The position numbers and the translations under genes were made by a program. From a virus, in IMG/VR virus record IMGVR_UViG_3300032093_006517, positions 1-30,983 of that record: a stretch of 30,983 nt of DNA, one strand, 5' to 3'. The notes beneath the pieces were generated by a model that did not search any database, had not been told where the DNA came from, and saw nothing but the letters and a program-made list of their open reading frames with translations. Below, one piece after another: positions 1 through 30,983 of the stretch (the stretch's first letter is position 1; each line of letters begins with the position of its first letter).

Positions 1-74
1 TCAATCTTAAATTAAATTACGAAGAACGAAATAAATCCCCAAAAATATCAAAACCAAAAACAATTACGATAGAG

Positions 75-103
75 TTGACATTTCCCTGATTTTCTGCCAT
101 AAT
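75..103 (+). promoter_or_regulatory. sigma70-type promoter giving a leaderless mRNA
   Basis: TTGACA at 75-80, a 17-bp spacer, and CATAAT at 98-103. The next ATG is at 110, six bases after the -10 box, where transcription should start. The transcript would therefore have no 5' leader and no Shine-Dalgarno site. It is the first of a family of such units in this window. Confidence 0.8.
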
Positions 104-109
104 TTATAC

Positions 110-271
110 ATGACCCAAACATACAAACCATACACCATAGATGAACTGGTGACAGAAATCTATGAGGACAACCTATCGCACTTTGAATTTGAGGAGAACA
201 TGGGTGGAGAGCCCTGTGACTGCCACCTACATAACACTATGAATACTATCATGCAATACTGGGGGGAATAA
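110..271 (+). CDS. small acidic hypothetical protein, leaderless
   Basis: 53 residues. The start is fixed by the promoter at 75-103, whose expected transcription start falls on this ATG. The protein is acidic and has a CDCHLH cluster near residues 36-41 that could bind a metal. Its TAA shares one base with the ATG of the next gene (TAATG), so the two are probably translationally coupled. I recognise no family and propose no function. Confidence 0.65.
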   Translation: MTQTYKPYTIDELVTEIYEDNLSHFEFEENMGGEPCDCHLHNTMNTIMQYWGE

Positions 272-492
272 TGGAATCAGAATATATCAATAGAACTAAT
301 CACATAAAAGAATATATAAAGATACATATCATCAGCCTAGAGCAGGACCTAGAGCAAATCTCTAGTGAAATGGAAGCACTTGACCCTGCCTCTAAGGATT
401 ATAATGAGTTGGACTTTGAGTATAATCATATGAGTGGACAGGTTCTTGCTACCCGCCATATTTTGTCAGTGGTAGAGGATATACTTGGATGA
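271..492 (+). CDS. hypothetical small phage protein, helical
   Basis: 73 residues, rich in Glu, Leu and Ile, and probably a helical coiled-coil protein. The middle reads as a conserved phage-type segment (ALDPASKDYNEL). Start and stop overlap the neighbouring genes by one to four bases (TAATG upstream, ATGA downstream), which places it in the operon started at 75-103. No catalytic residues are evident. The function is unknown. Confidence 0.7.
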   Translation: MESEYINRTNHIKEYIKIHIISLEQDLEQISSEMEALDPASKDYNELDFEYNHMSGQVLATRHILSVVEDILG

Positions 493-767
493 TGAATACA
501 ACAGAACTAGAACCAAGACTGCAGAAACTAATCGACCTAGGGGAATCAGGCACTGATATTCTCCACGGTGAACTCAAAAACCTTATGTATGAGGCTGAAA
601 ATGAATTGATTGAGGCCCAACGCATTGAGGAAGAGAATGACTACAGCGACGCCATGGAATCTATGGAGCGGAAGTACTGGGAAGGCCAGTGTGACGCACT
701 GTCTCATGTTTATGGTTTGACCTATGCTCTGGCCTTTGCAATCTCGGAGCGAAGAAGCAAGCAATGA
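489..767 (+). CDS. hypothetical small phage protein
   Basis: 92 residues beginning MMNTTELEP. It overlaps the previous stop as ATGA; a second ATG at 492 is an alternative start. It is acidic and mostly helical, with a central stretch that reads like part of a conserved small phage protein (Glu-rich, then KYWEGQCDALSHVYGL). It is the last gene of the 110-767 operon. No function can be assigned. Confidence 0.7.
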   Translation: MMNTTELEPRLQKLIDLGESGTDILHGELKNLMYEAENELIEAQRIEEENDYSDAMESMERKYWEGQCDALSHVYGLTYALAFAISERRSKQ

Positions 768-811
768 GCGGCATAGATCTAAACAGATTTACGAAATCAT
801 ATTAAGAAGGC

Positions 812-840
812 TTGATTTATTTTCCCGATTCTGCTAAAAT
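812..840 (+). promoter_or_regulatory. promoter upstream of the 871 gene
   Basis: TTGATT at 812-817, a 17-bp spacer, and TAAAAT at 835-840. Initiation near 847 would fall inside an ATTACGA motif (844-850) and leave a leader of about 24 nt with an AAAGGA ribosome site (858-863) before GTG 871. The spacer resembles that of the first promoter (TTTCCC..GATT.TCTGC). Confidence 0.65.
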
Positions 841-870
841 TGCATTACGACCCAATAGAAAGGACCCCCT

Positions 871-1611
871 GTGCCAAACTGGTGCTACAACTATCTTGAC
901 ATTTCAGGTGACGAAACCCTGATTGCAGATATCAAAAGACAACTCAATAAGCCATTCGCAAAAGACCATGATTCATGGAATCCTGCAACTGGACAAATGG
1001 AAGTATCTCAAACTACTTACTCTAGTCCTGTGTTTGCATTTCATAATATATATAATCATAGACAAGACGGTATATCTGACGAGGAATACATCAAGCAACC
1101 TGACCATAGCATGCCTTTAGAGGAAGCCCTTATGTTCAAGGGTAATCATTGGTACGACTGGAATGTTCGTAACTGGGGAACCAAATGGGATGTTGCTGTT
1201 AGAGACGGAGAAGAATATCCTGATACTGAGTTATATGAGGAGAGCACTACGGTTTTGGGGTATAAATTCAATACCGCTTGGTCTCCACCTACTGAGGCTA
1301 TAACTAAACTATCAGAGCAATATCCTAGCCTAGAGATGAATCTATCCTATGAGGAAGAAACAGGTTGGGGTGGCTCTATCAATTTCAATAATGGCATTGC
1401 TACAGAGGAAGAGTCATACGATAATAAATGTAGAGATTGTGACTCATTGAATACCCTTGAATATTGTGAGAATGACTGTGGTGAGATTTGTAATGAGTGT
1501 CACTACATGGGTGAAGCGGACCTAGATTGTGTCTCAGATTGTGAGATTCACAAAGTATATCTAGATAAAGAACACCTACCTGAGCACAGACTTGACAATG
1601 TCCGTGCCTAA
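871..1611 (+). CDS. YubB/Api92-like ferredoxin-fold protein with C-terminal Cys cluster
   Basis: 246 residues from a GTG start with AAAGGA seven bases upstream. The N-terminus MPNWCYN, the later NWGTKWD (residues ~101-107) and the TAWSPPTEA segment are hallmarks of the YubB/DUF1281-type ferredoxin-like domain found on plasmids and phages, whose role is unknown. After residue ~185 there is an added Cys-rich tail with CRDC, CENDC and CNEC pairs, a likely zinc-binding appendix. The family match is recognised from motifs; the tail is seen directly; function is not known. Confidence 0.75.
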   Translation: MPNWCYNYLDISGDETLIADIKRQLNKPFAKDHDSWNPATGQMEVSQTTYSSPVFAFHNIYNHRQDGISDEEYIKQPDHSMPLEEALMFKGNHWYDWNVRNWGTKWDVAVRDGEEYPDTELYEESTTVLGYKFNTAWSPPTEAITKLSEQYPSLEMNLSYEEETGWGGSINFNNGIATEEESYDNKCRDCDSLNTLEYCENDCGEICNECHYMGEADLDCVSDCEIHKVYLDKEHLPEHRLDNVRA

Positions 1612-1645
1612 TGAGATAATAGAATAAACCAACAAAGGAGACCCA

Positions 1646-1972
1646 ATGAAGTATGTATTAGACGACCTACAGTTAGTAGGTTCATTTTCTGTAGATAGCG
1701 GTCAGGCTATGGTAGGCGACCCATGCTATCTCGACCAATGGAAAACCAACGAAGGCGAACCATTTGAGTTAGACGGCAAGCAAGGTGAGTATTCTTATCT
1801 TGGTGCTTGTGCTACTACCATTTCACAAAACGCTGGCGAGTTAGGTTCAGGTTCATCAGTTGTATTCAACACAGGCTATGGTGACGGAGTTTATCCTGTC
1901 TATGCCCAATACAATGACGACAACCGAATTGTCAAGGTTGTTATTGTTTTTGAAGGTGAGGACCTAGACTAA
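1646..1972 (+). CDS. conserved phage hypothetical protein (DSGQAMVGDPCYLD type)
   Basis: 108 residues with an AAAGGAG site eight bases before ATG. The segment SGQAMVGDPCYLDQW near residues 17-32 recurs in small phage and bacterial proteins that look DUF4241-like, but I cannot confirm the assignment. The C-terminal half is beta-rich (NTGYGDGVYPVYAQ). The stop overlaps the next start (TAATG), so the two genes are coupled. No enzymatic motif is seen. Confidence 0.7.
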   Translation: MKYVLDDLQLVGSFSVDSGQAMVGDPCYLDQWKTNEGEPFELDGKQGEYSYLGACATTISQNAGELGSGSSVVFNTGYGDGVYPVYAQYNDDNRIVKVVIVFEGEDLD

Positions 1973-2331
1973 TGGGAGCCCGTTGCAACTTCGTATTTAA
2001 ACAATCAGAGGACCATGCTGTGGCCTTGTACAGCCACTGGGATGAGGACCATATGCATGAGTTGCTTGCAGCAGCCCTGCAGCATGCTCGTCCTAGGCTG
2101 CAAATGGGAGATATCCCATATGCTACTAGAATGGCAATCAGTTACATCATCCAAGACTCAATCCTGGAAGAGACTGGGTACGGCATTACTGCAATGGACC
2201 CGTCGGACCAAGGGTTTCTGGACCACCCAATCACAATTGATTTAACTGATATGACCGTCGGCAGCGGTGAAGACTGGCACAACATTGAGGACTTTATCTC
2301 ATATTACACGAATTCTGTTGCGAAGGTCTAG
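1972..2331 (+). CDS. conserved phage hypothetical protein
   Basis: 119 residues beginning MGARCNFVFKQ, followed by AVALYSHWDED, a pattern I associate with conserved actinophage and cyanophage proteins of unknown function. It contains several His and Asp residues (HWDEDHMHE) that might bind a metal. It is coupled to the previous gene through TAATG. Its stop codon lies inside an inverted repeat (2325-2349). Confidence 0.7.
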   Translation: MGARCNFVFKQSEDHAVALYSHWDEDHMHELLAAALQHARPRLQMGDIPYATRMAISYIIQDSILEETGYGITAMDPSDQGFLDHPITIDLTDMTVGSGEDWHNIEDFISYYTNSVAKV

Positions 2332-2349
2332 GTATGGGTCACCTAGATC
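2325..2349 (+). other. inverted repeat over a stop codon
   Basis: GGTCTAGGT (2325-2333) pairs with ACCTAGATC (2341-2349) across a 7-base loop, giving nine pairs including one G-U. The TAG stop of the preceding gene lies in the left arm. No T-tract follows, so it may protect the mRNA 3' end rather than terminate. Confidence 0.5.
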
Positions 2350-2352
2350 TTG

Positions 2353-2387
2353 GGTGGAGGGGGCAGCGTGGGGTTGCCCTTTCCACC
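2353..2387 (+). terminator. 13-bp hairpin, possible terminator overlapping the next promoter
   Basis: Bases 2353-2365 pair with 2375-2387 over 13 positions (two G-U pairs) with a 9-base loop, followed by AACTTTTGG. The T-run is short, so terminator activity is uncertain. The right arm contains the -35 box TTGCCC (2374-2379) of the next promoter. Confidence 0.5.
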
Positions 2388-2402
2388 AACTTTTGGTACA
2401 AT
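2374..2402 (+). promoter_or_regulatory. promoter upstream of the 2420 gene
   Basis: TTGCCC (2374-2379), 17-bp spacer, TACAAT (2397-2402). Initiation near 2409 leaves a leader of about 11 nt that is almost entirely the ribosome site GGAGGAGG before ATG 2420. Confidence 0.65.
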
Positions 2403-2419
2403 GATAATGGAGGAGGACT

Positions 2420-2626
2420 ATGCGTATAAGACGAACACTAACAGCAGAGGAAAAAGTTGCCAACAAACTTGGTAACGAGATTTCTGACCTCAGAGTAGAT
2501 TTAGAACTAGTGGGACAATACTTGGCACAGTCACAGCCTTATGTGGTGTATAATCGTTTACAGGTAATAGCAGAGTCAGCAAAGGAAACCAAGGAGGGGA
2601 CCAACTATGCAACCAACAACTTTTGA
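2420..2626 (+). CDS. small hypothetical protein
   Basis: 68 residues, basic N-terminus (MRIRRTLTAEEK) then a helical middle. A strong GGAGGAGG site precedes the ATG. The end overlaps the next gene by 20 bases, and that gene's ribosome site AAGGAGG lies inside this coding sequence, so the pair is coupled. No family is recognised. Confidence 0.65.
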   Translation: MRIRRTLTAEEKVANKLGNEISDLRVDLELVGQYLAQSQPYVVYNRLQVIAESAKETKEGTNYATNNF

Positions 2627-2873
2627 GAACAGAGCACTAATTCTGGGACAACTTTGGTTAAACTATAAAACAGATGATGAGTTGTCAGATTTCTTTGAGT
2701 ACAATGACTTGGGGCTGCCGCTTGCTTTTGCATTTGCCGAGGGTATAATTAATAGTACTCCCACACTAGAGCAGTATATCAACGAGTCCTGGTTCTTATT
2801 GCTAGAGGGCTTAGGTATTGAGGATACGGGGTTTGAAGATATCACCGACCTTCTGGAGGAAGAAGAGTCGTAA
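2607..2873 (+). CDS. hypothetical acidic phage protein
   Basis: 88 residues with ribosome site AAGGAGGGG about seven bases before the ATG. The protein is strongly acidic and hydrophobic, ending in a run of Asp and Glu (DLLEEEES). It is the last clear gene before the long, almost gene-free stretch 2874-3682. No motif is recognised. Confidence 0.65.
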   Translation: MQPTTFENRALILGQLWLNYKTDDELSDFFEYNDLGLPLAFAFAEGIINSTPTLEQYINESWFLLLEGLGIEDTGFEDITDLLEEEES

Positions 2874-3034
2874 AACCGCACGTGCCATACTTTTGGGTAT
2901 TTGTCAAACCATCAAACCTTATTACGAAAAGACATTACGAACCCCTAAAACTTTCCCCCTGCTGAACATTACGATCCAAACCTTTATATCCCCAAACCTT
3001 GTATCACAGATATCCAGGTTTGTCAAACAAGGTG

Positions 3035-3040
3035 TATAAT
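3035..3040 (+). promoter_or_regulatory. -10 box six bases before ATG 3047
   Basis: TATAAT at 3035-3040 followed by exactly six bases and ATG. No good -35 is seen at 17 bp. It matches the leaderless pattern of other genes here. Confidence 0.5.
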
Positions 3041-3046
3041 TTATAT

Positions 3047-3274
3047 ATGCCAAGACACTTTGCAAACCTTTATAGCCAGAAGTCTCATAGGCATGACTCT
3101 AAAAGAGAATATGATCAATTTACTGAAGACATGAATACTATAACAGGTATGTTGTATTCTATTGTTACCCTTAAGGTTTTCTTTCCTTCTAAATCCCCCG
3201 CCAAAAACGCCGATCAAGCGGGCAGCCCCGCACCTTATCCGATCCCGCTCGAAAATGCGGGGGATAAAGAGTAG
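3047..3274 (+). CDS. small basic hypothetical protein, uncertain
   Basis: 75 residues if the leaderless ATG at 3047 is used. The N-terminal half is basic (RHFANLYSQKSHRHDSKREYD). The last third is encoded by a GC-rich, highly base-paired segment (3193-3265) and reads as low-complexity Pro and Ala, so that part may be shaped by DNA or RNA structure rather than protein function. The gene lies inside the candidate origin region. It could be spurious, or a small origin-linked protein. Confidence 0.4.
   Translation: MPRHFANLYSQKSHRHDSKREYDQFTEDMNTITGMLYSIVTLKVFFPSKSPAKNADQAGSPAPYPIPLENAGDKE
3193..3265. other. GC-rich nested stem-loop element
   Basis: ATCCCCCGC (3193-3201) and GCGGGGGAT (3257-3265) form a perfect 9-bp outer stem. 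Inside, AGCGGG (3217-3222) can pair with CCCGCT (3244-3249), or alternatively GCGGG (3218-3222) with CCCGC (3227-3231) across a 4-base loop. CCGATC is repeated at 3210 and 3239. The GC content contrasts sharply with the AT-rich flanks. It may be a structured RNA or an extruding hairpin in an origin. Confidence 0.6.
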
Positions 3275-3419
3275 CAATCCTACCCCTTATAGAATAACAA
3301 ACCTTTTCTCCTGGTTTCCTATATATTTTATAAAGTTTTGTTAAAAAACATTACGATATTGGCAAATTTTCCCCTGGTTTTGGTAGATTTTTATGGGCAA
3401 TTTCATGCATATAAGACAC

Positions 3420-3448
3420 TTGACAAACCACTATTTTGCATGTATAAT
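3420..3448 (+). promoter_or_regulatory. strong consensus promoter without a downstream gene
   Basis: TTGACA (3420-3425), 17-bp spacer, TATAAT (3443-3448), an exact consensus match. Transcription from about 3455 runs toward the DnaA boxes. No open frame of useful length follows within 200 bases. The start region carries two copies of ATATCGGG. It may make an untranslated RNA such as a replication primer or regulator. Confidence 0.65.
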
Positions 3449-3576
3449 GCCCAAACCTTATATCGGGATATGATGGTTTGACAATATCGGGCATATGTGG
3501 TACAAAGGTTTGAAGGTTTGGGATATGAAGGTTTTTCGATTTGACATTACGAGCCATCTATGGTAAGCGCTCCCTA

Positions 3577-3606
3577 CTCCACTATTCTCCACTTCACTCC
3601 ACTTTA
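3577..3606 (+). repeat. three 10-bp-spaced CTCCACT repeats (iterons)
   Basis: CTCCACT occurs at 3577, 3587 and 3597, each followed by three variable bases, giving a period of exactly one helical turn. An AT-rich stretch follows at once, then two DnaA boxes. Confidence 0.65.
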
Positions 3607-3661
3607 ACCCTATCTAATAATATTATCAGTAACATTTTTCTGTGGATAAACCTGTGGATAA
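3577..3661. other. candidate replication origin with two DnaA boxes
   Basis: Three 10-bp iterons (3577-3606) are followed by an AT-rich stretch (about 3607-3640, with the palindrome ATAATATTAT at 3617-3626). Two perfect DnaA boxes TGTGGATAA follow, at 3641-3649 and 3653-3661. TTATCCACA on the other strand is the consensus bacterial DnaA site. This iterons, AT-patch and DnaA-box order is the usual layout of a replicator that uses host DnaA. No replication initiator gene is visible in the window. Confidence 0.6.
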
Positions 3662-3682
3662 CTATGATACAATGGTGGTATT

Positions 3683-3802
3683 ATGATTAGAATACTATGC
3701 TATAAGTGTGGGGTAATCTTCGAAAGAGATTACGATACCAAGTCTTTATGCCCCAACTGCGAAGATAAATTGTTTCAAGAGCAATCATCCTTTGAAGAAT
3801 AA
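3683..3802 (+). CDS. mini zinc-ribbon protein
   Basis: 39 residues with two CxxC knuckles: CYKC at residues 6-9 and CPNC at 23-26, separated by 13 residues, a classical small zinc ribbon. An acidic tail follows (QEQSSFEE). A possible -10 TACAAT lies at 3668-3673. It sits just after the DnaA boxes and could be a DNA- or RNA-polymerase-binding adaptor, but that is only inference from fold and position. Confidence 0.6.
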   Translation: MIRILCYKCGVIFERDYDTKSLCPNCEDKLFQEQSSFEE

Positions 3803-3810
3803 TATACTGC

Positions 3811-3816
3811 TATAAT
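3811..3816 (+). promoter_or_regulatory. -10 box six bases before ATG 3823
   Basis: TATAAT at 3811-3816, six bases, then ATG, so the GT32 mRNA would be leaderless. The -35 region is poor. Confidence 0.55.
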
Positions 3817-3822
3817 CAATAC

Positions 3823-4476
3823 ATGTCTCATTCATTTCCTAAGATTATCTGGCAAACCCACAACCACAAGAAAGAATGGCTACCACACCACCTAAACCAA
3901 ATAGCAGCAACATGGGTAAACCTTAACCCTGGATGGGAGTATAGGTATGTGGATCAAGTCCAAAGAGATGAGAAGGTTCGTCAGTATCCAGAAATCTATG
4001 AAATATATAAATACAGGCTTCCTGTAGTTCAATCAGATATCTGGAGATTTATCGTAACCTATGAAGAGGGTGGATGCTATGCAGATATGGACTCTGTCTG
4101 TCATAAACCTCTAGACTACATGATAGAAACTATCGGGGGTAATCCAGAAATCATTACAGTACCAAAGAATAGAAGAATCGGTAACACTCACAACTTTCTG
4201 GCAAAAGCCAATTCCCCTACTATGAAACTTGTAGTAGATGCAATAAAAAAGGGAGACGGAAAAGCAAACCCAACCCCCACACATGCATTTGAATCATTTG
4301 TAGACATTGTCTATCGACCATATCGATATACCGTATCTCAACTATTCGATGCTGCATTTCATGATATGACTTATAAAACAAGGTTTGCATACAAAAAGCA
4401 CACAGTCAACTATTATGGCCAAGAAATGAATTATGTAGACTTTTTAAACGAAAACCACCTAAGCCCTAATCTATAG
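3823..4476 (+). CDS. GT32-type glycosyltransferase
   Basis: 217 residues. The N-terminal PKIIWQTH and the later GGCYADMDSVC with the DxD pair D88 and D90 are signatures of the sugar-nucleotide glycosyltransferases with a DXD motif (GT32, Gly_transf_sug). The SDIWRFIVTYEEGG stretch before the DxD also fits. The enzyme would move a sugar from a nucleotide sugar to a glycan or lipid, probably in the cytoplasm or at the membrane; the acceptor is unknown. No signal peptide or membrane helix is seen. It overlaps the convergent gene 4466-4723 by 11 bases. Its likely role is change of host surface polysaccharide, by analogy with other phage glycosyltransferases. Confidence 0.85.
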   Translation: MSHSFPKIIWQTHNHKKEWLPHHLNQIAATWVNLNPGWEYRYVDQVQRDEKVRQYPEIYEIYKYRLPVVQSDIWRFIVTYEEGGCYADMDSVCHKPLDYMIETIGGNPEIITVPKNRRIGNTHNFLAKANSPTMKLVVDAIKKGDGKANPTPTHAFESFVDIVYRPYRYTVSQLFDAAFHDMTYKTRFAYKKHTVNYYGQEMNYVDFLNENHLSPNL

Positions 4477-4723
4477 ATTTTTGGACTGTACATGGATCAA
4501 ATACACTATGAGATAAAAACTCTCCACAAGGACAATTTGTAGCCATACATTGGCAGTCATCTGGTTTGGGTAGATATTCCTTAGTCTGAGCAGTATCTAA
4601 AACCTCACACCTATTCTTGGCCTCATGTGAGATAAACCTACCACACCTACAAAACCCTATCTTTCCATACTCTCCAGCATGGCCTATGCCTTGAGGACTG
4701 GCATTACATAATTTGGGATCCAT
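4466..4723 (-). CDS. Cys-rich protein with a duplicated zinc-binding motif
   Basis: 85 residues. Two copies of one unit are visible: CRCGRFISHEAKNRCEV and CPCGEFLSHSVFDPCTV, giving the pattern CxCGxFxSHx5CxV. This indicates an internal duplication, and each copy could hold a metal. TAGACT (4730-4735) lies exactly six bases before the ATG, so it too is probably leaderless. The gene ends convergently with the glycosyltransferase. The function is unknown. Confidence 0.6.
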   Translation of the reverse strand: MDPKLCNASPQGIGHAGEYGKIGFCRCGRFISHEAKNRCEVLDTAQTKEYLPKPDDCQCMATNCPCGEFLSHSVFDPCTVQKSID

Positions 4724-4761
4724 GTATCTAGTCTATCACAAAATCGCAGGGCAAATAAAGA

Positions 4762-5076
4762 TTACGAACACTCCTTTATAGCCCTATTGACCATACGGAT
4801 CAAACCCTTACGAGTTATCTTTGAGGCATCAAATGTCTCTGTATAACCACCTTGGGGCATATCGTCCTTATCCAGGAAATGTCCATGTTTATCTCTTAGT
4901 GTGTTTAGTACTAGGGTTTCTACGGCTCTTGCTTGATCCCGCCGAGAAAATGCCCAATACTTGATAAGTATCCAACCCTTGGTCCTATGGCTTGCAAACC
5001 TTCTACCTGAGACATCTGATATACCTACCTTGACGGCCTTATATATAGGGCTATAGAGTATATACAATAGGGTCAT
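4762..5076 (-). CDS. GIY-YIG-type nuclease (T5orf172-like)
   Basis: 104 residues from MTLLYILYSP. The LYILYSP and VKVGIS strands, an arginine (GRRFASHR) and a later glutamate (ARAVETLVLNTLR) match the GIY-YIG nuclease core in its T5orf172/MUG113 branch. Such domains cut DNA, and in phages some are homing endonucleases. The start is chosen because TATAAT (5083-5088) lies six bases upstream of this ATG; an in-frame ATG at 5106 lies upstream of that -10 box. It is the first of two minus-strand genes inserted in a plus-strand region, which fits a mobile gene. Confidence 0.7.
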   Translation of the reverse strand: MTLLYILYSPIYKAVKVGISDVSGRRFASHRTKGWILIKYWAFSRRDQARAVETLVLNTLRDKHGHFLDKDDMPQGGYTETFDASKITRKGLIRMVNRAIKECS

Positions 5077-5082
5077 AGTTCT

Positions 5083-5118
5083 ATTATACTTGACATACCC
5101 TGCCAAATAAGGGATAAT
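5083..5118. promoter_or_regulatory. divergent interlocked promoters
   Basis: On the minus strand TATAAT (5083-5088) stands six bases before ATG 5076. On the plus strand TTGACA (5090-5095), a 17-bp spacer and GATAAT (5113-5118) stand seven bases before ATG 5126. The two promoters share this 36-bp stretch, so use of one should hinder the other. Confidence 0.7.
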
Positions 5119-5125
5119 TGGATAT

Positions 5126-5368
5126 ATGCAGAAAGCATGTAAGGCTATAACAAAAAAGAAAAAGCCATGTCCAATCGGTGTTGATCCTTGGAGAACTAAC
5201 GGATTTTGTCATGTTCATGATCCTAATGGTAAATTTAGACAACAGCAAAAGAAAAAAGGATACAAGACACATACTTATAAAATGGAATGTAAGCATACAT
5301 GGTATATGAGAAAACAGGGCATTGTTTGTACAAAATGTAATCTTGTTTGGGAACCCAGTATGGGTTAG
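5126..5368 (+). CDS. small zinc-finger protein, phage-conserved type
   Basis: 80 residues. The N-terminal pattern CKAITKKKKPC, then GFCHVHDPNGKFRQQ, resembles a small domain common in actinophage proteins (Cys, Cys, Cys, His). A second set, CKHTWYMRKQGIVCTKC, forms a zinc ribbon near residues 52-72. The protein is strongly basic and probably binds nucleic acid. It is leaderless from the plus promoter at 5090-5118. Confidence 0.65.
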   Translation: MQKACKAITKKKKPCPIGVDPWRTNGFCHVHDPNGKFRQQQKKKGYKTHTYKMECKHTWYMRKQGIVCTKCNLVWEPSMG

Positions 5369-5370
5369 TG

Positions 5371-5376
5371 TATAAT
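5371..5376 (+). promoter_or_regulatory. -10 box six bases before ATG 5383
   Basis: TATAAT at 5371-5376, six bases, ATG. A partial -35 TTGGGA lies 18 bp upstream. Confidence 0.55.
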
Positions 5377-5382
5377 TAATAT

Positions 5383-5478
5383 ATGAACGAAGAAAAAATA
5401 GAAAAAAGCATAAAAGCCTTAACAGTTTTATTTGGCATATTTATTGCAGTAACTGTAATCGCAGCCATCCTTGCTTGA
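5383..5478 (+). CDS. 31-residue single-pass membrane peptide
   Basis: An acidic/basic N-terminus of about ten residues (MNEEKIEKSIK) is followed by a hydrophobic helix ending at the C-terminus (VLFGIFIAVTVIAAILA). It is a one-helix membrane peptide. The TGA stop (5476-5478) is part of the TTGACA -35 box of the next gene. The function is unknown. Confidence 0.6.
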   Translation: MNEEKIEKSIKALTVLFGIFIAVTVIAAILA

Positions 5479-5503
5479 CATATAACCATAAACCTGTCAT
5501 ACT
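5475..5503 (+). promoter_or_regulatory. leaderless promoter with embedded stop codon
   Basis: TTGACA (5475-5480), 17-bp spacer, CATACT (5498-5503), six bases, ATG 5510. The TGA of the preceding gene lies inside the -35. Confidence 0.8.
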
Positions 5504-5509
5504 AGTAGT

Positions 5510-6028
5510 ATGCAAACTTTCCTACCATCTCAAGACTTTACGCAGTCTGCCCAAATCCTAGACTCAAAGCGCCTTAACAAGCAAATCCTAGAGTGCTACC
5601 AAATTCTCAATGTTCTATCTGGCAAGTCGCCTACAGGTGGATGGCGTAATCATCCAGCAGTATTGATGTGGCGTGGCTTTGAGCGTGGCCTATGGGCGTA
5701 TGTCCAGGCTATGATTGTAGAAGCCAAGTCTCGTGGCATTAAGACAGAGAACAATGAGGCAAACCTTAATAGACTTAAAGATCAGTGTTGGGATGATTGG
5801 GGTAGCGATGCTCCGTCATTTTGGTTTGATAACGAGAAACTTTCTAGAGTTACTACTACACACAGAGTTAGTTTGTTTAACAAAGATCCATTGTACTATG
5901 CAAGGTTTCAACCACATGTTAATAGTTTCTTTAACTCCCCTTGCTGTCCTGAACGCAAACTCCCATGTAAATATTATTGGCCAACACATGAAAAAGTAAC
6001 CGATAGTGCCCTTGTAGGGCATAAGTAG
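5510..6028 (+). CDS. pyrimidine-dimer DNA glycosylase-like protein (MSMEG_6728 family)
   Basis: 172 residues. The N-terminus MQTFLPSQDF with SAQILDSKRLNKQ, then GGWRNHPAVLMWRGFE and the later THRVSLFNKDP, matches the pyrimidine-dimer glycosylase-related family common in actinobacteria and their phages (MSMEG_6728-like). By family, a role in repair or handling of damaged DNA in the cytoplasm is likely, but activity in this branch is not well established. The start is fixed by a perfect leaderless promoter. A Cys pair near residue 144 (SPCC) is unusual. Confidence 0.8.
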   Translation: MQTFLPSQDFTQSAQILDSKRLNKQILECYQILNVLSGKSPTGGWRNHPAVLMWRGFERGLWAYVQAMIVEAKSRGIKTENNEANLNRLKDQCWDDWGSDAPSFWFDNEKLSRVTTTHRVSLFNKDPLYYARFQPHVNSFFNSPCCPERKLPCKYYWPTHEKVTDSALVGHK

Positions 6029-6045
6029 GTTTTCTTTTCTATTTT
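6007..6045 (+). terminator. possible terminator overlapping the gene end
   Basis: TGCCCT (6007-6012) and AGGGCA (6016-6021) form a 6-bp hairpin with a 3-base loop at the very end of the coding sequence. A T-rich stretch starts only at about 6030. The gap weakens the case. Confidence 0.35.
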
Positions 6046-6066
6046 CCGCCGAACTTTAAAGCATGA

Positions 6067-6072
6067 TATAAT
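6067..6072 (+). promoter_or_regulatory. -10 box six bases before ATG 6079
   Basis: TATAAT at 6067-6072, six bases, ATG. The -35 region is weak. Confidence 0.55.
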
Positions 6073-6078
6073 CTAGAT

Positions 6079-6204
6079 ATGGAAAAATCAAAGTGTCATT
6101 TTTGCGACAATGAAGCACAGTATTACGATGTTGTGCTAAAAAACGCCGAATACATTGTGGGCGATGTTTGCCTCGATCATCTTTCCGTCGAATTTGTATC
6201 CTAG
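6079..6204 (+). CDS. mini zinc-finger protein
   Basis: 41 residues with CHFC at 6-9 and CLDHL at 31-35, a CxxC...CxxH zinc-binding pattern with Tyr and Val strands between. Leaderless by the -10 spacing. It resembles many small actinophage zinc proteins; the role is unknown. Confidence 0.55.
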   Translation: MEKSKCHFCDNEAQYYDVVLKNAEYIVGDVCLDHLSVEFVS

Positions 6205-6216
6205 TAAAGGGAGAAA

Positions 6217-6447
6217 ATGAATAAAAGAATACTGAAAGATGGATCGCAAGTTGATTCATATGATAAGCCTATTGATTTAATTATTCACACAAAGGCTCCA
6301 GCCAAATGGAAACTGATAGACCTTGAAACAGGACAAGAATATCTAGGCTCAGAAATCCCTCATGGGACATTTGCCGAAGTATTAAGAAACAAAGTTTTAA
6401 ATGGCACAATTGGCTCTTGGTTTAAGACCAAGGGTAGAGATAATTGA
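6217..6447 (+). CDS. hypothetical protein, beta-rich
   Basis: 76 residues with an AAAGGGAG site a few bases upstream. The middle (KWKLIDLETGQEYLGSEIP) looks like a short beta-barrel or SH3-like strand pattern, but no family is certain. Its TGA stop (6445-6447) lies inside the -35 of the next promoter. Confidence 0.6.
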   Translation: MNKRILKDGSQVDSYDKPIDLIIHTKAPAKWKLIDLETGQEYLGSEIPHGTFAEVLRNKVLNGTIGSWFKTKGRDN

Positions 6448-6472
6448 CAAACCAATCACAGTAAGGTATACT
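6444..6472 (+). promoter_or_regulatory. leaderless promoter with embedded stop codon
   Basis: TTGACA (6444-6449), 17-bp spacer, TATACT (6467-6472), six bases, ATG 6479. The preceding gene's TGA is inside the -35. Confidence 0.8.
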
Positions 6473-6478
6473 TGAAAT

Positions 6479-6727
6479 ATGGAAGAACTAATATATACAT
6501 ACGGCTCATGGGTGTTGGCTGTTATAGGCGTAGCAGGCATATACTTTGTTGGTCGCAAAGATAAGTGGGGATGGAATGTATTGCTTTTTAATGAGGCACT
6601 ATGGATTACCTATGCCATTATTACTAAACAATATGGTTTTATCGTTTCTGCACTCGCATACGCAGCAGTATATGTTAAGTCTTATATCCATTGGTCAAAA
6701 GAACCAGTCAACGAATTACCATTATAG
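6479..6727 (+). CDS. small multi-pass membrane protein
   Basis: 82 residues with about three hydrophobic segments (residues 8-25, 33-48 and 53-67) and a charged KDKWGW turn after the first helix. The overall look is of a small inner-membrane protein; the family is not recognised. It starts at a perfect leaderless promoter. Confidence 0.65.
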   Translation: MEELIYTYGSWVLAVIGVAGIYFVGRKDKWGWNVLLFNEALWITYAIITKQYGFIVSALAYAAVYVKSYIHWSKEPVNELPL

Positions 6728-6737
6728 GAGATAGTAT

Positions 6738-6827
6738 ATGATAAGCGTATTCTTTTTAGTCCCTGCATTTATTGCTGGATATGTTGCGTGTTATTTTGTA
6801 ATGACATACAAAGTAGATCAAAACTAA
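6738..6827 (+). CDS. 29-residue membrane peptide
   Basis: AGGAG at 6726-6730 lies seven bases before ATG. Residues 3-22 form one hydrophobic helix (VFFLVPAFIAGYVACYF), followed by a short polar tail. It is coupled behind the 6479 membrane protein. Confidence 0.5.
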   Translation: MISVFFLVPAFIAGYVACYFVMTYKVDQN

Positions 6828-6829
6828 TT

Positions 6830-6934
6830 ATGAGTAGATTAGTTGTTTGCCCAGTATGTAAAAAAGAGTGGGAACTTAGGTGGGGTATCATGGCAAATGA
6901 GTCCTTGTCTAGGCACAGTAAAGAGCACAAGTGA
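6830..6934 (+). CDS. mini C2H2-like zinc finger
   Basis: 34 residues with CPVC at 7-10 and HSKEH at 29-33, a C2H2-like finger. Its TGA overlaps the GTG of the next gene (GTGA). No strong ribosome site is seen. Confidence 0.5.
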   Translation: MSRLVVCPVCKKEWELRWGIMANESLSRHSKEHK

Positions 6935-7380
6935 AACCATTAGCACATATTTATGATGTAGATGGCACTCTTGCCAATGTAGATCCGTTCTTGCATCATG
7001 TTCGTGGTGGTAATAAAGATTACGATGCATTTCACTATTCTTCTATTGATGCCCTGCCAAATACTGAGGTTGTAGAAATGTTAAACAATTCTTACAGCGA
7101 TAAATATTCTGTAATTATTGTTACATCAAGAAAAGAAAAGTATCGTGGAATAACATCTTTATGGTTACATAAAAACAATATAAGAAGTCATGCACTATTC
7201 ATGAGAGCAGACGACGACAACAGGCCTGATTATGAAGTTAAAAAAGATATCTTAAATAAGATAAACGAACTATGGGAAGTAACCCATGCAGTTGACGATA
7301 ACCCACATGTAATAAAACTTTGGGAAGAAAATAATATCCCTACTACAAAAATAGGCACATGGGATGGAGATCGTAGTTGA
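6931..7380 (+). CDS. HAD-family phosphatase, PseT 3'-phosphatase-like
   Basis: 149 residues from a GTG start. Motif I is DVDGTLA with D9 and D11; motif II is the VTSRKEKYR segment; the end carries HAVDDNPHVIKLW, the motif III and IV acidic pair. The combination with DNRPDYEVKKDIL resembles the C-terminal phosphatase domain of T4-type polynucleotide kinase, without a kinase domain. A role in end-healing of nucleic acids is possible; a nucleotide phosphatase is the alternative. Confidence 0.75.
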   Translation: MKPLAHIYDVDGTLANVDPFLHHVRGGNKDYDAFHYSSIDALPNTEVVEMLNNSYSDKYSVIIVTSRKEKYRGITSLWLHKNNIRSHALFMRADDDNRPDYEVKKDILNKINELWEVTHAVDDNPHVIKLWEENNIPTTKIGTWDGDRS

Positions 7381-7405
7381 CCTTAATGGTTTGCTATGAT
7401 ATGAT
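7377..7405 (+). promoter_or_regulatory. leaderless promoter with embedded stop codon
   Basis: TTGACC (7377-7382), 17-bp spacer, TATGAT (7400-7405), six bases, ATG 7412. The TGA of the phosphatase gene (7378-7380) is inside the -35. Confidence 0.75.
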
Positions 7406-7411
7406 TAGTAT

Positions 7412-7582
7412 ATGAAAAAGACTAATAATAAAGTGTCACAACATAAAGCAAAGCGTTATGCTAAAAACAAGAAAAGGCTTAAAGATAAGCCATATCTTTC
7501 TAAGTTTGAACGCCAACAAATTGCAAAAAGAACAGAGATATTGGGCGCATCGTTGCAAAGTATGACAGCCAATGTTAGATAA
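7412..7582 (+). CDS. 56-residue lysine-rich basic protein
   Basis: Residues 1-40 hold about fifteen Lys and Arg and few acidic residues, so nucleic-acid or ribosome binding is likely. It starts at a leaderless promoter and overlaps the next gene by 11 bases. No named family is recognised. Confidence 0.6.
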   Translation: MKKTNNKVSQHKAKRYAKNKKRLKDKPYLSKFERQQIAKRTEILGASLQSMTANVR

Positions 7583-7835
7583 TATAATTAGAATAATATT
7601 TTCTTGGGAAAAACTTCGTCTTGCAATTTTTTCTGAAGTAGATTGGCATAATTCAATTACTAGAACATTGAACGATCCAGATTCTATGAAGACCGCTTCT
7701 GCTTTTTGGTGTGAAGAAGATGGTTGGCGTGGTTGGGGAATTAAAGATGATGGATCGTATTATTTCCATGATATTCCAGAAAAACACTTAAGCGATATAT
7801 TTGATGCAGTAATTAAAAAAGAAATAGTCTACTAA
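7572..7835 (+). CDS. hypothetical protein
   Basis: 87 residues, aromatic-rich (FWCEEDGWRGWGIKDDGSYYF). It overlaps the preceding gene by 11 bases and has no clear ribosome site, which fits coupling. A small soluble fold is likely; the function is unknown. Confidence 0.6.
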   Translation: MLDNIIRIIFSWEKLRLAIFSEVDWHNSITRTLNDPDSMKTASAFWCEEDGWRGWGIKDDGSYYFHDIPEKHLSDIFDAVIKKEIVY

Positions 7836-7845
7836 GGAGATAAGT

Positions 7846-8031
7846 ATGTTTTGTACATGTGGCTTTTCAACAATGTATCCACAATGCGTTGGCACACACA
7901 AAGTAGTTAAGGCTGTCAAAGATAAAATTATTGAAGATATAGAAGCAATAGATATTTCTGATGGCAAACTAAATTCACTTGGAATGAAAATGCTTGTAAT
8001 TGAAGCAGTCAAAAAGGCTCAAGGTGTCTAA
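7846..8031 (+). CDS. mini CDGSH-type iron-sulfur protein
   Basis: 61 residues with AAGGAG upstream. The N-terminus reads C3-T-C5-G-F-S-T-M-Y-P-Q-C14-V-G-T-H18. This fits the CDGSH iron-sulfur pattern (CxCxx[ST]xxxPxC[D]G[STA]H) at every position except the usual Asp, here Val15. In that family three Cys and one His hold a [2Fe-2S] cluster. The rest is a short helical tail. If folded, it would be one of the smallest such proteins. Zinc binding is an alternative. Confidence 0.6.
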   Translation: MFCTCGFSTMYPQCVGTHKVVKAVKDKIIEDIEAIDISDGKLNSLGMKMLVIEAVKKAQGV

Positions 8032-8317
8032 CTGGATTTGTCCCTGTAATGGCTGTAAAAAGGCTCAGAAAGTCATTATAGACCAGATTATTGAGGAGTA
8101 TAGGTCTTGTCTTAATATGGTTGAGGCAGACGAAAGATTATACTGTTATACATGGTGGAAGCATGATGATTGTGAAAGGCTAAGGCAGTTATTACATAAG
8201 ATTACGAAAAATGATTTGTATACCTTGCCAGAAATAAGACCAGAGGTGTCTGATGCAATAGATCAAATATTGACAGATCCTAACACTTCTGAGATACTTA
8301 GAAGGTTGAAAGACTAA
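8024..8317 (+). CDS. hypothetical Cys-containing protein
   Basis: 97 residues from GTG 8024, which overlaps the previous stop; an in-frame ATG at 8000 is less likely because it would overlap more. The N-terminus holds CPCNGC, followed by a helical QKVIIDQIIEE. A similar CPCNGC opening followed by a long helix occurs in other small actinophage proteins. The gene also carries the tRNA promoter at 8270-8298, and its TAA directly abuts the tRNA. Confidence 0.6.
   Translation: MSNWICPCNGCKKAQKVIIDQIIEEYRSCLNMVEADERLYCYTWWKHDDCERLRQLLHKITKNDLYTLPEIRPEVSDAIDQILTDPNTSEILRRLKD
8270..8298 (+). promoter_or_regulatory. promoter for the tRNA pair, inside a gene
   Basis: TTGACA (8270-8275), 17-bp spacer, GATACT (8293-8298). 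Initiation near 8305 is 13 bases before the first tRNA. Confidence 0.6.
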
Positions 8318-8394
8318 GGAGCAGTAGCCAAGTTGGTCAAGGCCCCGAACTCATAATTCGGTTATCGTAGGTTCAAGTCCTACCTGCTCTACCA
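8318..8394 (+). tRNA. tRNA with CAU anticodon (elongator Met or Ile2)
   Basis: A 77-nt cloverleaf with acceptor GGAGCAG/CTGCTCT (one G-U), anticodon stem CCGAA/TTCGG around loop CTCATAA, T-arm GTAGG/CCTAC, and an encoded 3' ACCA. The anticodon stem lacks the three G-C pairs of initiators. Whether it is Met or lysidine-modified Ile cannot be told from sequence alone. Confidence 0.92.
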
Positions 8395-8395
8395 T

Positions 8396-8468
8396 GTCTC
8401 CATCGTCTAGTGGCCTAGGACTCTGCCCTTTCACGGCAGCAACACGGATTCGAATTCCGTTGGAGATG
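8396..8468 (+). tRNA. tRNA-Glu (UUC)
   Basis: Acceptor GTCTCCA/TGGAGAT, anticodon stem CTGCC/GGCAG with loop CTTTCAC, T-arm ACGGA/TCCGT. No CCA is encoded. It lies one base after the CAU tRNA. Confidence 0.92.
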
Positions 8469-8475
8469 CTCATGA

Positions 8476-8481
8476 TATAAT
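8476..8481 (+). promoter_or_regulatory. -10 box behind tRNA-Glu
   Basis: TATAAT at 8476-8481 starts seven bases after the tRNA. The leader of about 11 nt carries GGAGG before ATG 8499. Confidence 0.5.
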
Positions 8482-8498
8482 TGTTTTGGAGGTAAACA

Positions 8499-9293
8499 AT
8501 GATAGAAATAGTTCCATTAGAATTTACAAGTATACAAGAAATTAAAGACAATTTTAATTTTTATAAAGATAAGTTTGTAAAAGACTCCGTTATTGTTTTT
8601 AGAAATGCCAACTTAACACATGAAGAGCATGTTGAAATAAATAAGTTTTTTGGAGAAAAAATTGGTTGGTTAAACTTTGAAAGAAACTCTGGAGAAGTTG
8701 ACAACTATGTAGAAGATCATGCCAGAATTGCAGATATTTTAACAACAGGTGGTGACGATATTGTAGTTTTTTGGCATATAGAACATGTTTACTACAAAAA
8801 CCCAATTGTTGCTGCCACTTGGAATATGTTAATTTTTAATACAGACAATAAAAATGGAAAAACTTATTTTGTTGATTCATCAAAATTGTACGAAAAATTA
8901 AGCGATGAATGGAAAAATTTCTTAGATGTTTCTGTTGTTGGCATGGGTAAATTTGATAATGATTTAAAATTTGATGACTATAAGCCAATAGGTTATCATT
9001 GGATAACAAATAAGCCAGTTATAAGACTAAGGTTAGATAAGTTAGATGGTGCCACTAACAAACTTGTTTCTATAAATGGAAAAACCCCTACAGAGCAAGA
9101 GGAAAAAACATTTAAAGATATTTGTAGTTGGTTTAATAATGAAGTTATTACAAACGAAGAGTTAAGAATGGTTCATAAATGGCAAAAAGGAGACCTTGTT
9201 GTTACAGATCTTTTTAGACTTGCTCACGCAGTAACGGGTGGGTTCAATCCAATAGATAGGAAATTTGTTGGAATATGGGGATACAGAGAGTAG
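8499..9293 (+). CDS. TauD/clavaminate-synthase-like Fe(II)/2-oxoglutarate oxygenase
   Basis: 264 residues with a TTGGAGG ribosome site. The metal site reads FWHIEHVYY (His, x, Glu near residues 93-95), with a distal His in RLAHAVTGG (~247) and a 2-oxoglutarate-binding Arg in the following RKFVGIW. The HxE instead of HxD is the pattern of the clavaminate synthase, VioC and AsnO branch, which hydroxylate amino acids and natural products. The substrate is not known. It sits between two tRNA units, followed by an SGNH-like protein and a carbamoyltransferase, so it may belong with those tailoring enzymes. Confidence 0.75.
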   Translation: MIEIVPLEFTSIQEIKDNFNFYKDKFVKDSVIVFRNANLTHEEHVEINKFFGEKIGWLNFERNSGEVDNYVEDHARIADILTTGGDDIVVFWHIEHVYYKNPIVAATWNMLIFNTDNKNGKTYFVDSSKLYEKLSDEWKNFLDVSVVGMGKFDNDLKFDDYKPIGYHWITNKPVIRLRLDKLDGATNKLVSINGKTPTEQEEKTFKDICSWFNNEVITNEELRMVHKWQKGDLVVTDLFRLAHAVTGGFNPIDRKFVGIWGYRE

Positions 9294-9302
9294 CACAACA
9301 AT

Positions 9303-9374
9303 ACCTCTGTAACTCAGCGGAAGAGTAGCGGACTTCTAATCCGTTTGTCGCAGGTTCGATTCCTGCCAGGGGTG
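9303..9374 (+). tRNA. tRNA-Arg (UCU)
   Basis: Acceptor ACCTCTG/CAGGGGT, D-stem ACTC/GAGT, anticodon stem GCGGA/TCCGT with loop CTTCTAA (anticodon TCT), T-arm GCAGG/CCTGC. No CCA is encoded. A -10 box begins two bases after its end. Confidence 0.9.
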
Positions 9375-9375
9375 C

Positions 9376-9381
9376 TATAAT
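9376..9381 (+). promoter_or_regulatory. -10 box six bases before ATG 9388, joined to tRNA-Arg
   Basis: TATAAT at 9376-9381 starts two bases after the tRNA, followed by six bases and ATG. Any -35 contact would fall in the tRNA T-arm (TTCGAT, 9355-9360). Confidence 0.55.
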
Positions 9382-9387
9382 TAGATA

Positions 9388-10302
9388 ATGAGAAGTTTTT
9401 ATAAATTTTTATTTAACAGAAGCCTGTCTCAATCTGCAATGAATAGACCATTTTCTGATCTAAATAAAGTAATATATTCTGATGACGACACAGTAGTAAA
9501 GGTTCCATATTATATAAATGAACATGGATATAGATCTGATTCATTTAACAAGGATAATGAAGTTTTAATTTTAGGCTGTTCTCAAACATATGGGTCTGGA
9601 TTGCCGAACGAGTTTACCTGGTCAGATATTTTTTGTAAAACAATAAATAAAAAATATTCCAGAATAGCATATGCAGGAGATAGCATAAATGGACAGGTCT
9701 ACAAAGCCTTTAATTATTTTAAAGAAATTGGAAATCCAAAAATAGTTTTAGCATTATTTCCATTATATAGATTAGAGTATCCTGCAATTCCAAAAGAGTT
9801 TATTCATCCGCACGGTTCTTTAAATGTTAGTGGAAAATCAAGTGCCGATGAACTAGCATGGGCAGTGCCAGCAATGGCATATTTTAATTACGATATAGCA
9901 CAATTTTCTAAGGCTCCTCATGATCCAGCATATGTAATTCCAAAAGAGTTTACATTATTTTATAATTTTATGTTTATAAAAATGCTAGAACAATATTGTG
10001 AATCAAATAACATTAAATTTATTTGGAGCATCTATGATGAGTTTGATAAAATTAATGAATATTTAGAAGATAATGATAAAGAAGTATTAAAAAATTTTTT
10101 AAGAACATCAGATATTATACAAATATGGGAGTCTAACCTAGAATCAAGAAGATCGCTGCTTGATGAATCAATAGAAAATAAGTTACTAATGTTTGCTGCA
10201 GACTTTAATAAAAAAACAGGAATGGGTCATTGGGGTGTAATGACAAACAGGCAGATAGCAGAAAAATTTTTAAAGCGATATAAGGAGATTTTTAATGATT
10301 AA
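9388..10302 (+). CDS. SGNH-hydrolase-like protein
   Basis: 304 residues. ILGCSQTYGSG near residues 62-72 resembles the nucleophile-Ser block of SGNH/GDSL hydrolases, and a late GHWGVMTNRQIAEKFL carries a candidate catalytic His. Similar proteins in phages lie beside glycan-modifying genes and may add or remove acyl groups. No signal peptide is evident. The start is set by TATAAT plus six bases. The assignment rests on motifs only; the Asp of the triad is not certain. Confidence 0.55.
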   Translation: MRSFYKFLFNRSLSQSAMNRPFSDLNKVIYSDDDTVVKVPYYINEHGYRSDSFNKDNEVLILGCSQTYGSGLPNEFTWSDIFCKTINKKYSRIAYAGDSINGQVYKAFNYFKEIGNPKIVLALFPLYRLEYPAIPKEFIHPHGSLNVSGKSSADELAWAVPAMAYFNYDIAQFSKAPHDPAYVIPKEFTLFYNFMFIKMLEQYCESNNIKFIWSIYDEFDKINEYLEDNDKEVLKNFLRTSDIIQIWESNLESRRSLLDESIENKLLMFAADFNKKTGMGHWGVMTNRQIAEKFLKRYKEIFND

Positions 10303-10381
10303 CAACATCAGATGGTTTTTTTATAAAATTTTTTTATTTTTTAAAAATAGAAAAAAGAAAAAGAAACAATTTATATACTAA
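10295..10381 (+). CDS. 28-residue hydrophobic-basic peptide
   Basis: It starts eight bases before the previous gene ends, with AAGGAG seven bases upstream, and its TAA shares a base with the ATG of the carbamoyltransferase (TAATG). It has an aromatic hydrophobic half (RWFFYKIFLFFK) and a poly-Lys half. It may be a membrane-binding peptide, or mainly a coupling device that brings ribosomes to the next start, which has no ribosome site of its own. Confidence 0.45.
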   Translation: MINNIRWFFYKIFLFFKNRKKKKKQFIY

Positions 10382-11802
10382 TGATTATTCTTGGTATCAA
10401 TGAAACATCACATGATGCATCTATATCTTTAATTAAAGATGGAGAAATTCTTTTTGCAGGACATGCTGAAAGATATAGCAAACAAAAAAATGACTGGTAT
10501 AACAACAGAGATATTTATTTAGATATGCTAAATTATGGCACACCAACACACATAGCGTACTATGAAAAACCACAACTTAAAAGGTCTAGAATATTTTTAA
10601 GAGGTGGAAGTGCAGACTGGAAACCGAATATACCAATGGATCTTCCTATAAAATATTTCAGCCATCACTATTCACACGCTGCTGCAGGATACTATACCAG
10701 CAAGTTTAACGATGCAGTCATAGTTGTTCTTGATGCTATAGGAGAGTACAACACTTCAACTATATGGGTAGGAGAAGGAGAAAAGATTAAACTAAAATAC
10801 AAACAAAACTATCCAGTAAGTTTTGGATTGTTTTATTCTGCATTTACACAATTAATAGGTTTAATGCCAAACCAAGAAGAATATATTATGATGGGCATGG
10901 CTGCGTATGGGGATTGGACAAAGTATTATAGAAAAGTAGATGAATATTTTCCATCATATCATAAACAAAAGTATAATTTTCATAAAGGAATTCATGACTG
11001 GGGGCATGTTGAATCAGAACAAGATAAATTTGATATAGCAGCAGCAGTTCAAATGGTATATCAGCAAAGATTAAACGAGTTTATGCACATGGCTTATTCC
11101 ATAACTGGTAAAACAAACCTTGTGTTTATGGGTGGTTGTGCTCTTAACTCTTCTGCTAACACCTTGCTTTGGAATATATTTAAAGATGTTTGGATTATGC
11201 CTAATCCTGGTGATGCTGGTTCTTCTTTAGGTGCCGCCGCTGCTTTGTACGGTAAGCACATAAACTGGAAAACACCATATCTTGGCTACGATCTTGGTGG
11301 AGATTATCCTGTTCAGAAAATTATCGACGGCATATTAAAAGATGGAATCGTAGCAGTAGCAACAGGTAGAGCAGAATATGGTCCAAGAGCACTTGGCAAT
11401 AGATCTATTCTTGCTGACCCAAGAGATCCAAACATTAAAGACAAAGTTAATTTAATTAAGCAAAGAGAATTGTTTAGACCATTTGCTCCAGTAGTTTTGG
11501 AAGAGTGTGCGTCTAAGTGGTTTGATATGGACTTTAAAAGCCCTTATATGCAGTATACAGTTAAATGTCTTCAGCCAGACAAAATACCCTCTGTTGTTCA
11601 CGCTGACGGCACATCTAGAGTTCAAACAGTCAATAGGGAACAGCATCGTGGTTTATACAGGGTTTTAAATAAATTTTATCTTGAAACTGGTGTGCCAATC
11701 CTATTAAATACTAGCCTAAATATAAAGGGCCAGCCACTCCTAAATGATGAGAATGACATTTTAAAGTGGGAAAAACAATATAACTTTACAATCTGCAGGT
11801 GA
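10381..11802 (+). CDS. NodU/CmcH/TobZ-type O-carbamoyltransferase
   Basis: 473 residues. The N-terminal Kae1-like domain has MIILGINETSHDASIS, the metal motif HHYSHAAAGY (~100-109), VVLDAIGEY and PGDAGSSLG. The C-terminal YrdC-like domain has EYGPRALGNRSILADPRD and FRPFAPVV. These are the conserved elements of O-carbamoyltransferases, which transfer carbamoyl from carbamoyl phosphate via carbamoyl-AMP to sugars or antibiotics (TobZ on tobramycin, NodU on Nod factors). It ends a little after the LLNTSLNIKGQP block, so it is slightly shorter at the C-terminus than typical members. It is coupled to the small peptide gene upstream. Confidence 0.88.
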   Translation: MIILGINETSHDASISLIKDGEILFAGHAERYSKQKNDWYNNRDIYLDMLNYGTPTHIAYYEKPQLKRSRIFLRGGSADWKPNIPMDLPIKYFSHHYSHAAAGYYTSKFNDAVIVVLDAIGEYNTSTIWVGEGEKIKLKYKQNYPVSFGLFYSAFTQLIGLMPNQEEYIMMGMAAYGDWTKYYRKVDEYFPSYHKQKYNFHKGIHDWGHVESEQDKFDIAAAVQMVYQQRLNEFMHMAYSITGKTNLVFMGGCALNSSANTLLWNIFKDVWIMPNPGDAGSSLGAAAALYGKHINWKTPYLGYDLGGDYPVQKIIDGILKDGIVAVATGRAEYGPRALGNRSILADPRDPNIKDKVNLIKQRELFRPFAPVVLEECASKWFDMDFKSPYMQYTVKCLQPDKIPSVVHADGTSRVQTVNREQHRGLYRVLNKFYLETGVPILLNTSLNIKGQPLLNDENDILKWEKQYNFTICR

Positions 11803-11813
11803 GATGCTATAAT
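11785..11813 (+). promoter_or_regulatory. promoter of the katG leader RNA
   Basis: TTTACA (11785-11790), 17-bp spacer, TATAAT (11808-11813), overlapping the end of the carbamoyltransferase gene. A second -10-like TATACT follows at 11814. Initiation near 11821 coincides with the first base of the hairpin. Confidence 0.7.
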
Positions 11814-11820
11814 TATACTA

Positions 11821-11891
11821 AGGTGTAGTTAGCCTATATTTGTCGGGAAACATATATAGCCTATGTTGCAACACTACACCCCCTATTTTTA
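11821..11891 (+). ncRNA. structured leader RNA or attenuator upstream of katG
   Basis: GGTGTAGT (11822-11829) and ACTACACC (11873-11880) form a perfect 8-bp closing stem. Inside, bases 11834-11843 pair with 11850-11859 (nine of ten) around loop CGGGAA. GTTGCAAC (11865-11872), a self-complementary octamer, lies next to the closing stem. AGCCTAT is repeated at 11831 and 11858. The closing stem is followed by CCCCTATTTTT, like an intrinsic terminator, then 15 bases to the katG ATG with only a weak ribosome site. It could be a premature terminator, a riboswitch or a small RNA. Confidence 0.6.
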
Positions 11892-11906
11892 AGAGAAAGA
11901 GAACTC

Positions 11907-13946
11907 ATGAGTGAAGTAAAGTGTCCATACACTGGTAAAACATATACAACCGAAGCAACAACAAACAAGGACTGGTGGCCAAATCAACTAGACTTGTCCC
12001 CGTTAAGAAAGCATTCAGAAAAGTCTGACCCAATGCCAGATGGTTTTAACTATGCTGAAGAGTTTAACAATTTAGATCTTGATGCAGTAAAGAAGGATAT
12101 TGATACACTTCTAACTACCTCGCAAGATTGGTGGCCTGCTGATTATGGCAACTATGGTCCATTCTTTATCCGTATGGCATGGCACAGCGCAGGGACATAC
12201 AGAACAACTGATGGTCGTGGTGGGGCTGGAGAAGGACTACATCGTTTTGCTCCACAGAACTCATGGCCTGACAATGGAAACCTTGACAAGGCTCGTAGAC
12301 TTCTTTGGCCAATTAAACAAAAGTATGGTAGAAAGATTTCATGGGCTGACCTAATGATTCTTGCTGGTAATGTTGCTCTTGAAAATATGGGCTTCAAGAC
12401 TTTCGGTTTTGGTGGAGGTCGTGAAGATGTTTGGGAAGCAGATGACACATACTGGGGCAGCGAAAAAGAATGGCTTGCAGACAACCGTTATAGCGGTGAT
12501 CGTGAGTTAGAGAATCCTCTTGCTGCTGTACAAATGGGATTGATTTATGTAAATCCTGAAGGTCCAAATGGCAATCCAGATCCACTTCTTTCAGCAAAAG
12601 ATATTCGTGAGACATTTGCAAGAATGGCCATGAATGATGAAGAAACCGTTGCCCTTATTGCAGGCGGTCACGCTTTTGGTAAAGCACATGGCGCAGGAGA
12701 TCCTTCGCATGTTGGTCCTAATCCAGAGGCTGCCCCTATTGAAGATATGGGACTTGGCTGGAAGAATTCATTTGGCAAGGGTAATGCAGAAGATACCATC
12801 ACAAGTGGTATTGAAGGTGCATGGACTCCTACGCCAACCAAGTGGGACAACTCTTACTTAAAGATTTTGTTTAAGTATGATTGGAAGCAGGTAAAGTCAC
12901 CTGCTGGTGCAACACAATGGATTCCTACAGACGAGTCTGCTGCTAATTTAGTTCCAGATGCACATATCGAAGGTAAGTTCCATGCTCCAGTAATGACAAC
13001 AGCAGATTTGGCTCTCAAGTTTGATCCAGAGTATGAAAAGATTTCACGCAAATTCCTTGAAGATTTTGATTATTTCTCAAATGCATTTGCTCGTGCCTGG
13101 TTTAAGTTGACACACAGAGATATGGGTCCTATATCTAGATATCTTGGTAAGGAAGTTCCTTCTCAACAACTTATATGGCAAGATCCAGTTCCACAATATG
13201 AACATGTAGATTTAGATGTTAATGATGTGAAGAATAGAATTAAGTCTTCTGATATTCCTGCATATCATTTTGTTTATACTGCATGGGCTTCTGCATCCAC
13301 ATTTCGCAAGACAGACAAGCGTGGTGGTGCAAATGGTGCTCGCATTAGGCTGCAGCCACAAAATAATTGGAAGATTAACAATCATAAAATTATTTCAGAT
13401 GTATTGTCATACCTAGAGTCTCTACAGAGAGAATATAAACTATCGATTGCCGACTTGATTGTATTGGCTGGATGTTCTGCGATTGAAAAGGCTTCTGGAG
13501 AAAGTGTTAAGGTTCCATTTACTATTGGAAGAACTGATGCTACTCAAGAGCAAACAGACATAGAGTCGTTTGCAGTTTTAGAGCCAATGTTTGATGCATT
13601 CCGCAACTATGTTGATTCATCAATAGTCGTTCAAGAAGAAGTCTTGCTTGTAGAAAAGTCCAACCTGCTTGGACTAACACCAGTTGAGATGGTCCTTCTT
13701 CTTTCTGGAATGAGAAGTTTGGAAAATAATAGCCTAGACAATACATATCTAGCCAACCTTCTTTCATATACCAATGCAGATCAGGCAGTAGGTGTTCCTC
13801 GTGTAGACCTTATTCTTGCCTCTAACTCAGAACTTAGAGCAATTTCAGAAGTGTATGCCTCTGATGATGCTAAAGAAAAATTTATCAATGATTTTGCTTT
13901 GGCATGGAATAAAGTTATGATGCTTGATAGGTTTGATGTAAAATAA
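11907..13946 (+). CDS. katG: catalase-peroxidase KatG
   Basis: 679 residues. All key residues are seen, each exactly 15 lower than in the M. tuberculosis enzyme: distal R89, W92 and H93 (RMAWH), D122, the adduct residues W92, Y214 (IYVNPEG) and M240 (RMAMND), and the haem-ligand H255 ([11 protein letters not shown]). KatG breaks down hydrogen peroxide and also acts as a peroxidase in the cytoplasm. The protein is about 50 residues shorter than most (720-740), with a trimmed but present C-terminal domain. It follows a structured leader and precedes tRNA-Thr. A full-length katG is very unusual in a phage; it may shield the host, or the replicating phage, from peroxide. Confidence 0.96.
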
Positions 13947-13954
13947 TATGGATT

Positions 13955-14026
13955 GCCTCCTTAACTCAGGGGTAGAGTACCCGCCTTGTAAGCGGGTTGT
14001 CGTAGGTTCAAATCCTACAGGAGGCT
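13955..14026 (+). tRNA. tRNA-Thr (UGU)
   Basis: Acceptor GCCTCCT/AGGAGGC, D-stem ACTC/GAGT, anticodon stem CCCGC/GCGGG with loop CTTGTAA, T-arm GTAGG/CCTAC. No CCA is encoded. The 3' acceptor strand AGGAGG (14019-14024) also stands five bases before the next ATG. Confidence 0.92.
14019..14024 (+). promoter_or_regulatory. Shine-Dalgarno site made of the tRNA-Thr acceptor strand
   Basis: AGGAGG is the 3' acceptor strand of tRNA-Thr and lies five bases before ATG 14030, a strong ribosome site. If the mRNA is cut to release the tRNA, the downstream mRNA would lose its ribosome site, so tRNA maturation and translation would compete. Confidence 0.6.
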
Positions 14027-14029
14027 CAA

Positions 14030-15091
14030 ATGATTAAGGACTCAATTTTTATATCTATAGCAGCATGCGAAGAAAGGTTTATAGAGCAAACAGTTCGTAG
14101 TGCGTTATCAAATGCAGATAATCCAGAAAATATTTACTTTGGAATATTTAATAATATATTAAAACAAGAGCACTCGCTGCTAAATAATAATTTTTTAACT
14201 AATAACGATCAAATATTCTATGCTGAATTAATGACCCCAGCACCCATGGGGACTGGATTTGCAAGAATGAATGCCTCTCTGCTACAATTTAAAAACTTTG
14301 AATATATGTTTCAAATAGATGCTCATACATTTTTTCCAAAAAAATGGGACACAGAACTAATAACTATTTTTAATAAAATTAAAAATGATAATGGTATTGA
14401 TGAAAATAAATTAGTTTTGTCTGCAACTACTGGATTTTTTTGGACTTATTATGAAGACGAACCTAACAAAGTTTATGCTACAACTAACGACAATCAAGAC
14501 ATATTTGAAATAGATCCACTAAATCTAGAAAAAAATGCTAAGAATTTAATAGATAGGGGCATGGTCACAATTGATTTTATTTATGATGGAAAGCAGGGTA
14601 ATTTTTTTATTGAAGATCTTTTAAATTTTCCAACAGTATATGGTCGTGAATATATGAATAAAAAAGAGTATGAAGAATCCAAATGTATACATGCAGCATT
14701 TATGTTTTCTAAAGCAAATTTAAACAGAGATGTTATGCATGATCCAGAAGACCACTGGCACGGTGATCAAACAAACTATTCTATTAGACTTTTGAGCAGA
14801 GGGTATAAAATTTTTAGTCCAAAATATCCAACCATTGCTACTTTAAATAAAATTTTTGTAGATAAAGATTCTGGCAAATCAAGTGGTGAGCCATTAGACA
14901 AAGATCATAACTGGCGAACATATAACTCAAATCAAGTTGGAATAGACTATTTAACTACAAAAAATTTTAACTCAAAATTAAATTTTAAAAATATAATATC
15001 TGGAAAATATTTTGGATATTGGGGAGCAACAGATTATGAATCACTTAACAAAGTAAAAAAACAAATAAATTATCCTATTGGAAACGAATAA
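14030..15091 (+). CDS. GT60/GlcNAc-transferase-like glycosyltransferase
   Basis: 353 residues. The N-terminus IFISIAACEERFIEQTVRSAL, the FQIDAHTFF with D97 and H99, and the late HWHGDQTNYSIRLLSRGYKIFSP match the Skp1-type GlcNAc transferase family (PF11397), whose members use UDP-sugars and a DxD or DxH metal site. The acceptor is unknown; a cell-surface or virion glycan is plausible. The ribosome site is the end of tRNA-Thr. Its TAA overlaps the next ATG. Confidence 0.8.
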   Translation: MIKDSIFISIAACEERFIEQTVRSALSNADNPENIYFGIFNNILKQEHSLLNNNFLTNNDQIFYAELMTPAPMGTGFARMNASLLQFKNFEYMFQIDAHTFFPKKWDTELITIFNKIKNDNGIDENKLVLSATTGFFWTYYEDEPNKVYATTNDNQDIFEIDPLNLEKNAKNLIDRGMVTIDFIYDGKQGNFFIEDLLNFPTVYGREYMNKKEYEESKCIHAAFMFSKANLNRDVMHDPEDHWHGDQTNYSIRLLSRGYKIFSPKYPTIATLNKIFVDKDSGKSSGEPLDKDHNWRTYNSNQVGIDYLTTKNFNSKLNFKNIISGKYFGYWGATDYESLNKVKKQINYPIGNE

Positions 15092-15249
15092 TGAATTTAG
15101 AAACTGAAATCAAAAATATATTATTTGAGATTGGTAAAGAGATAAAGGTACATAAATTAATAGATGGCAACCTTATTATTGAAATAGACTATGACAAATA
15201 CACTATTGCAATCATGGAACTTATAAAAAAATATTTATCTAACGATTAG
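15091..15249 (+). CDS. 52-residue hypothetical protein
   Basis: It starts on the last base of the previous stop (TAATG). Mostly charged helix and strand (IGKEIKVHKLIDGNLIIEIDYD). It ends 11 bases inside the convergent sulfotransferase gene, so the plus- and minus-strand halves of the window meet here without a visible terminator. Confidence 0.55.
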   Translation: MNLETEIKNILFEIGKEIKVHKLIDGNLIIEIDYDKYTIAIMELIKKYLSND

Positions 15250-15976
15250 GGTTCCAAAACAAAGAATCATTGTCAAATATTTCTTTATCTAAAGGAAAGT
15301 TTTTAAGTATCATATTTTTTTCATTTTGATCTAAAGAGTTAAATAGTTTTTCTGAGGCATCATTTTTAAAATGTGTTTTGTTAATCTCTGATAGATCTAT
15401 ATTTATTTCAATTCCCAAATCATCTGATATTTTTTTAACTAATAAACTGTAGTCCATTGACTTTAATTCATTGGTTCTAATAAAAAGATTAGTTCTCTTT
15501 ATCCTATCATATATCAAACCTTTATCATATTCTTTTCCTTCATCATGAAAAAATTGTGCCTCTTTAATAACAGACATTGCTGCTGGATCTGGACTTAAAG
15601 AAAAATTATGAGACTGAAAATCTTTAATATAATTCCAAGTATTTAACTTTTCAAAAAGTTCCTCTTTTTCAACAATAAGGTTTTCCCCTTTTATGACATG
15701 CCAATTTTCTTTGTCTATTAGTTCTGCCCTACCTGCAGCAGCATGACATACTGCACTAACAAAAAACTCACAAGGCTCTCTAAAGACCGAAATAACATAT
15801 GTTTCATCATCTATAAAAAATGGCCAACCTCCATGCTGTCTCATATCTTCTGGCATTCTAAGGTACTCAATGCCATGCTTAGATAGAGTTTCTTCCATTG
15901 GTCTGAGTATATATTTTGTTAAAAATCTACCGCCAGTTTTTGGTATATGCAAAAAATAAACTTTGTTATACTTCAT
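15239..15976 (-). CDS. sulfotransferase-family protein
   Basis: 245 residues. FLHIPKTGGRFLTKY at residues 8-22 is the 5'-phosphosulfate-binding loop of PAPS-dependent sulfotransferases, and VISVFREPCEFFVSAV (~61-76) fits the 3'-phosphate site (RxP then Ser). The enzyme would move sulfate from PAPS to a hydroxyl or amine of a carbohydrate or small molecule. It overlaps the thioredoxin gene as ATGA and is the last gene of the minus-strand region. A second family member lies at 25656-26237, and a PAPS-forming kinase at 24341. Confidence 0.82.
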   Translation of the reverse strand: MKYNKVYFLHIPKTGGRFLTKYILRPMEETLSKHGIEYLRMPEDMRQHGGWPFFIDDETYVISVFREPCEFFVSAVCHAAAGRAELIDKENWHVIKGENLIVEKEELFEKLNTWNYIKDFQSHNFSLSPDPAAMSVIKEAQFFHDEGKEYDKGLIYDRIKRTNLFIRTNELKSMDYSLLVKKISDDLGIEINIDLSEINKTHFKNDASEKLFNSLDQNEKNMILKNFPLDKEIFDNDSLFWNPNR

Positions 15977-16224
15977 GAGAACATAGACCTAAGTTTAAAC
16001 TCAGATACAGCACCAGAAACACGATCATGAATCTTTCCGTCAATTTTTGATATCATCGTCGGAATTGTTTGAACATTATAAGCCTCTGCTTTATCAAAAT
16101 CCGTGTCTACATCAATTTTGTCATAGTGTATATCTGTATTGTCTAGCAAAAATTGCTCTATAACTGGAGCCATTCTTTTACAGGGATTACACCAATCTGC
16201 CGTAAAGTGTATTAATTCCTTCAT
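15973..16224 (-). CDS. thioredoxin-like protein
   Basis: 83 residues, shorter than the usual 105. The active site is W11-C12-N-P-C15, a WCNPC variant of WCGPC, and TIPT holds the cis-proline. It has the beta-alpha-beta core. It would reduce disulfides in the cytoplasm or accompany a phage protein. Its ATG overlaps the stop of the small gene upstream (TAATG) and its end overlaps the sulfotransferase, so all are coupled. Confidence 0.9.
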   Translation of the reverse strand: MKELIHFTADWCNPCKRMAPVIEQFLLDNTDIHYDKIDVDTDFDKAEAYNVQTIPTMISKIDGKIHDRVSGAVSEFKLRSMFS

Positions 16225-16376
16225 TACTTATCTTTCTTGTTATACTCGCCGTATTTACCAAGTACTGCCTTAACAGTACCGTCTTTTCTTAAACGAACAA
16301 TCATTCCGTCTTTAATCTGAACTGGATTAAATGGATGCTTTGATCTGTACTTGCCAGATGATTTTCTTTTTGACAT
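16224..16376 (-). CDS. 50-residue basic hypothetical protein
   Basis: Basic N-terminus (SKRKSSGKYRSKHPF), then a short beta segment with VRLRKDGTVKAVLGKYG. TAATG overlaps join it to both neighbours: its start overlaps the stop of the 354-residue protein and its stop overlaps the thioredoxin start. It may be a small structural or nucleic-acid-binding protein. No family is recognised. Confidence 0.65.
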   Translation of the reverse strand: MSKRKSSGKYRSKHPFNPVQIKDGMIVRLRKDGTVKAVLGKYGEYNKKDK

Positions 16377-17440
16377 TAAAGTGTATGCTTTTCTGTTTGT
16401 ACTCTTGTGTAATCTTTACCAAAGTCAGCAAACAATGCCTTATCCTTTTCACGATTAACAATTCCTCTTGACCAAGAAAATCCTGCATCTCCACCCCATG
16501 CTAACCACATGATGTATCCATTAGATGGGTTTGCTTGATTACCCCAGTCCTTACCCTTCTTGTCTACCTCATGGCGTGAGAAGTATGAATACATTCTCTT
16601 AACAGTACTAAGAGATAATGATTCTCCTCTTGCTAACTGCCCTGCACGAGTCCAGCCAACAGAAGTTCCTGCACCTTTTGCTTTACCATCTTCTTTAAAT
16701 TTAATTGCTTTACGAGCAGCAGCCCTTGCTCCTGCAGGTGGAGAATATCCTTCTGCTTTAGATACAGCATCTGTATCATACTCAACTGTGTCGTCATCTT
16801 CCCAAAGATCGTCAGCCTTTGCAGCAGGAACACAGTTTGGAACTGGCTTACCATTTGCACCTGGCTTCATGCCACGCTGAACATATCCATCCCAACATGG
16901 TGCTTGTTTGTTTACATTAGCACAGCAATCTGATTTCATTTCTCCAGATTGACATTGAGGACATTGTTCACATGTTACATTTAATTCTTTACACATTGGA
17001 CATCCACATCCTTCGTATGCTTTATCCATTCCTACATTTGATTCTAATGATGGCATAGCCATTACCTCCGATGCTTTTGCACCTACAAAATACTCAGTCT
17101 CTTCAAGACCGCCTTCTTCCATTTCAAATAATTGTATTAGTATGGCAGGATCTTCTGCACTTGCTTCAAGAGCATACTCTGACCCTGGAGTTCCAAGCAT
17201 GCCTTCATTCATAACATGAACAACACGACCAACATACATTTCTTCTTCGTGTGGGGCCATGACCATGTCGCCCTCTTTGACCATTGCCTTGCCTATATTG
17301 CCCTCAGAGCGGTTTATAGCGTAGATCTGTGCTGCAGCCTCAGAACGAGTATTATGGCAGCCCATAACCTCTCCTGTGTCCTTTAAAGCGGGGTATCCAG
17401 AACAACCATTGGACCCTTTAGCACCTATACGATACGGCAT
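16376..17440 (-). CDS. probable virion or head-associated protein with a zinc-like Cys cluster
   Basis: 354 residues from MPYRIGAKG; the ATG is six bases after TATAAT (17447-17452), so it is leaderless, and an earlier upstream start is unlikely. The N-terminal GCSGYPALKDTGEVMGCH segment, the CWDGY...GMK...VPNCVP motif (~190-215) and the C-terminal unit with RAAARKAIKFKEDG, SLSLSTVKRMYSYFSRHE and GYIMWLAWGGDAG are modules of phage structural or maturation proteins. In between, residues ~145-180 hold about nine Cys (CGCPMC, CEQCPQC, DCC), a likely metal site. The exact role is not certain. Confidence 0.65.
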   Translation of the reverse strand: MPYRIGAKGSNGCSGYPALKDTGEVMGCHNTRSEAAAQIYAINRSEGNIGKAMVKEGDMVMAPHEEEMYVGRVVHVMNEGMLGTPGSEYALEASAEDPAILIQLFEMEEGGLEETEYFVGAKASEVMAMPSLESNVGMDKAYEGCGCPMCKELNVTCEQCPQCQSGEMKSDCCANVNKQAPCWDGYVQRGMKPGANGKPVPNCVPAAKADDLWEDDDTVEYDTDAVSKAEGYSPPAGARAAARKAIKFKEDGKAKGAGTSVGWTRAGQLARGESLSLSTVKRMYSYFSRHEVDKKGKDWGNQANPSNGYIMWLAWGGDAGFSWSRGIVNREKDKALFADFGKDYTRVQTEKHTL

Positions 17441-17446
17441 AAAACA

Positions 17447-17452
17447 ATTATA
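17447..17452 (-). promoter_or_regulatory. -10 box six bases before ATG 17440
   Basis: On the minus strand TATAAT occupies 17452-17447, followed by six bases and ATG. The -35 is poor. It indicates separate expression of the head-associated gene and those after it. Confidence 0.55.
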
Positions 17453-17532
17453 GCACAATAAAGGAGCAGTTTCTCCACATGCTCAGGTGGGCGTTGGCAG
17501 CGATACCATACGCTATGTATCTATTATATCAT

Positions 17533-17952
17533 TTACTTGATTTTGATAGTTTTGGGCTTCTTTTCTTCGGGGATGTTTCTTTCCACAAAGACGCTAAGAA
17601 TACCGTCTGCCATTTCAGCACGATCTACCTCCATATACTCTCCAAGAGCAAAGGTGCGTGTGAACTTTCTGGTTGCGATACCCTTATGCAGGACATTATT
17701 TGCGTCCTCTTCGGCTTTCTCACCCTTTACAATAAGACTTCCATTATCCACAGAAACCTCTACCTCATCTTTGCTGAATCCAGCAATAGCCAAAGATAGT
17801 TTGTAAGTATCTTCATCAATCTTCACCACATCATATGGTGGATACGATTGACGAGTTGCCTCACGATGGATATTATAGAAGCGGTCCAACTCTCTGTTGA
17901 AACCAATAAAAAATGGATCCTTAAAAAGATCCAATGACCATGAACTTACCAT
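17533..17952 (-). CDS. Hsp20/IbpA-type small heat-shock protein
   Basis: 139 residues with AAGGAGG upstream of ATG 17952. The alpha-crystallin domain runs from YPPYDVVKIDEDTYKLSLAIAGF through DNGSLIVKGEK to the VERNIPEEKKP strand; the C-terminal IKIK supplies the I-x-I oligomerisation motif. It resembles E. coli IbpA closely in layout. Small heat-shock proteins hold unfolding proteins; related genes occur in T4-like cyanophages, where a scaffold role in capsid assembly has been suggested. It has its own promoter built into the terminator upstream, with a leader of about 55 nt. Confidence 0.92.
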   Translation of the reverse strand: MVSSWSLDLFKDPFFIGFNRELDRFYNIHREATRQSYPPYDVVKIDEDTYKLSLAIAGFSKDEVEVSVDNGSLIVKGEKAEEDANNVLHKGIATRKFTRTFALGEYMEVDRAEMADGILSVFVERNIPEEKKPKTIKIK

Positions 17953-18010
17953 TATTTCCTCCTTGTTAAGCGAGTTCAATTTGTACCCCCCTTTGGGCAG
18001 GCACAACTAA

Positions 18011-18039
18011 ATTATAGCATAATAAAACAGGGATGTCAA
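18011..18039 (-). promoter_or_regulatory. Hsp20 promoter overlapping a terminator
   Basis: On the minus strand TTGACA (18039-18034), 17-bp spacer, TATAAT (18016-18011). The -35 lies across the loop and second arm of the terminator stem. Confidence 0.75.
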
Positions 18040-18053
18040 GTACCCATCCCTGT
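18018..18053 (-). terminator. intrinsic terminator
   Basis: Perfect 9-bp stem ACAGGGATG (18053-18045) / CATCCCTGT (18035-18027), 9-base loop, followed on the minus strand by TTTATTATG. It ends the transcript of the 18071 gene, and its DNA is also the Hsp20 promoter. Confidence 0.75.
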
Positions 18054-18070
18054 CCTATAAACAAATACTA

Positions 18071-18370
18071 TTAAAGCATTTGCTGTGGCTTTCCGCCACC
18101 GCCAGACTTCTTCTTTGCAGGAGCCTTCTTTGCAGGCTTCTTTACAATCTTTGCAGACTTAACTGCAGCGTCTACATCTTCTACAGATGGTAGGCGACCA
18201 AATGCTGTGTCATTTGGATTTGCTGCTCTCAATACTACTGGTACAAGTGCACCAAGCAATGAGTATGCTAGTGTCTGTGGATCTGTTACTCCAGAAGCAT
18301 ACATTGCTGTTGCTGCTCCAAGAACTGATCGTCCGTAAGACGCTAGTGCTGCCTTAATTTGTTCATTCAT
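18071..18370 (-). CDS. small membrane protein with Lys/Gly5-like tail
   Basis: 99 residues with AGGAGG upstream. Two hydrophobic stretches (residues ~13-27 and ~34-49) suggest a membrane or virion-associated protein; similar small proteins are found near lysis genes in actinophages. The tail is Lys, Ala and Pro rich, then GGGGKPQQML. This tail strikingly resembles the C-terminus of the endolysin at 27815-28456 (KKKKKK, AAGGGGGK, QVAL). The role of the tail is unknown. Confidence 0.65.
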   Translation of the reverse strand: MNEQIKAALASYGRSVLGAATAMYASGVTDPQTLAYSLLGALVPVVLRAANPNDTAFGRLPSVEDVDAAVKSAKIVKKPAKKAPAKKKSGGGGKPQQML

Positions 18371-18380
18371 TTTATTCCTC

Positions 18381-18566
18381 CTAGGATATGAACTTTGCTA
18401 TGGCTACCCAAACTGGTTGAGCAAGCCATAATCCAATTATACCAGCAACACCAGCGAATACTGGAGGGGCTGGGATTGGAATTTTAACTGGGGATATTGC
18501 GCTTATTGATAAGATTATTAAGCCTAAAGTAAGGCCTACTGATAATGATAACAAGATTTCTTTCAT
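18381..18566 (-). CDS. XapX-domain small membrane protein
   Basis: 61 residues with two transmembrane segments. The PIPAPPVFAGVAGIIGLWLA motif (~30-49) is the XapX (DUF1427) signature. The family's role is unknown; at this size it could act as a holin-type membrane protein. The ATG follows directly on the previous stop, giving TAA ATG. Confidence 0.7.
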   Translation of the reverse strand: MKEILLSLSVGLTLGLIILSISAISPVKIPIPAPPVFAGVAGIIGLWLAQPVWVAIAKFIS

Positions 18567-18728
18567 TTATTCCCTCGCATTTTGTAGTTGTGTATAATGG
18601 TTTAAACAAACATCTAAAACCCTTGTTTCAGTACTAAACAATTTTTCTCCATCTTCACTGCAATTTACCACATTGCAGCATCCAACTGGATCTAAAAATA
18701 TTTGATCATACGACTTAAACTCTGTCAT
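18567..18728 (-). CDS. 53-residue Cys-containing protein
   Basis: Start overlaps the end of the monooxygenase gene as ATGA. Cys residues at 17, 18, 23 and 41 and one His (CLNHY) could make a small zinc site. The segment FLDPVGCCNVVNC may bind a metal. No family is recognised. Confidence 0.6.
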   Translation of the reverse strand: MTEFKSYDQIFLDPVGCCNVVNCSEDGEKLFSTETRVLDVCLNHYTQLQNARE

Positions 18729-19606
18729 TGCCGTGACTCAACATACTGCTTTATAAATGGAACTATTACATCTACCTCTTCTGAAGGAACAGCATTAATA
18801 AGCATATGATTTATTCCTCTGCTTTCAAGAGTTTTTACAAGATCATCAAATTGCTCGTGAGTAAAATATGCAGCATCAAGAACAGGCTGTGGCAGTTCTC
18901 CCTTTCGCCAAACTGGTCTAACTACATGGTTTGTTAATGCGTCAAGTTCTTCTTCTGTTTTTCTAATAATTGGTGTAATTGCAATCATTATTTCTACACC
19001 ATCTAACTCAAGAGGAATTGATATAGACGGATCTTTTAGAAAATCAGACCATCCTCCACGAGCATATATATGATAAGGCAAAATCATTTTGTGTCCATAT
19101 TTTTTTACTGCTTCAAAAACATAACTGTTGGTTGTTGAAACATAAACATCTAGTTTATTTCTATGATTTGGATCACGCCAATACCCTGGAGATTCTTTGT
19201 CTTGATCCATTTCATTTAATACACGAAGAAACTCTATCATGTAGTTTGATCTATCTAGGGGACTTGAATTATCATTTACATCTCCAACAATACCACCAAC
19301 GCCATCTTCGTGATCTTTTATATATCCAGAGATTAAATTAATTTGAAGTCTGCCTCTATCTATTCTATCCATAGATCTATTTATCATAGAAAGATATTGA
19401 GGAGATATTGTATATGGACGAATTGCTACCAAATACTTTATGTTCTCCCCTGGCTTTATATCTTTTGCTGTTTTTACAAACATATCTCCTTCTGGAATAT
19501 CATGTGTAAACATTACGCCAGAAAAATGATGTTTGTTTAAGGTTGACGGAGACTTTAAATTTTCTGAATGCCCCATCACTCCGCCAAAATAATAAAACTT
19601 CATCAT
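18725..19606 (-). CDS. luciferase-like monooxygenase (LLM family), copy 1
   Basis: 293 residues. LVAIRPYTISPQYLSMINRSMDRIDRGRLQINLISGY (~59-95, seen in parts) is the family core: a conserved RP, then SP, then GRL and N, G positions that shape the flavin or F420 pocket in SsuD-like enzymes. Actinobacteria carry many such enzymes, using FMNH2 or F420. The substrate could be a sulfonate, but sequence cannot say. A second copy is at 26239-27066. It starts as ATGA on the previous gene and is coupled to the next. Confidence 0.82.
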   Translation of the reverse strand: MMKFYYFGGVMGHSENLKSPSTLNKHHFSGVMFTHDIPEGDMFVKTAKDIKPGENIKYLVAIRPYTISPQYLSMINRSMDRIDRGRLQINLISGYIKDHEDGVGGIVGDVNDNSSPLDRSNYMIEFLRVLNEMDQDKESPGYWRDPNHRNKLDVYVSTTNSYVFEAVKKYGHKMILPYHIYARGGWSDFLKDPSISIPLELDGVEIMIAITPIIRKTEEELDALTNHVVRPVWRKGELPQPVLDAAYFTHEQFDDLVKTLESRGINHMLINAVPSEEVDVIVPFIKQYVESRQ

Positions 19607-20013
19607 ATAATTTTACCATAATCCTCTGGAAGCAATTTTTTTAATTCTTTAAATTCTGAAGATATTTTTTTTAAAGCAAAATCATGCGGAGAAACCATGC
19701 CCTCGATAGCGGACCCATACCTATCGTAATAGTCAATCTGTGGCTCTACTTCATCAATAAACTTTTGTAGTCCAGCCTGAACAGACTCTATATATTCATA
19801 TGCCAAATCACGAGAATCTGAAACAAATTTTAAAAAATCTTCGTTGGCTTTTTCTTTGTCTGTTTTATTTTCTTTGTGTTGAATTTCTTGCTCTAATAAA
19901 GTTTTTAAAGTATTTGCAAGAATGGAAATGTTTATTCTTTTTTGCACAACATACAAATAAACAAACAGTAGTGATGTAATAGACAGCCCTACAATAGTAA
20001 AAATTTCTATCAT
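19603..20013 (-). CDS. membrane-anchored coiled-coil protein
   Basis: 136 residues: an N-terminal transmembrane helix (IFTIVGLSITSLLFVYLYVV) and a long charged helical domain (residues ~35-135). The topology with one anchor and a coiled coil fits a membrane-associated scaffold or phage membrane protein. Overlaps its neighbours by four bases on both sides. Confidence 0.6.
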   Translation of the reverse strand: MIEIFTIVGLSITSLLFVYLYVVQKRINISILANTLKTLLEQEIQHKENKTDKEKANEDFLKFVSDSRDLAYEYIESVQAGLQKFIDEVEPQIDYYDRYGSAIEGMVSPHDFALKKISSEFKELKKLLPEDYGKII

Positions 20014-20279
20014 AATTCTTTCCCTCCCTCTCTAACCAATTGAACAATTGCTCCATTTTGTTCAAGAGCCTTCTTTGTTTTAATCATATAATTTGCAGCA
20101 CGAATCTTATCATCATGACTCAAAAGCATAAAAGATTTTTCGGAAGCACGAACAGTCAAGAAACCTTCTTGATGCTCAACTATTTGTAAAGAAAACCCTT
20201 TTGGTGCTAAATGATCAAGAGACCTGAATGCTCTTCTCATCGCATCTGTATATACTAATCCATTGTTAGAGACTGCCAT
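20010..20279 (-). CDS. hypothetical protein
   Basis: 89 residues from MAVSNNG; an ATG 12 bases upstream (20291) is possible. It overlaps the WhiB gene by 25 bases. A charged soluble protein with FSLQIVEHQEGFLTVRASEKSF as a beta segment. It resembles nothing I can name. Confidence 0.6.
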   Translation of the reverse strand: MAVSNNGLVYTDAMRRAFRSLDHLAPKGFSLQIVEHQEGFLTVRASEKSFMLLSHDDKIRAANYMIKTKKALEQNGAIVQLVREGGKEL

Positions 20280-20536
20280 GTTACACCCCAATCAGCCTTT
20301 GTTTTATGATTAGAGAACTCTTTTGATATCTCTCCATTTTCTAAGTATACCCCGCCCCAAACGCCCCACTCTTTGCCAGAAATACCTACAGAAAAGCACT
20401 CTTTTCTTACTGGACATTGAGAACATAGTAAGTCTACAGCAGGCCTTAGTAATTCATCTTCTTCGTATTTATCAAAAAAAACATTGGTATCATAATCTAG
20501 GCATGCAGCATTATCTTTCCATTCATACCTATTCAT
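20255..20536 (-). CDS. WhiB-like iron-sulfur regulator
   Basis: 93 residues. The four cluster Cys are C12, C38, C41 and C47 (CSQCPVRKEC), followed by the WhiB turn GVWGG (58-62). WhiB proteins bind [4Fe-4S], pair with sigma factor region 4 and regulate transcription; the family is largely restricted to actinobacteria and their phages (for example TM4 WhiB, which blocks host septation). It overlaps the next gene, and lies in a long coupled operon. Its basic C-terminus is short, so DNA contact may be weak. Confidence 0.92.
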   Translation of the reverse strand: MNRYEWKDNAACLDYDTNVFFDKYEEDELLRPAVDLLCSQCPVRKECFSVGISGKEWGVWGGVYLENGEISKEFSNHKTKADWGVTWQSLTMD

Positions 20537-20538
20537 AA

Positions 20539-20751
20539 TTATGCTACATACTTGTCAGGTATTTCCCATCCGTTTCTAGATACGACAAAAATCTTTTTTA
20601 GGTACCAGGCACCATTTTTAAGTGCTCCGTACTTTGATGTCATTGCCTTATCCGACCTTGACATTTCAACAACATTCCAACCATCCCAAGACAAGTTTTT
20701 GTTCTTGGAAACAATTGTCTCCATTTGTTCAAGAGAATCTATTGTTTTCAT
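20539..20751 (-). CDS. hypothetical protein
   Basis: 70 residues from MKTIDSLEQ, chosen because AAGGAG lies a few bases upstream (an earlier in-frame ATG at 20778 is less likely). It contains DGWNVVEMSR and NGAWYLKKIFVVSRNGWEIP, aromatic beta strands. The function is unknown. Confidence 0.65.
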   Translation of the reverse strand: MKTIDSLEQMETIVSKNKNLSWDGWNVVEMSRSDKAMTSKYGALKNGAWYLKKIFVVSRNGWEIPDKYVA

Positions 20752-20761
20752 TTTATACTCC

Positions 20762-21112
20762 TTAAAAGTTGTATACATTTGTATTAATATTTTTTGACTT
20801 TGACAAACTAACTAGATTCGACACTCTTTCTTTTGGGTTTGCAACAAAAGCAAAGTGATCGAAACTATCAATATTTTCTTCAAGCCATTGAGGGGTAACC
20901 CTAAACAGTTTGATAGACTTTCCTCTAGACTTCATACCCCTTTCAGAAAGATTTACAAACTCCATCGCCATATCGTTGATGTTTCCTGGACCAACAGAGT
21001 ACAAGTAAAATTCTTTTTCTTCATTTTTTAATTCAGACAAAGCAACAGCCATTGCTCTAAGGAAAATATTATAGTTATTGAAATTAGGCGTTCCCTGAAC
21101 CCCTACTATCAT
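20762..21112 (-). CDS. SLOG/Rossmann-like protein, tentative
   Basis: 116 residues from ATG 21112 with AAGGGA six bases upstream. The N-terminus MIVGVQGTPNFNNYN, with a Gly-rich turn then an alpha helix, is like SLOG-type nucleotide-binding folds; the middle has FYLYSVGPGNINDMAMEF. The call is uncertain. Overlaps the upstream gene by 29 bases. Confidence 0.45.
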   Translation of the reverse strand: MIVGVQGTPNFNNYNIFLRAMAVALSELKNEEKEFYLYSVGPGNINDMAMEFVNLSERGMKSRGKSIKLFRVTPQWLEENIDSFDHFAFVANPKERVSNLVSLSKSKNINTNVYNF

Positions 21113-21500
21113 CACTTGTCCCTTCTGTTAGTTTGTCCACTATGAACAACATCTTATCTAATTGTACCTTATCCATATTGGTTGTGTCAACTTTTTCTGC
21201 AGAATCTTTGTCAATTTTTTCATTTATTAGCGGGGCCTTATAGAATGTATTATTTTTGATCCAATACGCAACATCGTCTACCACTATTACCTTGGTTGTT
21301 GATTCATCTTGATGCCTACTAGACTGAGTTTTTGGCTTTAGTTTTCTTTTATATTTTTTTGACCCAGAATATCTGTGATGAAGTCTAGCCTGGCTGACAA
21401 TCTGTATGTTTTTACTTGGCTTACGCATTTTAAAAACATAAAAAGAAATAGACAACAGCATTGCTACCGTTAATAGGATTGCTCCAAAAATATCGTTCAT
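21084..21500 (-). CDS. membrane-anchored basic protein
   Basis: 138 residues. One N-terminal transmembrane helix (FGAILLTVAMLLSISFYVF), then a basic linker (RYSGSKKYKRKLKPKTQ) and a globular acidic C-terminal part. AGGGGGC is upstream. The topology suggests an inner-membrane anchor with cytoplasmic tail. No family is recognised. Confidence 0.6.
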   Translation of the reverse strand: MNDIFGAILLTVAMLLSISFYVFKMRKPSKNIQIVSQARLHHRYSGSKKYKRKLKPKTQSSRHQDESTTKVIVVDDVAYWIKNNTFYKAPLINEKIDKDSAEKVDTTNMDKVQLDKMLFIVDKLTEGTSDDSRGSGNA

Positions 21501-21523
21501 TGATGCCCCCTAAACTTATTTTA

Positions 21524-21856
21524 TCACTTTTTATCAAAAAGAAGTTTCATCAACTGTTTTAAGGCTGACCTTTCATTTACATCTAGTGATTTTATTTGTT
21601 CAGGATCTAAAGACTTTTCATTAAGTTTTACAATTGGATTAGCGTCTGTAACATCCATGTCTATAAAACCCTTTTCCCACAAAGTCATTGCCATTTCTGA
21701 AAAATATCTTCCGAGGGCTAGGTCAAGTTTAGGATCTATATCTTTTAACATTTCTGTTTTAACATACATATTTTCTCCTGTTTCTGGATCTTTCCCTACA
21801 AGCCGTAAACCACCAGTTAAAACTAACTTATTAAATATTTCGTTTGACTGATTCAC
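21524..21856 (-). CDS. conserved phage hypothetical protein
   Basis: 110 residues from a GTG start that overlaps the thermonuclease stop as GTGA. LVLTGGLRLVGKDPETGENMYV is a short beta hairpin, followed by helices. Probably soluble. I cannot name a family. Confidence 0.65.
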   Translation of the reverse strand: MNQSNEIFNKLVLTGGLRLVGKDPETGENMYVKTEMLKDIDPKLDLALGRYFSEMAMTLWEKGFIDMDVTDANPIVKLNEKSLDPEQIKSLDVNERSALKQLMKLLFDKK

Positions 21857-22260
21857 TTTCCAGACTTCTTTCTAGCCTTTGCCAAGGCATCAAAATCTTT
21901 TACCTTGGTATCTCCAAGATAACCCCACGCATAACCATCATTAATCATATGATCATTAACCGAAACTGTGTCTCCATCAACATATAGCCAGCCAAGAATG
22001 CGACCATACTTTTCTGATGAGTCCATCTTCTCTGTTTTAATTACAACAGACTTTGCATCTTTTAAAAACTTTTTTAGATATTCTTTAGACTCTAAGCCCA
22101 AAGCCTTTTCTTTAAGATCTTTGGTGCGAGACTCAGGGGTATCAATACCAGCAAGCCTTACACGAGATGCAAAAAGGATGTCAAACCCCAAATCAATTAG
22201 AACGTCAATGGTGTCCCCATCTACTACGCTCTCTACTTTTCTAACATAATATGTATACAT
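21853..22260 (-). CDS. thermonuclease (SNase-like) protein
   Basis: 135 residues with AAGGAGG upstream. Catalytic residues are visible and, strikingly, in the same positions as mature S. aureus nuclease: R35, D40, E43 and R87 (KYGR), with D14-G-D16-T before them. SNase cuts DNA and RNA with calcium. No signal peptide is seen, so it is likely intracellular or packaged; phage use of SNase includes breaking host DNA. It is coupled to the neighbours. Confidence 0.9.
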   Translation of the reverse strand: MYTYYVRKVESVVDGDTIDVLIDLGFDILFASRVRLAGIDTPESRTKDLKEKALGLESKEYLKKFLKDAKSVVIKTEKMDSSEKYGRILGWLYVDGDTVSVNDHMINDGYAWGYLGDTKVKDFDALAKARKKSGK

Positions 22261-22269
22261 AAGGCCTCC

Positions 22270-22554
22270 TTATACCCAATACTTAATTATAGCACTTGTA
22301 GCAAGGATTGTCCATAGGATGTTAAACCATATGATAGTGGGCAGGGTTTTTACTGTTGAAGACCAGATCAGTGCAAGACTTGATGCTAATGCAAAAATAT
22401 AAAGCCACCACCACTGCCTGCCAAATAAAAGGCCTGGAAATATAATACATATTTTTGTCATAAATGCAAAAAATTCAACGGTATTGGGCTTGTTCCAGTA
22501 TTCTTTATGGAACATTGTCTTTAGTGCATTTATCCATTCTGTTCTAAATTTCAC
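22270..22554 (-). CDS. small multi-pass membrane protein
   Basis: 94 residues from a GTG that overlaps the halogenase stop (GTGA); the ribosome site GGAGGGG is inside the halogenase gene. Three or four hydrophobic helices with WWWLY and aromatic clusters (residues ~28-92). Its position right after the halogenase suggests transport or membrane placement linked to that enzyme, but this is inference. Confidence 0.65.
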   Translation of the reverse strand: MKFRTEWINALKTMFHKEYWNKPNTVEFFAFMTKICIIFPGLLFGRQWWWLYIFALASSLALIWSSTVKTLPTIIWFNILWTILATSAIIKYWV

Positions 22555-24095
22555 TTTAGCCCCTCCAAAAATTCTCTATGGTCAACACATTCAGACACCT
22601 TATAGTCTTGATATTTCTTATAATAGTCAAACATTTCTATACCTTTTTTATAATCTGCAGAATTTTCTAAATAAACATTGGCCATGCCCTTGTTGATTGT
22701 CTCATGTGCAGACCCAACGAATGTCCAACTATTTGATGACCAGTGCTCTCCAGAGTCAAACTTATTCGGAAGTCTATGCTTCCATACATCAATTTTTTGT
22801 TTTAGGCTTTTTGGAGCATTTTCATATGAAAACTTTTTCCAAAACTCAGTATCTTTTCTTAAAGTCATGTAATGAAAATATATAAACTCAGAAATATTGT
22901 TGTTCATATTAACTATGTTATTGTTAAACTCTTCTCTTATTTCTTTAGAGTTTGCAAAGATCCACAATGGGTTATCAAATATCTGAGTTAACTCTACAAT
23001 GCTTACCCAAATTGATGTTGCCTCTAGTGGCTCAACAAAGTTTGCTGCCAAACCAACCGCTACGCAATTATTTATCCATGGCTCTTCATAACATCCAGCA
23101 TTAAATTTGAAACCACCCTTATCTTTTCTAGGATATGTTGGCTCATACCCCAAAAACTCTTCTATTTCCTGCACCGCTTCTTGCTCAGATATTAAAGACG
23201 AGTCATATACATATCCGCATCCAAAGCGTGTCTGCAATGGTATTTTCCACATCCATCCATACTTCATAGCAATTGCTTCAGTGTAAGATGGAATTTTGTC
23301 AGTCATTTCAATAAAAAATGGAACAGCAGAATCGACTGGCAAAAATTCTTTATAACTCTTCCACTTGGCATCATATACTTTTCCAATTATTAATCTATGG
23401 AAACCACTACAATCAAAAACAAAATCACACTGCACTGTATTGTTATCGCTTAACATTAATCCGTTTATATAATTGTTTTCGTCTAGTGAAACATTTTTTA
23501 TTGTTCCGTCTATTAAATTAATGCCCCTTTCTAGACCTATCTCTTTTAATCTATTTGCTAATTTTGTAGCATTAAAATGTATAGATATATTTCCTACTTT
23601 TTTATAATTAAGTATAGGATCTTTGTCAGGAACAAACCCCAAACTTTTTTTATTACTGTCTAAAATGAATGGAACTTTCTTTGCTTCTGAAACTTTTTCG
23701 GTAAAGTCAATCTGCTTTACACTATTATTTAATGCAATGCTTGCTAAAATTAACGGAGTATTAGAAATATATTTATCAAATACAGCATCAAAACCAAGAG
23801 ATTTGTCTGTTGTAGAAAAGCCGTGATAATAAAATTCTCCATCATTATTCCAATTTGTAAACTTGATTCCATTCTTAATTGTTGCATCACAATTTTTTAT
23901 TAAATCTGATAGAGGAATACCTAAATGATCAAAAAAATCTGGCAGGTAGGGGGTAGACCCTTCCCCTGCTCCTAGAATTCCTATGTCAGTTGATTCTATA
24001 ACAGTTACATCTAATTCTGGGTATGATCTTTTAGCCTTAAGAGCAGTCAGCCACCCTGCAGTACCGCCACCAACAACGACCACCTTTTTGGTCAT
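22551..24095 (-). CDS. flavin-dependent halogenase (tryptophan-halogenase family)
   Basis: 514 residues. FAD site G9-G-G-T-A-G-W15, GEGSTP (44-49), the candidate catalytic lysine K74 in TIKNGIKFTNW, the WxWxIP motif at 280-286 (GWMWKIP), and E355 in NFVEPLEATS, the residue next to the chloride and lysine in PrnA. The enzyme would use reduced FAD, oxygen and halide to halogenate an aromatic substrate through a lysine chloramine. The reductase is not in the window, so host flavin reductase must serve. Viral members are known: a cyanophage halogenase iodinates diverse substrates. Start at 24095 overlaps the upstream gene as ATGA. Confidence 0.93.
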   Translation of the reverse strand: MTKKVVVVGGGTAGWLTALKAKRSYPELDVTVIESTDIGILGAGEGSTPYLPDFFDHLGIPLSDLIKNCDATIKNGIKFTNWNNDGEFYYHGFSTTDKSLGFDAVFDKYISNTPLILASIALNNSVKQIDFTEKVSEAKKVPFILDSNKKSLGFVPDKDPILNYKKVGNISIHFNATKLANRLKEIGLERGINLIDGTIKNVSLDENNYINGLMLSDNNTVQCDFVFDCSGFHRLIIGKVYDAKWKSYKEFLPVDSAVPFFIEMTDKIPSYTEAIAMKYGWMWKIPLQTRFGCGYVYDSSLISEQEAVQEIEEFLGYEPTYPRKDKGGFKFNAGCYEEPWINNCVAVGLAANFVEPLEATSIWVSIVELTQIFDNPLWIFANSKEIREEFNNNIVNMNNNISEFIYFHYMTLRKDTEFWKKFSYENAPKSLKQKIDVWKHRLPNKFDSGEHWSSNSWTFVGSAHETINKGMANVYLENSADYKKGIEMFDYYKKYQDYKVSECVDHREFLEGLK

Positions 24096-24298
24096 GGCTT
24101 TCTCCCCCATTGTATATAGTTCCAACCACGCTCATGGGCGTAGTAAATAAATACTTTAACTACCGTTTCCCAAAAAGCGATTGCTCCTGATATTGTAGCA
24201 TTTTTTGTAATCACATAGGCGACAACAAATGAAGAAAGAGTTCCCCATATGCGATAACTTAGTGCCTTGACAAACGATCTGGTCCTAGTTACTTTCAC
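24092..24298 (-). CDS. DUF2061 membrane protein, copy 1
   Basis: About 68 residues. The pattern RSFVKALSYRIWGTLSSFVVAY, then ETVVKVFIYYAHERGW and a final GR, is the DUF2061 signature (two membrane helices joined by an HER motif). A GTG at 24298 is preferred because GGAG lies eight bases upstream; the GTG at 24307 is the alternative. A second copy is at 27597-27815. The role is unknown. Confidence 0.75.
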   Translation of the reverse strand: MKVTRTRSFVKALSYRIWGTLSSFVVAYVITKNATISGAIAFWETVVKVFIYYAHERGWNYIQWGRKP

Positions 24299-24340
24299 GA
24301 AGGCCACTCCATTTTATCATTGCCTATTTTATCTAATATC

Positions 24341-25099
24341 TTAGATGCCCATTTCTTTACGCTTTTGCGTAGCCGATATAGCATGAATGTCTGCCCCCAA
24401 ATCTACTTGTTCAATCTTGTATCCAACATCACGACCATAGACAATATTGGTAATATTTGGCAGTCGTAATACTAATGTATCCTTAAATGGATTATCTTGG
24501 TGAATATATGTTGCAACCTCATCATATTTCAATGGATCCTTTTCTGATGTCTTATATGTATTGCGAACACCTACCAACACCTGTTTAGTTCTTTTGTGAG
24601 CCTCTTCTTTAAGAGCCTGATGTCCTTCATGCCAAGGCTGATATCTCCCCAACTGCAAGGTGGTCGGAGCAGACCAATCAAACAATGCACCTACCTGTAT
24701 GACAGTATCTACCTCTTGGTCCAATGTGTATCCGTCTAAAATTCTAATATCAAATCTTTCTGGATCTTGCCACATTTTATTTGTATCTTCAAATCTACCC
24801 TGCTTAATTCTGTCTACCCAAACAACAATATTTGCTGGGCCAAATGCTTCTCTGGTTTCTTTAGTAGGACAAACAAAGTCAACAATGACAGGAGCAACAC
24901 CCTGATTTGCAATTAGTCTTGCCATCTCTCCCATGCGACGAGCCTGCTCAATCCTATCTTCGGCGGTAAATCCAAGATCAGAATTAACTGTAGATCTTAC
25001 TTCGTCAGCATTAAGATGTATAGCGTTAATTCTTTCTTTAAGTGCCGTCGCTAGTGCAGTCTTGCCAGATCCAGGCAAACCTATAATTTGTATAATCAT
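24341..25099 (-). CDS. APS-kinase-like domain fused to an HxGH nucleotidyltransferase
   Basis: 252 residues with two domains. Residues 1-120: Walker A GLPGSGKT (7-14), then NADEVR, DLGFTAEDRIEQARRMGE and DFVCPTKETREAF, matching adenylylsulfate kinase (CysC). Residues ~148-252: GRYQPWHEGH (HxGH at 157-160) and ISATQKR (~242), matching NMN/pantetheine-type nucleotidyltransferases. Together with two sulfotransferases this suggests PAPS supply, with the C-terminal domain perhaps making an adenylylated or cytidylylated precursor. Whether that is APS is not shown. The start overlaps the hydroxylase stop (ATGA). Confidence 0.82.
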   Translation of the reverse strand: MIIQIIGLPGSGKTALATALKERINAIHLNADEVRSTVNSDLGFTAEDRIEQARRMGEMARLIANQGVAPVIVDFVCPTKETREAFGPANIVVWVDRIKQGRFEDTNKMWQDPERFDIRILDGYTLDQEVDTVIQVGALFDWSAPTTLQLGRYQPWHEGHQALKEEAHKRTKQVLVGVRNTYKTSEKDPLKYDEVATYIHQDNPFKDTLVLRLPNITNIVYGRDVGYKIEQVDLGADIHAISATQKRKEMGI

Positions 25100-25659
25100 T
25101 TTGTTCCAATCTCTTCGTTTGGCATTATATCAATGAGTAAATGAACTCTATCTATCTTGCTAGTGTTATTTACAAAGTGAATTCTTGAATTATTTATCTC
25201 CCAGCACTCTCCAGCCTGCATGTTGACAGTATCGGAGCCAACACCAAAAAACACATCTTCGGTTGTAACTATTGGTATATGATGCCTTCTTGATATCATT
25301 AGATAATCTCCTGAGTCATGATGAGGAGCAATGCTTTGTCCTGCCTTTAGTTTGATTAAAAGAACCATGCCTCTAGTTCCATTATGAAGTCTTTCTAAGT
25401 CTGAAATTATTGGTTCAAGAAGTTCTAACAGGCCAGTATTGTTTGATGTTTGATCAACAACAAAACTGGTTCCTTCCTTCCACTGAAGATTAGCAGTGTA
25501 TACAAAATATGAATTTGTATCTTTATGCACATAATAATTGTCTTGTCTTGATGTATTTATAAACCACTCGTCAGAAAAACTATCGATATACTTTTTTATT
25601 TCATCAATGCCATAACTTTGATACTTTTTAAAATTAAAATCTTCTAGCGTTTTTCTCAT
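25096..25659 (-). CDS. aspartyl/asparaginyl beta-hydroxylase-like oxygenase
   Basis: 187 residues. PHHDSGDYLMISRRHHIPI, later GECWEINNSRIHFVNNTSKIDRVHLLID, matches the Fe(II)/2-oxoglutarate Asp/Asn hydroxylase fold (Asp_Arg_Hydrox): metal His in HHD, second His in HFVNN, and the Arg after it. Such enzymes hydroxylate peptide Asp/Asn or lipid A acyl chains (LpxO). The substrate here is unknown. It sits between sulfotransferase and kinase with four-base overlaps on both sides. Confidence 0.82.
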   Translation of the reverse strand: MRKTLEDFNFKKYQSYGIDEIKKYIDSFSDEWFINTSRQDNYYVHKDTNSYFVYTANLQWKEGTSFVVDQTSNNTGLLELLEPIISDLERLHNGTRGMVLLIKLKAGQSIAPHHDSGDYLMISRRHHIPIVTTEDVFFGVGSDTVNMQAGECWEINNSRIHFVNNTSKIDRVHLLIDIMPNEEIGTK

Positions 25660-26237
25660 TTTGACTCCAAGGTTTTGCTAAAATCTTTTGAGTAGCCAAA
25701 ATTTATAAAATCAGAATCGTAAAAATGTTGTGTCATATGTATTGCCTCTTCTGTGTAGTCTTCTATATACGATTCTACCACATAATTTCCTACATTGTAA
25801 AAGCCAAGAGTCCACCCAAAATCGTTTTCAAGTTCCTCTAAGTTTTCAAATTTATATATTTTGTCAACCTGAACTTGATATCCGTCCATCACATAAAAAG
25901 ATTGGGGCAGATGTAGCAAAGGACTTATAGGAGATATCTTGTTTTGTTTTATATTTTCTAGATATTCAATAAAAGGTATATCTGTTTTATTTGTTTTGTT
26001 ATATTGCTTATAGCAACTATATGTTCTAGTGTATGGGTTTCTTACAACGGCAAAAGAAAATACAGAACTATCTATAACATTTGCCTCCTTTAAATATGAA
26101 TAGGGATCATGGTGTCTTGGCCATGCTCTATTCCAATTGTCTAAATTATTATCATCAAGTATTTTTGATATAGAAGATCCAGCAGTTTTTGGAATATGGA
26201 CAAACAAAACTTTTTTATAGTGGTTTTTTGTTATCAT
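25656..26237 (-). CDS. sulfotransferase-family protein, copy 2
   Basis: 193 residues from ATG 26237, two bases after the LLM stop (a TTG at 26270 would give a longer form). VHIPKTAGSSISKIL (13-27) is the PAPS phosphosulfate loop; FAVVRNPYTRTYSCY (~62-76) the 3'-phosphate loop. It resembles the sulfotransferase-2 group that modifies carbohydrates. It shares the HIPKT and R-P-S layout with the 15239-15976 protein, but is otherwise diverged. Neighbours are the second monooxygenase and the hydroxylase. Confidence 0.82.
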   Translation of the reverse strand: MITKNHYKKVLFVHIPKTAGSSISKILDDNNLDNWNRAWPRHHDPYSYLKEANVIDSSVFSFAVVRNPYTRTYSCYKQYNKTNKTDIPFIEYLENIKQNKISPISPLLHLPQSFYVMDGYQVQVDKIYKFENLEELENDFGWTLGFYNVGNYVVESYIEDYTEEAIHMTQHFYDSDFINFGYSKDFSKTLESK

Positions 26238-26238
26238 A

Positions 26239-27066
26239 CTATCTGACTTCACTATTAATTTCTTTAACAAGTTTGCTTACAATTTTATAATTTTCTTTAT
26301 TCCATTCTTTATCTAGATGCGCCACTGTAGTAACAATAAGCAGATCTGTTATTTTTTCATTTTCTAATTCAAGGATTTGTTTTTTTACAGTTTCATAATC
26401 TCCAACTATAGAATGGCTCATTAGTCTTGGGTTATTTAGGTTGGCAAGTTCTGTATATTCTTTAATATCATTATTTGATTTTAAAATGCTAACACTAACA
26501 CTAACCATTTTATTTTCTATGTCATGAAACTTTTCTATATTCTCTCTGTATGTGTCTAACATACACAAAGATGTTCCATTAAACATTCTTACAGTATCTA
26601 GAGTATAATCAGAAAAACCACTAAAAACCATTCCAGGTCTTGCATAAACAGGGCAATACAGTTTATACATTTTTACAAAATCTCTCAAAAAGGTGGTTCT
26701 TTTTTCTATAGTGTCAATTAGTTCTGATTTTGCAAAAACATCAAACTCAAGATGTGGTTCGTCTTGTCTATTGTGAAAATCTCCAGCAACCCAATTAAAA
26801 ACAAGTCTGTCCTTATCTATCTCATTATATGCTATAGTCATCATTGCACAATATTGTGGACTTACATGATAAGGCCTTAAAGCAATCATATATTTTAATT
26901 TATGGCCAGGAGTTAAGGCAGCAGCAGATTTTACAAAATAATCTGCTTGTTGTGAATGGAATGTTAGCAATACTGAATGATAGCCACAGTCTTCTAGTTC
27001 AGAAGACAAGGTCCTTAACTCTTCCATGTTGCAATGTTGATCTCTCAACATGTAATGAAGTCTCAT
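26239..27066 (-). CDS. luciferase-like monooxygenase (LLM family), copy 2
   Basis: 275 residues. MIALRPYHVSPQYCAMMTIAYNEIDKDRLVFNWVAGDF matches the core of the copy at 18725-19606 (RPY, SPQY, RL, N, G positions) with about one third of residues shared in that block. The pair are paralogs, the cofactor (FMN or F420) undetermined. Here the usual GR is DR. It opens the sulfotransferase, hydroxylase, kinase and halogenase cassette; no strong ribosome site is visible. Confidence 0.8.
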   Translation of the reverse strand: MRLHYMLRDQHCNMEELRTLSSELEDCGYHSVLLTFHSQQADYFVKSAAALTPGHKLKYMIALRPYHVSPQYCAMMTIAYNEIDKDRLVFNWVAGDFHNRQDEPHLEFDVFAKSELIDTIEKRTTFLRDFVKMYKLYCPVYARPGMVFSGFSDYTLDTVRMFNGTSLCMLDTYRENIEKFHDIENKMVSVSVSILKSNNDIKEYTELANLNNPRLMSHSIVGDYETVKKQILELENEKITDLLIVTTVAHLDKEWNKENYKIVSKLVKEINSEVR

Positions 27067-27069
27067 TTT

Positions 27070-27300
27070 TTAATTTAATTTTTCTCGCTCATCGACTATG
27101 GATATAGCAAACTTCATCATTTTGTCATAGCCTACAGCATTGTCCATAATTTTATTATAATGGTGTCCACAAAAAAACAAGTCTCCACTTAGGCCATTAA
27201 CTTTGACAAGAGCCTCAGCACTGCATCTATCGCATCTGTCTAGGGGCGACAACTGCCATTCAGACTTTTTTTCCTCTGCATTCTTTAGCATACTAAACAT
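27070..27300 (-). CDS. DUF7455-like zinc protein
   Basis: 76 residues from ATG 27300, one base after the previous stop, with AGGAAGG just upstream (an upstream in-frame ATG at 27342 would overlap). LDRCDRCSAEALVKV and LFFCGHHYNKIM give a CxxC...CxHH pattern typical of a small actinobacterial zinc protein family. The function is unknown; probably a nucleic-acid or protein-binding adaptor. Confidence 0.7.
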   Translation of the reverse strand: MFSMLKNAEEKKSEWQLSPLDRCDRCSAEALVKVNGLSGDLFFCGHHYNKIMDNAVGYDKMMKFAISIVDEREKLN

Positions 27301-27301
27301 A

Positions 27302-27487
27302 TTATACCTTCCTATTGTCGGTTTTATAGAATCCAGAGCCATGAAATGTGACTCCTATATTAGAGTATACACGAACCAGGGTATTATTGCAAGTTTCACA
27401 TTTATACCCTGGATCTGCGTCAGACATAGATCTAGTCTTTGTATATCTTATTGCACAAGACACACAGTCATATTCATATGATGGCAT
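27302..27487 (-). CDS. FmdB-like zinc-ribbon protein
   Basis: 61 residues from MPSYEYDC. CVSC and CETC knuckles near residues 8-11 and 30-33, then VTFHGSGFYKTDNR at the end, as in the FmdB putative regulatory family. Start overlaps the small gene before it (TAATG), which decides this ATG over the upstream one at 27520. It may bind nucleic acid or RNA polymerase; the function of the family is not settled. Confidence 0.8.
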   Translation of the reverse strand: MPSYEYDCVSCAIRYTKTRSMSDADPGYKCETCNNTLVRVYSNIGVTFHGSGFYKTDNRKV

Positions 27488-27597
27488 TACTTTTTCTTTG
27501 TCTTTGCCTTTACTTGCCAAACAGGAAGTTTAAGTTCATCTCCAGACCACTCATAGCCAAGTAGTTTAACTACAAACTTAATAATTTTAATACGCAT
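27487..27597 (-). CDS. 36-residue basic hypothetical protein
   Basis: It starts on the last base of the DUF2061 stop (TAATG) and its TAA overlaps the FmdB start the same way. Amphipathic, ends in KAKTKKK. It is visible only because both overlaps fit the style of the operon. The function is unknown. Confidence 0.55.
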   Translation of the reverse strand: MRIKIIKFVVKLLGYEWSGDELKLPVWQVKAKTKKK

Positions 27598-27815
27598 TAT
27601 CTAACCTTTCTGCCAAACTTGGCCCATACTCTTTCATGTAAATAAAAGAATGTCATTTCTAGTGTTAGATATGATAGTCCATAAAGACCAACATATTCCC
27701 ACTCTGCTTCTCCAGTATAATATTTAAGTACAAAATAAATTATTCCAGAAACAAAAGTAAAATGTACAAATGGCCAACTAATAGTCTTCAACAAAGACTT
27801 CTTTTTTGATTCCAT
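27597..27815 (-). CDS. DUF2061 membrane protein, copy 2
   Basis: 72 residues. KSLLKTISWPFVHFTFVSGIIYFV, then ETFFYLHERVW-like EMTFFYLHERVWAKFGR match the DUF2061 pattern. Two membrane helices. It follows the endolysin as TAATG, so it is coupled to a lysis gene and could serve as a membrane partner. The first copy is at 24092. Confidence 0.72.
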   Translation of the reverse strand: MESKKKSLLKTISWPFVHFTFVSGIIYFVLKYYTGEAEWEYVGLYGLSYLTLEMTFFYLHERVWAKFGRKVR

Positions 27816-28456
27816 TATAGCGCTACCTGTGCCTTTCCTCCACCGCCACCAGCAGCCTTCTTCTTCTTTTTCTTTGCAGCAGGCTCTGCAGATGTTGCAG
27901 TATCAGATGAACCAACCTTACTCAATAGCGGAAGGCTTTCTTCTCCAGCGTATACTGGTCTTCCCCATCCAACAACAGCATTAACCAACTTCTTCTTGTT
28001 GTTCTTAACATATGCACGAGTCTTCTCTACACACATTCCACCATTGCGCTGGTCTCCCTTTGCAGTTCCAGAGGTATTACCTTCGATGACTTGAATAGTT
28101 CCATCACCATTATTCTTAATACAAAGACCAACATGCGAAATACGATTTACTCCATCTTCTGGGAAATCAAAATAAATCCAATCACCTGGAGTTGGATCGT
28201 CATTACGAGCATCTGCCCAACGATCATTCTTCTTAAACCAATCAGACGCTGCAACAGTTGCTGCAGTCTTTGGATATTTCTTTGGATCTAGTCCTGCAGT
28301 AAATGCACACCAAGAAACAAATGATTGACACCATGGCAAAAAGTTTGCACCTGTCCACTTGCCATATTTTGTTTCGTTATCTTTTGGACCTTCGATGGTT
28401 CCAACTTCCTTTTTTGCAACCTCAATGATTGCCTCTAAACTACCTTTAACTGCCAT
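27815..28456 (-). CDS. CHAP-domain endolysin with Gly-rich tail
   Basis: 213 residues with AAGGAGG upstream. The CHAP peptidase has C43 (LPWCQSFVSWCAF), H108 (ISHVGLC) and E125/N127 (IEGNTSG). Such enzymes cut peptidoglycan peptides or bridges at the end of infection. No signal peptide or wall-binding repeat is seen. After residue ~190 comes a Lys6, Ala2, Gly5 tail ending KAQVAL, which resembles the tail of the 18071 protein. It follows tRNA-Asn. Confidence 0.85.
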   Translation of the reverse strand: MAVKGSLEAIIEVAKKEVGTIEGPKDNETKYGKWTGANFLPWCQSFVSWCAFTAGLDPKKYPKTAATVAASDWFKKNDRWADARNDDPTPGDWIYFDFPEDGVNRISHVGLCIKNNGDGTIQVIEGNTSGTAKGDQRNGGMCVEKTRAYVKNNKKKLVNAVVGWGRPVYAGEESLPLLSKVGSSDTATSAEPAAKKKKKKAAGGGGGKAQVAL

Positions 28457-28475
28457 AATATTCCTCCTTATTGAT

Positions 28476-28493
28476 ATGACACTTAATTATATC
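28476..28493 (-). promoter_or_regulatory. promoter-like -10 upstream of the endolysin gene
   Basis: TATAAT on the minus strand in the stretch between tRNA-Asn and the endolysin ATG (position 28493-28485 region). A leader of about 25 nt with AAGGAGG follows. No good -35; the tRNA precedes it. Confidence 0.4.
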
Positions 28494-28496
28494 ACG

Positions 28497-28569
28497 CTGC
28501 CCCACCTGGTCTCGATCCAGGGACATCCGAATTAACAGTTCGGCACTCTACCATCTGAGTTATAGGGCA
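28497..28569 (-). tRNA. tRNA-Asn (GUU)
   Basis: Acceptor TGCCCTA/TGGGGCA, D-stem ACTC/GAGT, anticodon stem CCGAA/TTCGG with loop CTGTTAA, T-arm CCTGG/CCAGG. No CCA is encoded. It is the only tRNA on the minus strand. Confidence 0.92.
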
Positions 28570-28605
28570 ATGTGGGCAGTTTTTAGTCATACCCAGGACT
28601 GTTAA

Positions 28606-29526
28606 TTAATTACGAATGTAAGAAATACTATTAATTAAAATTTTTGGCAAAGACAATAAGTAATCCCCAAAAGTTTTATATGTATTTCTATTTACATATG
28701 TTGCTGCAAACACAGCAGTTGCTACAGAAGTTCCAGCAGTATCAAAAGATGATCCGTTATACTTTGTAATTTTTACTTTTCCTGGAGCAACCATGTCTAG
28801 GCCAGGACCTCTGTTTGTTGCTTTTTCAAGTTGTGTTGCACTAGCAAATGGTCCTGAGACTGTGTTGGCCAAAGCACCGACACCATTAACGCCAGGTACG
28901 CATGCTGGAAAACCAACAAGGTGACTCAATCCATCATTTCCAGTTGCTGCAAATACAGGAACTGAAACTGAAGATAATTGTGAAGCAGCATTGGCAAATT
29001 CTGCATTCCCACACTGTGAATGAAATGACTTAGTTCCTGTCTTAAGATCAGTGGATACTCCAGACTGGCTAATTGATACAGCATCAATGCTATACTTTGA
29101 TGCATTGTTAGACACCCAATTCATCGCAGACAAAATTGTTCTTCCATCTGCTGGAACTGATGAAGCACCAATGCTTGTTACATTAGCAATTCTAATAAAA
29201 ATAATCTTTATGTTTGAGTCTACTGTCAGAGCAGACTTAACCATTGCATCTCCGTGATAAATGCCATTGTTAATTGATGTGTGCCATGGGGCAGATGCTG
29301 CGCCTTTGCCCTCCATAAACAATTCACCATTTGGACATGACATGTTTTTAGATGGATCACTTGACTTTACCGTTGTAAAGCAAACCTCATGAATGATTTG
29401 AGGGAAGTTATTAGAGTTAATGGCAGTATCAAGAATTGCCAAAACCTTTTGGTCATTTGCTTGAACTGGCTGAATTGTAGTGATTACAAGTAGTGCTGAT
29501 AGTATTGCTAGTAGTGTCTTTTTCAT
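28606..29526 (-). CDS. secreted subtilisin-like serine protease (S8)
   Basis: 306 residues. A Sec signal peptide (MKKTLLAILSALLV..., cut near residue 23, VQA-ND). Catalytic triad: D33 (LAILDTAI), H91 (GIYHGDAMV), S267 (DTAGTSVATA), oxyanion N197 (ATGNDG). It is missing the usual pro-domain and is compact. A secreted protease in a phage is unusual; it may act on host surface proteins, on virions, or kill competitors. It is preceded by AAGGAT and followed by tRNA-Asn. Confidence 0.85.
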   Translation of the reverse strand: MKKTLLAILSALLVITTIQPVQANDQKVLAILDTAINSNNFPQIIHEVCFTTVKSSDPSKNMSCPNGELFMEGKGAASAPWHTSINNGIYHGDAMVKSALTVDSNIKIIFIRIANVTSIGASSVPADGRTILSAMNWVSNNASKYSIDAVSISQSGVSTDLKTGTKSFHSQCGNAEFANAASQLSSVSVPVFAATGNDGLSHLVGFPACVPGVNGVGALANTVSGPFASATQLEKATNRGPGLDMVAPGKVKITKYNGSSFDTAGTSVATAVFAATYVNRNTYKTFGDYLLSLPKILINSISYIRN

Positions 29527-29551
29527 TTTTATCCTTTGTTTGTTAGTTAAT

Positions 29552-29734
29552 TTATTCTTTTATTCTTACAACTAATTGGCATGGGTCGCCCCCTGCTTCC
29601 CATTCTTCCTGCTCTTCTTCACTCATGTAGGGATCTCCATCATGAGTGTTACAGAATGGCTCTGTTATCCATCCTCGCTCAATACCATTTGAAAGCCAGA
29701 TACCGAACTCGTCTAGATCTTCATCTTCTATCAT
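29552..29734 (-). CDS. conserved small acidic phage protein
   Basis: 60 residues, very acidic. ITEPFCNTHDGDPYMSEEE and GGDPCQLVVRI match a small conserved family of actinophages. Two Cys and a His might bind metal. Its mRNA would be leaderless: TTGACA, 17 bp, TATACT, six bases, ATG. Confidence 0.7.
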   Translation of the reverse strand: MIEDEDLDEFGIWLSNGIERGWITEPFCNTHDGDPYMSEEEQEEWEAGGDPCQLVVRIKE

Positions 29735-29740
29735 ATTATA

Positions 29741-29769
29741 AGTATACCCCTGTGTGCTTTAATTGTCAA
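29741..29769 (-). promoter_or_regulatory. leaderless promoter of the 29734 gene
   Basis: On the minus strand TTGACA (29769-29764), 17-bp spacer, TATACT (29746-29741), then six bases and ATG 29734. It shows that the leaderless design also applies on this strand. Confidence 0.8.
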
Positions 29770-29772
29770 GTT

Positions 29773-30297
29773 TTATGCTGTGACAACATCAACTGGCCCC
29801 ATGCAGGATGGGCTAAATTTAATTGCTGCATTTACGGCTTGAATAACTCTATTTCTAGCATTTTTTTGTTTATCTGTAGCATACAAAACCCCATACGCAT
29901 ATTCTGCTCCAGACCCCATTGCTATATATGGAGTAGAATATTTAGATAAAGACATATCTACTGCACTGTGTTCATATATTTCTCCACGAACTGAGATAAT
30001 CAAACCAAGATCACCATCTTTTGTGGTATCTACCCAGAACTCATTATAGAATTCTCTTAGTTCTTTAATAAACTTAGTCTGCATAAACTTATCTGTATCT
30101 TTAATGTTAGGAGCAGTTGGTTTAAAATTATAACGAATTCTTTCTCCGTCTAAACCTCCAGCATATCCAATAAGATATGGCCCTATCTTCCAAACCTTTG
30201 GAGCCTCAAGAGATAGAATAGTTCCATCATCAGATGCACCACGATCTCCAGCCATGTAAACTTTACCTTCGTGTTTTAATACAGCAATACAGGTCAT
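29773..30297 (-). CDS. proteasome-beta/HslV-like N-terminal-nucleophile hydrolase
   Basis: 174 residues, the size of HslV. After removal of Met1 the new N-terminus is Thr (MTCIAV); D18 (AGDRGAS) and K34 (APKVWKIG) then lie at mature positions 17 and 33, the same as in proteasome beta subunits (T1, D17, K33). GSGAEYA (~128) matches the GSG block. So it could be an active peptidase, probably as a ring. No unfoldase (HslU, ClpX) is in the window. Its ribosome site is the end of the terminator stem upstream. Confidence 0.8.
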   Translation of the reverse strand: MTCIAVLKHEGKVYMAGDRGASDDGTILSLEAPKVWKIGPYLIGYAGGLDGERIRYNFKPTAPNIKDTDKFMQTKFIKELREFYNEFWVDTTKDGDLGLIISVRGEIYEHSAVDMSLSKYSTPYIAMGSGAEYAYGVLYATDKQKNARNRVIQAVNAAIKFSPSCMGPVDVVTA

Positions 30298-30300
30298 GCG

Positions 30301-30350
30301 AAAAGCCCCTTCAGATAGGTATAGTTAAGTATACCATCACCTGAAGGGGC
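30301..30350 (-). terminator. intrinsic terminator fused to a promoter and ribosome site
   Basis: GCCCCTTCAG (30350-30341) pairs with CTGAAGGGGC (30314-30305) over 10 bp; an inner hairpin GGTATA (30335-30330) / TATACC (30323-30318) lies inside, and TTTT follows. It would end the transcript of the holin-type genes. The same DNA carries a promoter, and AAGGGG of the second arm lies about ten bases before ATG 30297. Confidence 0.75.
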
Positions 30351-30356
30351 CGTCAA
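30328..30356 (-). promoter_or_regulatory. promoter of the HslV-like gene inside a terminator
   Basis: TTGACG (30356-30351), 17-bp spacer, TATACT (30333-30328) on the minus strand. The -10 sits in the inner stem of the terminator. Confidence 0.7.
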
Positions 30357-30372
30357 GCAGGCTCAAAAATGA

Positions 30373-30657
30373 CTAATTAGCCTTTTTATCTACCGTTTTG
30401 AACGCTTCATTTATTTCTGATATTGTGAGTTTTCCATCGTCCAAAAAAGCCCTTGCAAGCCTTTCAACAACAGAAGCAACACCAAGCAAACCAGCAAGCA
30501 TTACTGCCTGAATTGTGTCAATTCCAACCACTGCTCCAGCACCAAGTACCGATAGACCAGACGCTGCAAACACTGCTACAATTCTCATCAACACATTTGT
30601 TAATGCTTTCTGTGGATGCTCTTTCTTAGGAGCCTCTACTATTTTTTTAGTTGCCAT
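30373..30657 (-). CDS. holin-like membrane protein
   Basis: 94 residues with AGGAGGAC upstream. A basic N-terminus, then two hydrophobic segments (~23-45 and 48-62), and a charged C-terminus with an acidic DDGKLTISEINEAF loop resembling an EF-hand. The size and topology fit a phage holin, forming pores for the endolysin. It is coupled to 30659. Identification is from topology only. Confidence 0.6.
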   Translation of the reverse strand: MATKKIVEAPKKEHPQKALTNVLMRIVAVFAASGLSVLGAGAVVGIDTIQAVMLAGLLGVASVVERLARAFLDDGKLTISEINEAFKTVDKKAN

Positions 30658-30658
30658 G

Positions 30659-30865
30659 TTAGTCCTCCTTTCTAAGCGGTATTGATATTAACCAGACCAC
30701 TGTTGTAATTAATACTGCAAGACCAACAATATCTCTTGCTGATCCTGTTAGGGTTAACCAAGCGATAAAGAATCCAAGGAGAGTAAATGCCTGAGCAATT
30801 ATTTCTACACCAGCATCCTTAAGCCATGTAAAAAATCCCTTTACAACCTTCTTAATTATTTTCAT
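30659..30865 (-). CDS. small two-helix membrane protein
   Basis: 68 residues. Basic N-terminus (MKIIKKVVKGFF), then hydrophobic helices (~23-40 and 47-60). Ends two bases before the 30373 gene. It may be a second holin or antiholin. GAGGAGG is upstream, at the end of the previous gene. Confidence 0.55.
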   Translation of the reverse strand: MKIIKKVVKGFFTWLKDAGVEIIAQAFTLLGFFIAWLTLTGSARDIVGLAVLITTVVWLISIPLRKED

Positions 30866-30866
30866 G

Positions 30867-30983
30867 TTACCTCCTCATTCCAATTACCGCAGATACTATG
30901 TTAGAAACAAGTACTACTGGGATAATTACTTCCTGTGCTTTTTCTCTCTGATCATCTGTCATATCCATACCTAACTCAGAGAA
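30867..30983 (-). CDS. small single-helix membrane protein, maybe cut by the window edge
   Basis: The frame is open to the end of the window; the first ATG is at 30968 (MDMTDDQREKAQ), giving 33 residues with a hydrophobic helix (VIIPVVLVSNIVSAVIGM). If the start lies beyond the edge, it is partial. The stop overlaps the ribosome site of the next gene. With 30659 and 30373 it forms a set of three small membrane proteins. Confidence 0.5.
   Translation of the reverse strand, partial: FSELGMDMTDDQREKAQEVIIPVVLVSNIVSAVIGMRR

Follow-up and report, generated by a model that had tools for sequence, protein, structure and literature searches.

Organization of the element

The window, by which we mean the whole stretch of 30,983 bases that was analyzed, is an entire virus record, classed as linear, and is probably a fragment of a larger phage. 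It is a 31 kb piece of a phage from an uncultured family whose genomes measure about 95–119 kb; near relatives of the window phage were absent from the phage collection searched. The window encodes WhiB, a KatG-type peroxidase, a carbamoyltransferase, a tryptophan halogenase, and Hsp20. WhiB is held to mark actinophages (PMC10202952) and is present in 9 of 10 related large records; these WhiB genes indicate actinobacteria as hosts, which are probably freshwater bacteria. The large relatives (up to 115–119 kb) carry a polymerase, a DnaB-like helicase, a RecA/UvsX-like recombinase, and a terminase, and neither a DnaA C-terminal domain nor a phage-encoded DnaA was found in 15 records.

The element lies within 2874–3682, a region devoid of clear genes other than a possible small ORF within 2999–3274; a 39-aa zinc-ribbon-like ORF (3683–3802) follows. 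The preliminary description, which had spoken of the only long gene-free stretch, was therefore roughly right apart from the small ORF. Its account of the repeats is exact to the base: CTCCACT starts at 3577, 3587, and 3597, an exact 10-bp period, and is followed by an AT stretch and two perfect boxes three bases apart. ATAATATTAT occupies 3617–3626, and TGTGGATAA occurs at 3641–3649 and 3653–3661, the two copies lying 12 bp apart and reading TTATCCACA on the minus strand. By nearest-neighbor stability, the 35 bp starting at 3603 rank in the lowest ~2% of the window. New relative to that description are a perfect promoter at 3420–3448, the ATTACGA and GGTTTG/CAAACC repeats, and the recognition that the record, though complete in the window, comes from a larger phage (Table 1).

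Table 1. Features in and around the 3420–3661 element
Feature	Position	Strand	Evidence
Promoter P1, perfect sigma-70 consensus TTGACA-N17-TATAAT, reads into the element	3420–3448	+	Sequence; 45/56 distinct modules
Second promoter-like site (P2), TTGACA-N17-TACAAA	3478–3506	+	Sequence; alignment consensus TTGACA-N17-TATAAN
GGTTTG cluster, G-rich on the P1 non-template strand; possible operator or R-loop-promoting sequence	3475–3536	+	Counts in 46 loci
ATTACGA motif	3546–3552	+	Invariant in 51 aligned modules
GCGCTCCCTA element immediately 5' of the iterons	3567–3576	+	Alignment
Three 10-bp iterons, CTCCACTATT/CTCCACTTCA/CTCCACTTTA	3577–3606	+	Sequence, shuffles, copy number in large records
AT-rich, thermodynamically weak patch, candidate unwinding element	3603–3640		Nearest-neighbor stability
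CAGTAACA core motif, kept also in relatives without DnaA boxes	3627–3634	+	Alignment; partly a selection criterion of the wider set
DnaA box 1 (predicted), TTATCCACA on the minus strand	3641–3649	-	Sequence; 46/46 perfect where present
DnaA box 2 (predicted), TTATCCACA on the minus strand	3653–3661	-	Sequence; 42 perfect, 3 variants
Flanking CAAACC and ATTACGA repeats around the possible small ORF; probable regulatory sites	2905–3459	+	Sequence

The CAAACC/GGTTTG repeats (2905–3533) flip orientation near 3465, between the P1 -10 element and P2. They are clustered in relatives too and are possibly operators of a phage regulator.

Comparison with shuffled sequence

The individual words of the element are not all unusual in the window. 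CTCCACT alone is not enriched (4 observed versus 2.7 expected), nor are relaxed boxes of the form TTWTNCACA (9 versus 5.6 window-wide). TGTGGATAA occurs three times compared to 0.45 in shuffles, and the tandem box and the triple iteron are each found once in the window and never in 60 shuffles. Together with the conservation described below, these shuffles rule out a chance origin of the arrangement. The 23-bp box pair matched 40 scattered bacterial loci in a genome-wide scan. We also considered tandem boxes alone as a marker and discarded them as too common, the CAGTAA core accompanying only 14 of 125 viral tandem pairs.

Conservation among relatives

We searched with the upstream 119-aa protein alone. 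This returned 34 loci, one of which (L124) appears to stop before the site, leaving 33 to be counted. The iteron/AT/CAGTAA core is kept in all 33 loci that reach the site, some with one degenerate iteron, and perfect DnaA boxes are found in 25 of them. Scanning for the triple CTCCAC repeat produced a wider set of at least 120 viral stretches, many of them related contigs whose counts are not independent events. These fall into two main groups, class A, which is window-like, and class B. Since the iteron pattern was the search key for most of this wider set and CAGTAA the criterion for class A, conservation of both is there partly by construction.

We analyzed 56 distinct modules of class A. 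Of these, 46 carry a perfect box 1, which in 41 cases follows the iterons at a distance of 38 nt. A perfect box 2 is found in 42, and 3 variants of it deviate only at the N that TTATNCACA permits; 28 of the 56 have a perfect box 3. P1 matches the consensus perfectly in 45, its spacer being 17 nt in every case and its position mostly 135–160 nt upstream of the iterons, and ATTACGA is invariant in the 51-sequence alignment. Across 46 loci, the last 100 nt before the iterons contain 127 copies of GGTTTG with a mean GC skew of +0.30, and neither TGTGGATAA nor TTATCCACA occurs in the 1200 nt upstream of the iterons.

The core is present without boxes in several relatives, among them L142, L144, L146, L152, L182, L210, and L288; in box-less relatives, a TATAAT-like sequence and a gene start come directly after it. 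DnaA boxes are thus a common, not universal, part of the element. These box-less relatives imply that the core consists of the iterons, the AT patch, and CAGTAA, with the DnaA boxes as a frequent helper.

Class B loci (L182–L293) share the triple CTCCAC repeat, behind which lie a hairpin and a stretch rich in GGAG/GGGGG, mostly without boxes. A mirror arrangement of boxes in this class (L258 and L280) involves too few cases to rely on. Because both classes have a DUF932 gene at a few kb upstream of the element, and their polymerases are 52–55% identical, the element occupies a corresponding place in old relatives. The DUF932 protein was considered as an initiator and set aside, no structure match being informative. 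A known isolate with the same element was sought as well; the phage collection contained no whole-element match.

Copy number and placement in the genome

Exactly one exact triple repeat is present in 10 of the 12 large records checked; in the remaining two, the triple repeat of G003 carries a single mismatch and that of G002 is degenerate. TGTGGATAA is above expectation at 7–10 per genome (about 1.1 expected), and in most records tandem boxes are confined to a zone of ~6 kb, which speaks for an origin. The same zone holds a divergent box pair ~5 kb upstream and, in some relatives, a second pair ~600 bp downstream, so boxes are not unique to the module, which counts against an origin there. 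Boxes are nevertheless not equally frequent elsewhere; neither their frequency nor their conservation in relatives, two of the three checks attached to the preliminary description, refuted a replicator.

These genomes have high-affinity boxes in tandem both in the module and between genes elsewhere; combined with the absence of a phage dnaA (15 records), this could suggest a datA-like sink or decoy that titrates host DnaA to halt host replication. We consider this very unlikely: perfect boxes number only 7–10 per genome, fixed placement by iterons and an AT patch would be needless, and boxes are missing here in some lineages.

Content downstream of the element changes right after the boxes. 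In an alignment of the window with L129, two blocks overlap exactly at the 23-bp double box (3640–3662), a pattern that suggests loss or gain of a segment of about 600 bp, containing one gene, between two box-pair copies. Both observations would suit a hotspot of recombination or cassette exchange; together with a packaging site, we hold this to be the most improbable of the readings weighed here, as it leaves the promoter, the phased iterons, and the N-position pattern of box variation unexplained. Packaging in particular was rejected, the gene for the terminase large subunit being ~28 kb from the module in G001.

Tests for an origin or a transcription-control region

The box-less relatives, the lack of skew support, and the failure to find an initiator among the ORFs tested also speak against an origin. 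A change of GC skew had been proposed as a check, and no global extremum coincides with the module in three relatives of ~100–117 kb. GC3 skew is incoherent; for plus-strand genes it is higher just right of the module than just left in 3/3 genomes, and for minus-strand genes it is the opposite of what a bidirectional origin at the module predicts. GC skew is therefore not supportive as proof of an origin. A search for a Rep or initiator gene, the former likewise proposed, returned no match among the ten ORFs near the site in the window nor among the tested neighbors in G001; a divergent initiator is possible. With no adjoining rep gene found and with relatives that encode their own polymerase, helicase, and recombinase, the label "plasmid-like" given to the element earlier is not supported.

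A structured RNA or known riboregulator was rejected: the module alignment has no conserved pairs, and an Rfam search reported only tRNAs. A promoter dedicated to one specific neighbor gene was rejected too, since the genes behind the module vary in kind and strand among relatives.

A transcription-control region would agree with the promoter and the repeated operator-like motifs as well. On this account, strong tandem promoters and operator repeats (GGTTTG/CAAACC, ATTACGA, and CTCCAC) would govern early transcription, and the boxes would let host DnaA tune or block it, with no origin involved. The prevalence of the perfect promoter among class A modules, the overlap of repeats with promoter elements, the CAAACC and ATTACGA sites throughout the intergenic region, and the TATAAT-like sequence and gene start after the core of box-less relatives all agree with it. 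We nonetheless regard it as rather unlikely, given that the following genes differ and are often on the opposite strand, that regulatory operators usually recur whereas the exact triple iteron is single in 10/12 records, and that the boxes lie well downstream of P1 at a distance fixed to the iterons, not to the promoter.

Comparison with known origins

The E. coli oriC core, with its R1 box by the unwinding element, resembles the module in having perfect boxes beside an AT-rich patch, the patch lying 5' of TGTGGATAA. The module thus combines the cluster of high-affinity DnaA boxes and the adjoining AT-rich unwinding patch expected of oriC-type origins, the latter in the E. coli orientation. 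Unlike a bacterial oriC, it has only 2–3 boxes, opposing phased CTCCAC iterons, and a strong upstream promoter, and it sits without a dnaA gene on a phage with its own replisome.

In plasmid and prophage iteron origins (P1 oriR, F, pSC101, and RK2), iterons of about 17–22 bp, an AT-rich patch, and DnaA boxes lie side by side. The module has the same three parts adjoining one another, with phased direct repeats beside the AT-rich patch; the three CTCCAC repeats at 10 bp are kept across classes A and B. It differs in its 10-bp iterons, in the large phage genome, and in the absence of a cognate Rep gene adjoining the iterons among the ORFs tested; because no adjacent initiator gene was found, we do not file it as a plasmid-type origin. 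By analogy, the best reading is that it would work like an iteron origin with DnaA help.

Lambda ori is a transcribed origin with iterons beside an AT-rich patch, the iterons lying inside gene O, and it is not known to have fixed DnaA boxes at ori. The module shares the iterons by an AT-rich patch and, as predicted, the transcription, whereas no O-like gene was seen there. T5-family phages (Demerecviridae; 108–112 kb) likewise have perfect DnaA boxes in long gene-free gaps. Their boxes are 73 bp apart, without CTCCAC iterons or the CAGTAA core, and their hosts are enterobacterial; BLAST similarity to the module extends over only ~30 bp at the boxes, with no shared sequence beyond them.

The basal unwinding system calls for three or more NAN trios no farther than 16 bp from a DnaA box (PMC8287927). 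The module similarly has tandem boxes by an AT tract and, in the window, a trio-like run (TAA-TAT-TAT-TAG, on the minus strand, 15 nt past the box). Such trios, present in the window by inspection, are easily matched by chance in AT-rich DNA and are not clearly kept in the relatives' consensus, and no GC-rich spacer was seen. Among phages, a predicted origin with DnaA boxes has been reported for Pseudomonas phage PseuGes_254 (PMC11512268), and in ICP1, mapping a phage origin by depth is an established approach (PMC7145576).

A candidate transcribed origin

Judged from its sequence features, the 240-base element at 3420–3661 is probably an origin of replication in a family of ~95–119 kb actinobacterial phages, either by itself or joined to an early operator/promoter. 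An origin fits best because boxes stand beside the AT patch in the oriC orientation, with iterons opposite and strong predicted transcription toward the patch. Of the earlier proposal, the central idea of a replicator remains the best reading and is much better supported than before, by a conserved module with a single exact triple repeat in 10 of 12 large records and by boxes that are fixed in position and rare elsewhere; GC skew lends it no support.

We envisage that transcription by host RNA polymerase begins at P1, perhaps also at P2, and runs through the G-rich stretch in the direction of the iterons, with an R-loop or a loosened duplex as a possible result. A protein, probably phage-encoded, would bind the three 10-bp-phased CTCCAC iterons on one helix face. 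In most lineages, host DnaA would bind the two or three fixed boxes across the AT-rich patch. The patch between iterons and boxes would then open, and the phage DnaB-like helicase and replicase could be loaded.

More speculatively, and as a possibility that we put forward with reservation, a widespread uncultured actinophage family may initiate at such a three-part origin (promoter and G-rich leader, phage iterons, and host DnaA boxes). A lytic phage of >100 kb with its own helicase and polymerase would thereby couple its first initiation to host DnaA, and in sister lineages the DnaA part would have been lost or rearranged. Sequence almost never reveals where a large uncultured phage has its origin. 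By setting dozens of relatives side by side, we arrive at a compact candidate whose natural variants either carry or lack DnaA boxes, so that the dependence of such phages on host DnaA can be tested directly, and the triple repeat offers a marker for the corresponding site in related phages.

Two further observations concern other parts of these genomes. In G001 (L165), other DnaA-box sites near 27446, 28962, and 34608 lie beside TGTGA-N6-TCACA palindromes or near-palindromes, which are Crp/GlxR-like. The window itself carries a set of auxiliary genes unusual for a phage, namely a carbamoyltransferase (10381–11802), a catalase-peroxidase-type gene (11907–13946), and a tryptophan halogenase (22551–24125).
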